Below are positions 1 through 64,000 of a DNA stretch of 64,000 bases, piece after piece (the stretch's first letter is position 1; each line of letters opens with the position of its first letter). The notes under the pieces are model-generated. The model made no database searches, was not told where the DNA came from, and was given only the letters and a program-made list of their open reading frames with translations. The position numbers were made by a program, and so were the translations under genes. This stretch comes from Planktothricoides raciborskii GIHE-MW2 (GTDB taxonomy: Bacteria; Cyanobacteriota; Cyanobacteriia; Cyanobacteriales; Laspinemataceae): the NCBI RefSeq assembly GCF_040564635.1, contig NZ_CP159837.1:5257001-5321000 (forward strand). Direction: 5' to 3'.

Positions 1-79
1 TGGTTATTTATTTTTTCGGGTAATTTTCAAAGTGAATTTCAGAGTTACTTTGAGAGTGAATGAAGATGATTTGACTGTT

Positions 80-1404
80 TCATGGGTAAAATAATTCTAG
101 ACCTTGCCCCGGATCCCAGGGTAGGCAATCAAGATTTCCCTGGTGTACTTCTACCACAATTTGATAACTAATGGAATGGACAATCCTAAGCCAGTTCCCT
201 TCACCACTGCCTTGGTGGTAAAAAATGGATGAAACAATTGTTTTCTGACGTTTTCAGTCATTCCTGGATCCTTATCAGCAATGGTGATTTGTACTCAGTG
301 GGCATCAATTAATTCTGTGCTAATCTCAATCGTCGGTTGAAAGCATTCTGACTGGTTACGGCAGACTGGATCGTCAATCGCAACCGGGGATGATTTTTGC
401 TTTGGGTGAGTTAAGGCATCGATATTGCATCCCCAACGCTTCGCGAACGCCTTTGTCAAAATATTAATAAAAACTTGGTTAACTTCTCCAGCATAGCATT
501 CAAGGGAATTTGTTGATAATTTTTAATTACCTGAATTATGGGGCGATCGCTCTCCCGATCGTAGAAGCGATGTTGCCAAATCATCAAACTACTTTCCAGC
601 GTGAATATCCACTTTCTTTAACTTTGACTCACGCCAGAAAAAACTCGTAAATAATCAACAATTTTTTTAATTCGTTGACCCCCCACATTCATCCATTGCC
701 AAATTTTTTGAAAATCGTCTGAAATAAATTACCAATCAATTTATTCGGTTGTACAATGGTTTTTGGCGTATTTGGCAAAGCTGCTTCATCAAGCTTGACT
801 AACTGTAATAAATCGGCAGGATAATAATTTATATGACTAATATTACCTTGAATAAAATTTACTGGATTATTGATTTCGCGATCGATGCCCGCCACTAACT
901 GCCCCAAGGAAGCGATCTTTTCAGTTTGAATTAACTGGTTTTGCGTCTGTTTTAGTTCTTGCAAGGTTTTTTATAAAAAAATATTTTTTTCTTTCTACGT
1001 TGGAGCGATCGCAGATTTAGCTGATTTTCGATTATTAACAGCACATCCACAGGTTGAAACGGTTTAGTAATATAGTCTACCCCACCACAGCTAAAAGCTT
1101 TCACCTTATCCCCCAACTCATCCAAACCACTAATAAAAATTACCGGAATCTCAGAGGTTTTGGGATTTTATTTTAACTTTTGGCAAACTTCATAACCATC
1201 AATGCCCCACATTTTAAGATCCAGGAGAATTAAGTCCGGTAAAATCTCACTAGGTTTGGCTAATGCCGTCAACCCATCTAAGGCTTGGAAAACTTCATAC
1301 CCTTTTCGTTGCAAAATTCCCGCCGCCAAACGGATATTATAAGCCGTATCATCAACGACTAAAAATTTTTTTCACTGAAAATTACCTGTTAAATTGTCAT
1401 TCAT
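80..1404 (-). pseudogene. Receiver-histidine kinase hybrid, decayed
   Basis: Read on the minus strand, this stretch encodes in order a response-regulator receiver (KFLVVDD, then LILLDLKMWGIDG with the phospho-Asp kept), a helical linker, a HisKA-type dimerisation segment (EKIASLGQLVAGIDREINNP) and a HATPase domain ending in GTGLGL. It is a cyanobacterial receiver-kinase layout of about 440 codons. It is broken several times: a frameshift after about ten codons (near 1372-1380), an in-frame TAA in the receiver (near 1172), and further shifts near 970 and in the HATPase end (near 145-160). The H-box His-Glu-hydrophobic-Asn-Asn-Pro has lost its His, reading Asp-Arg where Ala-His is usual. A copy of the GATATTGCATCC...CGAACGCC dispersed repeat lies inside it at 421-451. 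Family identity is clear; loss of function is inferred from the disablements. Confidence 0.8.
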
Positions 1405-1826
1405 GTTGCATCATATATTCAATATAAAATTAATTATTAAAAATTTAAAAAATAAGCAAAAAATAAAAAGTTAACCAGATAAATTACAGTTAAATTAGCA
1501 GTAAATATTAAATTTTAGCCTCATCGTTCGCTGCCTAATCAGCACGGTTGAATCAAAATATCCGGGAAATGCTTCAATATGGCAAGTGATATGTAACAAT
1601 ATAACAATATATTGGTTAATATTGCTTCTATTCAAGAGCGATCGCTCCAAACCCATTTTTCAGGGCGGCCTCTGATAATTTTCCCAAAGGTCTAATCATC
1701 AAGCTTTGTCGCAAGTTTAGATAAAATCCCCGATGCTGTTATTATACAAAGATAAATGGCGATCGCACCCATTCACAGCTTTATTGCCGTTTTGTTTCTT
1801 CTTGAAAAATTAGCGAGTTTTCAGTT
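1405..1826. other. Intergenic region, A+T-rich, no gene seen
   Basis: Spacer of 422 bases between the decayed kinase and the lysozyme gene, which face away from each other. The first 120 bases are strongly A+T-rich. HIP1-like octamers sit near 1638 and 1758. The promoter of the lysozyme gene must lie here, but I cannot point to a convincing -10/-35 pair. Confidence 0.5.
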
Positions 1827-3296
1827 ATGTGTGCACGTGGCATAGATGTTTCCGACTGGCAGGATCCAGTAAACTGGCAGGCCGTGGCCAACTCTGGCAT
1901 GGCCTTTGGTTTCACCAAAGCCACTGAAGGATCTAATTTTGTGGCGGAGACTTTTAATCGCAATTGGCGCGATATCAAGGCTGTTGGTTTAGCCCGGGGA
2001 GCCTATCACTTTTATCGACCCAAACATAGTCCCCAAGCCCAGGCGGACATCTTTCTCCGCACGGTTAAATTAGAGCCGGATGATTTGCCCCCAGTATTGG
2101 ACATTGAAACCACCGATGGGATGCCCAACGGCACAATTATCTCTGGGATTACCCAATGGTTGCAAATCGTCGAAAAAGAAACAGGGCGTCAACCGATTAT
2201 TTACACCTATCCCTACACCTGGGAAATCTTCGGTAATCCTACCAGTTTTTCTGATTACCCCCTGTGGATTGCCCACTACACCACCGCCTATCAACCGATC
2301 ATTCCAGCGGGATGGGATGGTTGGACTTTTTGGCAATACACCGATCGCGGCCAAGTCAATGGCATTGCCGGAGGGGTGGATGTCAACTGGTTTAATGTCT
2401 CCCGACAAGGGGCCAAAGGATCTCATGTGGCCTATATTCAAAAAGTTTTAAATCAAAAAGGATTTTATTCAGATTCCGTCAATGGGATTTTCAGCGATCG
2501 CGTCACCCAGAGTGTCATGGCCTTTCAACGGGCGATGAATTTAGTCGTAGATGGAGTCGTGGGAATTCAAACCTGGAGAGCCTTAGTTTCTCAGATCCAA
2601 CCGCCCCGACCCACGCCGACGCCTGCCCCTGCGCCAGCACCTGCCCCTGCCCCTGCCCCTGCCCCTGCGCCCACGCCCGCGCCTGCGCCTGCGCCCACGC
2701 CCACGCCCGCGCCGATCATTGGTTTGTTAGATGTTTGTCGTTTTTATCGCAATTTGCCCAACCAAAACTATGCTTTAGACTGGCTGCACCAACAAGTATC
2801 CGCCTCAAACTTGAATGAATTCGCCCGTCGGTGGCGCAATGATCCGGCATCAGCGTCTCCTCGTCCAATTCATCTGGCCAATGTTTTCAAGTATTATCAG
2901 GGACTACCGCATCAAGAAAATGCTCTGTTGTGGCTCCAAAATCAACTGTCTCGGGATATTCTCCAACAATTTGCCCGTTTGTGGCGATCGACCAACACCC
3001 AAGCAGTGAGTCAATCAACCCCAATTCGCTTAAGCGATGTGTGCGAATATTATCGGGGGTTAAGCAATCAACAGCAATCGCTCAATTGGCTGCAAGCACA
3101 AATCCCCAGCTTTACCCAACAAGAATTTGCCCGTCGCTGGCGCAATCAAACCACTTTTCAAGGATCGACCATTAGTTTAATCAATGTCTGCCAATTTTAT
3201 CAGGGCCTGCCGCATCAATATCAGTCTCTTCTGTGGTTACAAAGCCAAATTAGCACCTCGGTGTTAGAGGCATTTGCCCGTCGCTGGCGAGGTTAG
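1827..3296 (+). CDS. GH25 lysozyme with peptidoglycan-binding domain and four C-terminal repeats
   Basis: Predicted muramidase of 489 residues that cleaves peptidoglycan. Residues 4-195 form a GH25 domain: GIDVSDWQ at the start, VLDIET in the middle and WQYTDRG near the end, with the expected acidic residues (Asp in DVSDWQ, Asp and Glu in VLDIET). Residues 196-257 are a PG_binding_1-type repeat (GSHVAYIQKVL, VDGVVGIQTWRAL). Residues 259-297 are a Pro-Ala-Thr linker coded by a near-perfect short DNA repeat. Residues 299-489 hold four units of about 44 residues with the pattern (V/F)C.(F/Y)Y..L..Q..(A/S)L.WL..Q(I/L/V)....(L/E).(F)AR.WR. Their function is unknown to me; a wall- or surface-binding role is only inference. 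I see no signal peptide, so export is unexplained. The ATG at 1827 is the first in frame that keeps the whole GH25 domain. Confidence 0.88.
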   Translation: MCARGIDVSDWQDPVNWQAVANSGMAFGFTKATEGSNFVAETFNRNWRDIKAVGLARGAYHFYRPKHSPQAQADIFLRTVKLEPDDLPPVLDIETTDGMPNGTIISGITQWLQIVEKETGRQPIIYTYPYTWEIFGNPTSFSDYPLWIAHYTTAYQPIIPAGWDGWTFWQYTDRGQVNGIAGGVDVNWFNVSRQGAKGSHVAYIQKVLNQKGFYSDSVNGIFSDRVTQSVMAFQRAMNLVVDGVVGIQTWRALVSQIQPPRPTPTPAPAPAPAPAPAPAPAPTPAPAPAPTPTPAPIIGLLDVCRFYRNLPNQNYALDWLHQQVSASNLNEFARRWRNDPASASPRPIHLANVFKYYQGLPHQENALLWLQNQLSRDILQQFARLWRSTNTQAVSQSTPIRLSDVCEYYRGLSNQQQSLNWLQAQIPSFTQQEFARRWRNQTTFQGSTISLINVCQFYQGLPHQYQSLLWLQSQISTSVLEAFARRWRG

Positions 3297-3354
3297 GCGT
3301 GGTTAATCGCAGTTAATGGTTGAATCACGATTAACCCTGATGAATTCACCGGCT

Positions 3355-3435
3355 GCGATATTGCATCCGCAACGCCGAAGCGCGATATTGCATCCGCAAC
3401 GCCGAAGCGCGATATTGCATCCGCAACGCCGAAGC
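3355..3435. repeat. 27-bp unit repeated three times in tandem
   Basis: Three identical tandem units that begin GCGATATTGC and end CGCCGAAGC (3355-3381, 3382-3408, 3409-3435), followed by a degenerate fourth start and a HIP1-like GTGATCGC. The same 27-mer occurs once, exactly, at 13073-13099, and partial versions occur at 421-451, 27184-27203 and 30652-30672. It is therefore a dispersed repeat with local amplification. In one frame it would encode a nine-residue repeat, but no gene is evident. Confidence 0.9.
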
Positions 3436-3474
3436 GTGATCGCACAAAATAGCGCTTGAGTGGATTGACGCTGT

Positions 3475-4383
3475 TTAGTGGTCTTCTTGATTGGCGCCGA
3501 TCGCGATCGCCATTCCTTCCCGGGCAAGGCAACTATTGGGAAAAGCTTGCTGCACATCGGCTTCCACCCGATCCAAAAAGTCATCATCATGGGCAGGATC
3601 GTGGTGAAAAATCACTAACTTTCTCACATTCGCCGCTAAAGCAACTTTGACTGCTTCTTCCCAAGTGGAATGACCCCAACCCACTTTCGAGGTTTTGGGA
3701 TGGTAGTATTCTTCATCGGTGTAGGTGGCGTCGTAAATTAAAACATCCGCATCCCGGACTAAATGCAAGACATTTTCATCGAGGCGATCGGCATAATGTT
3801 CCGTATCCGTGCAGTAAACCGCCGTACCGCGATCGCTAGTGACTCGATACCCAATTGCCTGACCGGGATGATTCAATAAACTCGTTTCGATGGTTACATC
3901 GTCAAGCTGAATAATCTCTTGGGGCTTAACCGTATAAAACTTTAAATCTGACTGCATTCCTTTCAAAGGAATAGGAAAATTAGGATGAAGCATCTGGTCA
4001 GAAAGACGCTGTTTCATCGTATGTCCCGTGGGCGCCATTCCCCCATAAATATGGAAGCGATTCCCCGGCACAAAAGCCGGAACAAAAAAAGGAAATCCTT
4101 GAATATGATCCCAATGAGAGTGAGTAAAAAATATATGCGCTTCTACGGGCATTTGTGATAGCAAGTTTTTACCCAGTACCCTGATGCCTGTACCGCCATC
4201 AAAGATCAGACGTTTACCGGCGACCTGCATCTCCACACAGGAGGTATTGCCACCATAGCGAACAGTTTCTTTGCCTGGGGTAGGAATGCTTCCTCTTACC
4301 CCCCAAAAACGGACTAAAAAATCAATGGAAGTGCTGGTTTCCATACTGGCTTTTCCATCAAACTGTTGTGGACGATGTGCCAA
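3475..4383 (-). CDS. MBL-fold metal-dependent hydrolase
   Basis: Metallo-beta-lactamase-fold hydrolase of 302 residues, of the PhnP/RNase Z-like phosphodiesterase type. The metal motif THSHWDH (residues 87-93) supplies His, His, Asp, His; later ligands are likely in LLNHPGQ, LIYDATYTDEEY, GHSTWEEA and FHHDPAHDD. The opening FWGVRGSIPTPG and YGGNTSC are typical of the group that hydrolyses cyclic or nucleotide-like phosphodiesters. The substrate cannot be read from sequence. Met14 (4344) is an alternative start, because the first 13 residues look unstructured. The 3' end lies about 40 bases from the tandem 27-bp repeats. Confidence 0.85.
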   Translation of the reverse strand: MAHRPQQFDGKASMETSTSIDFLVRFWGVRGSIPTPGKETVRYGGNTSCVEMQVAGKRLIFDGGTGIRVLGKNLLSQMPVEAHIFFTHSHWDHIQGFPFFVPAFVPGNRFHIYGGMAPTGHTMKQRLSDQMLHPNFPIPLKGMQSDLKFYTVKPQEIIQLDDVTIETSLLNHPGQAIGYRVTSDRGTAVYCTDTEHYADRLDENVLHLVRDADVLIYDATYTDEEYYHPKTSKVGWGHSTWEEAVKVALAANVRKLVIFHHDPAHDDDFLDRVEADVQQAFPNSCLAREGMAIAIGANQEDH

Positions 4384-4709
4384 GGCTGAATTAACCCAGC
4401 CTCGACCAGATTTACTGGGGATGGGGATGCTTGCAATATATCCCCCAAGACCTTGACTAATTATAAATTTGTTCTGGTTGCTCAGTGGGGACTCCGGAGA
4501 GTTTCACCCACCAAAATCAACCCACTCAAATCAACCCGTTCAAAAACCCAAATTTTAACATTAATCATTTGTAGCCTATCTTAAAGTGAAATATCTGGCT
4601 AGAAAAGCTGACGTTATCAAAAAACCCTGTCTTTTGTTTCCCGACTCAGAGGCAGGAAGCTATCTTGGTGGGATTAATTGCCAGTCCGCTACCTGCCCCT
4701 GGGCGATCG
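4384..4709. other. Spacer between MBL hydrolase and ppa, no gene seen
   Basis: Space of 326 bases downstream of ppa and upstream of the MBL gene, both on the minus strand. It contains a short imperfect duplication (AATCAACCCACTC / AATCAACCCGTTC near 4516-4545). Small open frames here have no recognisable content. Confidence 0.5.
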
Positions 4710-5222
4710 CTACTTGCTACCGGCTCTTGTGTACTTTTCCACCAGGGGGGCTACTTGGTCAATATCTTGCCAACCCAGGATTTCTGTCACCTTTTTCTCA
4801 AGATTTTTATAGGTTCTAAAGAATTCGGCAATTTCGTCTAAGCGATGCTTGGCTACATCTTTTAGGGATGTCACGTTGGCATAGCGGGGGTCTTTGTCGG
4901 GAACGCAGAGAATTTTTTCGTCGCGATCGCCTCCATCAATCATTTCCAGCATCCCAATCGGTCTGGCGGTAATCACGCATCCTGGAAAAGTCGGCTGATC
5001 CATCAACACCATGCCATCTAAAGGATCTCCATCATCGGCCAAGGTATTGGGGACAAAGCCATAATCATAAGGATATTGCACCGAAGAAGACAGCACGCGA
5101 TCCAAGGCGAATGCGCCCATCTCTTTATCGAACTCGTACTTATTTTTACTCCCAGCGGGAATTTCAATCAGAACATTAATCAGACCGGGCTTTGGTTGAG
5201 CGGGAATCCGCGATAAATCCAT
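4710..5222 (-). CDS. ppa: Inorganic pyrophosphatase, family I
   Basis: Soluble cytoplasmic enzyme that hydrolyses pyrophosphate to two phosphates and so pulls nucleotide-activating reactions forward. The 170 residues match the usual bacterial length. Visible signature elements are [11 protein letters not shown] (substrate Lys and Glu), YPYDYGFVP, the metal cluster DDGDPLDG and DKDPRYAN, then the C-terminal basic/aromatic part ([17 protein letters not shown]). The start [13 protein letters not shown] fits cyanobacterial homologues, and AAGGAG lies a few bases upstream. No operon partner is evident. Confidence 0.96.
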
Positions 5223-5706
5223 AAATAACTCCTTTTTTTACAAGTAAAATCTTGCATCGGCCAGACCGCGATCGGCAGTTTGACTGGCGTATCCACACCG
5301 TTCCCCTTGCGGAGGGCGAGGGAATCACCGTCAGTCATCCTACCAGAAACCATCCCTTCACAGACGACTGAAATTAAGAGATTTCCAAATTTATCGATCA
5401 ATATCGATAAATAATTCGTAATTAGCAATAATTTACTCTCAAGGACTCCCGGATACTCCAAACCGCGAGGAATGTCCCGGAAAAACCTCTCCTCAAAAAA
5501 ACCCGGTTTTTTGAGAAACCGGGTTGCCTGATTTTTTGGATAATTTCCCAATTGTGGGAAATTTAATATTTTCTTAAACAAAAATGATATTCAAGGGAAT
5601 CGATCAATTTTTATCCAAGTATTCTAGTGGGTTTAGGGAGCAAAACCCGCTCTAAAAAATGTTTCTGACATCATATTTATGCCCTCTGAGAAATTGTGAA
5701 CCGGCA
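5223..5706. other. Region upstream of ppa; palindromic repeat only
   Basis: This 484-base region is upstream of ppa (minus strand) and downstream of a small membrane protein gene. It contains a hairpin at 5500-5525 and otherwise A+T-rich sequence. The ppa promoter should lie between about 5230 and 5350. A 133-codon open frame through the hairpin has no domain features and I do not call it. Confidence 0.5.
5500..5525. repeat. Palindromic repeat AACCCGGTTT hairpin
   Basis: Perfect 10-bp inverted repeat AACCCGGTTT / AAACCGGGTT around a six-base loop. It resembles the short dispersed palindromes common in filamentous cyanobacterial intergenic DNA. It is not followed by a T-run on either strand, so a terminator role is doubtful. 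Confidence 0.7.
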
Positions 5707-5892
5707 TCACTTTTCCAAGGTGGGAATCTGATATCGACCTTCCCCAAAAGTTTGACTATCTGCCTGAGAGTAATAGCCAATTACCCATAACGGCAAGAGT
5801 AAAGTCAATAGCGCGATCGCCATCCCAAACAGATTTTCCCACCTCTGGGAAGGTTGTTCACTAGATCGGACGGAGGATTCACCTGATTGCAT
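5707..5892 (-). CDS. Small single-pass membrane protein, unknown function
   Basis: A 61-residue frame with a polar N-terminus (about 20 residues rich in Ser, Gln and Glu), one hydrophobic segment of about 20 residues (from about Leu21 to Tyr40, MAIALLTLLLPLWVIGYY) and a short polar tail. The arrangement looks like a genuine small membrane protein rather than chance. I do not recognise a family. It stands alone, transcribed toward the ppa upstream region. Confidence 0.5.
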   Translation of the reverse strand: MQSGESSVRSSEQPSQRWENLFGMAIALLTLLLPLWVIGYYSQADSQTFGEGRYQIPTLEK

Positions 5893-6306
5893 AACCTGGT
5901 TAATTGTTAAGGATTATATGAGTCTGTTGCATAGTGATTATGATTATAACCAACTAATCACTACTGCATTGTTTATTTTGAACTTATTTAAATTGCCAGA
6001 AGTTCCTGGCTGTTAGCTTTCACCTTGGGTATTGGTGTAGCTAAAATTATTAAAAATGATTTGTTAATATCCTATCATAAACTTATATCATAAACTTGTG
6101 AAGAAGTTGTGAAGCGCGATCGCCCATTTGCTGTTGATTGATTATTGGTTGGTGGTTATTGGTTGGTGGTTATTGGTTGGTGGTTATTAGTTATTGTTTA
6201 GGAGATTTATGCGGCAAACCACAAACAACCACCAACGAATAATAAATAGCAAATAACTAATAACTGATAACTAATAATTAATAACCAATAATTAATAAAT
6301 AATTAT
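5893..6306. repeat. Intergenic region with 14-bp tandem repeat and low-complexity tract
   Basis: No gene is seen. A 14-bp unit TTATTGGTTGGTGG is repeated three times perfectly (6142-6183). It is followed by a long run of TAATAACTAATAACT-like sequence up to 6305, reaching the stop codon of the next gene. Similar TTGGTTGTT/AACAACTAAC tracts recur at 29778-29980, 36700-36830 and 41060-41290. Confidence 0.75.
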
Positions 6307-6981
6307 TTAACGAATCGTCACCTGAGAACGGAGGAGAATCACCCCAGGTGCATCCACCATAAAGACCCAAAAACCGCGATCGCTCAGAGTTTGCAGGACT
6401 TTTTTCGCGGTATTTTGGTTGTCGGTAAATTCGGCTAACAAATAAGGACGTTGCTGATAGGAGACAAGACCGACGCTCTGTGGTAATAATTGCTGTAATT
6501 CTACGGCGACTTGGGGATTGTTAAAATAATCGACTAACACCGCATATCCCTGACGCAAGGGTTGAGGATTGTATGGTTCACTTACCGTGCGGATTCTAGG
6601 TGGCATACTGGAATCATCCTGGGGAACGGCAACAAAGGCAGATAATCCGAAATTGGTATTAATATATTGAGCCCAATTACTAGCTGCGTTGATGCTGGGA
6701 AACCCCTCAACTCTGAGCACCACATCATCTAAATACTGACAAGCGGTAGCGATGACTTGTGGGGGCAGGATACCCATCACTTGCTGCTGAGTTTCATTGC
6801 TATTCGTGACGATTAACAGGAGGGACTCACCAAATTTCGGCGGTTGACAAGGGAGAAACCCCGCCCCGTTTGTGTTATTGGCTGGGGCTTTTGTGGGTGT
6901 GAACCATGCCGCGATCGATAAGACCAAAGCACCGAATCTTTGTAAATATGGCGATCGCCTGCGATAGAAATTTTGACTCAT
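6307..6981 (-). CDS. Exported protein of unknown function with SPOR-like repeats
   Basis: This 224-residue protein has a basic N-terminus (YRRRSPYLQR) and a hydrophobic stretch ending near Ala34, a plausible signal peptide. The mature part appears to hold two similar beta-alpha modules: FGESLLLIVTNSN...YLDDVVLRVEGF and LRQGYAVLVDYFNN...RPYLLAEFTD. Each resembles the strand-helix pattern of SPOR domains (ligand: denuded peptidoglycan). That resemblance is by eye only. It lies divergently from speA with about 190 bases between them. Confidence 0.65.
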   Translation of the reverse strand: MSQNFYRRRSPYLQRFGALVLSIAAWFTPTKAPANNTNGAGFLPCQPPKFGESLLLIVTNSNETQQQVMGILPPQVIATACQYLDDVVLRVEGFPSINAASNWAQYINTNFGLSAFVAVPQDDSSMPPRIRTVSEPYNPQPLRQGYAVLVDYFNNPQVAVELQQLLPQSVGLVSYQQRPYLLAEFTDNQNTAKKVLQTLSDRGFWVFMVDAPGVILLRSQVTIR

Positions 6982-7171
6982 AGCCGAATTAAGCCACCTT
7001 TGTGGAATCTTTGATCATTATATTGACTGTTGACGGATCCGGGCGAACGCAAGAACGCCCCTACAGACCGGCGAAACATAACCAATCGACCCATGTCAAG
7101 GAGAAAACAGCGATCGCCCAATGCAATAGGTTAAACTCAAAATCGCCATCTCGATCGAGGTTATATCCAAC

Positions 7172-9196
7172 ATGGCTTTAGAGCACCAGACAGAAACCTT
7201 CTCCGCTGAGGAATTACAGGGAGGATCGCCGGAAATGCATCATAACGGCGATTCTCTTCGGGATAGCTTCGCTTCACGACCGTCCCCCAGCAACGGAGAA
7301 ACCGCTTGGACAATCGAAGACAGCGAAGAACTGTATAGAATTAAAGGCTGGGGAGAACCCTATTTTTCCATTAATGCCGCTGGTCATGTCGCCGTTTGTC
7401 CCAGAGGCGATAACAGTGCCTCTTTGGACTTGTATGAACTGGTAGAAGCGCTGAAACAGCGCAATCTTTCCTTGCCGTTGTTAATTCGGTTTTCCGATAT
7501 TTTACAAGACCGGATTGAACGGTTAAATGCTTGTTTTGCCAAGGCGATCGCCCGCTACAAATATCCGGGAATCTATCGGGGGGTATTCCCGGTTAAGTGC
7601 AATCAACAAAAGCATTTAATCGAAGATTTAGTCCGCTTTGGTCATCCGTATCAATTAGGACTAGAAGCTGGTTCTAAACCAGAATTAATGATTGCCTTAG
7701 CCTGCTTAAAACATCCTGAATCTTTACTGATTTGTAATGGGTACAAAGACCGAGAATATATTGAAACCGCGATGTTAGCCACGCGGCTGGGTAAAACGGC
7801 AATTATCGTCATTGAACAGCTTGAAGAAATCGAAACCGTGATTTCTTTGAGTAAATCTTTAGGCATTAAACCTGTGGTGGGAGTTAGAGCCAAACTCAGC
7901 AGTCGAGGGGTTGGTCGTTGGGCAGAATCTTCGGGAGAAGGGGCGAAGTTTGGCCTAATGATTCCAGAAATTATTGCCGTGGTAGATCGCCTCTCAGAAG
8001 AAGGAATGCTAGATAGCTTGCAACTATTGCATTATCATATTGGTTCGCAGATTTCTTCCATCAGCGTGATCAAAGATGCCATCCGAGAAGCCAGCCAAAT
8101 TTATGTAGAATTGGCCAAGTTAGGCGCTAACATGAATTATCTGGATGTGGGCGGTGGTTTAGCCGTGGATTACGATGGGTCTAAGACTAATTTTCACGCT
8201 TCCAAAAACTACAATATGCAAAACTATGCCAATGATATTGTGGCAGAGGTGAAGGAAGCGTGCGAACAAGCAGAAATTTCTGCTCCTGTGTTAATTAGTG
8301 AAAGTGGTCGGGCTTTGGCTTCCCATCAGTCGGTGTTAATTTTTGATGTACTCGGCTGTAGTAATGTGAACACGGAACCCCCGGAAAGAACCGGAGAAAA
8401 AGAACCTCTAATTATCCGCAATCTTTACGAAACTTATCGCGATATTAACCCGGAAAATTACCAGGAAGCTTATCACGATGCGATCCAGTTTAAAGAAGAA
8501 GCCATTAGTATTTTTAACTTTGGTTATATTTCCTTACGCGATCGCGCCAAAGCGGAACAACTCTATTGGGCTTGTTGCCGGAAAATTGATGAAATTGTCA
8601 GCCATCAAAAATATATTCCCGATGACTTAGAAGCCTTGGAAAAAAACATGGCATCGACCTATTACATCAATCTTTCCGTGTTTCAATCCATGCCGGATAA
8701 CTGGGCGATCGATCAACTATTTCCCATCGTCCCCATTCACCGTCTAGACGAAGAACCCACCGAACGGGGAATCCTGGCTGATTTGACCTGTGATAGTGAT
8801 GGCAAAATCAATAAGTTTATTGACTTATTAGATGTGAAAACCGTCCTAGAATTACATCCTCTGAAACCCAAAGAACCCTATTATTTAGGCGTGTTTCTCA
8901 GTGGGGCTTATCAAGAAATTATGGGTAATTTACATAACTTATTTGGCGACACTAACGCCGTGCATATTCAGCTAACCCCCAATAATAGCTATAAAATTAA
9001 GTATGTGGTCAAAGGGGACACGATTACTGAAGTTTTAGGTTATGTGCAATATGATGCGGAGGATATGATTGAAAGTATTCGCCAACAAACGGAAGATGCT
9101 TTAGAAACTGGGCGGATTACTTTAGAAGAGTCTCAACGTTTGTTACAAAACTATGAACAGAGTTTAAGCCGCTATACTTATTTATCCCAGTCCTAA
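7172..9196 (+). CDS. speA: Biosynthetic arginine decarboxylase
   Basis: PLP enzyme that converts arginine to agmatine, the first step of the plant/bacterial route to putrescine and spermidine. The 674 residues are slightly longer than the usual 630-660. The PLP lysine is Lys142 in VFPVKCNQQ. The barrel motifs HYHIGSQ and DVGGGL and the late substrate/PLP site CDSDGKI are all present. Residues about 26-38 (DSLRDSFASRPS) are coded by a dispersed DNA repeat that also interrupts the gene at 32873-35518, so the extra N-terminal length comes at least partly from a repeat insertion. Transcription probably ends at the palindrome at 9264-9307. Confidence 0.96.
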   Translation: MALEHQTETFSAEELQGGSPEMHHNGDSLRDSFASRPSPSNGETAWTIEDSEELYRIKGWGEPYFSINAAGHVAVCPRGDNSASLDLYELVEALKQRNLSLPLLIRFSDILQDRIERLNACFAKAIARYKYPGIYRGVFPVKCNQQKHLIEDLVRFGHPYQLGLEAGSKPELMIALACLKHPESLLICNGYKDREYIETAMLATRLGKTAIIVIEQLEEIETVISLSKSLGIKPVVGVRAKLSSRGVGRWAESSGEGAKFGLMIPEIIAVVDRLSEEGMLDSLQLLHYHIGSQISSISVIKDAIREASQIYVELAKLGANMNYLDVGGGLAVDYDGSKTNFHASKNYNMQNYANDIVAEVKEACEQAEISAPVLISESGRALASHQSVLIFDVLGCSNVNTEPPERTGEKEPLIIRNLYETYRDINPENYQEAYHDAIQFKEEAISIFNFGYISLRDRAKAEQLYWACCRKIDEIVSHQKYIPDDLEALEKNMASTYYINLSVFQSMPDNWAIDQLFPIVPIHRLDEEPTERGILADLTCDSDGKINKFIDLLDVKTVLELHPLKPKEPYYLGVFLSGAYQEIMGNLHNLFGDTNAVHIQLTPNNSYKIKYVVKGDTITEVLGYVQYDAEDMIESIRQQTEDALETGRITLEESQRLLQNYEQSLSRYTYLSQS

Positions 9197-9263
9197 ATTC
9201 CAGTCCGATATCTTGTCCTGAGTTTGCCAAGCTAAACGTCAATTTGTCTGGGATGATTATTGG

Positions 9264-9307
9264 TATGGGAATTTATATCAATTGGTTAATTCATATAAAT
9301 TCCCATA
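9264..9307. terminator. Perfect palindrome between convergent genes
   Basis: A 15-bp perfect inverted repeat (TATGGGAATTTATAT / ATATAAATTCCCATA) with a 14-base loop lies midway between the stop of speA and the stop of the convergent nucleotidyltransferase gene. The position and symmetry suggest a bidirectional terminator. No strong T-tract follows, so the role is inferred. Confidence 0.55.
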
Positions 9308-9324
9308 GCCATAATCGATGGGGA

Positions 9325-10497
9325 TTACTTATGTTCGTTTTTGAGAATTTCCGCGATCGCCTGTTGTTCTTCTGGTGGCTTTGCCAGGGGACTTTGGCGA
9401 CTATCGGTAATTAACCAGTCTAATGCCGCAGCTTGCATATCAAAGGACACACCATGTTTATCCACACAGTAACGACCAAATACCAATTTTTCGATTAAGC
9501 GCACATTGGGACCTAAACGGGAATACTCAAAAATCACGCTATTATCAATCGTTGCCCCACCAGAAATATGACAACTTGGCCCAATCATAGTTGGCCCGAT
9601 AATCGTAGCGCCATCTTCAATTTTAGTCATCCCGCCAATATACACCGGGCCTGTAATATCTACTTTGTCTAAATTCATCGCCACATTTAAGCCCGTGTAG
9701 ATCCCAGGGCGAATTTCTTTCCCCGGAATGGAAACATTTTTCACCTTGCCCGCTAACACATCCCGAATTGCCTGCCAATAGTCAGGGACTTTGCCAATAT
9801 CGACCCATTGAAAGTCCATTGTTAACCCGTAAAAGGGTGCTTTTTTGGCCACTAATTGAGGAAATAAATCTCCGCCAATGTCATATTCGACCCCAGAGGG
9901 AATGTAATCTAAGACTTCAGGCTCAAAAATGTAAATCCCGGTGTTGATATCGGTACTGAGGGCTTCTTCAACCGGGGGCTTTTCTTGGAATGCTTGAATC
10001 CGATTATTTTGATCGGTGACGACCACCCCATAGCTGGAGACTTGATCTTTCGGCACAGATTTCATAATAATTGTGGCGATCGAGCCTTTTTCTTTGTGCC
10101 ACTTCACCGCAGCAGTTAAATCCAAGTCAATCAGCGCATCTCCACAGAGCACCACAAAGGTATCATCAAAATAGGGATAAAAGTCTTGAATCCGGCGCAT
10201 TCCTCCCGCTGAACCCAACGCTTCCCCGATTAGTTTTCCTTCAACAATTCTCCCTTCAAAAGAATAGGCAATTTGCACGTCAAAACGGCTACCATCGCGA
10301 AAATAGTTTTCAATTTCATTCGCCAAGTGACTGACGTTTACCATGATTTCGTTAAAGCCATGTAAACGTAACAGTTCTACTAAAAATTCCATCACTGGTT
10401 TAGTTAGGATGGGAATCATCGGTTTAGGAACGGTATAGGTAATGGGGCGGACGCGGGTGCCTTTTCCTGCCGCCAAAATCATTGCTTTCATAGGCAT
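9325..10497 (-). CDS. Sugar-phosphate nucleotidyltransferase with left-handed beta-helix domain
   Basis: NDP-sugar pyrophosphorylase of 390 residues. Residues 1-240 are the nucleotidyltransferase fold: LAAGKGTRVRP is the nucleotide-binding loop and KPM the following motif, with LCGDALIDLDL for metal binding and FQEKP for sugar binding. Residues about 260-350 are a hexapeptide-repeat region (VYIGGMTKIEDGATIIGP...). The family covers mannose-1-P guanylyltransferase and glucose-1-P adenylyl/thymidylyltransferase-like proteins. I favour a mannose-1-P guanylyltransferase-like role in envelope polysaccharide synthesis, but the sugar and nucleotide cannot be fixed. It is convergent with speA. Confidence 0.88.
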   Translation of the reverse strand: MPMKAMILAAGKGTRVRPITYTVPKPMIPILTKPVMEFLVELLRLHGFNEIMVNVSHLANEIENYFRDGSRFDVQIAYSFEGRIVEGKLIGEALGSAGGMRRIQDFYPYFDDTFVVLCGDALIDLDLTAAVKWHKEKGSIATIIMKSVPKDQVSSYGVVVTDQNNRIQAFQEKPPVEEALSTDINTGIYIFEPEVLDYIPSGVEYDIGGDLFPQLVAKKAPFYGLTMDFQWVDIGKVPDYWQAIRDVLAGKVKNVSIPGKEIRPGIYTGLNVAMNLDKVDITGPVYIGGMTKIEDGATIIGPTMIGPSCHISGGATIDNSVIFEYSRLGPNVRLIEKLVFGRYCVDKHGVSFDMQAAALDWLITDSRQSPLAKPPEEQQAIAEILKNEHK

Positions 10498-10844
10498 CTG
10501 TAGTTTAAGAAGCTAGGGTCAACTAATTGTATCAATTAGCCGTGGTAACCTTTTCAATATACTTACTACTTGAAATTAGGCCAATCAGTAGTGGACATCA
10601 TGGAAAACCTTTTCTGGGGAAATTTTTCCTGAGATTGAACAGTTAATTTACATAAATTAATTGAAAAGTTTTCTCTCCTTGTGGGACTCAGGATGGTTTG
10701 GGTTTCCTGGTTAAAGAGAAAAGCTAGGGGGCGATCGCGATCGCCGCAAATAATACTCTTAGAAACATAGAAATGTCCCGTCTCGGAGAGGGGACACTGA
10801 ATCAATCTAAATCCAATCTAAATCAATCTATAGTTATTTTAAAT
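10498..10844. other. Intergenic region before the ORF-less intron
   Basis: No gene seen. It contains an A+T palindrome (TTAATTTA / TAAATTAA, 10643-10660), a double HIP1 near 10731-10744, and a run of AATCTAAATC units (10800-10830) directly before the intron. A similar AATCTAAATCAATCTA tract resumes at 11846, so the intron and the palindrome after it sit inside one such tract. Confidence 0.5.
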
Positions 10845-11718
10845 GTGCGATTCGTTCCCCTCCAAAGTGGAAGCAAAACGGCTGAAACGTCGTGTGGGTG
10901 TCGGTTTGAGTAACGAATAGTCTAAGCCGATGAACGGCTCCACAAACCCTTATAACTGTGGTGAAAGTTGTCCAATAAGGAGGACAATACCCGGATTTCC
11001 TGGAATTATAATTACATTCCAGGGGTAATAGGCAAACGCCCGTCCTGAACCCTCTTAATCACTAAGTAGCGAAACTGGTTGATCCGCTGCGTTCAAAATG
11101 GATAACATGGGGAATAAGTGGGTAATTATTTGATTAACCCACAAAAGTCAAAGTAAGCAGTAGACAAGGCTTTGATATTGAAGTCCTAAAAGTACCCAGG
11201 GGGATAGGGTGGACTATTAGCTAATTATACCCGAAACCACGGAACGAAGTATCCCCCCCTATTGGCTCTCAAAGCAATTTGAGTAGTGATAAGTGTAAGG
11301 GCAAGCCTTTGTGGGGGTCAGATGTATCCAGAAGCAAAAGACTGGGGTAATGCCTGGTATATGCAGAGGGGATACGGCGGTAAAGTTAGTCCTAACATGG
11401 TTTACCTGAATACGTTATCAGCCACCTGCAAGGGTAGGAATAAATTAAAACATTCATTGTGCGTACAGTGAGCGAAAGCTGAGTGGGTAATTGCCCCCAA
11501 GATGCATTTGAATGCAATACATCGAACGGCCTGAACCGAACCATCAAGGCGGCATCGTCCCACGGGTCAAAGTGAGAAGACTATGCCAAACGGGATAGTG
11601 CAAGCTACCCTAGTAGGAGCCAAGTAAAGCGAGTACCGCCCGGAGCGGCAGGGTCGTGAAAGTGGCACGTTCCGTTTTGAATGGGAGGTCAGAGGAGCGA
11701 TTCTCTGATCTACCCCTA
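10845..11718 (+). mobile_element. ORF-less group II intron
   Basis: The sequence starts GTGCGATTCGTTC, a group II 5' end, and closes with a domain V-like hairpin (GGAGCGGCAGGGTCGTGAAA...GTTCCG, about 11644-11678) and a domain VI stem (AGGTCAGAG / CTCTGATCT, about 11686-11712). Internal blocks such as CCTGAACCCTCTTAATCAC and AAGTAGCGAAACTGGTTG match the intron copies near 58.3 kb and 63.6 kb. At about 874 bases it has no room for a reverse transcriptase, and only a 61-codon chance frame lies inside. It is a member of the outer-intron family at 56.1-63.3 kb that has lost its intron-encoded protein and would depend on one supplied in trans. The exact 3' boundary is uncertain by a few bases. Confidence 0.82.
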
Positions 11719-11754
11719 CTAAAAATGTAAAAATGAGACATTTAATCTCTGTTA

Positions 11755-11809
11755 GTAGGGGCGTCCAAGCGAACCTCTCCTACATAGGGGTTCGCTTGGA
11801 CGCCCCTAC
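11755..11809. repeat. GTAGGGGCG palindromic element, 21-bp arms
   Basis: Perfect 21-bp inverted repeat whose left arm begins GTAGGGGCGTCCAAGCG, with a 13-base centre. The outer arm sequence is shared with the larger element at 17607-17740, and a half-site (ACGCCCCTAC) occurs near 7053. This suggests a small non-coding palindromic element family. Confidence 0.85.
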
Positions 11810-11937
11810 ATAATTGTATTAATCTTATTTGAAATAACGATAAACCAATCTAAATCAATCTACATCAACCAAAAAAAACAAAGTCTGGGGCAATTTTTCC
11901 CGAAACCTTCAGTCAAGCCGATAGGAAACAGCGGATC

Positions 11938-11981
11938 TCTCGGAGATTTCCGCTCGTCAGACCGATGGTCGATCTCCGAGA
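11938..11981 (-). terminator. Hairpin downstream of scpA
   Basis: Inverted repeat TCTCGGAGAT / ATCTCCGAGA with a 24-base loop, about 45-85 bases past the scpA stop on the minus strand. A terminator or 3'-end role is inferred from position only. Confidence 0.4.
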
Positions 11982-12023
11982 TAGCTCGCAAAATTTATGT
12001 ATTTTATATGTATTTTAACTGTC

Positions 12024-12857
12024 TTACATTGCCTGTAAATTCATGGAGATAGAAATCGAGCGAATTTTTAAATCCTGGTAAAATTCTTCCTGACAGAGCT
12101 CAACTTTCGACTGTGCCGACAGCAGCAACAGCGCCCAGAAAACCCCTACCCGGTCATAATGTTTGTGGGATCCAGGATTTTTGTGGCTGCCATTGGCCGA
12201 TCCTTGAAAGTTAGAAATTTTCCATCGCTCCACTAAATCATCAATTTCTAGCCAATCATCATTGTCGGTTAACTCGTGCCACTGGTCAGAAAGAAATTGA
12301 TCCAAGGCTTTGGCGACTTCCGCAAGATTTTCTTGGGTGGCAAATTCACTCAGCGCCCGCACCGCCGCTTTAGATTGAGCTTTATTGGGTTTAGGGCGGT
12401 TGGTGCTGCGCTTGGGAGTATATTCTTCCAGGGTTTGAGACATCAGTTGTAGCTGATCGATCAACTCTTGTAAGGTGACGCGGCGTTTTTTTGGCACGGG
12501 AGCCACGGCCCGACGGCGGAGTTGTTTCTCCAGTCTCAAAGGCATCAGGGAATTTTGCTCATCAGCATCCAAGTCTTCGACCTCTGCTTCGGGAGATTCC
12601 TCTTCGTCGGACAACGATTCAGCCCTCACCAGGTTATCCGCTTTGAGTAATACCAACATTGAGGCATATAAAAAAGCTTGTCCAGACCGAGATAGAGCGA
12701 CTTCTCGCTCCACTTGACTGGCGTCATGTACGGGCACCAGTCCACTTAAGTATCGGTCAATTACATCAATGACTTGCACATCCCAGGGATCGATTTCTCC
12801 CTGGTTGGCCAAGTCAATTAGTAGTGCGATCGCATCTTGCGCCAGAGAACCACTCAT
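12024..12857 (-). CDS. scpA: Segregation and condensation protein A
   Basis: Kleisin subunit that bridges the SMC ATPase heads with ScpB in chromosome condensation and segregation. The 277 residues show the kleisin N-terminal helices (AIALLIDLANQGEIDPWDVQ, then VIDRYL), FLYASMLVLLKA, an acidic low-complexity linker (residues about 80-100), and the C-terminal winged-helix part (GVFWALLLLSAQSKVELCQEEFYQDLKIR). No scpB is in the window. The gene is flanked on both sides by group II intron sequences. Confidence 0.93.
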   Translation of the reverse strand: MSGSLAQDAIALLIDLANQGEIDPWDVQVIDVIDRYLSGLVPVHDASQVEREVALSRSGQAFLYASMLVLLKADNLVRAESLSDEEESPEAEVEDLDADEQNSLMPLRLEKQLRRRAVAPVPKKRRVTLQELIDQLQLMSQTLEEYTPKRSTNRPKPNKAQSKAAVRALSEFATQENLAEVAKALDQFLSDQWHELTDNDDWLEIDDLVERWKISNFQGSANGSHKNPGSHKHYDRVGVFWALLLLSAQSKVELCQEEFYQDLKIRSISISMNLQAM

Positions 12858-13263
12858 ATTTAACCCAAAAAATACCTGCGAGCAGCAAAGAAATAATTTC
12901 AGAACATATGGATATTTTCGGACTGCACGGAAAAATCTTTCTTCCTCCCTTGATTCCCGCCAATCTTACCCGCCAATGAAAGCTTTGTCATCCATCAGAT
13001 ATCTGACAAACAGATATCTGACAAAATTGGCCTGTCTGCTGCCGACGATTGATTGCCTCGGACACGAAGTCCGCGATATTGCATCCGCAACGCCGAAGCG
13101 AACGCCCCTTGACCGGAAAAGTAATGCGGTATGGCGGTTGAGCAAAAATATTCTCTCTCGGTTAGGGGGTTAAAGCAGAGGTGGCACCAATATGACCGAA
13201 TATGACCGAACCAGCACAATCCGTGATTAGTCCAGGTGATTCACTTCCTTACTTTATCCCATT
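12858..13263. other. Spacer upstream of scpA with dispersed repeats
   Basis: No gene seen. It contains a direct duplication AGATATCTGACAAA (about 13004-13031), one exact copy of the 27-bp GCGATATTGC repeat (13073-13099) running into CGAACGCCCC, and a duplicated ATATGACCGA (near 13190-13207). Confidence 0.55.
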
Positions 13264-13760
13264 AGGGGTAGATGGGGAAATCGCTCTCCCCACCTCCCAT
13301 TCAGAACCCAGCGTGCCACTTTCATGGCACTAGGCTAGGCTCCTACCCACGTTGACCCCTTACATGGGTACGACTACCAGAGTGGTAATTCTTCCTCCGC
13401 CCTTGGGCGCTTCCGCCATATCTTGACTTTAAGTCGTGACAATGAGCATGAAGCAATTGCAGGTTTTTGTATTCATCCTTTCCGCCTTGGCTTCTAGGAA
13501 TGATATGGTCTACTTCTAGCAGGTCGCTGCTTGTGAAGTATTGTCCGCAATATGGGCATTTACCCTTTTGCTGAAACAGCAATTTTGCCACTCTCGTAGG
13601 GGCTTCGATGTCTTGTCCTCGCCTGGTACTCCAGTAAAACCAGTTTCCGTCGAATGGTGATTTGTCAGGCTTGACTAGGGTATGTCGTTTGATTTCGACA
13701 TCCGCGTGTTTCCATAGCGTCAGTCCGTCTTTTGTTGCAAACGTCCATTTGCCGTGTCTA
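13264..13760 (-). pseudogene. 3' fragment of a group II intron with HNH end of its encoded protein
   Basis: On the minus strand this encodes the C-terminal part of an intron reverse transcriptase (GRHGKWTFATKDGLTLWKHA, TLVKPDKSPFDGNW, YWSTRRGQDIEAP) running in frame into an HNH nuclease domain (CPYCGQYF...LLEVDHIIPRSQGG...LHAHCHDLK). Domain V (GTGCCATGAAAGTGGCAC) and domain VI follow, ending near 13264. The reverse-transcriptase core and the intron 5' part are missing: at about 13760 the sequence switches abruptly to a tnpB remnant on the other strand. It is close to the protein at 56382-57941, but here the RT-HNH junction is in frame, whereas there it is broken. Confidence 0.85.
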
Positions 13761-13762
13761 CC

Positions 13763-14462
13763 TTACCAGTCATGCTATATCCCAAAATCTGCCGTTAAGC
13801 CTCGGGGCATATACCACAAAATTTTGGGTCAACTTGACTATGCAGAAGAGTTGCCGGAAAACTTTGGGGACTGTCGGTTAGTTCTTGTCCGCGGGCAGTA
13901 TTATCTGTGCGTCCCCTCATCCGGGCCTACCACCCATCAGCCCGACAACCAAGGGCGGGTGGTAGCCTTAGACCCTGGAGTTAGAACATTCCTAACCTTC
14001 TTTTCTGAACAGAAAGTCGGGAAGATAGGAGAGTCAGATTTCTCCAGGATTCAACGTCTATGTCATCACCTCGACGATCTGATTTCTCGATTTAGCTGCG
14101 TAAGCGCCCCGCAACGGCGGCGGATGAAAAAAGCCGCTGACAGGATCAGGGTCAGGATTCGCAACCTGGTAGATGAATTGCATCCGCATTGCCGCCAGAT
14201 TTCTGGTAGACAACTTTGATGTAATTCTCCTGCCAACGTTTGAGACTTCAAATATGAGCCGCAAGGCCACAAGAAAAATCCGCTCAAAGACTGTGCGGAA
14301 TATGCTTTCATTTGGGCATTACCGTTTCGAGCAATTCCTGAAACATAAAGCAACAGAGCGCGGGTCTCTGGTGGTGGATGTCTGTGAAGCGTACACCAGC
14401 AAAACGGTTAGCTGGACTGGTGAGATTCGAGCAATTGGCGGGGCGAAAACGGATACCTTTTT
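13763..14462 (+). pseudogene. tnpB: tnpB remnant, 5'-truncated and frameshifted
   Basis: Remains of an RNA-guided nuclease TnpB from an IS200/IS605 or IS607 element. It begins inside the gene (KSAVKPRGIYHKI...), carries the RuvC-I motif VVALDPGVRTFLTF with its catalytic Asp, and runs through basic helices to NLVDELH. A one-base insertion near 14180 moves the rest to another frame (AARFLVDNFDVILLPTFETS...VCEAYTSKTVSWTGEI with the RuvC-II Glu). The amino-terminal third is lost to the junction with the intron fragment. At about 14462 the gene stops matching, because its tail is inverted (next entry). Confidence 0.85.
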
Positions 14463-14590
14463 GCTAACTTTCATTAACAAATGCAAGATGCTCACTCATC
14501 CAGGGCGTATCTACCAAAGCCCGCAAGAATATCCCGCGAGCGCCATTTACGTCTCGATCCATCACCTTTCCATCAAGAGCCGACTTAATG
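14463..14590 (-). pseudogene. tnpB: Inverted C-terminal segment of the same tnpB
   Basis: Read on the minus strand this encodes IKSALDGKVMDRDVNGARG, then a stretch ending FVNES and a stop. This is the RuvC-III end of TnpB (Asp in DRDVNGARG). It is exactly the part missing from the plus-strand remnant that ends GGAK just to the left, but in opposite orientation. The simplest reading is a local inversion of about 130 bases at the tail of the element. Confidence 0.75.
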
Positions 14591-15818
14591 GGTCATCTCG
14601 GTAATGCTTACGAATCATTGCCGGGGATGTGTCCAGCAACGCGGCGATCGCCTCTTCCGACATCCCAGACTCTAACCAACGATTCTGGGTAGTGTGACGG
14701 GAATGGTATGTTGGGAGATACTCGCTGATTTCCCCGGCATCTACCAGTGACTCAACGACCGGCTTAAATATCCGATTGGTAAAATTGTCAATGGTGATAT
14801 ACCAACGACGGGGTGACGGAAAAACCAGATCGGGGTAGTGAGGCCGGTTGATAGTTTTTAGATGACGGGAAATTCTTGGCTCACGGTGAATCGTCTCTTT
14901 TCTGGGAATTGCCATGATTAAATCTGCCAGTTCTGAGTTAACCGGAAAAACCCGTGGTGTATTTTTGCCGTTGCGATCTCCTTTACTAGGCTTGAGAATC
15001 CCATCTGTATAGGCACGGTCAAAGTAAATCTTGATAGGCCGGTCCCGTTCCCAGACGATTTGTTCCCACTCCAGAGGGATCGCCAGTTGCGGTCAGGCCC
15101 CGGTTAGAAACAGAAATTTTAAAAACTGACCATAGTAAGAATGCTTGATATAGGCATAGGGTGAGGTAAAGCGGTCAGTGGCGATCGCTTTGAGAATTGT
15201 CATGGCTTCAGAGTCAGAGTAAGCTTTACCAGATTTCTCAGGATTTTCACACTGACTCTTTAAAATGGCTAAATCACGGCTATAAGGATTTTTTTCCCAG
15301 ATGTCTTGTTTTACAGCCCAATTAGCGCAAGCGGATATCTTTGTGTAGTAAAAAACCAAGGTGCTTGGTTTGTAGTGCTTGGTTAAGAAACTCAAAAGTT
15401 CTTTAGAATTACTTAATCTCAGTAACTCTGGGTCAACTTTTGTGAGCATTTTGTCAACGCGGGGATAAGCATCTGTCAGGGTTGTTTCTTGAACTTTCCC
15501 TTGCTGAGTTTTGAAATCAACAAACTTAACCCAAGCATCTAGCAATGATGGGATTTTTGGCGCCACGGCAATTTTCAACCCAGGGCGATACTTTTGCAGT
15601 GTTGGATCGAATGCCGGTGGTTGTAATCCTAGAAAATCATGTTTAATATCTTGTCTAATGATATCTGCAATTTTTTCAGCCTTACGGCGGTCCCGTCGGT
15701 CATCCCATTTAAGTGGCAAGGTCATCTCATAATTTTTCTGCTTACCGTCTTGAGTCAGTCGAAACCTGATAAATATGGACCCAGTTTTTTTGGGCTTAGG
15801 GGTGATTTTAGGAATCAT
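14562..15818 (-). pseudogene. Tyrosine recombinase (integrase) with one internal stop
   Basis: One reading frame of about 418 codons is interrupted only by a TGA at 15093-15095. The N-terminal part (241 residues) has an arm-binding-like start and a SAM-like core-binding domain (FLTKHYKPSTLVFYYTKI). After the stop the same frame continues PQLAIPLEWEQI and ends with the box II motif HSRHTTQNRWLESG and the nucleophile region PAMIRKHYRDD. The stop falls on the first catalytic arginine: the box I pattern T-G-x-R-P reads T-G-A-stop-P, as expected from CGA to TGA. After HYRDDP the frame runs into tnpB sequence, so the natural C-terminus is also lost. Confidence 0.85.
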
Positions 15819-15940
15819 ATATTATTTATTAGGGAACAATGGATCTGACTCCGATAATACCCCAAGTGGCTATGAAGGTGGCGGTAACGGGGAAACAAAC
15901 AGCTTACAACCTATATATAACAAGACTTGTAAAGAACTCC

Positions 15941-17245
15941 ATGAAAAACTCTTTCGATCTCAACCCAGCAAAAACTCCTCCAGAACAACAGCGGCTTTAT
16001 CATCACTGTACGACCATCGTTGACGAAAAATCTCCAGAAGAATTAATCGCTCTCATCCAAGCATTGTGGATTAATGGCACGAATTATCCCAATGAGCAAG
16101 TCGAGAGTGATCGAGATACTTTGCTATCTTATAAAGTCGAGCAAGAAGCGTTTAATATCTGTCTGTATAAATGTTGTCAAATTTTAATTGAAGCCTGGGA
16201 AAAAACACCGGCAACGGCAGAATTCATTCCCAAGCTAGTGGGTCTATTCACCGGCCCGGCAAATCCTGATGCGGACGCTTACTGGCGATCGCGCACCGCC
16301 TTACGCTTACATGAAAGGTTGCAAGCATTCCGTAAAAGCGAACAATGCCAATCTCTGCAACATTTCTTGGGACTTTTGCAGCCCCAGGAAATTACCGTCA
16401 ATCAGATCGAAAATCAGCCATTACAGTCATTACTCTATCGTTATCCTTATTTATATCCTTATAGTGTCAGCAGTGAAGACAGCGGTTCTTTATCAGCAAC
16501 ATTGCGAAGACTCAAATCTAAAAAAACAAAAGAATTTGATACCAATTTATCCCAATATGTGATTTCTCAAGTGCGGCGATCGCTCCCAGAAGCTAACGAG
16601 CATCAAACCACCAAAAATTCCCTGAGAATTTTTAGTAAAAATAATCCCACCTTTCTCACGGACAAAGAACTCAATCGCGCCTTGCAAGAATATCTGGGCA
16701 AAGTAGACGGACATCCGAGTAATCGAGACTTAGCCCAAAGCTTCTCCAATTATCAACAGTCTAATATTAACTTTTATGGAGATTTCAAAAAACTCTTTTA
16801 TCAATATCTAACCAAAACCCTCAATTCCAGCTACGGCATCCGTCAATTTAGTCCCCTGTTAGAAAAACACCTAGAAACCATTTTCCCGGCCAAAGCCGAT
16901 GACCCAATCAGTGATTTTTTAAGTCTCAGAACTTGTACCGCTACATTACAATTTTTAGTGGTCGATATGACCCCGCCTTACAAGCACGTCATCTTTATGA
17001 ATTTAATCTCTAATCTGGGGGCGATTCGCACCATGAGTTTACTGATGAAAATTATCTTAATTTGTCCTCAAGCCCGCCCTCAGCTAGAAAAGCAATTATG
17101 GATTTTATTTAAAAATTATGCAGCATCCCCTTGTCCGCAAGTCAAAGGACTAATTAAAATTTGGGAAAATTATAATGTAGCCCAGGCTGCTTACTTTGGC
17201 AAAGCGGATTTATCTTGGTGTTTACAAATTCCTCGGACTAATTAG
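15941..17245 (+). CDS. Conserved-looking protein of unknown function
   Basis: I do not recognise a family. From Met at 15941 the product is 434 residues. An upstream in-frame ATG at 15839 would add 34 residues, but that segment is of mixed composition and lies within 20 bases of the divergent integrase start, so I prefer the inner start (MKNSFDLNPAKTPPEQQ). The protein looks soluble and largely helical, with Leu-rich helices throughout, a short basic stretch (LRRLKSKKTKEF, middle) and no signal peptide or clear membrane segment. Codon use resembles the chromosomal genes, which suggests it is resident rather than part of the neighbouring mobile patch. Confidence 0.65.
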   Translation: MKNSFDLNPAKTPPEQQRLYHHCTTIVDEKSPEELIALIQALWINGTNYPNEQVESDRDTLLSYKVEQEAFNICLYKCCQILIEAWEKTPATAEFIPKLVGLFTGPANPDADAYWRSRTALRLHERLQAFRKSEQCQSLQHFLGLLQPQEITVNQIENQPLQSLLYRYPYLYPYSVSSEDSGSLSATLRRLKSKKTKEFDTNLSQYVISQVRRSLPEANEHQTTKNSLRIFSKNNPTFLTDKELNRALQEYLGKVDGHPSNRDLAQSFSNYQQSNINFYGDFKKLFYQYLTKTLNSSYGIRQFSPLLEKHLETIFPAKADDPISDFLSLRTCTATLQFLVVDMTPPYKHVIFMNLISNLGAIRTMSLLMKIILICPQARPQLEKQLWILFKNYAASPCPQVKGLIKIWENYNVAQAAYFGKADLSWCLQIPRTN

Positions 17246-17839
17246 TCCTGATTTCAGCCTACAGATATAGCGGTGGGCAACGGATGGGATAACGGATTGT
17301 AAATAATAATATCATGCAAAATTATGCAAATAATATCATTAACTCCTCTGTGTCCCTCTGTGTCTCTGTGGTAAAACCTCTAAGAGTGGGCAACGGATGG
17401 GATAACGGATTGTAAATAATATCATTAACTCCTCTATGTCCCTCTGTGTCTCTGTGGTAAAACCTCTAAGAGTGGGCAACGGATGGGCTGACTATTTTAT
17501 TTATGCCGGAAATAGTGGTGGGCAACGGATGGGCTGACTATTTGATGGATGAAATAGTGATTGTCTGGTAGGCCGAAGCCCACATAACCTGGGTCTTGGT
17601 GTATTTGTAGGGGCGCTACGTCCAAGCGCCCTTACGTCCAAGCGCCCCCAGATCAGAACCGGATCCCGAGAATTCGGGGGGCGCCAGCGGGGGGCGCCAG
17701 CGGGGGCGCCAGCGGGGGCGCTTGGACGTAGCGCCCCTACATAAAATAACATCGTCGATTTCTCGTCATTAAATTTATCACCAAGACGTAGGGTAGGCAT
17801 TGCCCACCCTACGAATCTAGTTAATAGGTCATAATAACT
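17246..17839. repeat. Repeat-rich spacer with direct duplications
   Basis: No gene. The motif GTGGGCAACGGATGGG begins at 17273, 17386, 17472 and 17518. The first two copies are each followed by nearly the same block (AACGGATTGTAAATAAT...CCTCTAAGA), the latter two by a CTGACTATTT block. A large inverted-repeat element follows (17607-17740), and then a near-palindrome (CGTAGGGTAGGCATTGCCCACCCTACG, 17785-17811) beside the end of the bestrophin-like gene, where it could act as that gene's terminator. Confidence 0.8.
17607..17740. repeat. Non-coding element with 25-bp perfect terminal inverted repeats
   Basis: Ends GTAGGGGCGCTACGTCCAAG... and its exact complement enclose about 84 bases. Inside the left end a second copy of TACGTCCAAGCGCCC is present. 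The right half contains a GGGGGCGCCAGCG unit repeated three times. The outer arms match the arms of the palindrome at 11755-11809. No coding content. Confidence 0.85.
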
Positions 17840-18778
17840 TTAGAAATAATTAGAATCAGCTTCTATGATGTTACTGCTATCTTCAGCGGAGTTAGAGTGA
17901 GTAAATTCCTCAATATTATTCTCAATCCCCTGACAAATTTTATCCAGGGGTAAATCATTATGGTCGTAACCAAAGGGATTTTCTATTTCTACGCCAATTT
18001 CCTCAATACCAAACAAAGCAAAACTGACAATAGCAACAAATATCCCTGTCCAAAAACCTAGTTCTTTGACCACCTGAAAGGGCAACATTAAACAATAGAG
18101 GAGGATCAGTTGATTCAGATGAATCACGTAAGCTGGGGGAATTGGTGTTCTCAAAATCCGTTCGCAACCGCCCACATTATCCATTAAACGAGTCATCAGA
18201 GTATGAATACTAGCCAGTTGGTTTACCGTTAAAAGACCTCGGTTGTATTCTTGCTGTAAATAATCCCCTAACCAGTGAGTAATTTTTAGGGGCATATTTT
18301 GAGTATGTTGCAAAACTTGGTATTGAGATGGGGAAACCCAAGGTTTTAACTCATCACTGGCAGCTTGATAACGGAGATGGAGTTTTTTCGCGATCGCCAA
18401 GGCTGGTAATAAACGTAAGGCTTGAATTTTGCGATCGCGATCGCCCGGTTCAACTTCCTTAATGCTGACCGAAAATTGCCAAGCTAAATTGCGGATCGTA
18501 TTCACCGTACTGCCCCAAAGTTTTCTGCCTTCCCAAAAGCGATCGTAAGCGGTATTAGTTCTAAAAACTAGCAATAAACCTAAAACAATACTAGGAATTA
18601 CACTGCCTAAAATCGGTTGAGAAACCGGCCATTGATTCAAGTAAAGAAAAGAAATCAGCAGGCCAAATGCTCCACATAATAGAGACCGTTTCCAAACTCC
18701 CCGCAACACAGAACCTTTCATGCTAAAAGTTTTTCTTAGCCAGATAGTTTTGGACTTAAAGGACATTTTTTTTTCCAT
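17840..18778 (-). CDS. Bestrophin-like (UPF0187/RFP-TM) anion channel protein
   Basis: Membrane protein of about 312 residues. Family hallmarks are visible: the hydrophobic segments GAFGLLISFLYL and VIPSIVLGLLLVF, then FRTNTAYDRFWEGRKLWG, two further hydrophobic segments in the middle (LILLYCLMLPF, GIFVAIVSFALFGIEEIG), and the diagnostic ENPFGYDHNDLPLDKIC near the C-terminus. Bacterial members form pentameric ion channels, and plant/cyanobacterial relatives affect thylakoid ion balance; the ion here is unproven. The open frame extends to a TTG at 18796, but ATG at 18778 or 18766 is more likely; the latter has GGAAAA just upstream. It directly follows a truncated crcB. Confidence 0.88.
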   Translation of the reverse strand: MEKKMSFKSKTIWLRKTFSMKGSVLRGVWKRSLLCGAFGLLISFLYLNQWPVSQPILGSVIPSIVLGLLLVFRTNTAYDRFWEGRKLWGSTVNTIRNLAWQFSVSIKEVEPGDRDRKIQALRLLPALAIAKKLHLRYQAASDELKPWVSPSQYQVLQHTQNMPLKITHWLGDYLQQEYNRGLLTVNQLASIHTLMTRLMDNVGGCERILRTPIPPAYVIHLNQLILLYCLMLPFQVVKELGFWTGIFVAIVSFALFGIEEIGVEIENPFGYDHNDLPLDKICQGIENNIEEFTHSNSAEDSSNIIEADSNYF

Positions 18779-18796
18779 AAAATTGTCAACAATCAA

Positions 18797-19081
18797 TTAT
18801 TCAGGGGATGATTTTATAGGTAATCGAGCTAATCTCACTCCGAGATAGATGCCCAGCATCCCTAGGAACATACTACCATACCAGTAATTAAACGCTAAGG
18901 GTAAATTGGGTTGAGCCAAAAAAGTGCTAGTTTCTAGCCCAACGGTAGAAAAAGTGGTATAACCGCCACAAAACCCAGTGGTTAAGAGTAATCGGAGTTC
19001 AGGGGGAAAATTCTTAATTTTTTCCCCTGCCCTATTCTCGAAATAAGCAATCAGGATACAACCCGTGATATTAACGAGCAA
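18797..19081 (-). pseudogene. crcB: Fluoride channel CrcB/Fluc, 5'-truncated
   Basis: The 94-residue frame matches CrcB from the conserved VN..G segment (LLVNITGCILI) through TTGFCGGYTTFST to the last transmembrane helix. Family members have about 120-130 residues. The first transmembrane helix with the GG..G...RY signature is absent, and the frame is closed upstream by a TGA ten codons before the only usable start, a TTG. Loss of helix 1 should abolish the dual-topology dimer, so I call it a probable remnant. The stop lies 16 bases before the preferred bestrophin start, so the two were probably co-transcribed. Confidence 0.7.
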
Positions 19082-19122
19082 TTGGCATAAGCTGGTGAGA
19101 TTCTGCCATCAATCAAAAATTT

Positions 19123-20118
19123 TTACCGACACATAACCAGATTTCCGGCGGAAATAAATCCGGGAATTGGGGCGGTAATTTGCAGCCATTTGCGGTTGGC
19201 ATCATTTGGGTCAGGAATTTCCTGATAATTTGGCACTAAATAAACATCGCCACCGGGTTCTACTCCCCCTAAATAAGCCGCCGAACTCGACGCATTCGCC
19301 CGAATTGCTAAACCATTGGGGGCAACTCGCTTTTCTACCCGCCGACAAAGTTCGGGATTCTTTTCTGTGGATGTGGAATTGGTCGTGGTATTTGTTGCTG
19401 CCGGAGTTTCTGTGGTAGAAATTTGGGGATTTTCCGGAATCTGCCCTACATCGTCACAGGGAATCAGGTTAGCTGCCGCTACAAATCCCGCGATCGGTGC
19501 AGCAATTTGCACCCAATTTCGGTTTTCTCCATTTTGATCCGCAATCAGTTGATAATTCGGCACCAGCATCACCCGTCCACCAGGGGGTAAACCTCCACGA
19601 TAGGTGGAACCTTTCGATGCTTCTGCATGAATTGCCAAACCTTCCGGGGCTAGTTCACCAGAAACTTGACGGCAAAGATTTACCATCGCCTCCCGATCCG
19701 GAGAATTTTGGGGTTGGTTAACCGATGTTTCTTGAGATGTTTCTTGACAATCAATGAGATTCACTTCACTATTAGGATATCCCACGGCAACATATCCATT
19801 AATCGGTGACACAATTTCTACCCAAAGTCGCCCATCGGGACCGGGAATTTTTCTCGCACCTTCCGCGAGAGTTACTTGTTGATTGCTCTCTAATCCGCCG
19901 ATTTGCTCAGAGTTCGGATCCGGGCGAGATCGCACCGCCAATCCTTTCTCGCTATTCACTTTGCGGCAAAGATTTGCCGATGCTTGGGCGACGATCAAAT
20001 CACCTTCAAGCGCACCTTCAAGGGGAGTTGCTGGAGTTTTTAATCCCCCGAAAGAGGAAGCCATAAAAGTGAAAAATATCAGCCATTGACTCCAATGATT
20101 TAAGTGTTTTTTTGACAT
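19123..20118 (-). CDS. Exported protein with three SH3-type repeats
   Basis: This 331-residue protein starts with a signal-peptide-like segment (about residues 12-45, cleavage perhaps after IVAQASA). It then has three bacterial SH3 (SH3b) modules of about 70 residues, each opening with (L)C R.V....GLA.R and closing with an (A/P)I.G(Y/F)(V/I)...NL..C motif. The modules are separated by Thr/Asn/Ser-rich linkers. SH3b modules usually bind cell-wall peptides, so a periplasmic or envelope-binding role is likely; no enzymatic domain is present. Cys pairs at each module border may form disulfides. The gene is monocistronic, upstream of the truncated crcB. Confidence 0.82.
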   Translation of the reverse strand: MSKKHLNHWSQWLIFFTFMASSFGGLKTPATPLEGALEGDLIVAQASANLCRKVNSEKGLAVRSRPDPNSEQIGGLESNQQVTLAEGARKIPGPDGRLWVEIVSPINGYVAVGYPNSEVNLIDCQETSQETSVNQPQNSPDREAMVNLCRQVSGELAPEGLAIHAEASKGSTYRGGLPPGGRVMLVPNYQLIADQNGENRNWVQIAAPIAGFVAAANLIPCDDVGQIPENPQISTTETPAATNTTTNSTSTEKNPELCRRVEKRVAPNGLAIRANASSSAAYLGGVEPGGDVYLVPNYQEIPDPNDANRKWLQITAPIPGFISAGNLVMCR

Positions 20119-20377
20119 ATTATTTCCTCCTCTTTTTGGTAAAGCAATATTATTTTAATTGCTGTGGGATTTGAGCGATGAGGTTGGGTTTCCAGCCATT
20201 CGCCCCCACCGTTGACGGTGGATCATGGTGGACGGTTTCCCGTTGGCAGAAATCATCACTCCTGGATAAAATATCAGAAAATAACCAAACCTTAAACTAC
20301 CCTAAATCCTATTTTGCCTAAAATTTTAGGAAATCTATGATTGGCGATCGCCTTTACTCCTTACCCAATTAAGCCAA

Positions 20378-22519
20378 ATGAAAATTAAACGTAGACATTT
20401 CCTCATGTTTCTCGGTATGAGCATTGGTGCGGCTTGTACTGGTCGCCCCAATGCCCCCGTCTCCCAAGATATTATCAGCAAAACCACTGGTCTAAGCTTT
20501 CAGCCCATCTTTGGACCAATGCCTTTAGATGTGAATCAGATTAATGTGAGCGAACAAGCCCAAGCATTCAGTAACTATGAAGTAATGGATGATTTAGTCT
20601 TACCAGAAGGTTTCAGCTATGAGGTAATTGCTGCCTGGGGGGATAAATTAGGAGCTTCTCGTGTCGGTTACAACAATGACTATCTTTCCTTTATTGCCAC
20701 CAGTGAAAATGAAGGATATTTGACCGCTAATTTTGAATATATCAGCGGCAAAACTTGGATGCAGACTTATGAGAAATTCATCGGTAAATCCCTGCCTTTT
20801 GCGGAAGTAATCAAAGCCCTAAAAGACAAAAAAGGTAAAATTGATGCCTATAGTTTGCCAGAGAACAATCCCCTGAAAGAAAAAATTCGGCAAATTTCTC
20901 TAGAAGCTTTAGAAGACCAGGGAATGGGGGTAATGTTCCTCCGCCGAGACAGCCAGGGGAAATGGCAGCGCGTCCCATCCCCAGGGGAACGGCGCATTTC
21001 TGGAATTGCTGGGTTAAAAGGTCATTATTTAAAAGCAACTGGCCCCGCAGTCGCGATTTTTAACCAACAAAAAAAACAAGGATATGATGATAATTTAGGG
21101 GCAAAAATTGTCGGCACTTTTGCCAATTGCGCCGGAGGAACTTCGCCTTGGGGAACGGTATTTAGTGCTGAAGAAAATTTCCAAGATCAAGTGCCAGAAC
21201 CAGTCTATGCTGATGGTTCTTCTTTTGCCCCAGGGGAACGACCGTTTGTGATTTCTGGAGATATTGACGGACAAGGAAATGTTTTGGGTTTAGCGGGGAA
21301 TAAATACGGCTGGATGGTGGAAGTTGACCCGGCTAATCCCAATGATTATGGCACGAAACATACTTGGTTGGGACGGTATCGCCACGAAGCGGTGGCATTT
21401 TTGGCGGTAGCGGGTAAACCTTTGGCGGTCTATTCTGGGTGCGATCGCCGGGGCGGTCACTTCTACAAATTTGTCAGCAAAGGCATTGTTTCCCAGCCCA
21501 AAGATAAGGCAAATTCCCAATTAATGAATGAGGGAATGTTGTACGCGGCAGTATTTGAACCGGGAGGAAAAGGCCGTTGGTTGCCCCTGAGTCCAGAAAC
21601 TCCGGTTAATCCCGTGATGCCTTCCACCGTTGCCGGGGGAATGGTGTTATTGCCCAAACGTCCAGAGGGGGGTATTTTTGAGATTAAAAAAGATCAAGAG
21701 GCGATCGCCTTTAAACAAAAATACAAAACCCTTGGGGATTTATATAATGGCAATGCCCAAGAAAAACAAGGGGCAATTTTAATTGATGCTCACTTTGCCG
21801 CCAATGCTGCGGGAGCCACCTGCACTGCCCGTCCCGAAGACTCAGAAACCGGAACTGATGGCACTATTTATATTGCCTTTACTTCTGGTTCTCCCGGTGG
21901 AGATGGTAGCCCGGATTTACAAATATTTTCTGGTCCCAATGGAGAACCCTGGGAATATGGGTGGATTATGAGCCTAAAAGAAGATGAAAATAACCCCAGT
22001 TCCCTGACTTTTCAGTGGGATATGTTAGCAATGGGCGGTGAACCCGCCGATGGGGGCGCGGGTTTTTCTAATCCTGATAACGTAATGATTGATCCAGCCA
22101 ATAATGTCTGGATGGTCACGGATATTTCCACCGATAAACATAACAATCCCAAAGACAAAAAACGTCAAGGTTGCTTTGGCAATAACTCAATTTGGCATAT
22201 TCCCACCAGTGGAGAAAATGCCGGAAATGCTTACTTATTTGGCATAGGTCCAATGGATTGTGAAATGACCGGGATATTTTTTACCCCGGATCAAAAAACC
22301 TTATTTTTATCAGTCCAACATCCGGGAGAACAGAATGGAATTCGCCAAAACAGCGCCAGTGAAACTCGTGATTTTGTGATGAAAACCACCGATGGCCAAG
22401 AGTTTACCCAAAAACGCATTGTTCCCATTGGTTCTAATTGGCCTGGTAAAGAGGAAAATGACCCACCTCGACCGGCGATCGTGGCTATTCGCCGCTTAAA
22501 TTCCCAGGCAATTACCTAA
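20378..22519 (+). CDS. PhoX-family (DUF839) alkaline phosphatase-like protein
   Basis: This 713-residue secreted protein opens with a twin-arginine-type signal, KIKRRHFLMFLGMSIGAACTG; the Cys in GAAC could be a lipobox. The body shows PhoX-family motifs: VLPEGFSYEVIAAWGD, GYNNDYLSF near the start, NCAGGTSPWGTVFSAEENF (metal/cofactor region), AGNKYGWMVEVDP, and the later SNPDNVMIDPANNVWMVTD and FFTPDQKTLFLSVQHPGE. Known PhoX enzymes are Tat-exported, Ca/Fe-dependent phosphomonoesterases used in phosphate stress. I cannot see a clear Pho box upstream. Substrate and activity are inferred from the family. Confidence 0.87.
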   Translation: MKIKRRHFLMFLGMSIGAACTGRPNAPVSQDIISKTTGLSFQPIFGPMPLDVNQINVSEQAQAFSNYEVMDDLVLPEGFSYEVIAAWGDKLGASRVGYNNDYLSFIATSENEGYLTANFEYISGKTWMQTYEKFIGKSLPFAEVIKALKDKKGKIDAYSLPENNPLKEKIRQISLEALEDQGMGVMFLRRDSQGKWQRVPSPGERRISGIAGLKGHYLKATGPAVAIFNQQKKQGYDDNLGAKIVGTFANCAGGTSPWGTVFSAEENFQDQVPEPVYADGSSFAPGERPFVISGDIDGQGNVLGLAGNKYGWMVEVDPANPNDYGTKHTWLGRYRHEAVAFLAVAGKPLAVYSGCDRRGGHFYKFVSKGIVSQPKDKANSQLMNEGMLYAAVFEPGGKGRWLPLSPETPVNPVMPSTVAGGMVLLPKRPEGGIFEIKKDQEAIAFKQKYKTLGDLYNGNAQEKQGAILIDAHFAANAAGATCTARPEDSETGTDGTIYIAFTSGSPGGDGSPDLQIFSGPNGEPWEYGWIMSLKEDENNPSSLTFQWDMLAMGGEPADGGAGFSNPDNVMIDPANNVWMVTDISTDKHNNPKDKKRQGCFGNNSIWHIPTSGENAGNAYLFGIGPMDCEMTGIFFTPDQKTLFLSVQHPGEQNGIRQNSASETRDFVMKTTDGQEFTQKRIVPIGSNWPGKEENDPPRPAIVAIRRLNSQAIT

Positions 22520-22753
22520 AATTATGCCCGGTTTTTTTGATTTTTTTATACCCTTTTTTTATCCCCGTAGGGGCGAAGCATATAGCCCTACGGGCATGGC
22601 GAAAGCATATCCAGGCAAATAATCTATCGGATAAAATCAACAATTTATTACCCGAATGCAATGCTGCCCTATCTCCTATACGCCAGCATGCTTGAAATCA
22701 ATGGATTGTCCTAAAATTTTGGGCAATGCCCAGCTTAGACATTGCCCATTGCC

Positions 22754-23332
22754 TTAACCAGAAGCCTCTGACATTTCAATCACTCGCCCTTCAATATCTT
22801 TTACCAGGAAATTGAGTGGCTTATCCCGGCGAATTTTATACTTAACTCCATAGCTTTGAACCCGCAATAGAAGTTGTTCTAAACAGTCATGGTCAAAGGC
22901 TACATGACGTTGCCGGTTTTTATTCCCTAAACTCGCACCCGATATGACATGAAGTTGGGTATTTTTTTTAATCTGATACCAGAGTCCCTCAGTTCCATTC
23001 ATTTCCGTCCGGGTGGGTGCCGTAGTTACAGGGGACATATAAAGCGGATCGATACTGGCACTACCGAGGGTTTGCTCGTAGTTATAGTAATAGTGTAGGG
23101 GAACTTCCGCCGCTGGCAGTTCCAACAAACCTTCATAAAACTGCTTGGCAATTTCCAAATCCGACACCATTACGGTGTAAACTTTGGGCGCACTGGTGAG
23201 GAACATCCACATGGCTACTGCATAAGCAGCCAGCAGCATCACCATGATCCCTTGAGTGGATAAGAGACTATCCAGGGGGAATGATGCGAAGAGGGTGGTT
23301 AAACTAGACATTAGACTAACGGTTAAGACCAT
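22754..23332 (-). CDS. Membrane-anchored VOC (glyoxalase-like) protein
   Basis: This 192-residue protein has a hydrophobic N-terminal part (two hydrophobic stretches within residues 1-47). A VOC/glyoxalase-bleomycin resistance-like module follows: VYTVMVSDLEIAKQFYEGLLEL is the typical opening strand-helix, and HVAFDHDCLEQLLLRVQSYGVKYKI, FLVKDIEGRVIEM the closing one. Metal ligands cannot be assigned with confidence, and the protein may bind rather than turn over a ligand. Met8 is an alternative start. It is transcribed away from the sigma-like gene. Confidence 0.72.
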   Translation of the reverse strand: MVLTVSLMSSLTTLFASFPLDSLLSTQGIMVMLLAAYAVAMWMFLTSAPKVYTVMVSDLEIAKQFYEGLLELPAAEVPLHYYYNYEQTLGSASIDPLYMSPVTTAPTRTEMNGTEGLWYQIKKNTQLHVISGASLGNKNRQRHVAFDHDCLEQLLLRVQSYGVKYKIRRDKPLNFLVKDIEGRVIEMSEASG

Positions 23333-23727
23333 GCACTTTTCTTGAGTTAAAAAACTATAGTTAAAATAAATCCCAGAACGGCAGTAGCTTGTCAGAGTTC
23401 AGAAAAGGATTCGCACACTTATCCTAATTTTAACCAGTCGCTCAGACTCCTGAGCCAGGTTGGATGGAGCGGCGATCGCCTTTCCACAGTCTGATATCAA
23501 TATATATAGACATATTACCTGCCATTCTGCTTGTTGTCGGAATCATTAGCTATCGGCAGTCAGATATCAAGCATCAGATATCTAGTATCCGGTATCCGGT
23601 ATCCGGTATCCGGTGTCCGGTGTCCGGTATCAGGCGCGATCGACTCCCTTTGCTTATCAAATCTGCGTATTAAATATTCAGTAACTTACATCAGTAACTT
23701 ACAGTCACTTACATTCAGTCACTTACA
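23333..23727. repeat. Spacer with heptanucleotide tandem repeat
   Basis: No gene seen. Seven tandem copies of TATCCGG or TGTCCGG/TATCAGG variants lie at 23586-23634, preceded by AGATATC-type imperfect repeats. Heptamer arrays of this kind are known as short tandemly repeated repetitive sequences in filamentous cyanobacteria. A second small direct repeat, TCAGTAACTTACA, lies at about 23679-23704, before the next gene. Confidence 0.75.
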
Positions 23728-24351
23728 ATGGTTCAACTGCCTGATTTTCCAGAAACCAACCACCCCACGATTCAATCCCTGTTTCATTACAGCGATCGCG
23801 AATTACTCACCCTATTTCAGCGTTATCCAGAAGAGGGTAAATATTTCACCGCCATTTACTGTCGGTATGGTTCCATTGTCTATAGTTTGATTCAACATCA
23901 GGTCAAATCTCCCGTCCAAACAGATTATTTATTTGCCTTAACTTGGCGACATATTTTTCACGAACTCAGAGGATTAGATTTATCAGGCAGAGATCGAGAA
24001 AACGCGCAAATGACCCTCCAAAGTTGGTTAATTAACACCACCGCCCTTTGTATTAAGAGTTTCCCACTGCCCCAAGTAGAATCAATTCACTACTCTTTGC
24101 AAATCTCGCCTCCGCCCTTGTGGATTTATATCCAACAAGCTTTAGATTTAATGCCTGCATTGCTCCGCATCACTTTAATTATGGAGCAAACATTTCATTG
24201 GAGTCCCACTCGGATTGCCGCCTACTTACAAGCCGAAGGTGAATCCATTTCCCCGGCGGATATCACAGGGTTATTGAAAGAAGGGTATCGCCAAATTGAA
24301 TCTTTGCTCCCCCCCGATATCCGCAGTTTTTATTGTGCCGCAGCAACTTGA
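23728..24351 (+). CDS. Sigma-70-like regulatory protein
   Basis: A 207-residue protein. The first half (LTLFQRYPEEGKYFTAIYCRYGSIVYSLI...FALTWRHIFHELRGLDL) resembles sigma-70 region 2 helices. The second half (ALDLMPALLRITLIMEQTFHWSPTRIAAYLQ...ITGLLKEGYRQIESLLP) has the layout of a region 4 helix-turn-helix. The spacing suits an ECF-type or sigma-like factor found across cyanobacteria. DNA-binding residues are not strongly conserved by eye, so a role as a true sigma factor is inference. No anti-sigma gene is adjacent. Confidence 0.6.
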   Translation: MVQLPDFPETNHPTIQSLFHYSDRELLTLFQRYPEEGKYFTAIYCRYGSIVYSLIQHQVKSPVQTDYLFALTWRHIFHELRGLDLSGRDRENAQMTLQSWLINTTALCIKSFPLPQVESIHYSLQISPPPLWIYIQQALDLMPALLRITLIMEQTFHWSPTRIAAYLQAEGESISPADITGLLKEGYRQIESLLPPDIRSFYCAAAT

Positions 24352-24850
24352 TCTCTGCGAGCCATTCTAGTCTCACGACGGCAACAAATCAGCCTATAAA
24401 AGCGCTGAGATATTCATTTTTTTTATGAAGCATACCATCAGCTAAAATCTCCTGGATTCGCCAGAAAGAATTAAGCGTAGTCGTGACCGGCGAATCAGTA
24501 GTTTGGGTTTCGTGCGTCAACCCAACCTACTAAGTTAATCAAAAATTGCCAAAAAAAAACACTAGCTAGGTTGATAGCTAGTGATAAAGATGAGAGCCTA
24601 GATTCAATTTAGTTAGCCGTCAATTTGTTGTAGCTAAAATTTATAGCAGCCGTTGCCATTTCCATTAATCTTTAGGAGTTTAATGGTAGCTATCTTGGAA
24701 TATTTTTTGAGGTTTGGTAAACAGAGGTTGGTAAATTTTAAATGTTTTTGAGACTAAATTACTGGGAAGGTAATTTAAATCTAATGCTGTGTTGGGAGTT
24801 GTTAAGCAAGTCTGGGAAAGGTTCCCTCTAAACCGAACAGATATCTGAGT
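24352..24850. other. Spacer with palindrome and minus-strand terminator
   Basis: No gene seen. It contains a palindrome AGTAGTTTGGGTT / AACCCAACCTACT (24497-24531), of a type scattered in cyanobacterial genomes, and an intrinsic terminator facing the minus strand (24551-24583). The remaining 270 bases up to the Hlip stop would be a long 3' untranslated region of that gene. Confidence 0.6.
24551..24583 (-). terminator. Intrinsic terminator, minus strand
   Basis: Perfect 9-bp stem CACTAGCTA / TAGCTAGTG with a six-base loop, followed on the minus strand by nine T residues. This is the clearest Rho-independent terminator in the window. It ends transcription coming from the Hlip gene, whose stop is about 270 bases away. 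Confidence 0.8.
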
Positions 24851-25063
24851 TTAGAGACTGTGTAAAAATCCGATTACTCCTTGACCCGTGAATGCTTCTA
24901 AAGCTATCAGAGAAATAAATCCAATCATTGCCAGACGACCGTTGAGCTTTTCTGCATATTCAGTAAAGCCAGTGCGAGGAGTTTCATCCACATACATTGT
25001 GGGTTCGACTGCAAAGTTGTTCAATCTATTTTCTTCGCTGTTGACAAAACCGGAACGTGCCAT
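24851..25063 (-). CDS. High-light-inducible protein (Hlip, one-helix CAB-like)
   Basis: Thylakoid single-helix protein of 70 residues that binds chlorophyll and carotenoid and protects photosystem assembly under excess light. The helix shows the chlorophyll-binding signature E.LNGR.AM.GF (AEKLNGRLAMIGFISLIALEA). The N-terminus is polar (MARSGFVNSEENRLNNFAVEP). An earlier in-frame ATG (25117) would add 18 basic residues, but the ATG at 25063 is preceded by GCAGGAAAAAC and matches family starts. The long 3' untranslated region ends at the terminator at 24551-24583. Confidence 0.93.
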   Translation of the reverse strand: MARSGFVNSEENRLNNFAVEPTMYVDETPRTGFTEYAEKLNGRLAMIGFISLIALEAFTGQGVIGFLHSL

Positions 25064-25449
25064 GTTGTTTTTCCTGCTTTTCGATTTGTGTTTGCCTGTT
25101 GTTAAGTAATGTAACAAACTTTGTAAAGTTTTGCAACATTTTTTTACATTGTTTCGGGCTAAATCGCCTGAATCTCTCTCCCAGAGAGGAAAAAATTTTT
25201 TTTATTTGGTAAAAGGGAGCGGAGGAGTGGAGGCGCCCGCCGTCGGCAGAGGCGCAGAGGCGCAGAGGCGCACAGGAGCGGAGGCGCACAGGAGTGGCTC
25301 CCCTGCCCCCATGCACCCCTGCCCCCATGCCCCCATGCACCTCTTACCCTGAGCCCTGAGCCTGTGGAAGGGTCGAAGGGCCTGCACCCGATGGCAGCCC
25401 CACACCGATAAACCAGTCAAAATACAATAATGAAAAAAATTGAAGGTGA
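25064..25449. repeat. G+C-rich low-complexity spacer
   Basis: No gene. After the Hlip promoter region, a G+C-rich stretch (about 25215-25400) is made of reiterated GGCGCAGA / GAGGCGCACAGGAG units and then CCCCTGCCCCCATGCAC units. This stands out sharply against the A+T-rich surroundings. Open frames on both strands here are by-products of the repeats. Confidence 0.6.
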
Positions 25450-26397
25450 ATGAAGATGATGCAGGGTTCTCCGGTTTTGTCAGGGTTGATGGGTGTTTGT
25501 GTGGGCGATGCTTTGGGGGTGCCCGTGGAGTTTACTTCCCGTGGCGATCGCCTAAAAAATCCGGTGACAGCGATGATCGGTTGGGGGACATACAATCAGC
25601 CACCGGGTACTTGGTCTGATGATAGTTCTCTGACTTTTTGTTTGGCGGATTCTTTGTGTCAGGGTTTTGATTTAAATGCGATCGCCCGTTCTTTTTGTCG
25701 CTGGTTTCGTGAGCGTTATTGGACACCCCATTGGGAAGTGTTTGATATTGGCAATACGACCTTACAAGCGATTTGGAATTTACAACACGGCGCCCCACCG
25801 TCTGAGTCGGGGGCAAGGAGCGATCGCAGCAACGGCAATGGTTCTCTGATGCGAATCTTGCCGATGGCATTTCTGTATAAAAATCTACCGTTTACCGAGT
25901 TAATTGACCGAACCCATCAAGTATCAGGGATTACTCATGCTCATCCGCGATCGCTGATAGCCTGTGGAATTTATCTGAGTATTGCCATCAATTTATTACA
26001 AGGAAAAGATTTAAAATCTGCCTATCTGCAAGGACTAGAAAATATTAGTCCCCTCTATCAATCCGCCCCCTATGTTCAGGAACTTAGTCATTTTAAACGG
26101 GTATTTAATGGAGACATTGACCGCCTCAGCATCAATGAAATTCATTCTAGTGGATATGTGATTGATACCTTAGAGGCATCTCTGTGGTGTTTACTCAATA
26201 CCGATAACTATGCGGACGCGGTGTTAAAAGCGGTAAATTTAGGACAAGATACCGACACCACTGCCGCCGTCACCGGGGGTTTAGCGGGAATTTATTATGG
26301 GTTTGAAAATATTCCCCAAGAATGGGTAGATCAAATTGCCAGAAAAGACGATATTATCAAACTAGCGAATCGTTTGGATGTTTCTCTTTCGTCCTGA
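25450..26397 (+). CDS. ADP-ribosylglycohydrolase family protein
   Basis: This 315-residue protein of the DraG/ARH family removes ADP-ribose from modified proteins or small molecules using two Mg ions. The metal-binding motifs are intact: GVCVGDALGVPVEF at the start, GTWSDDSSLTFCLADSL (Asp-Asp), and GQDTDTTAAVTGGLAGIYYG (Asp-x-Asp) at the C-terminus. The middle helix NGSLMRILP is also typical. Its partner transferase is not in the window. A second, degenerate family member lies at 39800-40690. Confidence 0.92.
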   Translation: MKMMQGSPVLSGLMGVCVGDALGVPVEFTSRGDRLKNPVTAMIGWGTYNQPPGTWSDDSSLTFCLADSLCQGFDLNAIARSFCRWFRERYWTPHWEVFDIGNTTLQAIWNLQHGAPPSESGARSDRSNGNGSLMRILPMAFLYKNLPFTELIDRTHQVSGITHAHPRSLIACGIYLSIAINLLQGKDLKSAYLQGLENISPLYQSAPYVQELSHFKRVFNGDIDRLSINEIHSSGYVIDTLEASLWCLLNTDNYADAVLKAVNLGQDTDTTAAVTGGLAGIYYGFENIPQEWVDQIARKDDIIKLANRLDVSLSS

Positions 26398-26622
26398 TGA
26401 TTCGTGGCGAAAATCTCCCGACAATTATAAATCGAGAGATCAATTTATGCATATGACTGATTCCCCGAAACCTTCTCGGAAAGCCAGATTATTTTAGATC
26501 ATTATTTTAGCTCACTGAATGATGGTAAAACAATGATTTGGGCATTTGCATGAGTTATCCATTGGGGATTTGGCGTCTAGACTTGCTCATTAATTATTGA
26601 AATTTTTCTGGTTTTTGCCCAA

Positions 26623-27060
26623 ATGATCCGTGACAAAAGTCAACATATTTTAGTGATCGAAGGGAATCCTCGGTTTCAAGAGGTCATCCTGAAAACTTTG
26701 GCAAAAATTTCGCCAAAAAATCAGGTTCATTTCGTGAATGATCCCCAAGATGCCCTCAATTTTTTAACTCAGAAAAACGACAATGCTGTTTCACCTCTTC
26801 CTCACCTGATTTTGCTGAATGTGAATGGTCAGGAGACGAATGAGCGAGATTTTTTAGCCCGGATTAAAAGTGACGATTTACTCAAAATTATTCCGGTGAT
26901 TGTGCTGACGGATTCAGAAAATTGGGAGGAAATTTTGATGGGCTATCAACTCCACGCGAATTGTTATGTGCATAAACCTGTGGAGTTGGATGATTTCGCT
27001 AATGTTGTGGAAATATTGGGCGAATTTTGGCTCAAGTGTGTCCAGCTACCGTCGATTTAA
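26623..27060 (+). CDS. Receiver-domain protein lacking the phospho-aspartate
   Basis: Stand-alone receiver domain of 145 residues, most like the Rcp1 class that pairs with phytochromes. The fold is clear (HILVIEGNPRFQEVILKTL...VIVLTDSENWEEILMGYQLHANCYVHKPVELDDF): the conserved Thr (VLTDS) and Lys (VHKP) are kept. However, the acidic pair is Glu-Gly rather than Glu-Asp, and the phosphorylation site reads LILLNVNGQ with Asn in place of Asp. It therefore cannot be phosphorylated in the usual way and is a pseudo-receiver, perhaps acting by protein binding. No sensor kinase is adjacent. Confidence 0.85.
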   Translation: MIRDKSQHILVIEGNPRFQEVILKTLAKISPKNQVHFVNDPQDALNFLTQKNDNAVSPLPHLILLNVNGQETNERDFLARIKSDDLLKIIPVIVLTDSENWEEILMGYQLHANCYVHKPVELDDFANVVEILGEFWLKCVQLPSI

Positions 27061-27450
27061 GGGGACAATGCCGCTCAGGAATGGCTGGAGATGTCACGAC
27101 TATAACCCCGGCAAACCGGACGCCAATCGTCAGTGAGTCGATCAACTTACCGTCGATCGGTAGAGTGGGCGGATTTGTTGAGTGCGATGTTGCATCCGCA
27201 ACGGGTTGCGGGTTCGCGCAACGCGGATCCCCGTTACGGGAATCCCGCTGAGGACTTACGCAAGACAACGCCATTGGAGCGAGGGGAACATTCTCAAGCA
27301 TCTCCCAAGAAAAAATTTCTGACTGACTGCGTAAGTCCTCGCTATATTTTAGGGGGTGAGAAAAACGCGGCGACAAATCCGGGAAAAATTTGCCCAAAAT
27401 TTGCCCAATTACCCCCTCGCGCAGAGTTCTACTCTACTGACTTGAATCCC
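27061..27450. other. Spacer with dispersed repeats and a MITE-like element
   Basis: No gene. It carries a partial GCGATGTTGCATCCGCAACG repeat (27184-27203), followed by GGTTGCGGGTTCGCGCAACG, and then the 89-bp element with terminal inverted repeats at 27251-27339. Open frames through it are repeat-derived. Confidence 0.6.
27251..27339. mobile_element. MITE-like element, 12-bp terminal inverted repeats
   Basis: An 89-bp segment bounded by AGGACTTACGCA and its exact complement TGCGTAAGTCCT, too short to code for a transposase. Fragments of the same end (TGCGTAAGTCC near 31457; AGGACTTACGC near 53448) occur elsewhere in the window, as expected for a dispersed non-autonomous element. No clear target duplication is visible. 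Confidence 0.7.
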
Positions 27451-28746
27451 TTACAATTGAGACATCACTTGACGGGCAGCGGCCAAGGTGCGATCGATAT
27501 GTTCTTCGGTATGTGCCAGAGAAGTAAAGCCAGCTTCAAATTGAGAAGGCGCTAAGTAAATTCCCCGTTCCAGCATTCCCCGATGGAAGCGACCAAATTT
27601 ACTTAAATCGGATTTTTTGGCATCTTCGTAATTATGCACGGGGCCGGCGGTAAAGAAGAAACCAAACATGGCGCTGATGCTACCACCACAAGCTTCATGG
27701 CCGGTTTCTTTGGCGATCGCCAACAAGCCATCACTCAACTTCTTAGTAATCTTTTCCAGATAATCATAAGTCCCTGGTTTATTGAGTAACTCCAGGGTCT
27801 TAATCCCCGCAGTCATGGCCAAAGGATTTCCCGAAAGAGTGCCTGCTTGATACATCGGGCCTGCGGGAGCCACCATTGACATAATATCGGCACGACCGCC
27901 GTAAGCGCCCACGGGCAACCCGCCACCAATTACCTTACCCAAGGTAGTCAAGTCGGGGGTAACGCCAAATTTTTCCTGGGCTCCGCCATAAGCAATCCGA
28001 AATCCGGTCATCACCTCATCAAACACCAATAACGCCCCATATTCTTGGGTGAGTAACCGTAATCCTTCCAAAAATCCCGCATCTGGAGGAATAAACCCAG
28101 AGTTGCCCACCACGGGTTCGAGGATCACCCCGGCAATTTCATTGGGGTTTTCCTCAAATAAGGCTTTGACCGCTTCTAAGTCGTTATAAGGTGCGGTGAG
28201 GGTATTGGTGGTGGTAGACTTGGGAACGCCGGGAGAGTCAGGCAAGCCGAGGGTGGCCACCCCTGACCCTGCTTTGACTAAAAACATATCGGCGTGACCG
28301 TGGTAGCAGCCTTCAAATTTAATAATTTTTTCCCGTCCGGTGAAGGCTCGCATCAACCGCAGGACTGACATACAAGCTTCAGTTCCAGAGTTGACAAATC
28401 GCACCATCTCAATGCAGGGAACTGCGTCAATCACCATTTCGGCGAGGACGTTTTCCAGCACACAGGGAGCGCCAAAGCTGGTGCCTTTTTCCAAGGCGGC
28501 TTTGAGAGCGGCAATGACTTCGGGATGGGCATGGCCACAGATCGCCGGCCCCCAAGTGCCAACATAATCAATGTATTGGTTGTCGTCTACATCCCAAATA
28601 TAAGGGCCCTGTACCCGGTCAAAGACGATCGGTTGACCGCCAACGGATTTAAAGGCGCGAACTGGGGAACTCACTCCCCCAGGCATCAGTTTAAGTGCGT
28701 CTGCGAAAATTTCTTCGGATCTTTTTGTATTAAAGGTAGTTGTCAC
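27451..28746 (-). CDS. hemL: Glutamate-1-semialdehyde 2,1-aminomutase
   Basis: PLP enzyme that converts glutamate-1-semialdehyde to 5-aminolevulinate, the committed precursor of heme, chlorophyll and phycobilins. The 431-residue product shows [36 protein letters not shown], the cofactor Asp in [10 protein letters not shown], and the Schiff-base Lys (about residue 270) in [18 protein letters not shown]. The open frame reaches ATG 28782, but GTG 28746 (or TTG 28749) fits the usual MVTTT-like start and has AGGAGAA at proper spacing. Confidence 0.96.
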
Positions 28747-28901
28747 CAAAGTGCTTCTCCTTGGTTGGACGAATATGTACACTGTGCGGATTTTGAGTTA
28801 GTTGCAAGGGCGATCGCCCCGACAACACAAGAATCGATTATCTCATGGAGATGGATCATCGGTGACAGAGTGAATTTCAAGATTAATTAGCCATAAGTAA
28901 A

Positions 28902-29777
28902 ATGCGTGTCCTGATCGTAATTCCCCATGTTTTTAATCCTGATGGCGGTGGAAAATATGCGTCTTTAAGCGCCGATCCACAGCCGAGAATTTTGGCTTTG
29001 ACTGAATGTGTTAGAGCCTTGCATGGTCTGTATGGGTCGGATCAGATTTATTTTAAGTACGATCGCCATCAACTCTACCAATTACCGGCGAACCAAAATC
29101 CATCGATGCAAGTGGATATTATCATTGCCACCACTCAAGGACTTCATGTGCTCGATCGCCTTCCGGTGACCTCGGATTTTTATCAACACCATCCCACGGA
29201 CTGCGATCCGATGTTATTAGGGTTTCAATGTCATGGTATCCTGAAAAAAAATCTGGGTGCTTATGATTATTACGGTTATTTAGAAGATGATTTAATTTTA
29301 CACGATCCGGCTTTTTTTCAAAAGTTGCGTTGGTTTAATTCATCGGTCGGGGATGGGTGGGTACTTCAGCCGAATCGCTTTGAATGGGTGCAAGAAGCGA
29401 ATTTAATTAGAAAAAACTATATCGATCCAGAACTACTATTTAAAACGGGTCAACCGGGAGAGTTTGCCCATTATTTTACCGATAATTTAACCATTTTAGC
29501 CAGATTGATGGGTGAAGAAATTGTCATCAAACGGGCAGAAAACCCCCACTCTGGTTGTTTCTTTTTAAATCAAAAGCAAATGGAGTATTGGGCGATTCAA
29601 GATTATTTTGGCCAAATCGATTGTCGATTTTTTGGCCCTCTAGAAAGTGCGGCATCCCTCGGTTTAGCCCGGACTTTTAGAATTTATAAGCCCGCTCCAG
29701 CAAATGCCAATTTTTTAGAAATTCAGCATTTTGGGGATAAATGGAGTGATAAAATTAAAAATACGGTATTCTATTAA
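28902..29777 (+). CDS. Possible GT-A-type glycosyltransferase, unknown substrate
   Basis: This 291-residue soluble protein begins RVLIVIPHVFNPDGGGKYASL. Its centre, GAYDYYGYLEDDLILHDPAFFQKLRWF, has an Asp-rich motif after hydrophobic strands like the DxD metal site of GT-A glycosyltransferases. A conserved-looking C-terminal part follows (PHSGCFFLNQKQMEYW, GPLESAASLGLARTFRIYKP). The family is not certain to me; the glycosyltransferase call rests on the EDD motif and its context. Divergent from hemL, with a repeat-filled spacer before hisIE. Confidence 0.55.
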   Translation: MRVLIVIPHVFNPDGGGKYASLSADPQPRILALTECVRALHGLYGSDQIYFKYDRHQLYQLPANQNPSMQVDIIIATTQGLHVLDRLPVTSDFYQHHPTDCDPMLLGFQCHGILKKNLGAYDYYGYLEDDLILHDPAFFQKLRWFNSSVGDGWVLQPNRFEWVQEANLIRKNYIDPELLFKTGQPGEFAHYFTDNLTILARLMGEEIVIKRAENPHSGCFFLNQKQMEYWAIQDYFGQIDCRFFGPLESAASLGLARTFRIYKPAPANANFLEIQHFGDKWSDKIKNTVFY

Positions 29778-29981
29778 TAATTGTTGGTTGTTCTTTGTTC
29801 TTTAGTTCTTTGTTGGTTGTTGTTTGGGCAAATTCAACAATCAAAGAATCCCTACCCAACCACCAACCACCAACCAACAACAATGAACAATCAACTACCA
29901 ACAAAAAACAACTAACAACCAAAGAATCCCTACCCAACAACTAACAACCAACAACTAACAACTAAAAACTAACAACTAATT
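29778..29981. repeat. Low-complexity AACAACTAAC/TTGTTGGTT spacer
   Basis: No gene. The plus strand switches from TTGTTGGTTGTTC units to CAACCACCAAC and AACAACTAACAAC units. Two copies of AAAGAATCCCTACCC lie at 29843-29857 and 29921-29935. The same 15-mer is tandemly repeated at 41113-41187. Confidence 0.75.
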
Positions 29982-30617
29982 ATGGAAAATTTCAATACCG
30001 CAATTCCTGTAGAACAAATTCGTTACAATGAGCAAGGATTAGTCCCCGCGATCGCCCAAGATTATCTCGATGGCACCGTGTTAATGATGGCTTGGATGAA
30101 TCAGGAATCATTGCAAAAAACTTTGGCAACTGGGGAAGCCTGGTATTGGAGCCGATCGCGGCAAGAATTGTGGCATAAAGGGGCGACTTCTGGACATATC
30201 CAAAAAGTCAAATCTCTGCGCTACGATTGTGATAGCGATTGCCTACTAATTGGCATCGAGCAAATCGGCGATATTGCCTGTCATACCGGGGAACGCAGTT
30301 GTTTTCATCAAGTCGATGGGCAAATTTCTGCCCCCCCAGCCGATACATTATCTCAGGTATTTGAGGTAATCTGCGATCGCAAAAATAATCCCAATGAATC
30401 CTCTTATACTTGTAAACTATTGGCCGGTGGGGATAATAAAATCCTCAAGAAAATTGGCGAAGAAAGTGCCGAAGTGGTGATGGCTTGTAAAGATGATAAT
30501 CCCGAAGAAATTGCCGGGGAAGTAGCTGACTTATTTTATCATGCAATGGTGGCATTAGCTCATCATAATGTTCCCTTAAGAGCGGTTTATCGCAAATTGC
30601 AAGAACGCCGAGGATAA
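29982..30617 (+). CDS. hisIE: Bifunctional phosphoribosyl-AMP cyclohydrolase / phosphoribosyl-ATP pyrophosphatase
   Basis: Catalyses steps 2 and 3 of histidine biosynthesis. Residues 1-115 are the HisI cyclohydrolase domain with the zinc/magnesium cluster DCDSDC and the CHTGERSCF loop. Residues about 120-211 are the HisE pyrophosphatase domain ([32 protein letters not shown]), an all-helical NTP-PPase-like fold with the E..E and E..D metal ligands. At 211 residues it matches the fused form common in cyanobacteria. It stands alone here; no other his genes are near. Confidence 0.96.
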
Positions 30618-30721
30618 GTCAATTAGCCCCATCAATAGCCTCATCTTTTAGGCGATGTTGCATCCGCGATCGCAACCTTTTAGGCGATCGCGGGTTAGCC
30701 AGAAACCATCAAATATCGGCC

Positions 30722-30760
30722 AAAAACTAGGAGCAAAAACTAGGAGCAAAAACTAGGAGC
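30722..30760. repeat. 13-bp unit repeated three times
   Basis: Perfect tandem AAAAACTAGGAGC units in the spacer between hisIE and the CIS-type gene cluster. A partial dispersed repeat (GCGATGTTGCATCCGC) lies just before, at 30652-30667. Confidence 0.85.
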
Positions 30761-30879
30761 AAAAAAATCAGGTTTCGGTAATAATTTCAGCATCGCTGTC
30801 AGAAACCTATTCAGAAACCCGATTTCTAAAATATCTGAAATATCTGAAATTTCTAAACCAAAACCTCAAAAACAAAACC

Positions 30880-31344
30880 TCAAACTTGATCCACTTCTGT
30901 TAAGGTCAAATCAACTCGCGCTTGTACCGGAGTCCCATCCCGTAAAAATCGCGTCAATCTATAACTTATTTGCTGCACAAAACAGCGGATGTATTGCTGT
31001 TGTCCCCAGGTAAACACATAAATTGGAGGACGTTTATCTTTGCCGCTGCCTTTCGTAGCAAATTCTACAGATTTTTTCAGTTTATTAATATACTTATCCA
31101 TAACATTGCTGCCATCTTCATAAGTATCAAAAACAATATTGCTAATCGTCAGAGTGTAAGGTTCTGGATAGGCAAAACTGACTTTTGGCAGACCCCTTTT
31201 GGTGCGGGCGCCTTTACTGGCATTCACCTGAATGGATCTTTGAAAAACCAATTCATTCGGATTAAACATAAACTCGATCGTGTCACTTTCTTGGGAAATT
31301 AGTTTTGCTTTTTCGAGTTTGCCAGACGCTGCTGAATTTGCCAT
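30880..31344 (-). CDS. CIS_tube-type protein of a contractile injection system
   Basis: This 154-residue protein matches the phage-tail/eCIS family that sits between the inner tube and the baseplate (Afp7/PVC7-like, CIS_tube). Characteristic elements run in order: IEFMFNPNELVF, TLTISNIVFDTYEDGSNV, PPIYVFTWGQQQYIRCFVQQI, and TRFLRDGTPVQARVDLTLTEV. In longer family members a LysM domain follows; it is absent here, so this is the short form. It is the last gene of a minus-strand run (kinase-PstS fusion, tube, disordered protein, this gene), which suggests co-transcription. No sheath, spike or baseplate gene is in the window. Confidence 0.85.
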   Translation of the reverse strand: MANSAASGKLEKAKLISQESDTIEFMFNPNELVFQRSIQVNASKGARTKRGLPKVSFAYPEPYTLTISNIVFDTYEDGSNVMDKYINKLKKSVEFATKGSGKDKRPPIYVFTWGQQQYIRCFVQQISYRLTRFLRDGTPVQARVDLTLTEVDQV

Positions 31345-31480
31345 AATGATTTTTTTAATCAGGATTTCAAGAGGAATTTATAACCGGGAAACCGGCAATT
31401 GTTCAGGATTTTGTAGGGGCAATTCCCCCCGTGGTTGCCCCCATTGATTGAATAAATGCGTAAGTCCAGTTAACCTAAGT

Positions 31481-32293
31481 TCACCAGGGTAAACGACCGG
31501 AATACGATCGCCCATTACGTTCTCGTTCGATTTGCAAGCGAGCAACCACTCGACGGTAAACTTCGCGGGCGATCGCATCTAAATTATCCGGGAGTTCGGG
31601 TTCTGAAGCCAAATACGGAGAAGTCAGGGTCACAGGTTGAATCACCGAGGGCGCGTAAGTATCTTCTTGGGGAGAAGATGGCCCAGAGGACTGACGCTGC
31701 TTGGCTTTCTCATCAGAATTTTGCCGCTGAAACCCCGTGGGAGTGAAAATAATTTCCTCCTGGGGAAAATTATCAAGATTACTCTCACTAATATTGTCTA
31801 GTAAGTCAGCCAGACTTGACCAAGAATTTGGCAATTCTGAATTAGCCGATAAAGACCCAGAAGCATTTTTTGGCCTGGGAACCAGACTGTTATTGCTGCC
31901 TGGGAGATCAAACACAATTTCTGGGGCGATCGCCCTGGATAATTCCATTGTAGCCTCATTCAAAGGGCGAATTTGACTCAAAGATTCCACCACTGTAGGC
32001 CAAGCATTTTGACTAAGTTTTGCACTCAAGTTTGACCGCCGTTGCTCTGCCGCATTTTCCCCAACAAGGGCTGAATACTTCTCACCTTTATCTTCCTCTG
32101 TCACCCCGTCATCATTGGGCGGAAATCTTGGGACAGACTTAGAGCGAGACTCAATCGCTTCCTCTGGCACAAACTCTGAGGAAATATCCCCAAAATTTTC
32201 GGGTAAAAACACCGTGGATAATCGGTGATTTTCACCTAAAGGTTTAGAGGGTAGTAAAGGATTTTGCAGACCGAGAGGTTTTACGGGAATCAT
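31481..32293 (-). CDS. Disordered protein with conserved helical tail, CIS-associated
   Basis: The protein has 270 residues. The first 225 are rich in Ser, Pro, Asn and acidic residues and probably unstructured. The last 35 (LDAIAREVYRRVVARLQIERERNGR, then YSGRLPW) form one predicted amphipathic basic helix. Such a tail is familiar to me from hypothetical proteins encoded next to the tube genes of eCIS/phage-tail clusters. Function unknown; an adaptor or assembly role is inference from location between the tube gene and the CIS_tube gene. Confidence 0.6.
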   Translation of the reverse strand: MIPVKPLGLQNPLLPSKPLGENHRLSTVFLPENFGDISSEFVPEEAIESRSKSVPRFPPNDDGVTEEDKGEKYSALVGENAAEQRRSNLSAKLSQNAWPTVVESLSQIRPLNEATMELSRAIAPEIVFDLPGSNNSLVPRPKNASGSLSANSELPNSWSSLADLLDNISESNLDNFPQEEIIFTPTGFQRQNSDEKAKQRQSSGPSSPQEDTYAPSVIQPVTLTSPYLASEPELPDNLDAIAREVYRRVVARLQIERERNGRSYSGRLPW

Positions 32294-32353
32294 ATTATTT
32301 TATTATGGTTTATTCTATCTAAAATTCATGATGAAAATGGCCGCTAAATACAA

Positions 32354-32857
32354 CTACTGAGGAAAGAAACCCGTCCCATCCCGCGCACTGAGTTCAGTCA
32401 CACCACCTCCAGCGGTCTTCGCTTGCACATTTAATCCCTCATAGGCGATCGTCAATTCTTCAATAGCAAGACTCGATGAGTTCGCTTGTAGTCCCTCAGT
32501 TTTCCACGCAACCGGAACCGCCCCAATTAGTCGCCAACATTGTATCGTTTCACCAGCTTGATTAAACAATAAAATATTAATATTGCGACGTTTCGGGGGT
32601 GAGCCTGTTGCCCAATCCCAAAAAGCCAGATCGTCAGTAATTCCCCGCTTTAAAGTCACATCAGAGAATTCTTTATGTCCCAGAATAATTCGCTGTTGAT
32701 CGTTAACTCCTCCTTCAAAGTAAGTCTCATATTTTAAGTTAACACTTAAACCGGAACATTCGCTAAAACAAGCCGTCAGGCTGTTTCCTGGCTGCATTTC
32801 TATGTAAAAACGATTAGCGGTGACATAGTTTAGCCCATGTGTATCGGCCATAATCAA
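32354..32857 (-). CDS. Phage-tail-like inner tube protein (T4 gp19/TIGR02241 type)
   Basis: This 167-residue protein has the hallmark run of the conserved phage tail tube family of eCIS and phage-like tails: RFYIEMQPG, FSECSGLSVNLKYETYFEGG, then DVTLKRGITDDLAFWDWATG, and a final IAYEGLNV. Family members form the Hcp-like ring that stacks into the inner tube. The Met at 32857 is followed by a second at 32851 (MADTHG), either of which may be used. It is 15 bases downstream of the kinase-PstS fusion gene, so the two are very likely one transcript. Confidence 0.88.
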   Translation of the reverse strand: MIMADTHGLNYVTANRFYIEMQPGNSLTACFSECSGLSVNLKYETYFEGGVNDQQRIILGHKEFSDVTLKRGITDDLAFWDWATGSPPKRRNINILLFNQAGETIQCWRLIGAVPVAWKTEGLQANSSSLAIEELTIAYEGLNVQAKTAGGGVTELSARDGTGFFPQ

Positions 32858-32872
32858 AACCCCTGGAAATAT

Positions 32873-35518
32873 TTATTTTATGTTCTTGGAATTTTTTTTC
32901 TGGATTGTTTCTGGATTCTGCCTGGGAATCGACAGGTCTTTAATAGGAATTAAACCTGTTTGAGTGAGTAAACGCTGCATTTCTACCGTTCTCATAACTT
33001 CGCAAAATTTTTGCCCTACTGGTAATAGACGATTGTCTTTTAAATAGACTAAAGCCAGAGGATAAACTAGGGGATAGCGTTGGGAAATTAATTCTGGTAA
33101 ATTCGGGCCATAACTGCCTTTATTATTACATAAGTCATTGGCGGGCGTAATCGGTTGTTGATTGTTTTGGATTAGCGGGGAAATCGGTGTTTTTTGGTCT
33201 GCTTGTAAGGCTAAAGGATAGACGGAACATTGATTAAATACTTGGCTGAAAGGGCCAAAGGCGATCGCGCCTACGGGTTGTTCTTGTTCAAAATCTCCGA
33301 TAATCCCTCGCAGCAGCTCAGTCATACTATTCGGCTGACTGATCGCCGGTTGTATCTGCACAAAACTATTTGCTTGTTGTTCAGACTGTTGAGACTTTTG
33401 TAAAGCTTGAAACTCCCGAATCAAGTTACGATCTTGCAGCACCACATCCTCGAAAAGTTCCACCGCTTCTGGTTGATTAGGGATATATAATTTCACCGGC
33501 ATATCTGGCCCACCCAATTCTTGCCAATTGGTAATTTTACCCGTGTACAGTTGACGCAGTTGCTCAAAAGTAATCTGGCCATTTAAATAAGTGGGAATAC
33601 TATTTTCTCGTTGGTTATACCCAAAAGCGACAAAAAAGACTAAGCTATCATAGCCGATAATTTTATAGTCCAAATCTCGATAGATCAGATTTCGATAGAA
33701 CTTTTCCACGCTGACCAGATTAGAAATGGCAAAATAAGCCTCTCGGTTACGAACTTTAGCGATCGCATCTGTTGCCGAAGCTTGAGGTAGATAAATCAAC
33801 TGGATCTGAGGCGGTTCCTGACCATCTTTCGCCGGAGGGTTTAAGCGTTTGGCTAACTCCTCCTGTAAAGTGGTTCCTTGGCGAATTAGATTTTCTCCTA
33901 ATAAAACCCGATGCCAAGTGTCATTTTGCTTCGCCGTATAGGAAAAAATTCCCGTGGGAAAACCGGACACTCGATCCACACAACAGACCACCGATGAATC
34001 CTTTATTTGACTGCGATCGCGAACCAGGAAAAACCAAATTAAATAACCAACTAGCAACACACTAGAAATCCCGACTATCCACAAAAGAATTTGCCGCCAA
34101 TTCCGTTTCTTTTTTTCTTCTACGGGCTTTTCTACCTCGGTAAATTCAACCTTCTCCACCAAATTTACCGAAATTTTTAACAAAGCTAATCTAGCCATTT
34201 CCGCGCTGTCAAATTGGCGTGAAGCGAAGCTATCCCGTAGACGTTCCGCCTTCCCGTAGGGTAGAGAATCGCCCAACTCCATCAAATTAAAAATAAAGTT
34301 TTTTAACTCTGGGTTCACCGACTCTGGCCAGTTTGCGTCTAGCATTGGATCTAAAGGATAACCCATTGTCCGATCTATAGAATCACCGGCTAACAAATAA
34401 AAAGCCAAATTCCCCAAATCTTTTAAATCTTGTTTAAGCGATCGGGCTGGCACTTGATTCGGTTCAGGATAAAACAAATCTTCCCACAAAGCCGGATCGC
34501 AAAGATAAATAAAAAACCCCTGTAAATTCGGCACAATAATCAACGTTTCCAGATTCAGATTTCCGTGAGGGATGCCTTGGCGAACTAATCCCGATCGCAA
34601 GCGAAACTTTTGCCGATGTAAACAATCTAAACTTTGGAGAACTTGGCTAAGAACCTGGTAGACTTCCCTGCTGGTCATTGCCCCAGTTTGTTCTAAGTAA
34701 CTGGCCAAAGTTGGGGCAGTGTATAAATTAGTATGGTAAACTAGATAGCAGCGTTCTTGGTTCGCATCAGCGATCGCCTCCGAAGGCAGAATCAGCCGAA
34801 AATCTTGAAATCGATTATCTGCTAAATTAAACCCGCCGATTCGCAAAAAAATTTCTTTCAACTGTCTAGTTTCTGTTGGGGAAAAATAACGCTTTGGTAA
34901 CAAATACTCTTTAATAATTAATGCTTCTTGATTTGAAATTTGCACCGCCTGATAAAATCTCCCAATTCCTCGGTGTCCCAGGTAATTGTCGATTTGATAG
35001 ATTTCTTTAGAACCCCGAATCTTAGTTTCCGGGGCTAACAAAGCCGGAAACCGACATTTTTGGCAAGATTTAGCATCAGCAATTTGCTCAACAGTTTGCT
35101 GAGGAAAATCACAAAATAAAGGATTTCCCACTTCACAAGCATATTTCACATAAAGTGGTTTAACAATCCTTGGTTTAACTGCCTCCTCTGTCATCGTTTC
35201 TTCCAGATTCAGTTCAGTTTCCTGAGTTTCTAATTCCCCAGCAAATTTATCTCTAACTGATTTCGGTAACTTTTTAATCAGCTTAGTGAATCTTTTAGAT
35301 TTTTTCAGTTTGTTAACACCGGGAAGCTTATCGAGCTTAATCGGCGACTTTTTCAGATTTTCCATAACAATGGGAACTATCCATTGAAATGGTCTTGGCA
35401 CCAGGCGCGTCACTGAATAAAACAAGCGATTTTGCCTAGAAGAGATTTGGCTAGTCAATTTAGCAATTTCTCTTCTTTTCCCTTCTGTGAGTAATTGTTT
35501 CCCAATGTTATCGCTCAT
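32873..35518 (-). CDS. Zinc-ribbon / pseudokinase / transmembrane / PstS-like fusion protein
   Basis: 881 residues. A basic region comes first (1-110), then a four-Cys ribbon (about 126-150: CEVGNPLFC...CQKC), as in cyanobacterial 4-Cys Ser/Thr kinases. A kinase-like domain follows (about 165-455) with LGHRGIGRFYQA and Lys in ALIIKEYLLP. The catalytic loop reads HGNLNLETL instead of HRDxKxxN and the DFG position reads DPA, so it is probably a pseudokinase. One transmembrane helix lies at about 477-499. Then comes a phosphate-binding-protein-like domain (about 515-860: GYDSLVFFVAFGYNQ, LRQLYTGKITNWQELGG, PVGAIAFGPFSQV). Residues about 415-438 are coded by a dispersed DNA repeat. Topology suggests a ligand-sensing extracytoplasmic part joined to a cytoplasmic kinase-like part, and linkage to CIS genes suggests it controls or anchors them (inference). 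Confidence 0.82.
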   Translation of the reverse strand: MSDNIGKQLLTEGKRREIAKLTSQISSRQNRLFYSVTRLVPRPFQWIVPIVMENLKKSPIKLDKLPGVNKLKKSKRFTKLIKKLPKSVRDKFAGELETQETELNLEETMTEEAVKPRIVKPLYVKYACEVGNPLFCDFPQQTVEQIADAKSCQKCRFPALLAPETKIRGSKEIYQIDNYLGHRGIGRFYQAVQISNQEALIIKEYLLPKRYFSPTETRQLKEIFLRIGGFNLADNRFQDFRLILPSEAIADANQERCYLVYHTNLYTAPTLASYLEQTGAMTSREVYQVLSQVLQSLDCLHRQKFRLRSGLVRQGIPHGNLNLETLIIVPNLQGFFIYLCDPALWEDLFYPEPNQVPARSLKQDLKDLGNLAFYLLAGDSIDRTMGYPLDPMLDANWPESVNPELKNFIFNLMELGDSLPYGKAERLRDSFASRQFDSAEMARLALLKISVNLVEKVEFTEVEKPVEEKKKRNWRQILLWIVGISSVLLVGYLIWFFLVRDRSQIKDSSVVCCVDRVSGFPTGIFSYTAKQNDTWHRVLLGENLIRQGTTLQEELAKRLNPPAKDGQEPPQIQLIYLPQASATDAIAKVRNREAYFAISNLVSVEKFYRNLIYRDLDYKIIGYDSLVFFVAFGYNQRENSIPTYLNGQITFEQLRQLYTGKITNWQELGGPDMPVKLYIPNQPEAVELFEDVVLQDRNLIREFQALQKSQQSEQQANSFVQIQPAISQPNSMTELLRGIIGDFEQEQPVGAIAFGPFSQVFNQCSVYPLALQADQKTPISPLIQNNQQPITPANDLCNNKGSYGPNLPELISQRYPLVYPLALVYLKDNRLLPVGQKFCEVMRTVEMQRLLTQTGLIPIKDLSIPRQNPETIQKKNSKNIK

Positions 35519-35638
35519 AATGTTTAATCGATTTAATCGGTTTAATCGGTTTAATCTGTAGTCAACCTAATCTGTCAACCTAAGCTATAATTAACCTTAT
35601 ATAATTATAAATATCAAAGGGCAAAGGAGCCGAAAATA

Positions 35639-35848
35639 ATGGCAGTAGAAGAAGTCGTAAGACTATTTAGAACCGTGCAACAATATCCTGAGATCAAAGA
35701 GAAGTTAAACTCAGCGCCGAACCTGGAAACCTTAGTACAAATGGCCGGAGAAATGGGTTATAGTTTTACCGTTGAAGAATGGAAACAAGCCACCCGTTTT
35801 GAAGTAGAGGAATTAAAGTCTAAATTGTCAGAAATTCCTGGGATTTAA
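35639..35848 (+). CDS. Nif11-like small protein
   Basis: This 69-residue helical protein matches the Nif11 domain: VEEVVRLFRTVQQYPEIKEKL, then APNLETLVQMAGEMGYSFTVEEW. In other cyanobacteria the domain serves as the leader of RiPP precursors. Here there is no double-Gly cleavage site or Cys-rich core after the domain, and no modifying enzyme nearby, so this is a stand-alone Nif11 protein of unknown role. AAAGGAG lies upstream at good spacing. It is divergent from the kinase-PstS fusion gene, 120 bases apart, and may share a control region with the CIS-type genes. Confidence 0.85.
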   Translation: MAVEEVVRLFRTVQQYPEIKEKLNSAPNLETLVQMAGEMGYSFTVEEWKQATRFEVEELKSKLSEIPGI

Positions 35849-35874
35849 AATGTCTAACAATTGCTAGACATTTT
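35847..35874 (+). terminator. Intrinsic terminator of the Nif11 gene
   Basis: Stem AAAATGTCTA / TAGACATTTT with an eight-base loop and a T-run, starting at the stop codon. A tandem copy of AATTG(C/T)TAGACATTTTTTGAC follows directly (35859-35879, 35880-35900). Confidence 0.75.
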
Positions 35875-35988
35875 TTGACAATTGTTAGACATTTTTTGAC
35901 GGCTTCAGGCTGGGTTGAATCTTGAAACCCAGCCTCTAAGATTTCTCTCGACTCAGTATCAATCGTCAACGGGCTTGACCCTATATAT

Positions 35989-36606
35989 TTACTCCGAAAC
36001 CTTAGTTTTCAAGGCTTCCTGAATGGCAGCGATCGCCTCTTCTGGAGCTAAAGTCTGAACATTTTCTGGATCCAGGCCATACTCTTGTAAATTCGTGATC
36101 GCCGCTTCATCTCCCGCTAACAACTTCTCATACAACTCTTGAGCTTGCTGCATCAGGTCATCCTCCTCTTCAGACTGAACCTGAACATCCTCCTCTTCTT
36201 TAGCCTGAACTTCCGGGGTCGCTTCCTCCTCCTCGGGGACTAACTCTGCCGAGTCCTCCTCTTCTTTAGCCTGAACTTCCGGGGTCGCTTCCTCTTCCTC
36301 GGGAACTAACTCTGCCGAGTCCTCCTCTTCTTTAGCCTGAAGCATCCCCGTTTCTTCTTCTGCCGTCTCTTTCGCAGAGATGCTAATATTCCCCAGGCTA
36401 TGACCCAAGCTTGCTCCAAGTTCTTCTTTCCCTTGCAACTCTGGAACATTATCTGTGTCAGAAGATTCTTTTTCTAAATCAAAAGGACGGGACTCTAAAG
36501 CCGTTGCCACAGGCGCTACTTGAGCAACTTTTTCCCGATCTCGCTTTTGAATTCTGGTGCGAATGCGTTTCATCTGCGGAGTCCTCTTCTTTGCAACTGA
36601 AGTCAA
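35989..36606 (-). CDS. Acidic repeat protein with eCIS-cargo-like N-terminus
   Basis: 205 residues. The first 30 are basic (KKRTPQMKRIRTRIQKRDRE). Then come LESRPFD and LQGKEELGASLGHSLGNISI, a pattern I associate with the N-terminal leader of eCIS cargo-type (DUF4157-like) proteins in cyanobacteria. The middle has two nearly exact tandem 22-residue repeats (EEEDSAELVPEEEEATPEVQ-type) plus a partial third, coded by 66-bp DNA repeats. The C-terminus (EEDDLMQQAQELYEKLLAGDE, NLQEYGLDPENV) is helical. No toxin or enzyme domain is present. A role with the neighbouring tube proteins is inference. Confidence 0.6.
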   Translation of the reverse strand: MTSVAKKRTPQMKRIRTRIQKRDREKVAQVAPVATALESRPFDLEKESSDTDNVPELQGKEELGASLGHSLGNISISAKETAEEETGMLQAKEEEDSAELVPEEEEATPEVQAKEEEDSAELVPEEEEATPEVQAKEEEDVQVQSEEEDDLMQQAQELYEKLLAGDEAAITNLQEYGLDPENVQTLAPEEAIAAIQEALKTKVSE

Positions 36607-36829
36607 ACTATCGTTGAGGTTAGCCGGAAACCTAACAAACCCGATCTTACTGACTTCAAAAAAAATTAGATATTAGACTTTTGGCGAATTTGCCAAAAAA
36701 CATTATTTATTAGTTATTAGTCATTAGTTATTCGTTATCAGCTTCAAACAAAAAAGAACAAACAACAAATAGCAAATAGCAAATAATGAATAATAAAATA
36801 ACAAATAAGCAATTTTAAATAATAAATAA
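36607..36829. other. Low-complexity spacer
   Basis: A TTAGTTATTAGTCATTAGTTATTCG-type tract and AACAAATAGCAAATAGCAAATAATG units fill the 3' side next to the HD-domain gene. No gene. Confidence 0.6.
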
Positions 36830-39394
36830 CTAATGCTTACTTTGCAAAGCCGCTTTAGGATAAGCAATCCGTTTGTGATTAAACTGTTGCCAAACCTGAA
36901 TAAAAATTTCCGCAATTTTAGGCATATCTTCTCGTCGCAGTCCTGACTCCACAAGCTGATTATCTTGCCAGCGAGCGCGGAAAATCTTATTCACCATACT
37001 TAACGCTTCCTCTGGAGTCGCATCTTTCAAACTGCGTAATGCTGCCTCACAAGAGTCTGCCAACATCACGATCGCCGTTTCCCGGGACTGCGGAATCGGG
37101 CCATCGTAGCGAAAATCGGATTCGGCAACGGACGGCTGCCCATCAGCCGCTGCCCGTTGCTGGGCTTGGTGATAAAAATAAGCAATCAGCATCGTTCCCT
37201 GATGTTCCGGGATAAAAGCTTGTAACGCCTTGGGTAAGCGAGCCCGCTTGGCCATCACCAATCCTTGAGTCACGTGCTTTTTAATAATCTCGGCACTTTT
37301 CCACGGATCGTTAATTTCATCGTGCTTATTCACCCCATTCATTTGATTTTCAATAAATCCCAGGGGATCGTGCATCTTGCCAATATCGTGATACAAAGTT
37401 CCTGCCCGAATCAGTTCGACATTACAGCCCAATTCTTTAGCTGCCGCCTCCGCCAAACTAGAAACAAACAGGGTATGTTGGAAAGTCCCTGGCGCTTCTG
37501 CCGCCAATCGTTTGAGCAAAGGACGGTTCAGGTTAGATAATTCCGCCAAACGAATGGGAGTAATCAGGTCAAAGCCTTGTTCCAAATAAGGACTGACACC
37601 CAGGGCAATGATACTCCACGCCACCCCGAGCAGCGCCTGTAACCCAGAACTCATCAGGATAGTAGACCATACAGCCGGGGCTGTGGCCGTCACAATCAGG
37701 GTGACAATCAAATAAACAATTCCCTGAGTCAATCCCACACCCAGTCCTAACAGGGCTAATTCTTCCCGTGTACGCATTTTTCCGCCCACAATTCCACCGA
37801 GCAATCCTCCGGCTACATTGGCGAATAAAATGGCGGCGTCTATTTCCATGCCCACAGGTAACAATAGACCAATCAGTGAGACGACGGTGCCTGCGAGAGT
37901 AGAACCGTAAAAGTTACCAATCCATAGACCGATCGCCGGTAAGCTGACGATCGGTAGCTTGAAATACAAGAGTAACGGGGTAGAGAGAGTTAGCAGTAGG
38001 ATCAGCAGATGATCTCGTCGTCGCAGGGGGGAGTAATATCGATGTTCCACGAACCAAAACACTCCCACCCCGATACCAACCCCCCCGGCTAACATGATTA
38101 AGCCCATCCAGTTAATCCCCCGCTGACTTAAGCCAAAGCCATCGAGTAACACCAAATGATTCGGCTCAATGATTTCACCGGCTTGGACAATCACTTCCCC
38201 GGCATTAATATTGACGTAGATCGTTTTAACTTCAGCGACCGCCTGTTTAGCAAGGTGATTGGTGGCCTCAGTGTCTTCAATCAAGTTATGCCTTAAGCTG
38301 GTTAAGAGGATCCTTGTGGCTAATGCTTCAGATCCTGCTGGGACTTGGGTTTGAAGTTGCAGTTTTACGGCATTTTTGATCAGTTCCTGGGGTAGACCGG
38401 CAGGAATGCCTTGAGTCAGTATCAGTTGAGCGGTCTGTTGGATGCCCTGTTTAGTGATTTCCCATTCTCCGTCGGACAAATTGAAGAAAGTTTGATCGTA
38501 AATCAGTGTTGGGGAGTTGGATTTGCTGGCTCCCAAAGCGGTGATCGCTCTTGAATAGCGCTGACGAGACTCGATAATGGTATCAATTAAATAATTGAAA
38601 CTTTCTGAATCACTTTGCCGTTGGTAAAGTTTCAGTTCGGCGATCGCCTGATTACCCAACTCGGTAATCAGGCGATTGCTCAAAGCCCAGCGGACAATAA
38701 TCGGCACATTCTCTGACCCTTGCTTTCTGACGGAATATTCTGAGGGATTTTGTGTCCCCTGTGGGCGGCGATTTTGTTTCACTTGTGAGAGAATGGTCAG
38801 CCATTCCCAGGGGCTGGCAGTCCTTAAATATTGTTGGGATGATTCCGACAATATCTGGGTCGGCGTAAAAGGATAGATGCCCAGGATTTCTCGGAGTTGA
38901 TCTCCCTGAGTCAAATAGTGTTGTAAACTTTTCTGAATTTGCTCAGTCCGGTCAGGGTCTATCTTCAAGACCGGAATAGCCCCCCGTTGAGCCGCTTTCC
39001 GAATCTCTTCGGTAGTCTTGTGATCGGGAAACCGAGCCGTTCTCGGCGCAATAATCGTCTTCGGCGCCGGTGTACCGACGGCCAATCTTGGCTGATTGTA
39101 GAAGCGGGTGCCAATGACACTGGTCAGACAAATCACCGCCAACATCAACGATAAGGGCGATCGCGCTTTACTATGGCGAGAACAAACCGGCTTATTGGTT
39201 TGACTGACTCCAGCAAGGCTAAGGTGAGATAATTGTAAAAGCCATAAATTCATCTTACTGCGATCTTGAAGCGATCTAGTCAAAGGTTTGGCATGGCTTG
39301 TGCTGCTGTCACTGGAAGGCTTTTGCCTATCCGGTGCGGAGCAGCTTTGCCGCCATTTTTCAACGGTTTTAGTGAGTGACTGAATATTTTTCAT
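36830..39394 (-). CDS. 7TM-HD phosphohydrolase (PgpH-like)
   Basis: Membrane protein of 854 residues. A disordered basic N-terminus precedes one transmembrane helix (LSLMLAVICLTSVIGT). A large extracytoplasmic 7TMR-HDED-type domain follows (about 100-430), then seven transmembrane helices (about 440-620: LIMLAGGVGIGVGVFWFV, LLLLTLSTPLLLYF, SLIGLLLPVGM...), and a cytoplasmic HD domain with FQHTLFVSSLAEAAA and YHDIGKMHDP, continuing to NPW/ADGQ-like regions. Homologues such as PgpH hydrolyse c-di-AMP, so a signalling phosphodiesterase is likely; the ligand of the outer domain is unknown. Confidence 0.9.
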   Translation of the reverse strand: MKNIQSLTKTVEKWRQSCSAPDRQKPSSDSSTSHAKPLTRSLQDRSKMNLWLLQLSHLSLAGVSQTNKPVCSRHSKARSPLSLMLAVICLTSVIGTRFYNQPRLAVGTPAPKTIIAPRTARFPDHKTTEEIRKAAQRGAIPVLKIDPDRTEQIQKSLQHYLTQGDQLREILGIYPFTPTQILSESSQQYLRTASPWEWLTILSQVKQNRRPQGTQNPSEYSVRKQGSENVPIIVRWALSNRLITELGNQAIAELKLYQRQSDSESFNYLIDTIIESRQRYSRAITALGASKSNSPTLIYDQTFFNLSDGEWEITKQGIQQTAQLILTQGIPAGLPQELIKNAVKLQLQTQVPAGSEALATRILLTSLRHNLIEDTEATNHLAKQAVAEVKTIYVNINAGEVIVQAGEIIEPNHLVLLDGFGLSQRGINWMGLIMLAGGVGIGVGVFWFVEHRYYSPLRRRDHLLILLLTLSTPLLLYFKLPIVSLPAIGLWIGNFYGSTLAGTVVSLIGLLLPVGMEIDAAILFANVAGGLLGGIVGGKMRTREELALLGLGVGLTQGIVYLIVTLIVTATAPAVWSTILMSSGLQALLGVAWSIIALGVSPYLEQGFDLITPIRLAELSNLNRPLLKRLAAEAPGTFQHTLFVSSLAEAAAKELGCNVELIRAGTLYHDIGKMHDPLGFIENQMNGVNKHDEINDPWKSAEIIKKHVTQGLVMAKRARLPKALQAFIPEHQGTMLIAYFYHQAQQRAAADGQPSVAESDFRYDGPIPQSRETAIVMLADSCEAALRSLKDATPEEALSMVNKIFRARWQDNQLVESGLRREDMPKIAEIFIQVWQQFNHKRIAYPKAALQSKH

Positions 39395-39799
39395 GGGGAC
39401 GGCACTTCGAAACTATCAGAGATTGAGAGCCAAAGACCAAACTCACATTGGCTCTATTATAGATGCAGCAACAAAATATGATCCCCGATTTGATCTTAAG
39501 CCCGGATCGGTAAATCAATGATCGGTCAGCCCAGCATAAAGAAATCGTTCAGGGATGAGTTTTTTCTAACTGATAACCTAACCCTCCATCAATCTTGCCC
39601 TCACCACCGCTAATAGATAAATAACATTTGCTCTCCCATAAGCTTCTCAATTTAAATCATAAATTTAAGCCACAATTTCAGGAATTTCAGTTTCAATTTT
39701 AATCCTAATTAAAGCCCCAATTTGAACCAGACTAATTGTGCAGATTTTGGATTTATGACGATATTTGCTGCCCCCATAATTTTTGTTTGGTTTTGGGAA
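39395..39799. other. Intergenic region, no gene seen
   Basis: Space of 405 bases between the 7TM-HD start and the end of the next minus-strand gene. It should contain the 7TM-HD promoter. A+T-rich with no striking structure. Confidence 0.5.
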
Positions 39800-40690
39800 T
39801 TAAACAGGTGGAACCAACTGATGAGGATCTGTCACCATCATCATATGCCTTTGGCATGGGTTTTTTTCCATATGCTTGTCTACAGAATAAAGACCTAGCC
39901 AAGTGGCATATAGGCGATCGGCCACGGTAATAAGCTGGATATTATAACGATTGGGAGACAGATGGTTAGATTCCATCAATTGCCTAGTCATGGTAATTCC
40001 AGCGTGACTATTATAAGCCCCGGATAATGCAGCGGTGAGAAGCTTAGTCAGATTGGGTTCTGGGTGAGTTTGGGCAGCCCGCTGAATTGAAATCTGAAAT
40101 TGTTCTGGAGTAGACAAAAAACAGTAAAGAGCGAGATAAATGGCCGCCGATTCAGAATGATTATTCTTGTTTAACCGATCGCCTACGGTTGCCAAACTAG
40201 GACATTCTGCCAATAAGCCATTGATTTTTGTCAATTTTTTGCCGATTAAGTCATCGGTTATTCCTGCATTTTCTATACTTTTAATCAGGTCATTAATAGT
40301 CGTTTTTGCAGACCTTTTTTTGGTGAGTACATGGGCGATCGCCCAGCCGATTACCATGATATCAGCTTCTTTAAATTGACCCGCTGGCAAATGATTCATG
40401 GCGTTTTTTAGCTGCTTTTCTAACCAATATTCATCTTCATGGTAAAACAAAATGATTGGCAGCAAAGCTAACAATCTCGTTGCCAAGGAGATGCCACCAC
40501 TTTCGGTGGCGATCTGGTGAGGTAGCCAATCCCTCAAATCCATCCCACCACAGCGAATTAAGCTTTTTGCGCTCTCCATCATTATCAGGGAATCGCGAGC
40601 GGCGAAATCCAAGATACCGTCGTGGCTTTCGGCGATCGCCACTCCCATAAACGTTCCTCTAAATCGGTTCAATAATGAGTAAGCCATCAC
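39800..40690 (-). CDS. Degenerate ADP-ribosylglycohydrolase-like protein
   Basis: This 296-residue protein has the fold pattern of the DraG family: RFRGTFMGVAIAES at the start, a middle helix ALLPIILFYHEDE, and AALSGAYNSHAGI near the C-terminus, where active enzymes have a GxDTDT metal motif. The first Asp-Asp motif and the terminal Asp-x-Asp motif are both absent, so metal-dependent hydrolysis is not expected. It may have a binding or structural role. Met2 or Met1 could be the start. Compare the intact family member at 25450-26397. Confidence 0.7.
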   Translation of the reverse strand: MMAYSLLNRFRGTFMGVAIAESHDGILDFAARDSLIMMESAKSLIRCGGMDLRDWLPHQIATESGGISLATRLLALLPIILFYHEDEYWLEKQLKNAMNHLPAGQFKEADIMVIGWAIAHVLTKKRSAKTTINDLIKSIENAGITDDLIGKKLTKINGLLAECPSLATVGDRLNKNNHSESAAIYLALYCFLSTPEQFQISIQRAAQTHPEPNLTKLLTAALSGAYNSHAGITMTRQLMESNHLSPNRYNIQLITVADRLYATWLGLYSVDKHMEKNPCQRHMMMVTDPHQLVPPV

Positions 40691-41474
40691 TAAATTTTAC
40701 CGGAAACCCGACCTCGCCCACCATTTTTTAATAAAACTTGATAATTTCTGGATAATTCACTTAATCAATCCTTTAGGCAACTTCCCACATTATAACACAA
40801 TAACACAAATTAAGTCTAAGTGTTTTTCTTCAGATAAAATAAAAATTAACCCTTAAATCAAAACTAACCAATCCATTGATTAAATATATGCAGCAATATA
40901 TTCAGTAATATATGCAACAATCTGACTATTTCACAGGGTAAAATTTATTTTTAAAATAATTTTTTTAACAACGTCATTGGCGATCGATAATTACTTGACC
41001 CCCCATATCCCTCTTACAAGGGTTTTCCTGTGTTTTTTTTCCTTTGTCCTTGGTTTTAACATTATTTGCTATTTGTTATTTGTTATTTGTTAACAGATCA
41101 AGAATAACAACCAAAGAATGCCTACCCAAAGAATGCCTACCCAAAGAATCCCTACCCAAAGAATCCCTACCCAAAGAATCCCTACCCAACAACCATCTTG
41201 CCCGCTCGCGAAGCCTTTATGGCAACCAACAACCAACAACCAACAAATAACAAATAACAAATAATAAATAACAAATAACAAATAACAAATAACAAATAAC
41301 AAAAGTTTATTAGGATAATGCTGTATAAGCAATAACAAATGCTTAACAAGCATATAAGGATCCGGCCTAGCACCGGATCCTTATATGCTTGTTAACATCA
41401 GATTGGTTTGTCCGCCTGACTGGAAGATAAAATTAGGAAAAGTTATCAAAAACTATTCCCCATGTGATATGCTT
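40691..41474. repeat. Long spacer with 15-bp tandem array and hairpin
   Basis: No gene in 784 bases. Contents: A+T-rich sequence to about 41060; a 15-bp unit AAAGAATCCCTACCC (first two copies with G for C) repeated five times at 41113-41187; a CAACCAACAACC and AAATAACAAATAAC tract (41225-41310); and a 23-bp perfect hairpin (41343-41395). The A+T part before 41000 may hold the promoter of the degenerate ADP-ribosylglycohydrolase-like gene. Confidence 0.8.
41343..41395. repeat. Perfect 23-bp hairpin downstream of aroQ
   Basis: TTAACAAGCATATAAGGATC... pairs perfectly over 23 bp with the other arm around a seven-base loop CCTAGCA. It lies 80 bases beyond the aroQ stop. No T-run follows on the minus strand, so it is either an unusual 3'-end structure or a small palindromic element. 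Confidence 0.75.
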
Positions 41475-41966
41475 TTACACCGACATTGAGCAAAAAACCT
41501 GGGTTGATCGAAGATAATGCACTAATGCCAACAAACCCAGACGATAACTCTCTGGGCCAAACCCGCTGATTTGACCGATCGCCACTGGGGCGATATATGA
41601 ATGATGTCGAAACTCTTCCCGACGGTAAACGTTACTCAAATGAACTTCTACCGTGGGAATGGCTACACCAGCGATCGCATCACGAATGGCTACACTGGTA
41701 TGAGTGTAAGCCCCAGGATTAATTAAAATCCCTTGGTGTTGACCTACGGCGGCATGAATAGCATCAACCAAAACCCCTTCATGGTTGGACTGTAAGGGGG
41801 AAACCTTCACTTGCAACCGTTGCGCTTCGGCTTCGAGTAATTTATTAATGTCATCGAGACTAGCCAAGCCATAAACGCCCGGTTCTCGTTTCCCTAAAAG
41901 GTTTAGGTTCGGCCCATGCAGCACCAAAAGACTCAGCCCGGTTTGACCATCGCTTTCTTGAGCCAT
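41475..41966 (-). CDS. aroQ: 3-dehydroquinate dehydratase, type II
   Basis: Shikimate-pathway enzyme that dehydrates 3-dehydroquinate. The 163-residue product shows the type II motifs in order: [18 protein letters not shown] (catalytic Arg and Tyr), [22 protein letters not shown] (substrate Asn) and EVHLSN (catalytic His). Slightly longer than the usual 145-150 because of a short N-terminal extension and a C-terminal tail. It begins five bases after the stop of a 45-codon gene, so both are probably one transcript. Confidence 0.95.
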
Positions 41967-41971
41967 CTGGA

Positions 41972-42109
41972 CTACCGACGACGTAATGGTCTATCAACCG
42001 GAATCGGAATCAGTTCCGGTTCTGGTTCTGGTTCCGGGCCGAGTAATGCCTCAATCACTTTGCGAGCGATTTCTTTAAGTTTTTCGATTACCTGATCTAT
42101 AAAGTCCAT
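41972..42109 (-). CDS. 45-residue protein upstream of aroQ
   Basis: Starts [22 protein letters not shown], an amphipathic helix. A Pro-Glu repeat (PEPEPEPE) and a basic end (DRPLRRR) follow. The frame is complete, preceded by GAAGGAG (about 13 bases from the ATG), and ends five bases before aroQ. The strong amphipathic periodicity and tight spacing argue for a real small gene, though I do not know a family for it. Confidence 0.6.
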
Positions 42110-42291
42110 TTAAAAGAGAGCTCCTTCAGTGCAGCCGTGAGTTCTGCCGATTTTGCTGTACAAACAGCCAGGAATATATCCCGATCGGACAGAAACTCTC
42201 TTTAGTTTCTTTGATCATAACCAATTATTCCCGAAATAAGCAAGGACAAAAATCACAAAAAATCAGTGATATCAGTACGGTGTACCGGAGC

Positions 42292-42347
42292 AAAACACTA
42301 CATATATGTTTTATTGAGCAAGTAAACCCATATATATAGTGTTTTAC
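42292..42347. terminator. Hairpin between cinA and the aroQ unit
   Basis: Arms AAAACACTACATATATG and CATATATATAGTGTTTT pair at 16 of 17 positions with a loop of about 20 bases. It sits 18 bases past the cinA stop on the minus strand and ends in TTTT on both strands, so it is a plausible terminator for cinA. Confidence 0.5.
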
Positions 42348-42364
42348 AAAACTTTACAAAAATA

Positions 42365-43618
42365 TTAAGCAACGCTTAACATTTTTCTTCTCAGCAAGTC
42401 TAGGGCAGTACATATACTCAAATGACGAATAAAATCCCGTGGTTGTCGGGGGTTAAACTTCTGGGCAAAACTTTCGATCGCGCCATCGGGTCCTGCCAGA
42501 CCGATATAAACCAGACCCACGGGCTTAGTATCCGTGCCACCCCCAGGGCCGGCAATGCCGGTAATGCTGAGGCCCCAAGTAGCGCCCAAAGATGTCCGAA
42601 CTCCTTGGGCCATTTGTTGAGCAACTTTGTCGCTGACGGCGCCCAAAGTTTCTAAATCTTCAGGATCGACTTGTAACAGAGACGTTTTGACGGAATTGTG
42701 ATAAGAAATGACGCCACCGAGAAAATAATCAGAACTGCCCGGAACTGCGGTGAGCATTTGACCTAAACCACCGCCGGTACAAGATTCGGCGACGGCTAAG
42801 GTTTGGCCATTTTGTTTCAGCAGTTGACCGACCACGGAAGCGAGGGAGTCATCATCAGCGCCGAAATAGTCTAAACCGGCGATCGCTTTAATTTGGGCTT
42901 CCACGGGGGCGATCGACTCCTGGGCAGCAGTAGCGGATGCGGCCAAACTGGAAATGCGTAATGTCACCTGACCTTTACTGGCATAAGGGGCCACCGTGGG
43001 ATTGGTCAAATCAAAGAAAGGTCGAACTTTCTCCGCTAAAGTCGATTCGCCAATGCCCCAAAATCGCAGAGTTCGGCTGTAGAGAATTTTTTCACCCCAG
43101 CCTTGACGTTTCAAATAGGGTACTGCCACATCACGCCACATTTGCTGCATTTCGCTGGGGACTCCCGGAAAAGTGAGAATAGTCAGATTTGGGCGAGGTT
43201 GCCAAATAATCCCAGGGGCAGTGCCCGTAAGATTAGTTAAAATCTCTGCCCCTTGGGGAATTAAGGCTTGTTTGCGGTTACTAAGCACCATAATTCTTCC
43301 CCGTGCGGCAAATTTTGCGGTAATATCCACAATAATTTCGGGTTTTTCTACCATCTCCACCCCAAAAAAGTCTGCCAGGGTTTCATGGGTCAAATCATCG
43401 GGAGTTGGGCCAAGTCCCCCAGTGAAAATCAAAATTTGGGAGCGATCGCAGGCAATCTTTAAAACCCGCTTAATCCGTTCTGGGTTATCCCCCACCACCG
43501 TTTGATAGTAATGACCAATGCCGAGTTCTGCGAGTTGCTGGGCTAAAAACTGAGCATTGCTGTTGAGAATATCCCCTAACAGTAATTCGGTGCCAATACA
43601 AATAATTTCTGCACTCAT
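42365..43618 (-). CDS. cinA: CinA-like protein, nicotinamide-nucleotide amidohydrolase
   Basis: The 417-residue product has two parts. An N-terminal molybdopterin-binding-like domain (residues 1-170: IICIGTELLLGDILNSN, FTGGLGPTPDDLT) has ADP-ribose pyrophosphatase activity in homologues. A C-terminal CinA domain (about 255-417: VAESCTGGGLGQMLTAVPGSSDYFLGGVISY, SITGIAGPGGGTD) deamidates NMN in pyridine-nucleotide recycling. The catalytic Ser/Thr-rich ESCTGG loop is intact. An earlier ATG at 43624 is possible, but the second (MSAEIICIG) matches family starts. Confidence 0.94.
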   Translation of the reverse strand: MSAEIICIGTELLLGDILNSNAQFLAQQLAELGIGHYYQTVVGDNPERIKRVLKIACDRSQILIFTGGLGPTPDDLTHETLADFFGVEMVEKPEIIVDITAKFAARGRIMVLSNRKQALIPQGAEILTNLTGTAPGIIWQPRPNLTILTFPGVPSEMQQMWRDVAVPYLKRQGWGEKILYSRTLRFWGIGESTLAEKVRPFFDLTNPTVAPYASKGQVTLRISSLAASATAAQESIAPVEAQIKAIAGLDYFGADDDSLASVVGQLLKQNGQTLAVAESCTGGGLGQMLTAVPGSSDYFLGGVISYHNSVKTSLLQVDPEDLETLGAVSDKVAQQMAQGVRTSLGATWGLSITGIAGPGGGTDTKPVGLVYIGLAGPDGAIESFAQKFNPRQPRDFIRHLSICTALDLLRRKMLSVA

Positions 43619-43675
43619 ATGCAAATTTTCTGATTATTCTTAATTCGATATTGTCTATTATACTCTAAAATTAAC

Positions 43676-43700
43676 AATCACTAATTATAAATTAGTGATT
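43676..43700. promoter_or_regulatory. Palindrome in the cinA-SemiSWEET divergent spacer
   Basis: Perfect 10-bp inverted repeat AATCACTAAT / ATTAGTGATT around TATAA, about 58 bases upstream of the cinA start and within the divergent promoter region. Symmetry and place suit an operator, but no regulator can be named. Confidence 0.35.
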
Positions 43701-43846
43701 GCTGATAATTGATTGTCAATTTTAGATAATTTATGCCGATCTACGGAAAATTAAAATTACGATATAATTTTTCACGGCAATTCCCTAAACAATGATCCAC
43801 GGTCTAAAAATCACCAAACAAAAATCACCAAACAAAAATAAATTTT

Positions 43847-44101
43847 ATGACTTTAACTTCCTTGATTGGATTTATGGCGGCCACTTTAACCACAGTTTCA
43901 TTTTTGCCTCAAGTGATTCAAGTTTGGAAAACAAAATCCACGAAAGATATTTCTTTGGGGATGTTTTCCATTTTTTCTTCTGGGGTTTTTCTCTGGTTAG
44001 TCTATGGAATCTTGATCGAAGATTGGGCTGTGTTTATGGCCAACTCGATCACCTTAATTTTAGCTTCAATTATTTTAACTTTTAAACTAAAATATAAATA
44101 G
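43847..44101 (+). CDS. SemiSWEET-type sugar transporter
   Basis: An 84-residue three-helix (PQ-loop/MtN3) membrane protein. The PQ motif lies in FLPQVIQVWKTKSTKDIS, followed by SLGMFSIFSSGVFLWLVYG and a third helix (FMANSITLILASIILTF). SemiSWEETs dimerise to form a facilitative sugar channel in the inner membrane. Length and helix order match the family. The start at 43847 gives MTLTSLIGFMAATLTTVSF. It lies 28 bases upstream of the radical SAM gene on the same strand, so the two may be co-transcribed. Confidence 0.92.
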   Translation: MTLTSLIGFMAATLTTVSFLPQVIQVWKTKSTKDISLGMFSIFSSGVFLWLVYGILIEDWAVFMANSITLILASIILTFKLKYK

Positions 44102-44129
44102 ATACGCAGATTTAGGTTGACTTAAAACC

Positions 44130-45743
44130 ATGACAGATTCCGTATTTGATGCCGAACGTCTCTTGTTTACTCCCGCTATCCCCGATAATCATGCCATTCC
44201 TTTGGTGTATGGGTTTCCCAATGAATATAGTATCGGGATTACCAGCCTGGGTTATCAAATTGTTTGGGCAACTTTTGCCCGTCGCCCAGATATCCAAGTG
44301 AGCCGATTGTTTACCGACGCCTGCGAAACCCTCCCTGTAAACCCCGAACTATTAGGATTTTCTGTATCTTGGGAATTAGATTATGTCAATATTTTGAATC
44401 TCCTAGAATCTTTAGAGATACCGATTCGCGCTGACCAGCGCCAAGAGGGTCATCCTTTGGTGTTTGGGGGTGGGCCTGTGTTGACTGCCAACCCGGAACC
44501 ATTTGCGGATTTTTTTGATGTGATTTTGCTGGGGGATGGAGAAAATCTCCTGGATCAATTTATTGATGCTTATCAACAAGTAAGAAAGCAATCGCGAAAA
44601 ATTCAGTTGCGTCATTTGGCCCAAGTTCCAGGGGTTTATGTTCCCAGTTTGTATGAAGTAAATTATCTCAGTGCCGATGGCGCGATCGCGGAGATCAAAC
44701 CCATTGATGCAGCCATTCCGGCAACAATTGCTAAACAAACTTATCGGGGAAATACCTTATCTGTTTCTGCGGTGGTAACGGAGCGATCTGCTTGGCCGGA
44801 TATTTTTATGGTGGAAGTAGTGCGAAGTTGTCCAGAAATGTGCAGATTTTGTTTAGCCAGCTATCTGACCTTACCTTTTAGAACGGCAAATTTAGAACAA
44901 TCTTTGATTCCAGCCATTGAGCGTGGTTTGCAATTCACCAACCGAATTGGATTACTTGGGGCTTCTGTCACCCAGCATCCTGAATTTAACAGTTTATTGG
45001 CGTATTTAAGGCAGCCAAAATTTGATCTGGTGCGCTTAAGTATTGCCTCAGTTAGAACGAATACTGTCACCGAAGATTTAGCCAAAATTCTGGCTAGTCG
45101 GGGGACGCGATCGCTCACCATTGCCGTAGAAAGTGGGTCAGAACGGCTGCGTCAAATTATTAATAAAAAATTGGAACAGCCGGAAATTATCCAAGCAGCG
45201 GTGAATGCGAAAGCCGGTGGATTAGCGGGTTTAAAACTTTACGGTATGGTGGGAATTCCGGGGGAAGAACCAGAAGATTTAGAAGAGACAATCGCCATGA
45301 TGAAAGCTTTAAAAAAAGCCGCACCCGGTTTACGTTTAACCTTTGGATGTAGTACCTTTGTGCCGAAATCTCATACCCCATTTCAGTGGTTTGGGGTCAA
45401 CCGTCAAGGGGAAAAGCGGTTAAACAAATTTAAAAAAGAATTCGGACGCATTGGCATAGATTATCGGCCAGAAAGTTATAATTGGTCTGTGATTCAAACC
45501 TTAATTTCCAGAGGAGATCGCCGTCTTTCAGCCTTACTAGAATTAGTTCGCCACTACGGGGACTCTCTAGGCAGTTATCGCCGAGCCTTTAAAGAACTGC
45601 GCGGACAACTCCCAGAATTAGATTTTTATGTCTATGAAGATTGGTCAACCGAAGCCATTTTACCTTGGCATCATATTCAAGGGCCATTACCCTTGTCCAC
45701 CTTAAAAAAACACTTAGCCGACGCTCAAGCTTATATGAATTAG
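44130..45743 (+). CDS. B12-binding-domain radical SAM protein
   Basis: This 537-residue iron-sulfur protein has an N-terminal cobalamin-binding-like Rossmann part (about 20-150: IPLVYGFPNEYSIGITSLGYQ, LLGFSVSWELDYVNIL, VFGGGPVLTANPEPF). A radical SAM core follows with CPEMCRFC, the 4Fe-4S ligands in CxxxCxxC spacing, then LTIAVESGSERLRQIINK and YGMVGIPGEE. The C-terminal part (about 450-537) is not assigned. The substrate is unknown; family members carry out methylations or other radical modifications of tRNA, peptides or cofactors. The first 20 residues do not look like a signal. Confidence 0.9.
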   Translation: MTDSVFDAERLLFTPAIPDNHAIPLVYGFPNEYSIGITSLGYQIVWATFARRPDIQVSRLFTDACETLPVNPELLGFSVSWELDYVNILNLLESLEIPIRADQRQEGHPLVFGGGPVLTANPEPFADFFDVILLGDGENLLDQFIDAYQQVRKQSRKIQLRHLAQVPGVYVPSLYEVNYLSADGAIAEIKPIDAAIPATIAKQTYRGNTLSVSAVVTERSAWPDIFMVEVVRSCPEMCRFCLASYLTLPFRTANLEQSLIPAIERGLQFTNRIGLLGASVTQHPEFNSLLAYLRQPKFDLVRLSIASVRTNTVTEDLAKILASRGTRSLTIAVESGSERLRQIINKKLEQPEIIQAAVNAKAGGLAGLKLYGMVGIPGEEPEDLEETIAMMKALKKAAPGLRLTFGCSTFVPKSHTPFQWFGVNRQGEKRLNKFKKEFGRIGIDYRPESYNWSVIQTLISRGDRRLSALLELVRHYGDSLGSYRRAFKELRGQLPELDFYVYEDWSTEAILPWHHIQGPLPLSTLKKHLADAQAYMN

Positions 45744-45805
45744 TCCCGCTTTTGATCGGTTTTGATAACGATTAATTTTTGAGGAGTAAATAAATCATCG
45801 TCATC

Positions 45806-45994
45806 ATGGAAAATACCGCAGAATATTATTGTGCTTATTGTGGAGAGACTAATCTAACTTTTGTCGATATTAGTGCGGGGTTTTATCAGTCTTATGTAGA
45901 AGATTGCCAAGTCTGTTGTCAACCAAATGTATTATATATTCAAATTCATGAAGAAACCCTAGATATTGAAATCAGCAGTGACCCTGAAAGTTGA
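45806..45994 (+). CDS. CPxCG-type Cys-rich small protein
   Basis: This 62-residue protein has two CxxC-type pairs (CAYCG near residue 9 and CQVCCQPN near 35) separated by a Val/Asp-rich core, and an acidic tail. It matches the small bacterial CPXCG-motif family (treble-clef-like zinc ribbon), function unknown. GAGGAG upstream is rather far from the ATG. Possibly in one transcript with the radical SAM gene 62 bases earlier. Confidence 0.8.
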   Translation: MENTAEYYCAYCGETNLTFVDISAGFYQSYVEDCQVCCQPNVLYIQIHEETLDIEISSDPES

Positions 45995-46036
45995 CATATT
46001 GAATGGGATCATCTCAGAAAGATCCAATGCATAGGG

Positions 46037-46066
46037 AATAGATGCATAGATGCATAGATGCATAGA
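46037..46066. repeat. 8-bp tandem repeat
   Basis: ATGCATAG-type units repeat about three and a half times just after the Cys-rich protein gene. The first ATG of the longer SRPBCC frame lies in this repeat, which is a reason to prefer a later start. Confidence 0.75.
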
Positions 46067-46165
46067 AAAGTCACTATTTTCTCTATAATCTATCCTAATA
46101 GCCTCTATCCTCTCTTCCCCCGCTTCCTTTATCACGAAATCAAGCCCCTATATCAATCACAAAAT

Positions 46166-46633
46166 ATGCCAAAATTTTCCTATAGTTCTCTAATTAATGC
46201 CCCCGTAGAAACCGTCTGGAAGTTTCACGAACAACCAGATATTTTGCAAAAACTCACTCCTCCGTGGCAACCTGTTAAAATTGTGCGTCGAGAGGGAGGT
46301 TTAGATGTGGGGGCAATTTCTGAATTTTTAATTTTTATTGGACCGATTCCCGTGCGTTGGATTGCCCGTCATACTGCTTGTGAAAAAAATCGCTTATTTA
46401 TTGATGAACAAGCCTCTGGGCCAATGGAAAATTGGACTCATCGCCATGAATTTGTGCCTGAGAATGGTCAAACCAGACTGACGGATTCGATTGATTTTTC
46501 TGTACCGGGGGGTTGGTTGGTCAATATTCTTTTAGGGGGGTTTATTTGCGATCGCTTACAAGATATGTTTCGCTATCGCCATCAGGTGACAAAAAAAGAA
46601 TGTGAATCTGGAGTTGGTCATGCTGAATCTTAA
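46166..46633 (+). CDS. SRPBCC (START-like/cyclase) family protein
   Basis: The 155-residue protein has the helix-grip fold pattern of SRPBCC lipid or aromatic-ligand binding proteins: SSLINAPVETVWKFHEQPDILQKLTPPW at the start, GAISEFLIFIGPIPVRWIARH in the middle, and GGWLVNILLGGFICDRLQDMFRYRHQV at the end. Ligand unknown. The open frame extends upstream to 46058, but the extra 36 residues start in an 8-bp repeat and are unlike the family, so I place the start at 46166 (MPKFSYSS). Confidence 0.85.
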   Translation: MPKFSYSSLINAPVETVWKFHEQPDILQKLTPPWQPVKIVRREGGLDVGAISEFLIFIGPIPVRWIARHTACEKNRLFIDEQASGPMENWTHRHEFVPENGQTRLTDSIDFSVPGGWLVNILLGGFICDRLQDMFRYRHQVTKKECESGVGHAES

Positions 46634-46766
46634 TGGTAAAGAACAGAGAGAAGCACATGGTAATACCGTTTTTAATTAAAATAGGCGGGGGTTCTCGCAA
46701 GGGTGGACTCCCGTAAGCTTCCAAGTCTTCCATTTAGTCCTTCCTTTTTAAAGGACTTGCGCTATT

Positions 46767-46790
46767 AGCCAGGGACTTAAGTCCCTGGCT
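46767..46790 (-). terminator. 24-bp perfect palindrome at the end of the CheA gene
   Basis: AGCCAGGGACTT and its complement form a perfect 24-bp palindrome, 24 bases past the CheA stop on the minus strand. It could form a hairpin, or could be the end of a lost transposon. A smaller AGTCCTT / AAGGACT inverted repeat lies next to it (46735-46757). Confidence 0.5.
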
Positions 46791-46813
46791 GTTAAGACAG
46801 ACCAAGCAATTGA

Positions 46814-49800
46814 CTAGACCTCAGTCTTGGAAAGGACTAAAACCTCTCCTTTGAGCATTCGGGAAGCGGCGTCTAAAAGGGCTTCTTCTAGATAGGGCTT
46901 AGTGAAATAACCCCGTGCGCCCATATCGATCGCCATCTGCATATGTTTTTTCGCCCCACGAGAAGTCAGCATGGCCATTGGCAGGTGAGAAAGTTGGGGA
47001 TCTTTTTGCAAACGAGAAAGCAGTTCCAAACCATCCATGCGAGGCATTTCGATATCGCAGAAGACAATATCGCAAGGCAAACCCGATTTGAGTTTTTCCC
47101 AAGCTTCTTGACCATCTCGCGATTGTTCTACCCGATACCCAGCTTTATTAAAGGTCATGGATAAAAGCTCTCTCACTGTAATCGAATCATCCACAATCAA
47201 TACAGTGGGCTGTTCTTTTTCAACGGTTTCTTCGGGAATGATCCGATCTTCCCAGATCGTACTGGCTTTATCGGTGATGCGTCCGGCGGCTAGGTCAATG
47301 AGCTCAAGGACATCGGCGATCGCCACAATTCGACCATCCCCCATCACCGTAGCCCCAGCAACACCGACCGGCTTGGGAACAGGGCCTTCTAACTGCTTAA
47401 TCACGATTTCCTGTTCGCCCAATACCTGATCGACCTGCAACGCCAAATAATTGCCAGCACTACGCAGCACCACCACAGAAATAATATCCTCTTCGGCATT
47501 GCCACCAAAGACACTGCCTCGTCCCATATGGCGATGGTAAACCAGAAGTTCGCGCATAGGTCGGAACGGCAACATGGTATCTCGCCAAGGAATAAAAGTT
47601 TCCTCTCGATCGTCTTTAGAGACTGTTTGAATCTTATCGCGGGGAACATCGAGCATATCTTCAACCCCATCCATCGGAAAAGCAATTCGGGCGCGATCGC
47701 TGATACAAATCAGCGCCTTAGAAATACTAAAAGCCAGAGGCACACGAATACTGAAACTCGTTCCTTTGCCCAGGGTAGAATCAGTATTCACCACGCCGCG
47801 AATCGAGCTTAAATTCGTCCGCACCACATCCAACCCTACACCCCGACCCGCCAAATCATCGGCTTGATCCTTGGTACTAAATCCAGCCGCGAACAACAGA
47901 TCGTAAACTTCTAAGCGGCTTAATGTTTTCGCCTCCGCTGGCGTAATTAATCCTTTATCCAAAGCTTTTGCTTTTACCCGTTCCGCATCAATCCCGGCAC
48001 CGTCATCAGACACAGAAATCACCGTTTGGTTGCCTTGGTGGAAGGCACGAACCGTAATCCGGCCTGTGGGAGGTTTACCTTTTCTTTGCCGTTCTTCGGG
48101 CAATTCAATCCCGTGAGCCAAAGCATTATTAACCAAGTGGGTCATCGGGTCATTGAGACTCTCAAGAATCATCTTATCGATCAAAGTTTCCGCACCTTCT
48201 ACCACCAACTCCACTTGCTTACCAAATTTAATCGAGTTGTTGCGTACCCCCAAAGGTAGGCGATCGGTAATCTGAGCAAACGGCACCATGCGAGAGCGAT
48301 TAATTCCTTCTTGAAGCTTATTAGTAATTTGCCGTAGCTGACGGGTTACTTGGTCAGTTTCATCCACCAAAAATTCAATATCGGAAGCGGACTCACGAAC
48401 CCGGACAATCAACTCTAAAATTTCTTGAGCCAGAATATGAAACGGAGTAAACTTGTCCATTTCAAAAACACTCAAATCGTGTCCAGTGGAATGAGCGATT
48501 TGTAAGCTCCCGTCGGGCATAAAATGATTTTTGCGACTACTCAGCAAAGCAATTTCCAACAGCACCCGCTCATAAAGGTCTTGCATTCGTTGACCCACAT
48601 CCGTCAGATTTTGCACCTGATGTAACAGGTTATCCAAAAACTGTCGCATCCGTTCCTGGTCTTGCTCAAGGGTATTTCGGTTGACCACCAATTCCCCAAT
48701 TAAATTGCCCAGATTGTCCAATTGCTTCACGGGAACCCGCATCGTTTCATAGGTCATGCCACCCCGGGTTTTCTTCGCCGTCGAATCACTGTGGGTCTTA
48801 AAGGTTTGTGTTGACTTCTCTCTGGAACTTTCGCTACCTTTAATTGGCTCGGTTTGAGCAGGCTTTAATCGGTCTGATTTTTGTGGTGCTAAAAACTCTT
48901 GTAATTCTGTCAACCAAAGCGGTTCAGAATTCTGGATGACTTTTTGATTTAAAAATGCTTCGAGTTCATTAAAGTCAACCTTTAAAGCCGTAGGTGATAG
49001 ATCTAAAATTTTCTCTAATGCACTAAAATTGACGCTGGAAGATGAAGATGGAGCAAATTTTTGAGCCAACAAACTTTCGAGAACACTAAATTCATCTTCT
49101 GGGTTTGAGACATTAGATGAAGCATCGGCAGAAATTGCTCCTGCATCTAATTCATCGAAAATATCTACAGATTCAGGACTTAATAAATCATCGAATAATT
49201 CGGAATTATTTGCCGAAGATAATTCGTTTAATTCGCTTAATTCGCGTTCCAACAGGGAATTTAAATCGGCAGAATACTGGTCGGTATTTGTTAATAATTT
49301 CGTAACAAATTCGTTGCCGAAGTTTAAATCATTGAGTCCTAAATCATCTAATTCCTCTGTTTCCTCCTCCATTTCCTCAAAATTCAGTGATGAATTTGCG
49401 GAAACAAAAGCTGCATCATTAAACAGATTATCCAAATCAGAAAAGTCTACGGTAGCTTTTCTCTTTTCTGGGGTTTCGACAGAATCGAAATTTAGCTTGG
49501 GTTCATCTTCCTGGGTGTCTAGGGAATTATGCTCTAAATCTAAATCATCTAAGGAGACTTCATGGTCTGAAAAAATATCGGCAAAATCCTCGGAAATTGT
49601 TACAGCTTTTGGAGCGGATATCTCTTCAACATTTTTCTCACTTTCTAACAAATCTCCAAATAAATCTTCTAAGGATTCTGTAGCTGAAGCCATCGATGCC
49701 TTGCGGCGATCGCTTTCCAGACTTAATCCAGATTCATTTTCATCGGCGATCGAAAATAATTCATCATAACTCAAATCATCGTCCAAGTTAGTCGATGAAT

Positions 49801-51685
49801 CCGTCATCGGATTCAAATCAGCCTTATTAATACCGCCGACGCCGATTTCATCGGTGTCTAAGTCAACGAGTTCAGTCAATAAGCTCAAATCTAAATCATC
49901 TTCCGAGAGATCCGGAGTATCCTGAATATAAGTGCTTTCGCTCATGGTCAGCGAACTTAAATTAGAAGAACTGTTATAACCCGAATCCTGATTCATTTCT
50001 GAGAAGAAAACTTCATCGTCTCCATCCCAGATGATCTCTAGGTTTTCTGCCGCTGATTTAGAGCCTATATTTTCAATTTCATTTTCCCAATGTATGTCTA
50101 ATTCTTCATCAGAAGCTTCATCAAATAAACTATTTAAATCCTCAAATTGTGAAACAGATGATGATGATTTGGCATCAGAAGCATCATTTAAGTCATCAAT
50201 TTCAAAGATGTCTTCAAAAGAATTATCAGACTGATCGGCGATATTTTTTTGTGACTTTATTCCTGAATCCGCTTCATTTTCATTAATAAAAACCAGTTCA
50301 TCAAAGAAATCATCATCATTTTCTGCTTCTAATGATTGGGCATAATTAGGCGAATTAGTTGATCTACTTTCCGGCAAATCTGACTCAGCAAAATCCAATA
50401 ATAAATCAGAAAAATCTTCCTCATTATTCTTGTCCGAGTTACTTTCTGAATTTGCTAAATTTTCTCTTGGTAAAATTTGCTCTGCTTCCGCAAATAATTC
50501 TTCATTCCATCCAGCGATTTCTTCACCGTCAAATAAATCTTTTAACGTATTCAGTTCGTCCATGCCTACTTCTGGTCCTTTGAGTTTTTCCTGTCCCGAA
50601 TGTTTATAGGTAGTTTTGCCCGTATTACTACTTGGCAAAGAAATCACTTTAGACGGATTTTTAGGGGCAGCGGAAGTTGAGTCGGATGATAAACTTTTTA
50701 TGGATTCTAGTTGTGAAATCAACCAGTTATTGGGTGAATCGGGGGAATTAGGGGTCATTGTTATAAATGTTTCTGAGTTTAGGTTAGTGGTATTTTTATC
50801 AATGGAAGTATTTTCTGCTACTACGGGCGGCAACAACAATTTTAGCTCTTGGCTCGGTTGAATTTCCGTTGACTTGCCGGTAAGTACGAGTTGCCGAGCC
50901 TGTTTAATTTCTTTAAGAATGACTGGAGCCAGAGCATGATATGTTTTGTGAGTGTTTTGGCAGGTGAGAGTCACGATTTGAATCAGTTCACTCCACTCTC
51001 GAAGTTCAAACGTTTCACCCGCTTGGAGTAAGTTACGGCAAATTTCGCCTAAATGTTGTCGGCTAGACGCTGTATCTGGTTGTTTAAAAGTTTCTAGCAT
51101 AAGTTGCAACAACTTAGGCACATCACTTTTAAAAATTAATTGGAGTGCGCTATCTTCTAAGAGTGTTGGTTGATTCATCGGTGCAGGCTGAATCATCGAG
51201 TCCAAGGGTGCGGCTCGGTTAGCGGGTCTGGCTTGAGATCCATGAACCGGAGTAAACACCCGTGGTTTTTCGTTCAGGCTGTTTAAGTGGCCCATCAGTT
51301 CTTTAATCGTTGGTTCAGCTTTGGCTGTGATTTCAGCGGCATCTTGTTCCGTTAATCCTTGACCACTGGTGAACTGAGCAAATAATCGTTTTAGGGAATC
51401 AAAAGTCGATAAAAGTAAAGATTCTAGAGTTTGATCGATGTCAATGGGAACTTCTTTGAGGACTTTAAAACTATCCTCAAGTGCATGGGCTATTTGTTGA
51501 ATGCTATTGATACCAAGCATTGCCGCTCCCCCTTTAATGGAGTGAGCCGCTCGAAAAGCTTCGCCGATCTTGTCTGGATCTGCGACCGTCATGGTCAGAT
51601 GAAGTAAGCTTTGATCTATGGTATTGAGGTGTTCTTTCGTTTCCTCAATAAAGTAGCCCATGATTTTGTTCTGTTCCGACGACAT
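46814..51685 (-). CDS. CheA-type hybrid histidine kinase with receiver domain (PilL-like)
   Basis: Chemotaxis/pilus-motility kinase of 1623 residues. HPt domain at the start: His48 in FRAAHSIKGGAAMLG. Residues about 380-960 form an acidic, Asp/Ser-rich linker of low complexity. A CheA dimerisation helix pair follows (from about 975), then HATPase (about 1130-1290: HLVNNALAHGIE, GAGIDAERVKA, GRGVGLDVVRT), a CheW-like domain (about 1340-1470) and a C-terminal receiver (about 1490-1615: LIVDDSITVREL, phospho-Asp in FCDIEMPRMDG, LTSRG, KPY). In other cyanobacteria it is the last gene of an operon with PatA, CheY, CheW and MCP homologues. Those are absent: only transposons and introns lie upstream, starting about 30 bases from the ATG. 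No strong Shine-Dalgarno is seen. Confidence 0.93.
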   Translation of the reverse strand: MSSEQNKIMGYFIEETKEHLNTIDQSLLHLTMTVADPDKIGEAFRAAHSIKGGAAMLGINSIQQIAHALEDSFKVLKEVPIDIDQTLESLLLSTFDSLKRLFAQFTSGQGLTEQDAAEITAKAEPTIKELMGHLNSLNEKPRVFTPVHGSQARPANRAAPLDSMIQPAPMNQPTLLEDSALQLIFKSDVPKLLQLMLETFKQPDTASSRQHLGEICRNLLQAGETFELREWSELIQIVTLTCQNTHKTYHALAPVILKEIKQARQLVLTGKSTEIQPSQELKLLLPPVVAENTSIDKNTTNLNSETFITMTPNSPDSPNNWLISQLESIKSLSSDSTSAAPKNPSKVISLPSSNTGKTTYKHSGQEKLKGPEVGMDELNTLKDLFDGEEIAGWNEELFAEAEQILPRENLANSESNSDKNNEEDFSDLLLDFAESDLPESRSTNSPNYAQSLEAENDDDFFDELVFINENEADSGIKSQKNIADQSDNSFEDIFEIDDLNDASDAKSSSSVSQFEDLNSLFDEASDEELDIHWENEIENIGSKSAAENLEIIWDGDDEVFFSEMNQDSGYNSSSNLSSLTMSESTYIQDTPDLSEDDLDLSLLTELVDLDTDEIGVGGINKADLNPMTDSSTNLDDDLSYDELFSIADENESGLSLESDRRKASMASATESLEDLFGDLLESEKNVEEISAPKAVTISEDFADIFSDHEVSLDDLDLEHNSLDTQEDEPKLNFDSVETPEKRKATVDFSDLDNLFNDAAFVSANSSLNFEEMEEETEELDDLGLNDLNFGNEFVTKLLTNTDQYSADLNSLLERELSELNELSSANNSELFDDLLSPESVDIFDELDAGAISADASSNVSNPEDEFSVLESLLAQKFAPSSSSSVNFSALEKILDLSPTALKVDFNELEAFLNQKVIQNSEPLWLTELQEFLAPQKSDRLKPAQTEPIKGSESSREKSTQTFKTHSDSTAKKTRGGMTYETMRVPVKQLDNLGNLIGELVVNRNTLEQDQERMRQFLDNLLHQVQNLTDVGQRMQDLYERVLLEIALLSSRKNHFMPDGSLQIAHSTGHDLSVFEMDKFTPFHILAQEILELIVRVRESASDIEFLVDETDQVTRQLRQITNKLQEGINRSRMVPFAQITDRLPLGVRNNSIKFGKQVELVVEGAETLIDKMILESLNDPMTHLVNNALAHGIELPEERQRKGKPPTGRITVRAFHQGNQTVISVSDDGAGIDAERVKAKALDKGLITPAEAKTLSRLEVYDLLFAAGFSTKDQADDLAGRGVGLDVVRTNLSSIRGVVNTDSTLGKGTSFSIRVPLAFSISKALICISDRARIAFPMDGVEDMLDVPRDKIQTVSKDDREETFIPWRDTMLPFRPMRELLVYHRHMGRGSVFGGNAEEDIISVVVLRSAGNYLALQVDQVLGEQEIVIKQLEGPVPKPVGVAGATVMGDGRIVAIADVLELIDLAAGRITDKASTIWEDRIIPEETVEKEQPTVLIVDDSITVRELLSMTFNKAGYRVEQSRDGQEAWEKLKSGLPCDIVFCDIEMPRMDGLELLSRLQKDPQLSHLPMAMLTSRGAKKHMQMAIDMGARGYFTKPYLEEALLDAASRMLKGEVLVLSKTEV

Positions 51686-51713
51686 GGCTTATACCATTTC
51701 TATGTGTGAGTGA

Positions 51714-52547
51714 GGTTTCAAAAGTCGGCAAAAAGATTAATTTGTAATTTTTTACCAAAAAAGATGCTGATTTGTTATGTAAATCCTTAATTAAGTTTTG
51801 GATTTTGCCACGAATCCTGGTCGCTGCTTTACGCATTTGATAACGTTGACGCTTGTGGTCAGATCTAGCAATTTTACTCATTAGATTGTCAAGATGCGTA
51901 CAGAGTCGATTGATTCTGCCGATGTCGTTCTTACCAATCTCTAAAATCGTTGACCCATCATAGCCCGTTAAAAAACTGCGAACTCCTGGATCTAAAGCAA
52001 TCACTCCCGTCTGGGAAGTTTCCGTAGGTTCTCGATATTCAGGAAAAACTCCAAACCATAAGCCTTTCTGATAAAGAAGTTGAGTTCCATAACGGCATTG
52101 CTGTGGGATTTTTTCGGCTGATTTGAACTCAAGTCCTTTAGTTGCCTGACAATACCAAGTCCCGTTCTTGAAATTACCTACCTTGAATTTAATCACTTGA
52201 TCAAAAGCGCGACAAGACTTAAAAGAGGCATTCCCGATATTGGCTTTGGCTTGTTTATGAGCATCTACGGCGTCTGCTACAGCTTCTTGTAACTGGTGAC
52301 CCGGCAATTCTTTGACCCAATCAGGACGATTTTCCTCGCGAGCTAAAGCTTGTAATGAGAACGCTGATAAGTTGGGTTTATTTCTCAGGTAAGCAATCGT
52401 CCAGTTATAAATCCAGCGATAAGCAGCTAACCATTTTTTCCACAATTGATGAAGTTTTTTACAGGGATATATTCGGATTCTCTTGACGGCATTCTGAGTC
52501 CGTTTCGTCGTTGAGTTTCTGGCTTTTTTCTTGAAGCACTTTTTCAA
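51714..52547 (-). pseudogene. tnpB: IS607 tnpB, 3'-truncated
   Basis: RNA-guided nuclease gene of the same IS607 unit as the recombinase gene at 52459-53085, overlapping it by about 90 bases. From a TTG at 52547 it reads KKCFKKKARNSTTKRTQ, then WLAAYRWIYNWTIAYLR, GVIALDPGVRSFLTGY with the RuvC-I Asp, and LIKDLHNKSASFLV...PTFETS. There the homology stops, and the next codons run into the upstream region of the CheA gene. The RuvC-II and RuvC-III residues, the element's right end and the guide-RNA region are lost. It must be inactive as a nuclease. Confidence 0.85.
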
Positions 52548-53085
52548 CTTGTTTTTTGTATTTTCGCAGTCCGTATAGCCTTGCAGAAAAGCAATGGAGG
52601 ATGGACAGGATATCTTCAACGAGTTCTCTTTCTGGAGAGAGATTACGTTGATTAAGAACCACGAGTTTGCATCCAGCTTGGTCGCATAACCACTCAATAA
52701 GCGGGAATCCAAATCGGACGATTCTATCGGGGTAAGCGCAGACAAGGCATCCGACATCAGCCCGGTAGATTCGCTCCAAAATGGCGATAAGTTTTTTCCG
52801 CTTAAAATTGAGTCCGGAGCCAATTTCTTGAACAATTTCAGATGACGGATATGCGTGGCGCAAAAATTCAACTTGTCTAGACAAGTCATCTCGCTGGGAA
52901 TAACTAGAGACTCTTGCATAGCAAATAGTTGGTTTCGCGTCCTGCTCGTACTCAACAATTGCAAATCGGCGCTGCCCCCCTGGGGTTCGGATGGACTTGA
53001 TTTTTCCTTGTTTGTCCCATCGCCGCAATGTACTAATGGCAACTCCAAGAGATTCAGATGCTTCTCTGGGCGTAACATATTTCAT
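52459..53085 (-). CDS. tnpA: IS607-family serine recombinase TnpA
   Basis: This 208-residue site-specific serine recombinase has an N-terminal MerR-like helix-turn-helix (TPREASESLGVAISTLRRWDKQGKI) and a resolvase catalytic domain with the active-site Ser in YARVSSYSQRDDLSRQ. Later motifs are VCAYPDRIVRFGFPLIEWL and ELVEDILSILHCFSARLYGLRKYKK. Full length and in one frame, so it looks intact. It mobilises IS607 elements by a circular intermediate; the element's right end is missing here, so it is probably stranded. Confidence 0.92.
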   Translation of the reverse strand: MKYVTPREASESLGVAISTLRRWDKQGKIKSIRTPGGQRRFAIVEYEQDAKPTICYARVSSYSQRDDLSRQVEFLRHAYPSSEIVQEIGSGLNFKRKKLIAILERIYRADVGCLVCAYPDRIVRFGFPLIEWLCDQAGCKLVVLNQRNLSPERELVEDILSILHCFSARLYGLRKYKKQVEKVLQEKSQKLNDETDSECRQENPNISL

Positions 53086-53565
53086 CGGCCTAAAAAATTA
53101 CTCGTTGCTGTCATTCTAGCACTAGATGACAAAATATGATAAGGTTTAGTAATATTTTTTTTAACCTCCTGTGCCTTCTATGCAATTCAGGGTCGTTGCT
53201 GGTCTTGATGGCCGGTTTTGACTGGCCGATCGCTCATCGAAACCGAGAAATTGGAGATTGATGGACTAGATCCGTGACGAGACTCTCAAGATATCTCGAC
53301 AAACAGATTGAGTTGCAAAAATTGTGAAATAGAGGCACCCATCGGTATGCACGATATCTTGGACTAATTGCCAGAGGTGCGATGGAACGGCGCTAATAGA
53401 CTAGAGTCATAGCCAGCCAACACCCTGAAGCTTTCAGCACTTATCAGGACTTACGCTGTCTCGCTTGATTAATAGGCGATCGATGGCCGTTGATCGGCAA
53501 TGATCACCGGACAGATAGGGTTCATACGCAAGTCGGATATGGGATTGAATTCAAAAGCCAACCAG
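53086..53565. other. Spacer between IS607 and the IS5-type element
   Basis: No gene recognised in 480 bases. It may include the IS607 left end (up to about 53160) and old host sequence. A fragment AGGACTTACGC (near 53448) matches the end of the MITE-like element at 27251. Confidence 0.4.
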
Positions 53566-54428
53566 CTAGGGCGTGTCATCAATTAAGCCAAATGACAGAA
53601 GCGATGAGATAAATTGCTCCTAAAAAATTACGAGCAGTCTTATCATAACGAGTTGCAATCGCTCTATATTGCTTCAGACGGGCAAAAAAGTTCTCAATTA
53701 AATGACGGGCTTTATAAAGCTCTTTGTCATATGGGTAAGAGACTGTGCGATTCCCTTTTGAGGGAATCACCGCCTCACATTTTTTGGCGGAAGATATCGC
53801 TTTCGAACTCGCTCATCTGCATCATATGCTTTGTCTGCTAAAACTGCCTCCGCTTCTATCTCTGGTAACAAGACATCCGCTCCCTCTAAGTCATGGGCTT
53901 GCCCCGCAGTTAAATGAAATCCGGTCGGATTCCCCAGTGGATCACAAGTGGCATGAATCTTAGTGCTCAACCCCCCTTTGCTACGTCCAATGGCTTGGTC
54001 TTCTCCCCCTTTTTTTCCGCCCCGGCACTGTGTTGATGGGCTCGCACAATCGTACTATCAATCATGGCATATTCATCATCCGCATCTTCTGCCAGTAACT
54101 CGAAGATATTCTCCCACACCCCAGAACGACACCAACGACTAAATCGAGTGTGAATCACCCTAAAATCACCAAATCTGTCGGGTAAATCACGCCAAGGAAT
54201 ACCGGCACGATAGCGATAGAGAACTGCTTCAACAAAGAGACGATTATCTTTGGCCGTAACTCCGACATGTCCTTTTCTGCCCGGAAGCAGAGGCTCAATT
54301 TTTTCCCATTGGTCGTCTCTGAGAGCGTAACGGCGCATAATTCACCTGATGATCTAAAAAGTTTTCTGCTTCTACCTCTGCATTTCTCCTGCTTTTTGTC
54401 AAGTCTTCCAATTGATGACACGCCCTAG
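53566..54428 (-). mobile_element. IS5-family element with perfect terminal inverted repeats
   Basis: Bounded by CTAGGGCGTGTCATCAATT (53566-53584) and its exact complement (54410-54428). The outer CTAG on both sides is probably the duplicated target. The transposase is coded on the minus strand in two parts expected to join by a -1 frameshift, and a further mutation breaks the second part. Confidence 0.88.
53579..54338 (-). pseudogene. IS5-family transposase, two-frame gene with extra frameshift
   Basis: The first frame (53967-54338, 123 codons) holds the N-terminal IS5 domain (RRYALRDDQWEKIEPLLPG, PWRDLPDRFGDF) and the first catalytic Asp in AMIDSTIVRAHQH. A slippery A-AAA-AAG run at about 54017-54023 would allow a -1 shift into the frame carrying DQAIGRSKGGLSTKIHA and the second Asp in LADKAYDAD. 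Near 53787 a one-base loss shifts out again; the expected residues KKCEAVIPSKGNR continue in a third frame to 53579 with the Glu region HLIENFFARLKQ and RYDKTARNFL. The first shift is probably programmed and the second inactivating. Confidence 0.85.
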
Positions 54429-54623
54429 ACAAGGAATGTGTTTTATCGTATTAGGCAACAACCCCAGATACGTTTAATTATTCTGTGTTTATGCCACTTA
54501 ATCCTTTATCCTGTAAGGCTTATGAGCGTTAACTCAATCTACTTTTGATGCTACGTGACTCAATCTTGACTCAATATCAACATACCATACTGGTTAAATG
54601 AGTCAACTACCGCTAGGGAATAA

Positions 54624-56044
54624 CAGCAATTCTCATTTTGGCAAAAAACTGTTCAAGTCCCCTTGAGACCTGTATGGTAATGATATCTGCAAAACCCAAG
54701 AGAGCCAGAGCCCTTGAAAAAGCCAGGTTGGTTTGACACTGTAGTGAGTTCTTTTCGCGAGCGCTTGTCGTCGCTACCGGACAAGCGCCGAGGTAAAAAT
54801 ACCCGCTATGGAATGGAGGATGCTGCGTTGAGCGCATGCAGGGGTGTTCTTCACCCAAACCCCGTCCTTCCTGGCCTACCAGCGCAAGATGGCAGGCAAT
54901 AAGGGTCAAAGCAATGCTCAAAGCCTGTTTGGAGTGCATAAGATTCCTTGCGACAACCACATCCGGGACTTGCTCGACGGGGTTGTGGCGGAGGAGCTGT
55001 TTCCCGTATTCGAGGAAATCCTACAGATGTTGGACGAACAGGGTCAGTTGAAGGACTTCCGGTCTGTGGCCGACACCCTGTTGGTTGCTATGGATGGGAC
55101 GGAATACTTCAGTTCAACTCAAATCCACTGTCCTGGCTGCTCGACACGCACCTTGAGGTCAGGAGACATTCAACACTTCCATAGCGTGGTCACTCCAGTC
55201 ATCGTCTGTCCAGGGCAGACTCAGGTGATTCCGTTAGTCCCTGAGTTTGTCCGCCCCCAAGACGGTCATGACAAACAAGACTGTGAGAATGCCGCTGCGA
55301 AGCGGTGGTTGAACCAGCATGGTCCGAGCTTGAGTCGCTTGAAGGTAACGGTGTTAGGCGATGACTTGTACTGCCACCAACCCCTGTGTCAGCTACTGTT
55401 AGACCACCAGTTGGACTTTATCTTGGTCTGTCGCCCAGATTCCCACACTACGCTTTATAACCATCTTGAGGGGATTGACCTACCAACAGTCATCAGCAAA
55501 AGGTGGACGGGAAAAGTTGAGGAAACCTGGACTTACCGATATCTCAATGACTTGCCCCTCAAAGACGCGGCGGATGCGCTGTTGGTGAACTGGTGTGAGG
55601 TAACTGTCAGCCGTCCTGACCAAAAGGTGATTTACCATAACGCCTTTGTGACCCGCTACACCCTTACTGATGATAACGTAGCTGAGATTGTTCAAGCCGG
55701 TCGCACTCGTTGGAAGGTTGAGAACGAGAATAACAATACCCTCAAGACCAAAGGCTACCATCTCGAACATAACTTCGGCCATGGCAAACAGCATCTGGCT
55801 GCCTTTCTGGCAACTCTGAATATCTTGTCCCTACTCTTTCATCCGCTGCTGGAGCGGCTCGACGAGAAATATAAACGGCTGCGAGGCCATCTGCCGACTC
55901 GCCAGACCTTTTTTGATGATTTACGGGCTTTAACCCGGTATCTGTATTTCGACAACTGGGATCACCTGCTCACCTTCATGCTCCAGGGACTTGAGCTAGA
56001 GATTCCCCCCAATAGCAGTTAAATTTCCAAAATGAGAATTGCTG
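54624..56044 (+). mobile_element. 1.4-kb DDE insertion sequence with 9-bp target duplication
   Basis: Terminal inverted repeats CAGCAATTCTCATTTTGG and its exact complement (54624-54641, 56027-56044). The 9-bp direct repeat AGGGAATAA flanks them on each side (54615-54623, 56045-56053). Perfect ends and duplication indicate a fairly recent insertion. The transposase inside is frameshifted (next entry). Confidence 0.92.
54714..56022 (+). pseudogene. DDE transposase, frameshifted near its start
   Basis: From a TTG at 54714 it reads KKPGWFDTVVSSFRERL, SSLPDKRRGKNTRYGMEDAALSA. A one-base insertion near 54837 then displaces the frame, and the gene continues from 54844 as FFTQTPSFLAYQRKM to 56022. 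Catalytic candidates are Asp in LLVAMDGTEYF, Asp in VLGDDLYCHQPL and Glu in RWKVENENNNTLKTKGYHLEH, followed by NFGHG. The family resembles unclassified (ISNCY-type) transposases of cyanobacteria; I cannot fix the name. Without the insertion it would be about 436 residues. Confidence 0.8.
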
Positions 56045-56191
56045 AGGGAATAACCACTAAACTAATCAACGATTTTAATTAATATTAGGGGTCGATGGGG
56101 AAATCGCTCTCCCCACCTCCCATTCAGAACCCATCGTGCCACTTTCACGGCAATAGGCTCCTACCTAATTTGACCCTTTTCATGGGTACGA

Positions 56192-57941
56192 CTACCAGAG
56201 TGGCAGTTCTTCTTCCTGTTGCCCTTGGGCGCTTCCGTCATATCTTGACTTTAAGTCGTGACAATGAGCGTGAAGCAATTGCAGGTTTTTGTATTCATCC
56301 TTTCCGCCTTGGCTTCTAGGGATGATGTGGTCTACTTCGAGCAGGTCGCTGCTTGTGAAGTATTGCCCGCAATATGGACATTTACCATGCATGCTTTTTC
56401 AGCAGTTTTGCCACTCTTGTGGGGGCTTCGATGTCTTGTCCTCGCCTGGTACTCCAGTAAACCCAGTCGCCGTCATACGGAGATTTGTCAGGCTTGACTA
56501 AGGTATGTCGTTTAATTTCGACGTCCGCGTGTTTCCATAGCGTTAGTCCGTCTGCTGCGGCAAACGTCCATGTACCATGTCGGCCTTTGCGGTAATACTT
56601 GCGTATTGCTTGGGCTTTTTGTTTTCTTCCACGTCTACTTACTGACCATGCTCTGAGCATTTGCCAAAGAACCATGTCTTCTGATGAGAACGTTTCCTTA
56701 GCTGCTACCCCTGAATAGTAGTTTGCCCACCCTTTAATCATTGGATTTAATCTACCAATGAGTCCCGCTTGCGGGGCTGTTTTGTGGGTCTTAATAACTT
56801 CTTTTAGGGCTACATGGTGAGCTTTGATTGCTTTCTTACTCGGCTTAATCAGGGTTTTATATCCCAGTAGTTTCCCTTGGGGGTTTTTCCCTGATTTGTG
56901 TTTTCCAACTGGATATTGTCGGATGTTGAATCCCAAGAAATCAAAACCGGGAGTTACAGTCAATTCACTTCCTGTAACCAACTGATTAAGGGTGTGACAT
57001 ATCCTGGTTTTTTCTGGTTTTAATTCCAGACCAACTGGTTTTAGCCAAGCTTCAATTGCCGCTTTAGCCTTATGGATGACCTCTAACTCTGGGTGTAGTA
57101 CCACAAAATCATCGGCGTATCTAATGATTCTGACAGGGGGTGTGTATAAGCCTTTTTTGCTGTACATAGGAAATTGACTTTCTACATCCCGAATCATCCC
57201 ATCTAGTGCTATGTTGGCCAAAAGGGGTGAGATAACCCCACCTTGGGGTGTACCTGCCTCTGGCTTTTCAAAGGCTCCTCTGTCCATGATTCCGGCTTTT
57301 AACCAAATTTTTACTTGGTGTCGGATTTTTGCTGGACATTGGAGCTTTTTCAGTAAGTAAATGTGGTTGATTTTGTCAAAACATTTGGATATATCCGCAT
57401 CCAGAACATAGTTAGGTTTCTTGTTTATTACAAGATATATTCTGGCTACGGCGTCATGTGTTGACCTACCTGGCCTAAAACCATACGAGGTTTCCTCAAA
57501 TTGGGATTCCCAATACGGCTCTAGTGCCATTTTTACCAATGCCTGACGCGCTCTATCCTCTATTGTTGGTATCCCCAGGGGGCGTTTTTCATCCCGTCCG
57601 GGTTTTGGTATCCATACTCTGCGGACTGCTTTGGCCTTATTGGTTAGTGACAGTCTGGAGGCCAGGCTGAGCCTTTGTACGGGTGTTAGTGATTTTATCC
57701 CGTCTACCCCGGCTGTCTTCTTTCCTCTATTGAGTTGGGTTACTTGCCTTACGGCGAGTAGTTTCGCGTAGTATGACTTTAACAGTAGTTTTTGAAGCCC
57801 TTTTGCTATGACCTCGTTGCCCTTACTAGCCGCTCTGTAGATTCTCTTTTGGAGCTTGAACACTTTCCGCTGTACTAATTTCCAGGGGATTCCGTTCCAT
57901 TCCACCATCGACTTTTGTCGTGTTTTGGACATATATATCAC
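56192..57941 (-). pseudogene. Reverse transcriptase/maturase of the outer intron, HNH domain out of frame
   Basis: Codons from 57941 to 56382 encode 519 residues: RT fingers/palm with LGIPTIEDRARQALVKMAL, SYGFRPGRSTHDAV, GTPQGGVISPLLANI and the active site IRYADDFVVL, then the maturase X domain (FDFLGFNIRQY, RLNPMIKGWANYYSG) up to TRRGQDIEAPTRVAKLL. There a one-base gain relative to the copy at 13264-13760 puts the HNH nuclease (CPYCGQYF...EVDHIIPRSQGG, 56192-56392) in another frame. The RT and maturase may still work; target-strand cleavage should be lost. Confidence 0.88.
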
Positions 57942-58500
57942 TACTTGAGACTCTACAATTCAACTTAGGCACAGGCTGTCAGCATATACCAGTTATTAGG
58001 CTGGTCTTTGGCTTCTGCACTGCATCTCTCACCCATGTGGCTTGCGCTTACACTTATCACTACTTAGGATTATCGACCTATCCTGAGAGCCAATATGGGC
58101 TTTAATTCGTTCCGTGGATTTGGGATTATTAGTTTTAGGATGCTGCCCTCTCCCCCTGGGTACTTTTGGGATTTCGTTAATACGTGAGATATACAACTCC
58201 GTATCTTTGTAGGCAACCACAGAATTTACCTACCCATTCCCCGTGACCTTTTTGGTCGCAGCGTATCAACCAGATTTCGCTACTTAATAATTGAGAGGGT
58301 TCAAGTCGGACAGAAAGCCTCACGGCTGACCTTGACTAATTGGCTCGAAGGGATTCCCTTACTGGTTAAGCGTTACCTCCTTTTCAACCCGCTTCACACC
58401 AGTGAATAGTGAGTCTCCGGGTGGGGCTGATGCCTAATTACCCCTGACAATTTTTAAATCTTTGTTAAGATTCTTCTTTTGCCAGAAAATCCGGGTATTT

Positions 58501-60838
58501 GGTCGGGTAAGGTTCAGGGATTACTCCCCTCCCCTCCCCTAAGAACCGGACTTGACACTTTCGCATCATCCGGCTCAAGCCTTATTTCAAGCGATTGGAC
58601 TTGGATTTGCTGTGTACCTGCTTATGACACGCTTGGTGTAAATGCACAAGGTTTTCAATGTCGTTTTTTCCCCCTTCTGCAACAGGTACTATATGGTGGG
58701 TTTCGATTTCCTCCCGGTTGAATAAAGGTTCGCCACAGATAGGGCATTTCCAGTTTTGGTTTTGAGCGATTTTATAATTCCGGGAGTTTTTCTCCCAGTA
58801 GCTCTTACCATATTTCTGGTGACGTTTTTCCCAGTATTCCTTGAGGCTCGGATCGTCCGGTGACGCTTCCCCTTTGACCTTTACATGGCGCTCGATTGGG
58901 GTGTAAGCTATTGGGTAGAGAATTATTTCTACCTCTTTTCCTCGTCGTTTGTCTGTACCTGTACAGGCAAACGTCCACTTATTGCCTTTTATGGTCTTAA
59001 AGTAACGTTTCCGAATCCATTTTGTGTTTTTGTTGGGATGCCGACGCTTCGCCCAACTCCAAAGGTAGTACCACACTCTTGATGAGATGTAGCTGAAGGT
59101 TACTTTGCTCACTACCCCTTTGTAGTAGTTAGCAAAACCTCGGAGAATCGGATTTAGCTTTTTAATGACTACTTCCTGTTCACAACCATTCATTGCCTTT
59201 ATTTCTTCGCCTATCCTTTTACAGAAGGCTAGAACCTTCTTTTTGGATGGTTTGACAAGCAGTTTGCCGTTATAGTGGCGGTGGTTGAAACCGAGAAAGT
59301 CAAAGCCGTCTTCTATTGATGTAATAACCGTTTTCTCCGTGCTTAATTCAAGTCCTCTTTCTGATAACCATTGCTGGATTCTGGTCTGGGCTTTTTCAAG
59401 ACTTCCCTTGTCTCTGGCAGTAACTATAAAGTCGTCTGCATACCGCACAATGCCTAATTTTGAATTGGTGGTTTTAACGAGTTGTTCCAAACCATGCAGT
59501 CCAATGTTGGCTAGTAGGGGTGAGATTACCCCTCCTTGCGGTGTTCCCGTCTTTGTGGGGTTGAATTCCCCTTTGAGAACATAGCCAGCTTTTAACCATC
59601 TTTGGATTAAATCCCTTTTAGGGAAGTTTCCTAATTGTTTCAAGATGGATTCATGGGCAATGTTATCGAAAAATCCTTTGATGTCAGCTTCTAAAACCCA
59701 AGTGTCTCTGCCTTTACAAAGTCTGATAAAACTTTGTTCAATGGCATCTTGACAGCTTCTTCCGGGTCTGAATCCGTAGGAATTTGGCTCAAACACGGGT
59801 TCCCATTCGGGTTCTAGTGCGTTCATTACTATTGCCTGTTCGATTCTGTCGCGCAAGGTTGGGATTCCTAGCGGTCGTAACTTTCCGTTTGGCTTTGGTA
59901 TCATTACCCGTTTGGTTGGGCTTTGAGTTCCGCCTCTCCAGTTGTTTACCAGCTTCACCCTTTGCTCTGGGGTATTGACTATTTCCTTGTCAATTCCTGC
60001 CGTTGCTTTTCCTTTATTGGTTTGGGTGATTCTCCTCACTGACAATAGTAAGTTTGCGTGGCTTCTTAACATTAACTTTTGTAGACTTCTCAGTTTACGA
60101 AAGTTACCAAGTTTTCTCGCGAGAAAGATTCTTTGACGTAAATTCCTAACCAGCTTGTTGACTTTTCGCCAGTTAATTTGGCTCCAGTCTTCCAGTGGTT
60201 TCTTTAGTCCGTTTGTTGCATTTGGTTGCGACATCTAACTTGTCCTCAGATACGGTTTTTATTGTCTGGTCTCTTTCTCATAAGACCCAAGGCAAGTCTG
60301 CTGTTCCTTTCGGTCAGGGGCAAATTTTGAACCCCTATCCTCCTTATTACAGGGAGGCTTTCGCTTTTTGCCTCATCCTTTACCCCCCAGAGAGTTCTGC
60401 TTTCCTTACGGTCTGCTTACTACGGGATTCGACCTTCCCATAGACTCTGTGGGGTTTACCCTGTTGTATCATTTGGTTGTCCGTTCTCTCGTTAGGTGCT
60501 GCCTCTCCTGCGGTGGGGTTTTGATCACACGCCTTGATGAAGAAAAAACATCAAAACCACCCACTTACCTTTTGGTTCGAGCCTGTCAGCCTTATTTGGC
60601 TCGTTCCTAAATTACGCAGTTTGAATGACAGTTCATTTTCATTCACCGTTGAGAGACTCCCTCTTGCTCCTAACCGGCTTAGGCTGCTGGCTTCGGCTAC
60701 GTTCGGGGTCTGCATTCCGCCTGTTTCGTTACCTACTGGGGCGTGACCATACCATTTCTGGTATTTTCCGCGAGGGTAGGGGGTGTGACTCCCCTAGTAG
60801 AGCCGGCTCTACTTACCAATTGACCTTTCAGGTCGCAC
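58501..60838 (-). mobile_element. Inner group II intron B, complete
   Basis: The 5' end GTGCGACCTGAAAGGTC is at 60838; domain V (GAGCCGGATGATGCGAAAGTG...AGTCCGGTTC) and domain VI lie at about 58590-58505, ending CTTACCCGACC. 2338 bases, with an intact reverse transcriptase inside. It is nearly identical to inner intron D next door and inserted in domain I of the outer intron. Confidence 0.9.
58582..60234 (-). CDS. Group II intron reverse transcriptase/maturase/HNH endonuclease (intron B)
   Basis: A 550-residue intact intron-encoded protein that splices its RNA and inserts it into DNA by target-primed reverse transcription. RT motifs: GIPTLRDRIEQAIVMNAL, SYGFRPGRSCQDAIEQSF, ADIKGFFDNI, GTPQGGVISPLLANIGL and the catalytic VRYADDFIVTA. 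The X/maturase part follows (FDFLGFNHRHYNGKLL, LNPILRGFANYYKG). The C-terminus is a complete HNH nuclease: CPICGEPLFNREEIETHHIVPVAEGG, then NLVHLHQACHKQVH. It is the only fully intact intron protein in the window and may serve its broken relatives in trans. Confidence 0.95.
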   Translation of the reverse strand: MSQPNATNGLKKPLEDWSQINWRKVNKLVRNLRQRIFLARKLGNFRKLRSLQKLMLRSHANLLLSVRRITQTNKGKATAGIDKEIVNTPEQRVKLVNNWRGGTQSPTKRVMIPKPNGKLRPLGIPTLRDRIEQAIVMNALEPEWEPVFEPNSYGFRPGRSCQDAIEQSFIRLCKGRDTWVLEADIKGFFDNIAHESILKQLGNFPKRDLIQRWLKAGYVLKGEFNPTKTGTPQGGVISPLLANIGLHGLEQLVKTTNSKLGIVRYADDFIVTARDKGSLEKAQTRIQQWLSERGLELSTEKTVITSIEDGFDFLGFNHRHYNGKLLVKPSKKKVLAFCKRIGEEIKAMNGCEQEVVIKKLNPILRGFANYYKGVVSKVTFSYISSRVWYYLWSWAKRRHPNKNTKWIRKRYFKTIKGNKWTFACTGTDKRRGKEVEIILYPIAYTPIERHVKVKGEASPDDPSLKEYWEKRHQKYGKSYWEKNSRNYKIAQNQNWKCPICGEPLFNREEIETHHIVPVAEGGKNDIENLVHLHQACHKQVHSKSKSNRLK

Positions 60839-60868
60839 TCTTCCATTTAGGACAACAAATCCACAGTT

Positions 60869-63203
60869 GGTCGGGTAAGGTTCAGGGATTACTCCCCTCC
60901 CCTCCCCTAAGAACCGGACTTGACACTTTCGCATCATCCGGCTCAAGCCTTATTTCAAGCGATTGGACTTGGATTTGCTGTGTACCTGCTTATGACACGC
61001 TTGGTGTAGATGCACAAGGTTTTCAATGTCGTTTTTTCCCCCTTCTGCAACAGGTACTATATGGTGGGTTTCGATTTCCTCCCGGTTGAATAAAGGTTCG
61101 CCACAGATAGGGCATTTCCAGTTTTGGTTTTGAGCGATTTTATAATTCCGGGAATTTTTCTCCCAGTAGCTCTTACCATATTTCTGGTGACGTTTTTTCC
61201 AGTATTCCTTGAGGCTCGGATCGTCCGGTGACGCTTCCCCTTTGACCTTTACATGGCGCTCGATTGGAGTGTAAGTTATTGGGTAGAGAATTATTTCAAC
61301 CTCTTTCCCTCGCCGTTTGTCTGTACCTGTACAGGCGAACGTCCACTTATTGCCTTTTATGGTCTTAAAGTAACGTTTCCGAATCCATTTTGTGTTTTTG
61401 TTGGGATGCCGACGCTTCGCCCAACTCCAAAGGTAGTACCACACTCTTGATGAGATGTAGCTGAAGGTTACTTTGCTCACTACCCCTTTGTAGTAGTTAG
61501 CAAAACCTCGGAGAATCGGATTTAGCTTTTTAATGACTACTTCCTGTTCACAACCATTCATTGCCTTTATTTCTTCGCCTATCCTTTTACAGAAGGCTAA
61601 AACCTTCTTTTTGGATGGCTTGATAAGCAGTTTGCCGTTATAGTGGCGGTGGTTGAAACCGAGAAAGTCAAAGCCCTTTTCTATTGATGTAATAACCGTT
61701 TTCTCCGTGCTTAATTCAAGTCCTCTTTCTGATAACCATTGCTGGATTCTGGTCTGGGCTTTTTCAAGACTTCCTTTGTCTTTAGCAGTGACTATAAAGT
61801 CGTCTGCATACCGCACGATGCCTAGTTTTGGGTTGGTGGTTTTAATGAATTGTTCCAAACCATGCAGTCCAATGTTGGCCAGTAGGGGTGAGATTACCCC
61901 ACCTTGCGGTGTTCCCGTCTTTGTGGGGTTGATATCCCCTTTGAGAACATAGCCAGCTTTTAACCATCTTTGGATTAAATCCCGTTTAGGTAGGTTTCCT
62001 AATTGTTTCAAGATGGATTCATGGGCAATATTATCGAAAAATCCTTTGATGTCAGCTTCTAGAACCCAAGTGTCTCTGCCTTTTTGAAGTCGCATAAAAG
62101 TCCAATGGCATCTTGACAGCTTCTTCCGGGTCTGAATCCGTAGGAGTTTGGCTCAAACACGGGTTCCCATTCGGGTTCTAATGCATTCATTACTATTGCC
62201 TGTTCGATTCTGTCACGCACGGTTGGGATTCCTAGCGGTCGTAACTTTCCGTTTGGCTTTGGTATCATTACCCGTTTGGTTGGGCTTTGAGTTCCGCCAT
62301 TCCAGTTGTTTACCAGCTTCACCCTTTGCTCTGGGGTATTGACTATTTCCTTGTCAATTCCTGCCGTTGCTTTTCCTTTATTGGTTTGGGTGATTTTCCT
62401 CACTGACAATAGTAAGTTGGCGTGGCTTCTTAACATCAACTTTTGCAAACTTCTTAGTTTGCGAAAGTTACCAAGTTTTCTCGCGAGAAAGATTCTTTGA
62501 CGTAAGTTCCTAACCAGCTTGTTGACTTTTTGCCAGTTAATTTGGCTCCAATCTTCCAGTGGCTTCTTTGGTCCGTTTGTTGCTTTTAGCTGCGACATCT
62601 AACTTGTCCTCAGATATGGTTTTTACCGTCTGGTCTCTTTCTCATAAGACCCAAGGCAAGTCTGCTGTTCCTTTCGGTCAGGGGCAAATTTTGAACCCCT
62701 ATCTCCCCATTACAGGGATGCTTTCGCTTTTTGCCTCATCCTCTACCCTCCAGAGAGTTCTGCCTTCCTTGCGGTCTGCTTACTATGGGATTCGACCTTC
62801 CCATAGACTCTGTAGGGCTTACCCTGTTGTGTCGTTTGATTGTCCGTCCTCTCGTTAGGTGCTGCCTCTTCTGCGGTGAGAGTTTGGCCACACGCCTTGA
62901 TGACCATTAAGCACCAAGGCCACCCACTTTACCTTTTGGTTCGAGCCTGTCAGCCTTATTTGGCTCGTTTCACGATGACGCAGTTTGAATGGCAATTCAT
63001 TTTCATTCACCATTGAGAGAGTCCCTCTTGCTCCTAACCGGCTTAGGCTGCTGGCTTCGGCTACGTTCGGGGTCTGCATTCCGCCTGTTTCGTTACCTAC
63101 TAGGGCGTGACCATACCTTTTATGGTATTTTCCGCGAGGGTAGGGGGTGTGACTCCCCTAGTAGGGCCGACCCTACTTACCAAACGACCAGTTCAGGTCG
63201 CGC
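60869..63203 (-). mobile_element. Inner group II intron D, near-identical to B
   Basis: 2335 bases, with the same 3' end as intron B (CTTACCCGACC) and a 5' end at 63203 that reads GCGCGACCTGAACTGGTC where B has GTGCGACC. It is separated from B by 30 bases of outer-intron sequence (60839-60868). Its encoded protein is frameshifted. Confidence 0.88.
60950..62598 (-). pseudogene. Intron D reverse transcriptase, frameshifted
   Basis: Two overlapping frames (62598-62059 and 62095-60950) together match the 550-residue protein of intron B almost residue for residue. The break lies just after RPGRSCQDAI: where B has GCCATTGAACAAAGTTTTAT, D has GCCATTGGACTTTTAT, a net loss of four bases. The downstream part keeps the VRYADDFIVTA active site, X domain and full HNH motif, but translation from the natural start ends about 13 codons after the break. 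Confidence 0.92.
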
Positions 63204-63350
63204 TAATAGTTCGTGACTTACGAGTCCAGGCGGGTGCCTGTTAGTACACTGCGTCAACCTAAACCATTACCACGCGCACATTTCGGGTGTTACCCTCCAT
63301 TTTCCGCGTGAACGAGTCGCACTTGTGGTTTTATTATAATCTAAATAGTG

Positions 63351-63730
63351 GTGCGATTCGTTCACGCGGAAAGTGGATGGTAATACCTGAAACGTTCGCG
63401 TGGTCTGGGTTAGAGGCAACCCTAGAACCCAGATAACTCTCAAGGTGTTTGGGATAGTCCCGTAAGACCTGGATTCCAGAGAGGACAACACCTCTCTAGG
63501 TCATCGACACTAGGCCCGGAGACTCACTATCTTCCCTTGTGAAGCGGGCTAGAAAGCTGGTAAGGATTAAGCAGATATCCAAGATAGCCAGCAAGTCAAG
63601 CGCTCATAGGTAGCGAAAGCGAACTCCTGACTTGAACCCTCTTAATTATTGAGTAGCGAAACTGCTTGAAACGCTGCGCCCAAAAGGGCAAAGGGTTAAG
63701 GTGACGAACTTATTTGCTCAGTCACAGAAC
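63351..63730 (+). mobile_element. 5' part of another group II intron, plus strand
   Basis: Starts GTGCGATTCGTTCACGCGG. It carries the same domain I blocks as the outer intron and the ORF-less intron: CCCGGAGACTCACTATC, GTGAAGCGGGCT, CTTGAACCCTCTTAATTATTG, AGTAGCGAAACTGCTTG. Similarity fades after about 63730, so it is either a 5' fragment or continues in diverged form beyond the window. It faces away from the outer intron, whose own 5' end lies 28 bases to the left. Confidence 0.75.
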
Positions 63731-64000
63731 CAATAGACATCTCCAAAAACTTCCAAAGCCTTTACCCCATTGATTTCTGGGTTTCTAGATTTAAACTGAC
63801 CTGTATGCAGAAATCAACGGTATGATAAGTATTTGACAGTATTGATGTCAAAATAAAACAAATTTATTCGGGATATTTATTTCATATTTATCACTAAATT
63901 TTGAGCCAAAACGCTCTAAATTACTAGGGCACCGATTCTCAATCTAATTAATCCACATACATAATTACGCGGTTATAACTGTCAGCCTTTAACCGAAATC
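63731..64000. other. A+T-rich sequence to the window edge
   Basis: No gene or intron core recognised; it could be intron domain II-IV sequence or host DNA. Confidence 0.35.

Follow-up and report, generated by a model that had tools for sequence, protein, structure and literature searches.

Twintrons of bacteria and organelles, nesting within domain I, repeated nesting, and nests with several inserts are each known separately (PMC2882425, PMC4649490, PMC4424553, PMC4476101, PMC5572947). In the cyanobacterium Thermosynechococcus elongatus, identical copies of TeI3 occupy diverged copies of TeI4, a conserved intron site is reused, and ORF-less introns can move with the help of one IEP supplied in trans (PMC2882425). 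The locus described here appears similar in all of these respects. However, each outer intron of T. elongatus contains one inner intron, located in domain IV, where it lies between a pair of start codons belonging to the IEP gene (PMC2882425), whereas the present outer intron contains two, located in domain I and carrying different guides. In Tr.e.I7-Tr.e.I8 from Trichodesmium erythraeum, also a cyanobacterium, both introns carry an IEP and the inner one resides in domain I of the outer one, as observed here, and sequential splicing of the domain I nest was demonstrated in vivo (PMC4649490). That twintron comprises a single inner intron and is located in a protein-coding gene, whereas here two sibling introns lie 31 nt apart and no coding exons were identified.

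Repeated site-specific homing into introns, without coding exons, is a feature shared with the arrays of Methanosarcina acetivorans (as described in PMC4424553), although these arrays are archaeal and contain up to five nested introns, in contrast to a side-by-side pair in one domain and other combinations elsewhere in the genome. The complex twintrons of the Eutreptiella and Euglena plastids also have more than one internal intron per external intron, but they have been described as highly degenerate (PMC5572947), unlike the bacterial introns of this study, which retain full D5/D6 and one intact IEP. Finally, the plastid twintrons of Porphyridium involve identical inner introns at the same target site of two diverged outer introns, with one inner intron per outer intron, in domain IV (PMC4476101). 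Our search of the open-access literature retrieved no report of guide-distinct sibling introns adjacent to each other in one domain of a bacterial intron, and this looks like a new arrangement. The genome displays most of the steps of nest formation, since the outer intron is found empty or filled at site 1, at site 2, at sites 1 and 2, and at sites 1 and 3. It may therefore serve as a natural system for the study of changes in the target specificity of bacterial mobile introns, of the persistence of defective introns on the enzyme of a sibling, and of the ordered removal of stacked introns, a matter linked to ideas of how spliceosomal introns arose.

Boundaries of the nested introns

The window, i.e., the whole stretch of 64,000 nucleotides that was analysed (G000:C1:5257001-5321000), was reported in a preliminary description to contain three nested group II introns on the minus strand. 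The Rfam D5/D6 matches and the uninterrupted copies of the outer intron establish the boundaries of these three introns. We consider it very probable that they form a complex group II twintron, in which two guide-distinct inner sub-lineages were separately inserted into an older, multicopy outer intron.

The outer intron (63322-56084, minus strand), the junctions of which were read from uninterrupted copies, is present as three pieces. Piece A (63204-63322), which has the 5' end GTGCG and comprises the initial 119 nt of domain I, was delimited by copy alignment. Piece B (60839-60869) is a sliver of 31 nt that belongs to domain I and separates the inserts, corresponding to an interval of the empty copies. 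Piece C (56084-58501) extends from the remaining part of domain I through domain VI, based on copy alignment and on the Rfam D5/D6 match. Inner intron 1 (60870-63203; 2334 nt) occupies site 1 and inner intron 2 (58502-60838; 2337 nt) occupies site 2, both on the minus strand and both delimited by Rfam D5/D6 and an empty site. Their 5' ends are GCGCG and GTGCG, respectively, and both terminate by CCCGAC. The Rfam Intron_gpII (D5/D6) matches ended at positions 58502, 60870, and 56084 of the minus strand, with RF00029 scores over the full model of 58.3, 58.3, and 46.2 bits for the two inner introns and the outer intron, respectively. The catalytic domain V and domain VI were detected by Rfam in all three introns of the nest, and the domain V of the outer intron keeps its hairpin fold despite substitutions in comparison to L016 (L numbers designate loci compared with the window).

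Piece A aligned with the 5' ends of the copies in L016, L024, L020, L019, and L023 and in G001, a genome of the same genus, the 5' flank being different in each copy. Piece C was 89-94% identical to L016, L024, L020, and L019. The ORF-bearing outer copies have a common terminus, CCCCTAAT, and diverge beyond it, indicating that the 3' end of the outer intron is at position 56084 rather than at about 56095, as initially proposed. The other proposed ends, those of the inner introns and the 5' end of the outer intron, were at most 1-2 nt off. The outer remnant between the inserts was also present as described, except that it comprises 31 nt (60869-60839) instead of 30, and the near-identity of the inner introns was borne out (95.2%). 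Searching relatives for the neighbourhood of the window did not reveal a locus free of the outer intron.

Domain I of the outer intron across the inserts

The ORF-less, uninterrupted relative of the outer intron present in the window (10845-11718, plus strand) had been chosen as the reference for the ancestral junctions. Both sites are indeed empty in this relative, but closer references are available in the same genome, namely L016 and L024, which are full-length, uninterrupted, and ORF-bearing. In these two copies, the empty site 1 lies between CACGAACCATTA and TAACTGTGG (i.e., CCATTA followed by TAACTGTGG), and the empty site 2 lies between AAATGGAGGA and CAAATACCCGG (i.e., GGAGGA followed by CAAATACCCGG). 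Following in silico removal of the inserts, both junctions of the outer intron aligned with L016, L024, the ORF-less copies (L010, L023, and 10845-11718), and six G001 copies. Piece B is the exact between-site interval of the uninterrupted copies, without any duplication of outer sequence.

Folding the rejoined outer intron as a single sequence was uninformative by itself, and comparative pairing was used instead, based on an alignment of 16 sequences comprising the nest and 15 other copies, 12 of them uninterrupted and 3 rejoined likewise. The sliver CUGUGGAUUUG pairs with CAAAUCCACGG of piece C, near the 3' end of domain I, in 172 of the 176 cells of the 16 sequences, and one position of this helix displays five standard pair types (A-U, U-A, G-C, C-G, and U-G). 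Compensatory changes were also observed in the hairpin interrupted by inner intron 2 (UUGUC/GACAA), for which 76 of 79 cells are paired. Pairing holds in 110/112 cells for the basal stem of domain I (UUCGUUC/GAACGAA) and in 123/128 cells for the stem formed by UAAUGGUU and AACCAUUA, which terminates exactly at site 1. Both inserts thus sit between strands pairing across them, inner intron 2 splitting a hairpin. The preliminary description located both insertions in domain I and named the folding of the joined outer sequence as one point on which its claim depends. The alignment of the 15 copies across the junctions, together with the covariation and compensatory pairs of the helix joining pieces B and C, supports both. 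The empty-site copies and the cross-insert pairing identify the outer intron as a restorable host for the inner introns, as expected for a twintron.

Occupancy of the sites at other loci

The genome contains seven near-full-length copies of the inner intron, six of which are located in outer introns at site 1 or 2. In addition to the nest, site 1 is filled in L017, L019, and L022, and site 2 is filled in L020. L019 and L020 are single-site occupants, at site 1 and site 2, respectively, and L018 is a solo inner copy with no surrounding outer intron. Inner intron 2 is 100% identical to the inner intron of L020 over 2,337 nt, the corresponding outer introns being about 90% identical. The inner introns of the nest (inner 1), L017, and L022 display 99.3-99.8% mutual identity, and the piece A sequences of L017 and L022 are 77-78% identical to that of the window. 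The inner intron of L019 (L019:3467-5804), with 99.6% identity overall, resembles inner intron 1 in its 5' part and L018 in the remainder and is probably a recombinant. Inner intron 1 differs by 0.6-0.7% from its closest relatives, whereas inner intron 2 is identical to its own, a weak hint that inner intron 1 may have been inserted first.

A second double nest (L022:10136-17366; genome positions about 5331135-5338367) was found about 10 kb beyond the window. It combines an intron of the inner 1 type at site 1 with a member of a third inner family at site 3, which lies just past the basal stem of domain I (GGAACGAAGT followed by the intron 5' end GTGCG) and is also filled in L021. The site 1 intron of L022 is in turn interrupted by an inserted segment, which shows an apparent 8-bp repeat, CTTAGGGG. 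We considered that L017 might be a composite intron, with an outer 5' end and an inner 3' end, generated by hybrid splicing and re-insertion. This possibility was rejected since the inner 3' end is directly followed, from the TA onwards, by a transposase-like element (L017:6719-8501), and the two flanks map to different contigs of the relative. The remainder of the outer intron is missing at L017.

Both sites were empty in all six outer copies read in G001, a genome in which the closest sequence to the inner family reached only 67% identity, with the reservation that G001 is in 110 contigs, so that absence from it is not proof. This suggests that the spread of the inner family took place in the present lineage, after the split from the G001 species. 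The ends of G001 contigs C10 and C80 (L110:1-124 and L136:1-2370) overlap by >120 nt, with CAAACGAGAA on one side and TCTACAGAGCGG on the other, which suggests a fourth inner intron inside the IEP gene of an outer intron. The outer family has thus been used repeatedly as a landing pad. Relatives of the inner intron in named cyanobacteria were surrounded by sequences with no significant match to the outer intron, and these were of no help for the history of the nest.

Guide sequences and independence of the two insertions

The two inner introns are in the same orientation but differ in their EBS loops. The EBS positions given here are inferred, having been assigned by eye from the variable loops. 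For inner intron 1, EBS1 (UAAUGGU) pairs with IBS1 (ACUAUUA) at 7/7 positions, with one wobble, all pairs being Watson-Crick on L024, and EBS2 (UCGUGA) pairs with IBS2 (UCACGA) at 6/6 positions. For inner intron 2, EBS2 (UUUAGG) pairs with IBS2 (CCUAAA) at 6/6 positions and EBS1 (UUUUCUU) pairs with UGGAAGA at 6/7 positions, with two wobbles and one mismatch. Both inner introns thus have matching EBS-IBS pairs at their own sites (13/13 and 12/13, respectively). By eye, the EBS1 of the L019 inner intron does not fit site 1.

Guide scoring of both strands of the window (about 128,000 positions) gave inner intron 1 a combined EBS1 and EBS2 score of 12.5 of 13 at its own junction, which is the sole position of the window to reach that score. 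On the uninterrupted copy L024, its guides scored 13 of 13 at site 1, the best place by a wide margin. The match of inner intron 2 is weaker, since 29 other positions of the window score equal to or higher than its junction and site 2 of L024, which has a different sequence variant, is outside the best-scoring places, yet it seems unlikely to be fortuitous at a position fixed beforehand (about 2 chances in 10,000). In cross-tests, each inner RNA scored poorly at the site of the other. The unique score of inner intron 1 and the location of six of the seven inner copies at these two sites exclude chance.

The different guides, the existence of the single occupants L019 and L020, and the complete identity of inner intron 2 to the inner intron of L020 indicate that the two insertions are independent and recent, most likely directed by the guides. 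Recombination could also have duplicated a single insertion in tandem, as the 95.2% identity and same orientation of the inner introns might suggest, but this scenario is extremely improbable: the sliver is precisely what separates the two sites in empty copies and no part of the outer intron occurs twice, the guides and the 5' ends differ, with each guide fitting its own site, and same-site relatives elsewhere are closer than the neighbour (99.3-100% versus 95.2%). Barring later gene conversion of both copies, the sliver and the guides contradict a duplication. The genome also carries many outer copies and seven inner copies that are nearly identical, a situation that gives rise to misassembly, and the preliminary description raised the possibility of a chimera between repeats. 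We regard this as very improbable because the genome is a single 7.2-Mb contig, the three outer pieces pair mutually and match one copy family, the boundaries agree to the base with the guide pairing, and occupancy of site 1 only, of site 2 only, and of sites 1 and 3 is found at other loci with their own flanks.

Intron-encoded proteins, intron ends, and activity of the nest

Inner intron 2 encodes an intact 550-aa reverse transcriptase/maturase with a C-terminal HNH-like region (58582-60234, minus strand), which matched TIGR04416 (E = 1e-105) and whose best solved relative is the maturase reverse transcriptase 6me0_C (E = 2.3e-136). The outer IEP (519 aa; 56382-57941, minus strand), the frame of which is lost before the HNH-like region, had the same best solved match and also matched TIGR04416, identifying both proteins as intron-encoded reverse transcriptases/maturases. 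We take 6me0_C to be the 4h maturase from T. elongatus, the CL/IIB type being a candidate class for these introns. Among named organisms, the nearest relatives of the inner IEP were from cyanobacteria. The frame of the HNH-like region is also lost in L016, L024, and L019 and is retained in L020.

The 550-aa IEP is likewise intact in the inner introns of L018, L019, and L020. In contrast to these copies, inner intron 1, L017, and L022 have a 4-nt deletion in common, by which the IEP is divided into parts of 179 and 381 aa. In the nest, the N-terminal ORF spans positions 62059-62598 and the C-terminal ORF, which contains the reverse transcriptase with YADD and the HNH-like end, spans positions 60950-62095, both on the minus strand. 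A split but functional reverse transcriptase was considered for inner intron 1, as the dN/dS was about 0.2 past the frameshift, but many of the differences are clustered and match other copies, which indicates gene conversion, and no selection is claimed. The GUGYG and AY ends are present in inner intron 2 and in the outer intron, whereas inner intron 1 begins with GC. A GCGCG start, instead of GUGCG, is common to all four site 1 occupants (inner intron 1, L017, L019, and L022) and is combined with an intact 550-aa IEP in L019. The frameshift and non-canonical 5' end of inner intron 1, the difference in guides, and the occurrence of several nests in the genome go beyond the preliminary description.

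The outer family would function as a landing pad, with two sites 31 nt apart in domain I. Each inner RNA would reverse-splice into the DNA site chosen by its EBS sequences and be copied by an IEP (retrohoming). Since the IEP of inner intron 1 is frameshifted, the intact IEP of inner intron 2, or that of another copy, probably serves inner intron 1 as well. The presence of frameshifted copies in three different outer introns is most simply read as mobilisation of inner intron 1, L017, and L022 in trans by an intact sibling IEP, in the manner of the ORF-less introns of T. elongatus (PMC2882425). The inner introns would be spliced first, making the outer domain I contiguous and able to fold, and the outer intron would be spliced last, the dependence of the splicing order on the inner introns being a reasonable suggestion of the preliminary description. 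Taken as a whole, it is possible, although somewhat short of an even chance, that the inner family shifts its guides and thereby partitions one family of host introns, that the GC lineage, its own reverse transcriptase being broken, relies for its spread on the enzyme of an intact sibling, and that the double nest is spliced in turn by one shared maturase, thereby restoring the host.

Solely in terms of present activity, the twintron explanation has a serious rival, itself clearly below an even chance, in which the inserts were acquired by retrohoming and splicing was subsequently lost. Such a dead pile-up is consistent with the truncation of the outer IEP and with the position of the nest, flanked by a relic on one side and a transposase-like gene on the other, where splicing would not be under selection. 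It is also consistent with the GCGCG 5' end and frameshift of inner intron 1. Due to these two changes, inner intron 1 may be poorly spliced, which may leave the outer intron dead. Conversely, four site 1 occupants have the GC start and three of these are also frameshifted, being 99.3-99.8% identical in diverged outer introns, indicating that neither change prevented a recent spread of the frameshifted lineage. The presence of domain V in all three introns of the nest is a further argument against a dead pile-up.

Surroundings of the nest

A degenerate 5' part of an outer-type intron (63351-63688, plus strand) is located head to head with the outer intron, at a distance of 28 bp. A transposase-like ORF is present at positions 54844-56022. 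Overlapping ORFs at positions 51645-53085 resemble, by eye, proteins of the TnpB and serine recombinase types and may belong to an IS607-type element. Elsewhere in the window, a 3' fragment of the outer type (13261-13764), extending from the end of the IEP gene to domain VI, is 88% identical to the outer intron of the nest.
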